A stretch of DNA of 10,362 nucleotides. Origin: Clostridia bacterium (GTDB taxonomy: Bacteria > Bacillota_E > SLMV01 > PUMD01). A program made the translations under genes and the position numbers. The stretch spans positions 1 through 10,362 of the forward strand of contig SKXF01000163.1 of NCBI GenBank assembly GCA_007128555.1. The letters run 5' to 3'. Each line of letters starts with the position of its first letter. Within the stretch, counting starts at the first letter, position 1. This document shows, in pieces, positions 1-10,362 of this stretch. The notes beneath the pieces were generated by a model. It did not search any database. It was not told where the DNA came from and worked only from the letters and a program-made list of their open reading frames with translations.

Positions 1-748
1 CCAACTCGAGGCCCTGATATCTCTGTAGACGTGGTCCAACAATAACGGAATCCCCGCGAAAATACTGGGCGAGTTCCTGGAAACGCCCCCTAGATAATAG
101 GGCGCAAACGGTCTCCACCTGGGGGATGAGCTCAGCGACAGCGATGACCGGTGTTGGGAGGGGGATGTGCTCCTTCAGGTTGAAGAAATCTAGTAAGGGA
201 GTTCCAACTCTGAAGTCTGGATACTTGCCGCAGGGAACAAAAAACTGCATATACCTGAACTTGAAACTCTCTTTGTTCCGAATGATTGCTCCTGTTAGCC
301 CCAGCGGCCAAAACTGATCTCGCTCCTTTGGTTCCCTTGGCTGCACAGCGTTAACTAATGCCCAGTTCAGTAGCAGGAGCAGTTCCTCTGGCCCCTTATC
401 AGCCGCCCTGATGGCATCCCTCCCGAAGTGCACAAACCGCTCCCATGTCTCCTGGGAGCTTCCAAAAGTGTATTTAAGGGTACCCCGCAACGTAAACCAG
501 GTTACCGTGCCAAGCTCCTGCAGTGTAATACTATCGTGGTCAATCCGAAGGTCTGCCCAATCTTTCCAGTCTTCTTCAATGAGTTTCCGACACTGATCAT
601 AACCAAGGCACAATTCACCCGGACTCGTGCCCAATATCATTGTGTCCTCACCACTAAATATTTCCATGTAGTTATGAATCTCACTTGTATCACGCTGGAT
701 ATAGCCTTCCTCGAATATCCTAAACAGCTCTTTGATCCCTGTATGCAT
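1..748 (-). CDS. SnoaL/NTF2-like protein, 3' end beyond the window
   Basis: Reading the minus strand from the ATG at 748-746 gives 249 open codons that run off the left edge, so the gene is partial. A purine-rich GGGAGGGAG site lies just upstream of the ATG. Residues about 1-185 look like a SnoaL-type (NTF2-fold, cone-shaped alpha+beta barrel) domain. They begin with a helix (IKELFRIFEEGY), continue with strands around GTVTWFTLRGTL, and end in a strand like FKFRYMQFFVP followed by PDFRV, a common ending of SnoaL_3 domains. After a linker, residues about 212-249 (ALLSRGRFQELAQYF, then DSVIVGP) look like the start of a second domain of the same fold. NTF2-fold proteins can be small-molecule isomerases, cyclases, or non-catalytic binding modules. 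No catalytic residues were assigned here, so the role is unknown. The fold call is from sequence pattern only. Confidence 0.72.
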   Translation of the reverse strand, partial: MHTGIKELFRIFEEGYIQRDTSEIHNYMEIFSGEDTMILGTSPGELCLGYDQCRKLIEEDWKDWADLRIDHDSITLQELGTVTWFTLRGTLKYTFGSSQETWERFVHFGRDAIRAADKGPEELLLLLNWALVNAVQPREPKERDQFWPLGLTGAIIRNKESFKFRYMQFFVPCGKYPDFRVGTPLLDFFNLKEHIPLPTPVIAVAELIPQVETVCALLSRGRFQELAQYFRGDSVIVGPRLQRYQGLEL

Positions 749-843
749 GTGCTCTCCCTCCCACTCTTTGCAGGGGGCTTCCTCAAGACATCCCTGCAAA
801 TCATGGGTCAGCCTTACGCGCTTACTGCATTTTCTGAAGCAAC

Positions 844-1050
844 TTATTTGGCTGCCTGACCCTTCTCATCACCCTCGATAAGGTTGTCAACCCACTTGAT
901 AACCCTGTTGACGTTGATAAAGAAAGGGAAGATACCGCTCTGTCGTTTGTATCGGTTGAACCTCTTCCCTGGCTTCAGACATCCCTTTCCTAAACTAATC
1001 CTTCGCCCAACGAAGCCGCCTGCCGCCGTCAGAATAACTCGTCCCCTCAA
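844..1050 (-). CDS. Possible small hypothetical ORF or gene remnant (68 aa)
   Basis: This minus-strand frame starts at a TTG (1050) with no convincing ribosome binding site and ends at TAA (844-846). An in-frame stop lies only four codons upstream of the TTG. The last 40 codons (from about FNRYKRQSG to the C-terminal EGDEKGQAAK) use mostly G/C-ending codons, as neighbouring genes do, and the protein is basic then acidic. No family is recognised. It lies between two other minus-strand genes and may be the tail of a decayed gene. The flanks (749-843 and 1051-1125) show nothing clear apart from the small hairpin at 1115-1132. Confidence 0.25.
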   Translation of the reverse strand: MRGRVILTAAGGFVGRRISLGKGCLKPGKRFNRYKRQSGIFPFFINVNRVIKWVDNLIEGDEKGQAAK

Positions 1051-1114
1051 TATCCAGAGTCACCGGGGCTGGGGCCCCCTGCAGGTGGTAGATTTTTCCA
1101 AGGGCATCAGCTTA

Positions 1115-1132
1115 GGTGTGCTTTTTCACACC
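1115..1132 (-). repeat. Small hairpin over the stop codon of the 84-aa gene
   Basis: GGTGTG at 1115-1120 and CACACC at 1127-1132 form a perfect 6-bp stem with a 6-base loop (A-rich on the minus strand). It overlaps the TGA (1128-1126) of the upstream minus-strand gene. There is no T-run after it in the direction of transcription, so it would be a poor intrinsic terminator; it may only be chance. Confidence 0.3.
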
Positions 1133-1380
1133 AGCGCCTGCAGGTCCTCGTCCTTGACCTTTTTCAACAGGAGTTTCCAGTGTTCAGGCAGGTACCGTCG
1201 GCCCTGCTGATCGCTCTCGAACAAGTGCCTGCGTACCTCCTTTGCATCCTTGCAGACCCGATCGAAGATGATCTCTCTACCGCGTCTCTCCCGGATTTGG
1301 TACGGGCCACCAGGTTTCTCCCGAAGGATCTCCATACCTACGCCTCTGTCCGTCTTATTAGCAAGTATTTTCCATTTCAT
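1126..1380 (-). CDS. Small hypothetical protein (84 aa)
   Basis: The frame is open to 1404, but the ATG at 1380-1378 is the better start: GAGGAGGAG (minus strand of 1386-1394) lies 5 bases upstream, a strong Shine-Dalgarno site. The 84-residue product starts MKWKILANK and is highly charged. It has a GRE-type beta turn near residue 33 (RERRGREIIFD), then a probable helix (CKDAKEVRRHLFES), then an amphipathic basic tail (EHWKLLLKKVKDED). No signal peptide or membrane segment is seen. No family is recognised. The good ribosome binding site and the charge pattern argue that it is a real gene. Confidence 0.55.
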   Translation of the reverse strand: MKWKILANKTDRGVGMEILREKPGGPYQIRERRGREIIFDRVCKDAKEVRRHLFESDQQGRRYLPEHWKLLLKKVKDEDLQALV

Positions 1381-1407
1381 CCGGGCTCCTCCTCGCATAA
1401 TCAAATT

Positions 1408-1413
1408 ATTCTA
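1408..1413 (-). promoter_or_regulatory. Weak -10-like site upstream of the 84-aa gene
   Basis: On the minus strand this reads TAGAAT, five of six matches to TATAAT, in a local AT-rich patch 28 bases before the ATG at 1380. No acceptable -35 element is seen 16-18 bases upstream, so the assignment is tentative. Confidence 0.25.
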
Positions 1414-1449
1414 ATACAGGACCCCTGGTGATCGCATGATGCCGCCTCA

Positions 1450-1860
1450 TCACCGCGGCGGACCTTCCCCGGCATCGATCTTCTGGATCGTCCGGGAGGC
1501 GACACGCATCTTCCCGATATCTGTTGAGACGATGCGGACTGTGACAGGGGCAGTTGGAACGCTCATACTACTATCTTTTTCGCTGAATCGACGCGCATTC
1601 CTCCCCTGGTGTGCCGGTTCGACGGACACCATCGTCAAAATCTCCCGTATTCGCTCAGCAGAAGGCATTCCATTGGGCCACGGCGATCGGAGCTCGAGGC
1701 GATACCACCCCGGTTCAGGGCGAAAACGGGTTCCCTCTTTAATAGGACGGGTGTATGACGACAATACTGCGACGTCACAATGTCGTTCGTGGGGCTGCCT
1801 TCCCGTGAACAGGAGACAGGGGTTGCAGCAGGGATCTGTTGCAGGGAGACGATTGACCAC
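1450..1860 (-). CDS. Unrecognised ORF, possibly coding (136 aa)
   Basis: A minus-strand frame starts at GTG (1860) and ends at TGA (1450-1452). No Shine-Dalgarno site precedes the GTG. The start also overlaps the -35 element of the divergent promoter. Codon choice in the second half (frequent GTC, ATC, GCC, CAG, AAG) resembles real genes in the window. The N-terminal part carries a cysteine cluster (DPCCNPC) and a later His-Cys pair (ERHCDV). The middle has GWYRLELRSPWPNG, a plausible strand-turn. No family is recognised. The overlapping plus-strand frame (1436-1867) has a poor, Arg/Ser/Pro-rich composition and was not preferred. If neither frame is coding, 1381-1852 holds no gene. Confidence 0.33.
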   Translation of the reverse strand: MVNRLPATDPCCNPCLLFTGRQPHERHCDVAVLSSYTRPIKEGTRFRPEPGWYRLELRSPWPNGMPSAERIREILTMVSVEPAHQGRNARRFSEKDSSMSVPTAPVTVRIVSTDIGKMRVASRTIQKIDAGEGPPR

Positions 1861-1882
1861 AGCTTGATTTCAGTGCTAGAAT
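1853..1882 (+). promoter_or_regulatory. Extended -10 sigma-70-type promoter of the ftsEX operon
   Basis: TTGACC (1853-1858) matches the -35 consensus at five of six positions. An 18-base spacer separates it from TAGAAT (1877-1882), also five of six, and TGC directly before it forms an extended -10 (TGn). Transcription would start near 1889, about 50 bases before the TTG start codon at 1941. It is the best promoter-like site seen in the window and heads the coiled-coil/ftsE/ftsX series. It presumes a standard housekeeping sigma factor in this organism. Confidence 0.55.
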
Positions 1883-1926
1883 TTGCATAGAACTACTAGA
1901 GATTTCCCCGTTGCGCCATGGTCAGT

Positions 1927-1934
1927 AAGGGGGT
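1927..1934 (+). promoter_or_regulatory. Ribosome binding site deciding the TTG start at 1941
   Basis: AAGGGGGT ends 6 bases before TTG 1941. The ATG at 1918 is in another frame, and the next in-frame start (GTG 1969) would cut the membrane anchor, so TTG 1941 is preferred. Confidence 0.55.
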
Positions 1935-1940
1935 CCTTTT

Positions 1941-3032
1941 TTGCGCCATTTCGAGCTTCCAACTCGGTATGTGTTGGCTTTTTTTCTCATTCTCCTCCTC
2001 ATCCTCAGCTTCTATGTGTCTCGATCTTCGGTCACGGCTTCAGGCCTGGAGGGGCTTGAGGCCTCGGAGCGCGAGGCGCTGTCTGAACTGTTTCACCTCA
2101 TGCTCATCGTCGAGGGCTCCAGGGAACGCATGGAGGAACTGGACGAGCAGATCGCTGATCTCGAGGAGGACATCGCCAGGCTGCAGACTGCGATTCTCGA
2201 AGGCGAAGACAGGTATCTCGAGGCGCGTGCCCGAACCGTTATCTCCCTGCGCTGGATCAACCGACTGGGTCCCGCCTCTTACCTCGAGATTCTTTTTGGG
2301 GCCACCTCCCTGAGGGACTATCTCAGGAAGACCGAGATCATGGCCGGTGCCGCCCGGGGGGCTGTGACCGCCCTCGCCGACATCCAGAAGGAGAAGGAGT
2401 CCCTGGATGCGCTGGAGGTGCAGATCGAAACCCTCGCTGCGGACGTGGAGGTTCTCGCTTCAGAGAGGGAGCCCCTCGCGATGGCCGAGGAGGACCTGGA
2501 GCAGCACAAGATGCAGATGGCGGAGGTCTTCGGTGCTCAGTGGGATTCGCTTCACGCTGAACTGTCCTCGTTGAAGACGCTCTGGGAAGGTGATATCTTG
2601 CCCTACCTGGAGACACTTCCCCGCGCCCTTTCCCGGTTGGCGGATGACGGTGTGCCGCCTGAGGACATCATCATCATCCCCTCCCTTTTCAGTTTCAAGG
2701 CGATCATACCTGCGTCGAGTCTCAATGACATGATGGACGGTGAATCCGGGCTGAGGGGTGCAGCCTTTCGCTTCGTCGCGGGCGAGGCTTACCTGGTCAT
2801 TGACGAACTTCAGATGGTCATCAGGGGCTCGCTATCGATCGATCAGAGTGGGCTGGTCGTCTATCATGTGTCCTCGCTCGAAATCGCGGGCCTGCCGATC
2901 CGTGACAGATTTGCCCTTGGCCTACTCGAGGAACTATCTCTCAATCTCGGTCCTTCGCTGCAGGGAATGAGCCCAAGGAGCCTGAATGTTGGAGAAGGTG
3001 TGCTGGAACTGGTGGTGACGCTCTTTTCGTGA
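1941..3032 (+). CDS. Membrane-anchored coiled-coil protein, putative FtsX partner (PcsB/CwlO/EnvC-like, no hydrolase domain)
   Basis: This 363-residue protein starts at TTG behind AAGGGGG. Residues 9-27 form one hydrophobic segment (uncleaved anchor or signal), so the rest should lie outside the membrane. Residues about 40-103 and 142-195 are heptad-rich, acidic coiled-coil helices. Between them, residues 113-134 (SYLEILFGATSLRDYLRK) match the short-helix region that in PcsB, CwlO and EnvC lies between the two long coils and binds FtsX. Those proteins are known partners that FtsEX uses to switch on cell-wall cleavage. Here there is no CHAP, NlpC/P60 or LytM domain. Instead, residues about 245-363 form a mixed alpha/beta domain (FRFVAGEAYLVIDELQMVI, SGLVVYHV, GLPIRDRFALGLLEEL) that vaguely recalls DUF2993/YpmS-type lipid-binding folds. 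The gene stops 19 bases before ftsE, so cotranscription is likely. The FtsX-partner role is inferred from the coil pattern and operon; the C-terminal function is unknown. Confidence 0.82.
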   Translation: MRHFELPTRYVLAFFLILLLILSFYVSRSSVTASGLEGLEASEREALSELFHLMLIVEGSRERMEELDEQIADLEEDIARLQTAILEGEDRYLEARARTVISLRWINRLGPASYLEILFGATSLRDYLRKTEIMAGAARGAVTALADIQKEKESLDALEVQIETLAADVEVLASEREPLAMAEEDLEQHKMQMAEVFGAQWDSLHAELSSLKTLWEGDILPYLETLPRALSRLADDGVPPEDIIIIPSLFSFKAIIPASSLNDMMDGESGLRGAAFRFVAGEAYLVIDELQMVIRGSLSIDQSGLVVYHVSSLEIAGLPIRDRFALGLLEELSLNLGPSLQGMSPRSLNVGEGVLELVVTLFS

Positions 3033-3051
3033 GGGGCAGGAGGGGACCGGA

Positions 3052-3741
3052 ATGATCGAGGCATCAGGCCTGGGAAAGGTCTACTCGAACGGCACAGTGG
3101 CACTGAGAGATTTCGACCTGCGGGTCGACCGCAACGAGATGCTCTTCATTCGGGGGCAAAGCGGTGCGGGCAAGACCACACTGTTCAAGCTGATGATGGG
3201 CATGGAGCTTCCCTCGTCTGGAACCCTTCGTGTTGATGACTGCGTCATGGGGGCGTGTGGAACCCGGTCCCTGCGCAACCTTCGGAGGAAGATGGGTGTG
3301 ATCTTCCAGGACTTTCGTCTCATAAAGGGCCGGACCGCCCGGGAGAACGTGGAGCTTGGCATGCGCGTGCTCGGTGTGTCCGGAATCGAGGTCCGCCGGC
3401 GTGCTGAGGAGTACCTGGACTGGTTGGGCCTGGGTGATCGCGTTGGGTCCCAGGTGGATTCCCTGTCGTGGGGAGAACAGCAGCGCCTGGTCGTGGCCAG
3501 GGCACTGTCCCGGCGACCCCAGATCATTTTTGCCGATGAGCCCACCGGGAATCTCGACGAAGAGCTGTCAACCCGGGTCATGGACCTCCTGCTTGCTGCG
3601 CAGGAGAGGGGTGCGACGGTGCTCGTGGCGACCCACTCCCCGGAGATCCTTCGGCAGACCCGCCATCGGGTAATCACACTCAGCAACGGCCGTCTTGTCG
3701 GGGACGTTCCCGCAGATTCAGGAAGGGGGCGTCACCGGTGA
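3052..3741 (+). CDS. ftsE: Cell division ATP-binding protein FtsE
   Basis: This is a 229-residue ABC ATPase of the FtsE family at the usual length. It starts at ATG 3052 behind AGGAGGGG. All nucleotide-binding motifs are visible: Walker A GQSGAGKTT (35-43), Q-loop Gln86 in FQDFRL, Walker B IIFADEP (158-164, Glu163 catalytic), D-loop NLDE (167-170) and H-loop His195. FADEPTGNLD and the FQDFRL Q-loop are typical of FtsE. The signature motif is LSWGEQQ (138-144), with Trp140 where FtsE normally has Gly (LSGGEQQR). FtsE is cytoplasmic and dimerises on FtsX; ATP binding and hydrolysis transmit a conformational signal that activates peptidoglycan hydrolysis at division or elongation sites. It overlaps ftsX by four bases, so the two are translationally coupled. 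Confidence 0.96.
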   Translation: MIEASGLGKVYSNGTVALRDFDLRVDRNEMLFIRGQSGAGKTTLFKLMMGMELPSSGTLRVDDCVMGACGTRSLRNLRRKMGVIFQDFRLIKGRTARENVELGMRVLGVSGIEVRRRAEEYLDWLGLGDRVGSQVDSLSWGEQQRLVVARALSRRPQIIFADEPTGNLDEELSTRVMDLLLAAQERGATVLVATHSPEILRQTRHRVITLSNGRLVGDVPADSGRGRHR

Positions 3742-4610
3742 GGATGCCGGACGTTGGCTTCTTCGTCAGGGAGGCTTTCAAGGGTCTCAGGCTCCATCTC
3801 ACAGCAAACATCATCTCCGTATTATGTATTGCCCTTGCCTTTCTCAGCCTCAGCTTCCTGGTGGGCGCGTGGTCGAACATGGAACACATCCTGGAGGTGG
3901 CCCGCGCTGAGGCGGAGATTGTGCTGTATCTCACCGAGGAGAGCTCCATCGAGGAGGCGGAGGCTGTCTCGGACGTTCTTATGTCCCAGGAAGGTGTCCT
4001 GAGCACTCGTATTGTTACCGCTGAGGAATCGCTGGAAAGAATTCAATCCCTCATCGGCCCCGGCCTGGACATCATGGAGGTCCTGGAGGGCTATAACCCC
4101 TTCACACCCTCGGTCGAGGTGGGCGTGGAGCCGGAGGTTGTCGTTGAGGTCGCTGCCGCCGCTCGGGCTCTGCCGGGGGTGGACGCCGTCCGCGACAACG
4201 AGGAGATCCTGGGTCCCCTCGCGAACCTGACCCAGACCGTGCGCTGGATGGGCATGGTCACCACCCTGGCTGTGGCTCTGATCAGTCTCGCCCTGGTCTC
4301 TCACATCGTCCGGCTTGGCATCGCAGCAAGGCGGGAGGAGATGCGCACCCTTCGGCTCATGGGGGCATCGGAGTGGTTTGTTTCGCTGCCCTTCGTACTC
4401 GAGGGGGCCATCCTGGGAGGGTTGGGAGCGGTGACTTCACTTGTGACGATAACCGCTGCTGGGCCCGGAATCTACCGGCTCGTGCATACATCCCTTCCCT
4501 TTATGCCACTGGTGGCGTGGGAGAGTCTCTTTATGCTTCTGGTCTCGATCGTCCTGACTCTCGGTTTCGTGGCAGGAATCCTGGGCGGTTTGATCTCGCT
4601 TCGTACCTAG
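3738..4610 (+). CDS. ftsX: Cell division protein FtsX (FtsE membrane partner)
   Basis: The 290-residue product has the FtsX layout: a short cytoplasmic N-terminus (VREAFKGLRLHLTANI), TM1 at about 24-45, a large extracytoplasmic domain at about 46-170, then TM2 (172-195), TM3 (217-240) and TM4 (262-285). NPFTPSVEV (120-128) is the family's NP-[LF]-P-S-[FV]-[EV] strand in the extracytoplasmic domain. RREEMRTLRLMGAS (198-211) is the cytoplasmic loop that contacts FtsE. The start is GTG 3738, overlapping the ftsE stop as GTGA, with GGAAGGGGG upstream; ATG 3744 is the alternative. FtsX carries the FtsE signal across the membrane to a coiled-coil activator or hydrolase. Here the obvious candidate is the gene at 1941-3032, placed upstream of ftsE rather than downstream of ftsX as is common for pcsB/cwlO-type genes. 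Confidence 0.95.
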   Translation: MRMPDVGFFVREAFKGLRLHLTANIISVLCIALAFLSLSFLVGAWSNMEHILEVARAEAEIVLYLTEESSIEEAEAVSDVLMSQEGVLSTRIVTAEESLERIQSLIGPGLDIMEVLEGYNPFTPSVEVGVEPEVVVEVAAAARALPGVDAVRDNEEILGPLANLTQTVRWMGMVTTLAVALISLALVSHIVRLGIAARREEMRTLRLMGASEWFVSLPFVLEGAILGGLGAVTSLVTITAAGPGIYRLVHTSLPFMPLVAWESLFMLLVSIVLTLGFVAGILGGLISLRT

Positions 4611-4688
4611 TCCAGGCCGCCGGTACATCCCGACAGGTTCAGGTTTGCTCAGACAGATGACGACGTCAACATAGAAGCAGCCAAGCAG

Positions 4689-5186
4689 GTGGAACAGGAG
4701 GTGCGGAGGGGAGTGGATCCTGCTCGTACGTGCTGGTTCTGTGAGAAGAACCCACTGGACGATGAAGTGTGTTTGCCGGTGGATATGTACTACATCACGA
4801 ACGTGGAATACAGCCCAAACCTTGACGTGAGCAAAAAGACGACGTATCGAACCGCGAAAGTGATGGTGCCGCGCTGCATGCACTGCCGGTCTGTGCACGA
4901 GCACGAAAGCAGTCTGGGGTGCGGCGGTAGCGCGATAGGTGGCGTTATCGGTATCATCGGGGCCATTGCTTATCAAGTAGCCTTCATGACGGGCGAGCCC
5001 GGATCTATCGACCTGACCCCGGCTGTAATGGGTGGAGCCATCGGCGCGGGCATTGGCACGGGTGTTTCCTATCTTATCGGTCTCATTCAGCGCCCATCTG
5101 GCGTAAAACCAGAAGGCGTCAAGCATGATCATCCTGATGTCAAGAGCATGATCAGCCGGGGTTGGCTTCCTGGTGAAAGTCCATAA
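4689..5186 (+). CDS. Zinc-ribbon protein with two membrane segments
   Basis: The product is 165 residues from GTG 4689. GTG 4713, better placed after AGGAGG (4696-4701), would give 157. Two CxxC pairs, Cys15/Cys18 (CWFC) and Cys63/Cys66 (CMHC), form a likely zinc ribbon with the intervening beta strands. Two glycine-zipper membrane segments follow (about 79-101, GGSAIGGVIGIIGAI, and 112-133, AVMGGAIGAGIGTGVSYLI). A conserved-looking C-terminal helix with a GW motif ends the protein (HPDVKSMISRGWLPGESP). This architecture occurs in uncharacterised bacterial membrane proteins; no function is known to me. The frame is open from directly after the ftsX stop, with no other start before 4689. It sits 78 bases after ftsX on the same strand with no visible terminator, so cotranscription is possible. 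Confidence 0.75.
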   Translation: MEQEVRRGVDPARTCWFCEKNPLDDEVCLPVDMYYITNVEYSPNLDVSKKTTYRTAKVMVPRCMHCRSVHEHESSLGCGGSAIGGVIGIIGAIAYQVAFMTGEPGSIDLTPAVMGGAIGAGIGTGVSYLIGLIQRPSGVKPEGVKHDHPDVKSMISRGWLPGESP

Positions 5187-5342
5187 TAAAGTAGCACTAT
5201 TAGAACCTGGCGCCGCAGGCGGCCGTCTATTGGGCTTGTGTCTTGGTGCGAGTAAGCGACATGGGCGCTGTGTGCATCAGCTTTCTCACGTCTCTGTATA
5301 TTTGGGTTAACAGGTGTGCTCAGAAGGGGGAGCTCTCCGTCG

Positions 5343-5846
5343 GTGGACCTGAACTCGTTGGGGTTGTCCATTCATCAAATGCAGAGGGGACACGAACAGG
5401 CTGTGGCTGACCTGATCGAGCGCACCTTCATGGCTGCTGTGGCTCCCGGGTATTCACCGGAGGGCGTCGAGGCGTTCTTGAGGTATGCGGCCCCAGGTGC
5501 GCTGCTACACCGGGCAGAAGGGCCCAAACACAGGACGCTTGTGGCCATTGATGGCGACAGGGCGGTCGGTGTCGTTGAGCTCAGAGAGGGCCGACATATT
5601 TCGTTGATGTTCGTGGATCCGCTGTACCAGGGGCGGGGATTGGGGCGGCAGCTGCTGCACCGTGTCCTTAGCGCCCGGCAGGAGACGCAGGTGGCTGAGA
5701 TCACCGTTAACGCGTCTCCGAACGCAGTGTCGACCTATCGCCGGATGGGATTTCGTCCGGCAGAGCCCCAAAGAGAAAGAGACGGCATCTTGTATGTTCC
5801 GATGGTTGCGCAGCTGTTGGATGTGTTCGGACGTGGCCCATCCTAA
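5343..5846 (+). CDS. GNAT family N-acetyltransferase
   Basis: The frame opens at GTG 5316, but GTG 5343 has AGAAGGGGGAG (5322-5332) ten bases upstream and is preferred, giving 167 residues. From that start the GNAT fold is clear. Strand beta4 and the acetyl-CoA pyrophosphate loop are at residues 87-105 (SLMFVDPLYQGRGLGRQLL, with QGRGLG as Q/R-x-x-G-x-G). Motif B is at 123-137 (NASPNAVSTYRRMGF), where Tyr132 is the usual general-acid position. The enzyme should transfer an acetyl group from acetyl-CoA to an amine; the N-terminal substrate-binding helices (MQRGHEQAVADLIERTF) do not identify the acceptor. It is cytoplasmic, with no signal peptide. A 156-base gap from the previous gene suggests its own promoter. 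Confidence 0.9.
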   Translation: MDLNSLGLSIHQMQRGHEQAVADLIERTFMAAVAPGYSPEGVEAFLRYAAPGALLHRAEGPKHRTLVAIDGDRAVGVVELREGRHISLMFVDPLYQGRGLGRQLLHRVLSARQETQVAEITVNASPNAVSTYRRMGFRPAEPQRERDGILYVPMVAQLLDVFGRGPS

Positions 5847-6288
5847 CGCTGCAATCCCGCCCAGGCATTGCAGATGTACCATTTCCTCGTTTTTTCGCCC
5901 TGTCAGGTATTTGTGCATCCTCTGCCCGACACGGTGAGGGGCACGGTCTGACGGCCAAGGCGGATTCTCCCCCCGACGGAGGATCCTGCTCAATCATCAG
6001 AGAAGGCATCATAGGATAATGACTTCATCATCTGAGGGGAGGGCGTATGGTCAGTTTCTCGTATCTTGAGGGCCTGCACCCTGGATGGAGTCTGTCTTTC
6101 CTTGTGGGCAAGACGAGACATGTTCGTCGATAGGAACGGGATTCGTGTTGGATCGGGCCATCGATTGGGCACTGCAGGAGAGCGTGGTCTTGTGCTCATT
6201 GTCGGCCATCTTCTCGAGTGTGATTTCAATCACCAATGATAGTCATCGCAATATCGTGTGGTTCAACGGTAGAAAGGAGTTGGGGTCG
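5847..6288 (+). other. Intergenic region of 442 bases with no convincing gene
   Basis: The plus-strand frame of the next gene stays open back to 6085, but that stretch reads as non-natural protein and lacks a ribosome binding site. Short minus-strand frames (for example 6051-6236) lack support. A 6-bp inverted repeat CTGCAA/TTGCAG (5849-5854 and 5868-5873) follows the GNAT stop but has no adjacent T-run. A tighter inverted repeat lies at 6220-6233. The region may hold decayed coding sequence or an unrecognised RNA. Confidence 0.5.
6220..6233. repeat. Inverted repeat, possible operator upstream of the lipoprotein gene
   Basis: GTGATT and AATCAC are separated by two bases, making a near-perfect 14-base dyad 55 bases before the GTG start at 6289. 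Dyads of this size and spacing are typical of dimeric repressor sites. No specific regulator can be named and chance is possible. Confidence 0.3.
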
Positions 6289-6927
6289 GTGAGTAGAAGA
6301 TACGTTTCGTCGGTGATCGCCCTGCTGGTTTTCGTGATGATCTTTGCCCCAGCATGTATGAAGGCGGAGTCAGAATCGCCGGGTGCAATAGACGAGCCTG
6401 AGCCGGAGACCGAGGAAGCAGAGCATGAACCTGAGGAACCTGAACAGGAAGCGCCTGAATCTGAAGAAGAAACCGAAGAACCTGAAGGAGAAGAAGAGGC
6501 AGTGGAGGAATCGGAGGTCTTTGGTGTTGGTGAAACGGCGATTAATGAGAAATACGATATCACCGTGACGGGTGCCCGCTGGGTTCTCACGGACGGACCC
6601 GATACACCGGGTGCTGGTACGCGATGGTTGGGCATTGGCTACAGCGTTGAGAACAAGTCGGACACGGAGTTTAGTGTGTCGAGGCTGGTGAATTTTCGTC
6701 TCAACGACGACGCTGGCGAGGGTTCCGACGTGCGCCTACTCGCGGATTCAGCCACGATGGATGGATGGATCGACGAGGGAGAAACCCTGCAGGGAGAGAT
6801 TATTTTCATCGTACGAGAAGGCGACACCCGTTGGGAGTTCGTTTTCAATCCCGATGCGTTTACGTTTCCCAACCTGGGCTTTGGTCGGTCCCATTTTCGC
6901 ATTAGAATCGATGACGTAGAGGAGTGA
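6289..6927 (+). CDS. Lipoprotein with Glu/Pro-rich linker and DUF4352 domain
   Basis: GTG 6289 is chosen because AAAGGAG (6273-6279) lies nine bases upstream and the signal peptide then starts at residue 1 (VSRRYVSSVIALLVFVMIF). That is a basic N-region, a hydrophobic core, and a lipobox-like APAC with Cys23 as the lipidation site. Residue -3 is Ala rather than the preferred Leu, so the lipobox is slightly weak. Residues about 29-77 are a very acidic Glu/Pro-rich linker. Residues about 78-204 form an immunoglobulin-like DUF4352 domain: FGVGETAINEKYDITVTGAR, RWLGIGYSVENKSD, then GETLQGEIIFIV and EFVFNP near the end. DUF4352 proteins are exported, often lipid-anchored, and mostly uncharacterised. 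The protein would sit on the outer face of a membrane with its domain held away by the charged linker; the ligand is unknown. Confidence 0.85.
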   Translation: MSRRYVSSVIALLVFVMIFAPACMKAESESPGAIDEPEPETEEAEHEPEEPEQEAPESEEETEEPEGEEEAVEESEVFGVGETAINEKYDITVTGARWVLTDGPDTPGAGTRWLGIGYSVENKSDTEFSVSRLVNFRLNDDAGEGSDVRLLADSATMDGWIDEGETLQGEIIFIVREGDTRWEFVFNPDAFTFPNLGFGRSHFRIRIDDVEE

Positions 6928-7008
6928 TTCGGTCGTTTCGGGGTGCCCTGGTGCTATGTTGACACCGGGCGGTTGGTGAGAAAAACGCAGGCCTTTACCA
7001 GGGGCCGG

Positions 7009-7042
7009 GTGGCGACGATACCCGGGTATCTCGTGGCGCCAC
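7009..7042. promoter_or_regulatory. Nested palindrome upstream of the M20 peptidase gene
   Basis: GATACCCGGGTATC (7017-7030) is a perfect 14-base palindrome. Around it, GTGGCG (7009-7014) and CGCCAC (7037-7042) form an outer inverted repeat. Two copies of ACCAGGGG (6997-7004 and 7043-7050) flank the whole as direct repeats. The set lies about 150 bases before the start at 7195, in a 267-base gap without a gene. It could be an operator or an RNA structure. No T-run follows, so an intrinsic terminator for the lipoprotein gene is unlikely. A weaker bulged hairpin (6945-6970) lies closer to the lipoprotein stop. Confidence 0.45.
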
Positions 7043-7194
7043 ACCAGGGGAGAGTCGGTTCGCTCGCACGGCATTTGAACCAATGGAAAGTGCTTGGATC
7101 TGGCTGCAGACGGCAGGGATGGATCCGTTAGCTGGGGAAGTAGGAGGGCAAAAGCATTTCCGTCGTACTTTTCATTGAGAGGGGAGATGGCACT

Positions 7195-8409
7195 ATGAGT
7201 GAACAGAGATCCTGTGGACACGGGTCCATGACCGAGCACCTGATGGGGCGTCCGCCTGTACGCGATGGCCTGGTCTTTTTTGGCGACTGTGAGGATGAGT
7301 TTGTGGACCTCATTACGAGCATCACGGAGATCCCCGCACCCAGCCACGACGAGTTCGCACGGGGAGAGTTTGTCGAGGAGAAGATGAAGGAATTTGGGTT
7401 CCCGGTAACAAAGACGGACTGCGTTGGCAATGTCCTGGGCCTGTTGCCAGGAGAAGATCCCAGCCGGGTGATCGTCAGCATGGCGCACATGGACACCGTG
7501 TTTTCCCGGGATGTCGATGTATCTGTGACCCGAAACGGCAACAGGCTAGAGGGTCCCGGGGTGAGCGATAATTCGGCATCGGTCGCCTGCATGCTTCTTC
7601 TCGGCAAGGTCCTGGCTCAGCACCTTCCCCTGCCGCATCCGGTTCTTTTGATCGGCAATGTGGGTGAAGAGGGCCTTGGTGACCTGAAGGGTGCCCGCTA
7701 CTTCTGCGAGAACGTGACGGAGTATGATTTCGATGGCTTCCGGTTGAACCCCGATGCTCTGGTATTCCTCAACATCGATGGGGGCTGGGGGAACCTGACC
7801 CATGCAGGGGTTGGAAGCCGTCGCCTGCGAATCAAGTTTGAGGGTGAGGGTGGACACAGCTGGGGCGCTTTCGGTTGCAGCAGTGCCATTCATGGATTGG
7901 GTTCGGCCATTGGCAGGATCGCTCGCATTGAGGTCCCCAGTGAGCCGAGGACGACCTACAACGTGGGTGTCCTATCCGGAGGCATATCGGTCAACTCAAT
8001 TGCCCAGGAGGCCGAGATGCTGCTGGACATGCGCTCCGTTGATCAGCAAGCACTCGCTGAGCTTGAGCAGGAGGTCGTTGAGGGCCTGGACGATGCAGCT
8101 CGAGACACGAATACTCGCTACACCACAACGGTTGTCGGCGACCGCCCGACGGGAAGTATCTCCGAGAAATCTGAGCTGGTTCAGGGCCTTCTGCGCCTGG
8201 GTCGCGAGCAGGGATGTGCGCTGCAGCTCCGGTCGGGCAGTACGGATTCCAACATCCCCCTTGCCAGGGGCTGGCCGGCAGTGACGATGGGGTTCAAAAG
8301 GTCAGAAAACGGCCACCGGGTGAGTGAGTTTCTTTACATTGACTCCCTGGTTCCAGGCATAAAATTGGCCATACTGTGTCTTGGTGGGTTGCTCTATGAC
8401 CTGTATTGA
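7195..8409 (+). CDS. M20 family metallopeptidase (PepT-like)
   Basis: The 404-residue protein starts at ATG 7195 behind GAGAGGGGAG. M20 zinc-enzyme residues are visible: AHMDTVF (His98 first metal ligand, Asp100), SDNSAS (Asp125 bridging), GNVGEEG (Glu158 base, Glu159 ligand), NIDGG (Asp195 ligand) and His374 in the C-terminal NGHRVSEF. The dimerisation (lid) domain begins around GGHSWG (219-224) and includes NVGVLSGGISVNSIA, usual in this family. Family members are cytoplasmic aminopeptidases, tripeptidases or carboxypeptidases with two zinc ions; the PepT-type GEEG and SVNSIA motifs favour peptide cleavage, but the substrate is not determinable. No signal peptide is present; the first 24 residues are a variable lead. 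It is convergent with another M20 gene at 8588-9772, with 178 bases between the stops. Confidence 0.9.
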   Translation: MSEQRSCGHGSMTEHLMGRPPVRDGLVFFGDCEDEFVDLITSITEIPAPSHDEFARGEFVEEKMKEFGFPVTKTDCVGNVLGLLPGEDPSRVIVSMAHMDTVFSRDVDVSVTRNGNRLEGPGVSDNSASVACMLLLGKVLAQHLPLPHPVLLIGNVGEEGLGDLKGARYFCENVTEYDFDGFRLNPDALVFLNIDGGWGNLTHAGVGSRRLRIKFEGEGGHSWGAFGCSSAIHGLGSAIGRIARIEVPSEPRTTYNVGVLSGGISVNSIAQEAEMLLDMRSVDQQALAELEQEVVEGLDDAARDTNTRYTTTVVGDRPTGSISEKSELVQGLLRLGREQGCALQLRSGSTDSNIPLARGWPAVTMGFKRSENGHRVSEFLYIDSLVPGIKLAILCLGGLLYDLY

Positions 8410-8525
8410 GGGGTTGGTGCCTGGCACGTTCGCAATGGTCAGGTAGCCGACCAGGCTCCTCTCAGGTTGAGGACCTGTGATGGCCATCCACGATGAGGAG
8501 CGGCCGACCCACTGCAACGGTTATT

Positions 8526-8560
8526 GCGACGGACGGCTTCTGCTTGGAGCTGTCCGTCGC
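8526..8560. terminator. Long hairpin between two convergent genes
   Basis: GCGACGGAC (8526-8534) pairs perfectly with GTCCGTCGC (8552-8560). Inside, GGCTTC pairs with GGAGCT, including two G-U pairs, around the 5-base loop TGCTT. The result is a continuous 15-bp stem. It sits in the 178-base gap between the 3' ends of the two M20 genes, where a shared terminator is expected. Neither side has a strong T-run (TCTTC on the plus side), so it may instead be a 3'-end stability hairpin. The rest of 8410-8587 shows nothing else. Confidence 0.55.
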
Positions 8561-8587
8561 TCTTCAGTAGGCGTTGTCGGTCAGAGG

Positions 8588-9772
8588 CTACGTTCCGCAC
8601 AGGTGCAGAATGGCTTCGGCCAGCACCTCTGCCCCCTGGATGATGCTGGATATAGACACGTATTCGACCGAGGCGTGGGCGCCTGCTCCATCCGGTCCGA
8701 AGATCACCGTGGGAATGCCGGCTTCGCCGAGAATCGCTGAGTCAAGCCACCCACTGGATCCATCGTACTCGGGCTCGGTCCCGGTGACCTTTCCCAGGGA
8801 TTTTCCAAGGGCCCGGACGACGGGATCCGTGGCCTCAACTTCGTAGGCGTTGCGGGTGAAGTCCACCGCAATTTTGTATTGGAACTCGGGATCTGCATCC
8901 CTGAGCCTTGAACAGATCTGATCCAGCTCCTGGGCAATTCCGGCCGGGTCTTCGCCGGGAAGGGTGCGACGTTCCAGCTGAAGCTTGCAGTGGTCTGGGT
9001 AGGTGCTCAGTTCCCTCCCACCCTCTATGAGAGACGCATGAATGGATGGCCTCCCAACCAGGGGGTGTCCATCGGTTCTGAGGTAATGCTCGCCCAGGTT
9101 CTCCAACTCAACGAGAAGTCGCCCCATTTTCGCGATTGCATCCACACCTTCCCGGTAATCGCTTCCGTGAGCGGCATGACCATAGATCTCAACGGTCGCC
9201 CACGCGAATCCCTTGTGAGCCAGGTGCAGGCCGAGGGCGGTGGGTTCCATCACCACGGCGGCGTCCGCTTGATATCGACGCACAACGTCTTCCGTGCCTG
9301 CACTGGCATACTCCTCGTCCATAACGCCGGTGAACAGAACGGAGCGTCTGAGCGTCCGTCCTGAACGCTTCACTGCGTCCATGGCCAAAAGGCCCATGAC
9401 CAGGCCCCCCTTCATGTCCAGGCTGCCACGCCCGTAGACCCTGTCTCCTTCGAACCTGGGTTTCAGCGGGCCTCCTTCCATTCCAAGTGTGCCCACGGTG
9501 TCCAGGTGGCCGTTCAGCATGAGGCCGTGCTGCAACGCAAAGGGATCGCCGATCCCTTCAGCTGAAGGGGGCAGGACTCCAATGACGTTGGGACGGCCCT
9601 CTGCAACGCGATCGAGGCGCCCGGGGATCCCCACTGACACCAGGTGTCTCAGGATGTGTTCGGCCACAGCCTGCTCGCCCGCACCTCCCGGCACAAGCAG
9701 GGGGTTCACCGAATCAATGGCTATGAGGTCTCCCACCAGCTGTTGAGCCTTGCGTGGATCGATTTGGATCAT
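8588..9772 (-). CDS. M20 family ArgE/DapE-type deacylase or peptidase
   Basis: The minus-strand frame has possible starts at TTG 9781, GTG 9778 and ATG 9772. The ATG is chosen because AAAGGGAG lies nine bases upstream, giving 394 residues. Metal-site motifs from that start are GHLDTVG (His89, Asp91), GRGSLDMKGG (Asp119 bridging), MDEEYAS (Glu153 base, Glu154), MEPTA (Glu176) and GAGAHASVEY (His366). The lid-domain GHAAHGS motif carries His202. These are the family signatures of ArgE (acetylornithine), DapE (succinyl-diaminopimelate) and related broad-range amidohydrolases. The region after the second Glu ligand (HKGFAWATVEIYGHAAHG) is typical of the ArgE/DapE branch. No arg, dap or lysine genes lie nearby to choose between them. 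The protein is cytoplasmic, and its gene faces the other M20 gene tail to tail although the two are from different subfamilies. Confidence 0.9.
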   Translation of the reverse strand: MIQIDPRKAQQLVGDLIAIDSVNPLLVPGGAGEQAVAEHILRHLVSVGIPGRLDRVAEGRPNVIGVLPPSAEGIGDPFALQHGLMLNGHLDTVGTLGMEGGPLKPRFEGDRVYGRGSLDMKGGLVMGLLAMDAVKRSGRTLRRSVLFTGVMDEEYASAGTEDVVRRYQADAAVVMEPTALGLHLAHKGFAWATVEIYGHAAHGSDYREGVDAIAKMGRLLVELENLGEHYLRTDGHPLVGRPSIHASLIEGGRELSTYPDHCKLQLERRTLPGEDPAGIAQELDQICSRLRDADPEFQYKIAVDFTRNAYEVEATDPVVRALGKSLGKVTGTEPEYDGSSGWLDSAILGEAGIPTVIFGPDGAGAHASVEYVSISSIIQGAEVLAEAILHLCGT

Positions 9773-10087
9773 GTTCACCAACTCCCTTTCGGGTCTTATT
9801 CGCTGTGATGTGCCCTGGACCCTTTGAACGTGCTGGGCTTCATCTGCAGAGTCCGTGGGGTACAGGGCGTGTGATCAGAGGACCCGATTGCGGATCTCTT
9901 CCTGCCAGTTATTGCAGTTTTCGTTGGGCTCGATACAGGGTAGGTATCGGACACGGGCCTGTCTCTTGCCCAGGCATGGGGAACCAGGGATGCGGTGGAG
10001 GACGTTGCTCGTTGAGCCTCCCGTTCCACGTAACGAGGAGGACTCATCTTGTTCAGCTCGAATAGATGTCCAATAGGAGCGCTGGGA
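9773..10087. other. Divergent intergenic region (315 bases)
   Basis: This stretch separates the minus-strand M20 gene and the plus-strand acetyltransferase start at 10088, so promoters for both should lie here. The only clear signals are their ribosome binding sites: AAAGGGAG on the minus strand next to 9781, and AGGAG at 10075-10079. No convincing -35/-10 pair, structured RNA or gene was found; several overlapping frames in both directions have poor amino-acid composition. Confidence 0.5.
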
Positions 10088-10362
10088 ATGCCCATGGGCT
10101 TGCAGATAGATCCCATGAGCGAAGACGATTGGCAGGAGGTGCGGGCCATCGACCGGGAGGGCATCCGAACGGGCCACGACACGTCGGAAGAGGACGTGTC
10201 TGAGTGGGAGCCATGGTACTCGCGACACCTTCCATCATGTTCCCTGGTGCACGGAAGGGCAAGGGCATGTTGGGCTGCGTTGCCTCAGTTTCAACCCGCA
10301 AGGTGTACAGGGGGGTGGCAGAGGTTAGTACTTACGTGCGTCGAGGCGACCACAGGCGGGCG
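10088..10362 (+). pseudogene. GNAT acetyltransferase (phosphinothricin-type), 5' part, apparently frameshifted
   Basis: ATG 10088 follows AGGAG (10075-10079) by eight bases. The frame gives MPMGLQIDPMSEDDWQEVRA, then REGIRTGHDTSEED and EPWYSRHLPSCSLV. This is the N-terminal half of the PAT-like GNAT family, whose members read roughly EGI-ATG-ATFE, W-EWD, HLP, RLVA. After the LV codons (10244-10249) the family match continues in the -1 frame: ARKGKGMLGCVASVSTRK, then VYRGVAEVSTYVRR to the edge. The natural repair is one missing G: CTGGTGCACGG would read L-V-A-R if it were CTGGTGGCACGG. The frame of the start codon stays open to the window end, so an automatic caller could make a chimaeric protein. 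The acetyl-CoA loop lies beyond the edge. It is either a real pseudogene or a sequencing error. Family members acetylate small amines such as phosphinothricin or methionine sulfoximine. Confidence 0.65.

Follow-up and report, generated by a model that had tools for sequence, protein, structure and literature searches.

Three close-packed genes on the + strand, at positions 1941 to 4610 of the window (the whole 10,362-nucleotide stretch of DNA that was analysed, from contig SKXF01000163.1 of a Clostridia bacterium), encode a 363-aa coiled-coil protein, FtsE and FtsX (Table 1). By sequence comparison, this operon is a second, paralogous FtsEX, since related genomes carry an ordinary FtsEX with an M23-bearing partner elsewhere. 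Our preferred explanation, to which we assign a probability of roughly 0.7, is that this second system (FtsEX-2) has a dedicated partner that keeps the hairpin coil of the FtsX-binding type, that a TULIP (tubular lipid-binding) domain replaces the hydrolase or hydrolase activator, and that the output is most likely ATP-driven lipid handling. FtsEX is understood as a switch for wall hydrolysis at division. If our explanation is true, this switch can also act on membrane lipids, LmeA-type TULIP domains gain an energised partner, and a natural domain swap becomes available for asking what FtsEX itself transmits. The exchanged partner hints that, in some Clostridia-like bacteria, the second FtsEX may serve to handle lipids and not to cut the wall.

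Table 1. Features of the second-type FtsEX operon; positions are those of the window, and residues those of the protein concerned.
Feature	Position	Strand	Details and basis
Coiled-coil/TULIP partner gene	1941..3032	+	363 aa, TTG start; ORF, homologues
Hydrophobic N-terminal helix, residues 6-26: signal peptide or membrane anchor	1956..2018	+	AlphaFold2, sequence
Long coil helix 1, residues 41-120	2061..2300	+	AlphaFold2
SYLEILFGATSLRDYLRK turn, residues 113-130	2277..2330	+	Profile alignment; invariant columns
Long helix 2, residues 124-236	2310..2648	+	AlphaFold2
TULIP-type domain, residues 244-360, like C-terminal half of LmeA/DUF2993	2670..3020	+	Profile and structural comparison; family members
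ftsE, second type	3052..3741	+	229 aa; ORF, Pfam, NCBIfam, FtsE tree
ABC signature LSWGE, FtsE residues 138-142	3463..3477	+	Aromatic replaces first G of LSGG
ftsX, second type	3738..4610	+	290 aa; ORF, Pfam, FtsX tree
FtsX extracytoplasmic domain, residues 60-151	3915..4190	+	PF18075, 38.1 bits

The partner protein was modelled with AlphaFold2 from an alignment of 18 homologues (mean pLDDT 85.0, pTM 0.66). The model consisted of a hydrophobic helix, then two long helices that meet at the SYLE..LRK motif within the SYLEILFGATSLRDYLRK turn, and finally a domain of mixed beta structure, in agreement with a preliminary description of two coils around a short-helix region followed by a 120-residue domain. 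That description also gave the protein a single anchor segment; the hydrophobic helix fits this, but it may instead be a signal peptide that is cleaved off. Structural comparison of the full-length model by VIA-align was uninformative and returned only generic long helices (dynein, the PI3K regulatory subunit and others).

No CHAP, NlpC/P60, M23 or amidase domain was found in the window partner by Pfam at E<=1, where 25 weak families appeared and none was a hydrolase. Likewise, none of these domains was found at E<=1 in 14 C-terminal domains of the partner family (four families matched), and the M23/LytM motif HxH[FYLW]E was present in 0 of 26 second-type partners. A Pfam scan of 28 whole partner proteins listed 25 of 41 families, and the absence of a hydrolase from those 28 proteins is therefore taken from the scan of 14 domains and the motif count. 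Nor was a hidden hydrolase found by profile comparison with M23 domains (0.07% probability). The Pfam, motif and profile tests all agree with the earlier reading of a C-terminal domain with no CHAP, NlpC/P60 or LytM motif, whereas the idea that a hydrolase domain had simply been lost is corrected here: a TULIP-type domain occupies its place. Caution is needed in annotation, and coil-TULIP proteins should not be named hydrolases. The source name of a relative from Symbiobacterium thermophilum (P0008) starts with 'Peptidoglycan hy'; Pfam detected no hydrolase in this protein, but a PcsB-type coil (32.0 bits, above cut-off) and a sub-threshold match to LmeA (21.4 bits).

The coil of the window group was aligned by hhalign to the coils of 27 M23-bearing partners with E 7e-20 over 133 columns, the SYLEVLL turn included, and the profile alignment set the SYLEILFGATSLRDYLRK turn against the SYLEVLL..F.DF motif of those partners. 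Mere coiled-coil likeness was rejected for the window group because reversed coils scored far lower (E 0.002 and 0.0009). For the wider family, the reversed-coil controls reached 61 and 76% probability, so there the E-values carry the homology argument. PcsB was the best PDB sequence match of the family profile (E 5e-4), and the window partner alone scored 16.9 against Pfam CC_PcsB, under the cut-off of 27. Foldseek placed EnvC (8tzl, 6tpi), PcsB (4cgk) and RipC (8idc) at places 2, 5, 6 and 13 of 459, all with E of 0.001 or more and interspersed with unrelated long coils. The assignment of this coil to the FtsX-partner type was upheld by the profile homology and the PcsB match, with weaker support from Foldseek. 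In EnvC, FtsX binds where the first long helix ends and the second begins, according to an excerpt of PMC7668044, and RipC is also held via its coil domain, according to excerpts of PMC10694151 and PMC11627006. The FtsX stretch expected from its position to form the partner-binding lobe is kept in the second type; it ended in NPF in 8 of 8 second-type and in NPL in 6 of 6 ordinary proteins, 4 further loci being outside the search pattern and left out. The coil is predicted to bind this FtsX.

The profile of the window-group C-terminal domain matched LmeA/DUF2993 (PF11209) with E 6.8e-8 over LmeA columns 106-229, which are the TULIP half, while shuffled controls gave at most 1.5% probability. 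Family members from five loci (L048, L050, L041, L116 and L114) each aligned from LmeA profile positions 91-97 up to 214-216, so that the likeness covers only the C-terminal part of the 217 positions and not full-length LmeA. The N-terminal Chorein-N half of LmeA is missing from the FtsEX-2 partner, which has an FtsX-type coil instead. In structural alignments, the domain model had a match to the TULIP fold and aligned best with the TULIP proteins YceB and BPI; sequence identity to YceB, BPI and P47 TULIP proteins was 5-11%. To our knowledge, these proteins have no FtsX-type coil or FtsEX operon. The window domain alone had no PF11209 match by Pfam at E<=1, and nothing significant was returned by Foldseek with the domain alone or by the domain profile against PDB sequences. 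When members were scanned singly, the PF11209 gathering score was passed by L114 only (32.5 vs 27.3), and the best other score was 24.7. A six-frame LmeA search of 151 genomes matched mostly stand-alone proteins of about 220-270 aa and was silent in 12 of 13 linked-gene genomes, apart from matches elsewhere in the genome in G140 and G113; the Pfam LmeA model alone would therefore miss the group. These comparisons support a lipid-binding (TULIP-type) fold for the C-terminal domain; lipid binding by this domain is putative.

Counting the window's own protein, a single-query protein search found 5 proteins and a five-sequence profile found 7, and every one of them was 360-363 aa long. The relatives besides the window's protein (4 and 6, respectively, of 360-362 aa) shared the C-terminal domain. 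The first single-protein search yielded few homologues; the wider family came from six-frame genome searches. A genome-collection scan found three Clostridia MAG loci with the same order of coil gene, ftsE and ftsX. When the first MAG and its relatives (151 genomes) were searched with the profile, 115 matched; 12 matches covered nearly the whole profile, those of G006 and G140 in two pieces, and most others covered the coil only. The coil gene was directly followed by ftsE in 12 of the 12 loci first examined, and ftsX came next on the same contig in 11 of them, G007 being cut by the contig end. The contig of G008 ended just past ftsE, with an FtsX piece on another contig. G113 was added later as the thirteenth linked-gene genome of the 151. 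The same-domain relatives of 360-362 aa and the 12 of 12 linkage indicate that the observation is not due to chance. Searching 398 genomes drawn evenly from the phylum with the profile of the C-terminal domain gave matches in 50. Thirty of these loci were fetched: 16 had a coil-TULIP gene followed by ftsE, 12 had a full-length unlinked gene and 2 were LmeA-sized; from the other 20 matches, only G403 (unlinked) was looked at. The placement of the partner gene before ftsE recurred throughout the first survey and in more loci later. The paralogous and recurrent nature of the system is new relative to the preliminary description.

Each of the 12 first genomes had two FtsX_ECD matches. Besides the window's own, 28 genomes had the coil gene in front of ftsE, and 26 of them had at least two matches; G494 and G453 had a single one, at the linked locus. 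Three matches per genome were seen in G424, G244 and G378, where a further FtsEX copy may exist. One match was found in 16 of 16 genomes with an unlinked coil-TULIP gene. The other FtsX was directly followed by a gene for a coil and an M23 peptidase in 11 of the 12 first-inspected genomes, and both domains of these partners were above the Pfam cut-offs in 11 of 11. No coil-M23 gene adjoined the ordinary FtsX of G140; the next long frame at that locus (L082) was transporter-like and on the other strand. For the ordinary-type FtsX of G113 (L186), no partner was assigned by script, and the flank was short.

The window FtsX had the FtsX_ECD (PF18075, cut-off 23.5) and permease (PF02687, 37.6 bits, cut-off 25.5) domains, and ABC_tran was present in FtsE by Pfam. 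FtsE scored 230.4 bits against TIGR02673, under the equivalog cut-off of 264.85, and FtsX scored 156.3 bits against FtsX_Gpos (NF038347), under the cut-off of 225; FtsE, over the whole length, and FtsX were still the best NCBIfam models. The FtsX_Gpos score would be consistent with a diverged paralogue. Among 26 second-type FtsE, Walker B (ADEPTGNLD) and the H-loop histidine were kept in all and the Walker A pattern in at least 23. The signature was LS[WYF]G in 26 of 26 second-type and LSGG in 34 of 34 ordinary FtsE. In the FtsX tree, a quick-method tree with some long branches and no inferred root, 27 second-type FtsX formed one side of a branch with support 100, and the FtsE tree agreed (26 second-type vs 34 ordinary, branch support 100). 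Among 83 distinct FtsX, 46 had an M23 partner downstream, 26 had a coil-TULIP gene upstream of their ftsE, 11 had neither by script and 0 had both; for the tree, 2 of the 11 were placed by hand, L080 as ordinary and L063 (the G008 fragment) as second type.

FtsEX-2 shares an FtsE ATPase, an FtsX extracytoplasmic domain and an FtsX-type hairpin coil with the direct-hydrolase systems (PcsB, CwlO, RipC and the coil-M23 partners here). It differs in that its partner ends in a TULIP-like domain, not in CHAP, NlpC/P60 or M23, in that the partner gene precedes ftsE whereas M23 partner genes come after ftsX, in that it is a paralogue beside an ordinary FtsEX, and in that its FtsE has LS[WYF]G, not LSGG. 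With FtsEX-EnvC it has in common a coil partner that is no wall-cutting enzyme; EnvC, however, activates amidases with a LytM domain, and no M23/LytM domain was found in FtsEX-2 partners. FtsEX with a coil partner was already known; a paralogous system with a TULIP-type effector was not found described in the literature searched. That search, covering few subscription papers and no preprints, returned no paper joining FtsX with DUF2993, and within the same scope none joined FtsX with TULIP and lipid transfer.

Some single-FtsX genomes had coil-TULIP genes (about 360-403 aa) without an adjoining ftsE (L140, L143-L146, L148-L154). In the wider flanks (most in L187-L198), 7 of 12 shared two neighbour families of unknown function. 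Six unlinked genes (G163:C1, G508:C1, G380:C1, G526:C1, G332:C2, G403:C1) shared a contig with the single ftsX of their genome at a distance of about 39-79 kb, a spacing that may be synteny of related genomes. In G048 (L050:5035-7651), the coil-TULIP gene overlapped the end of a protease gene that looked CtpA-type on reading its sequence, and the single FtsEX with its M23 partner was on another contig. As 16 single-FtsX genomes have such unlinked genes, the partner may also be able to function by itself or together with ordinary FtsEX.

FtsX relays ATP-driven movement from FtsE to the coil partner, according to excerpts of PMC11627006 and PMC10694151. In FtsEX-2, the ATP cycle of FtsE would move the extracytoplasmic domains of FtsX, which would in turn move the partner coil. 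In the simplest mechanism, this movement would expose or reposition the TULIP domain by freeing, docking or tilting it over the membrane, and the domain could then bind, sense or hand over a lipid or lipid-linked polymer on the outer side of the membrane. Such ATP-driven gating is putative, as is any assignment to a cellular site or a stage of the cell cycle. Searches of 151 and of 16 genomes, between them covering all 28 with linked genes, found Omp85 in none. Outer-membrane lipid trafficking is therefore unlikely, and FtsEX-2 would instead act on the outer side of the cytoplasmic membrane or on a lipid-linked wall polymer. A link to sporulation was also considered and was uninformative, since Spo0A, present in 28 of 28 linked-gene genomes, was common in the two samples as a whole (345 of 398 and 141 of 151 genomes). 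More tentatively, and with somewhat less than even odds, FtsEX could be a general ATP-driven mechanotransmitter with an exchangeable output, FtsEX-2 driving extraction, sensing or hand-over by TULIP of, for example, a lipid carrier or lipoteichoic acid on the outer side of the membrane during division, in step with wall cleavage by the ordinary FtsEX.

The strongest alternative, although an unlikely one, is a recruitment adaptor like EnvC, whose C-terminal domain would have a protein and not a lipid as its ligand (a wall hydrolase, a synthase or a teichoic-acid enzyme), with FtsEX-2 controlling that enzyme in trans. EnvC sets the precedent of a non-hydrolase coil partner (excerpts of PMC11627006 and PMC7668044), and mycobacterial LmeA maintains the mannosyltransferase MptA (excerpt of PMC7643837), so a TULIP-bearing protein can act via another protein. 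However, no hydrolase gene recurred beside the operon, as the downstream frames differed among the loci compared; and the fold of the domain is that of lipid-binding proteins. It is considerably less probable that the coil-TULIP protein and FtsEX-2 are competitors or decoys that dampen ordinary FtsEX by mixed complexes, with TULIP as a mere membrane tether. The homologous coils, the coexistence of at least two FtsX in 26 of 28 genomes and the unlinked genes in 16 single-FtsX genomes would all fit such a role, yet the invariant Walker B and H-loop histidine of FtsE-2 and the separate branch of second-type FtsX suggest a working, insulated system. Least probable is that the system only resembles FtsEX and exports lipids or lipoproteins in the manner of LolCDE/MacB: FtsEX and these transporters are of one ABC superfamily type (excerpt of PMC10694151) and the window proteins scored under the NCBIfam cut-offs, but the FtsX_ECD cut-off was exceeded by the window FtsX and by all FtsX matches listed in the genome searches, the best models were still FtsE and FtsX, the coil is of the FtsX-binding kind, and with Omp85 in 0 of 28 genomes there was no sign of an outer membrane to serve. 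Coil homology, recurring linkage, the absence of a hydrolase domain and the lipid-binding fold together support the original suggestion of a non-hydrolytic, perhaps lipid-binding FtsX partner.

Stand-alone LmeA-type genes were also seen near ordinary ftsE-ftsX-M23 partner clusters (L118-L126). Of 44 related genomes with a stand-alone LmeA match, 17 (counted by eye) had this gene and the M23-partner match about 4-16 kb apart on one contig, with several other genes between. A binomial estimate of this proximity assumed independence and a 2.5 Mb genome, and we regard the proximity as weak support. Downstream of ftsX in the window, positions 4689-5186 encode a small cysteine-containing membrane-type protein with no Pfam family above cut-off; the gene is kept in the nearest relative, L001 (4324-4797), and was unmatched in the other first-examined loci. 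Further downstream, at 6085-6927, is a gene with a DUF4352 domain by Pfam, whose matching place in L001 is taken by another small frame, lipoprotein-like and on the opposite strand (5642-6010).
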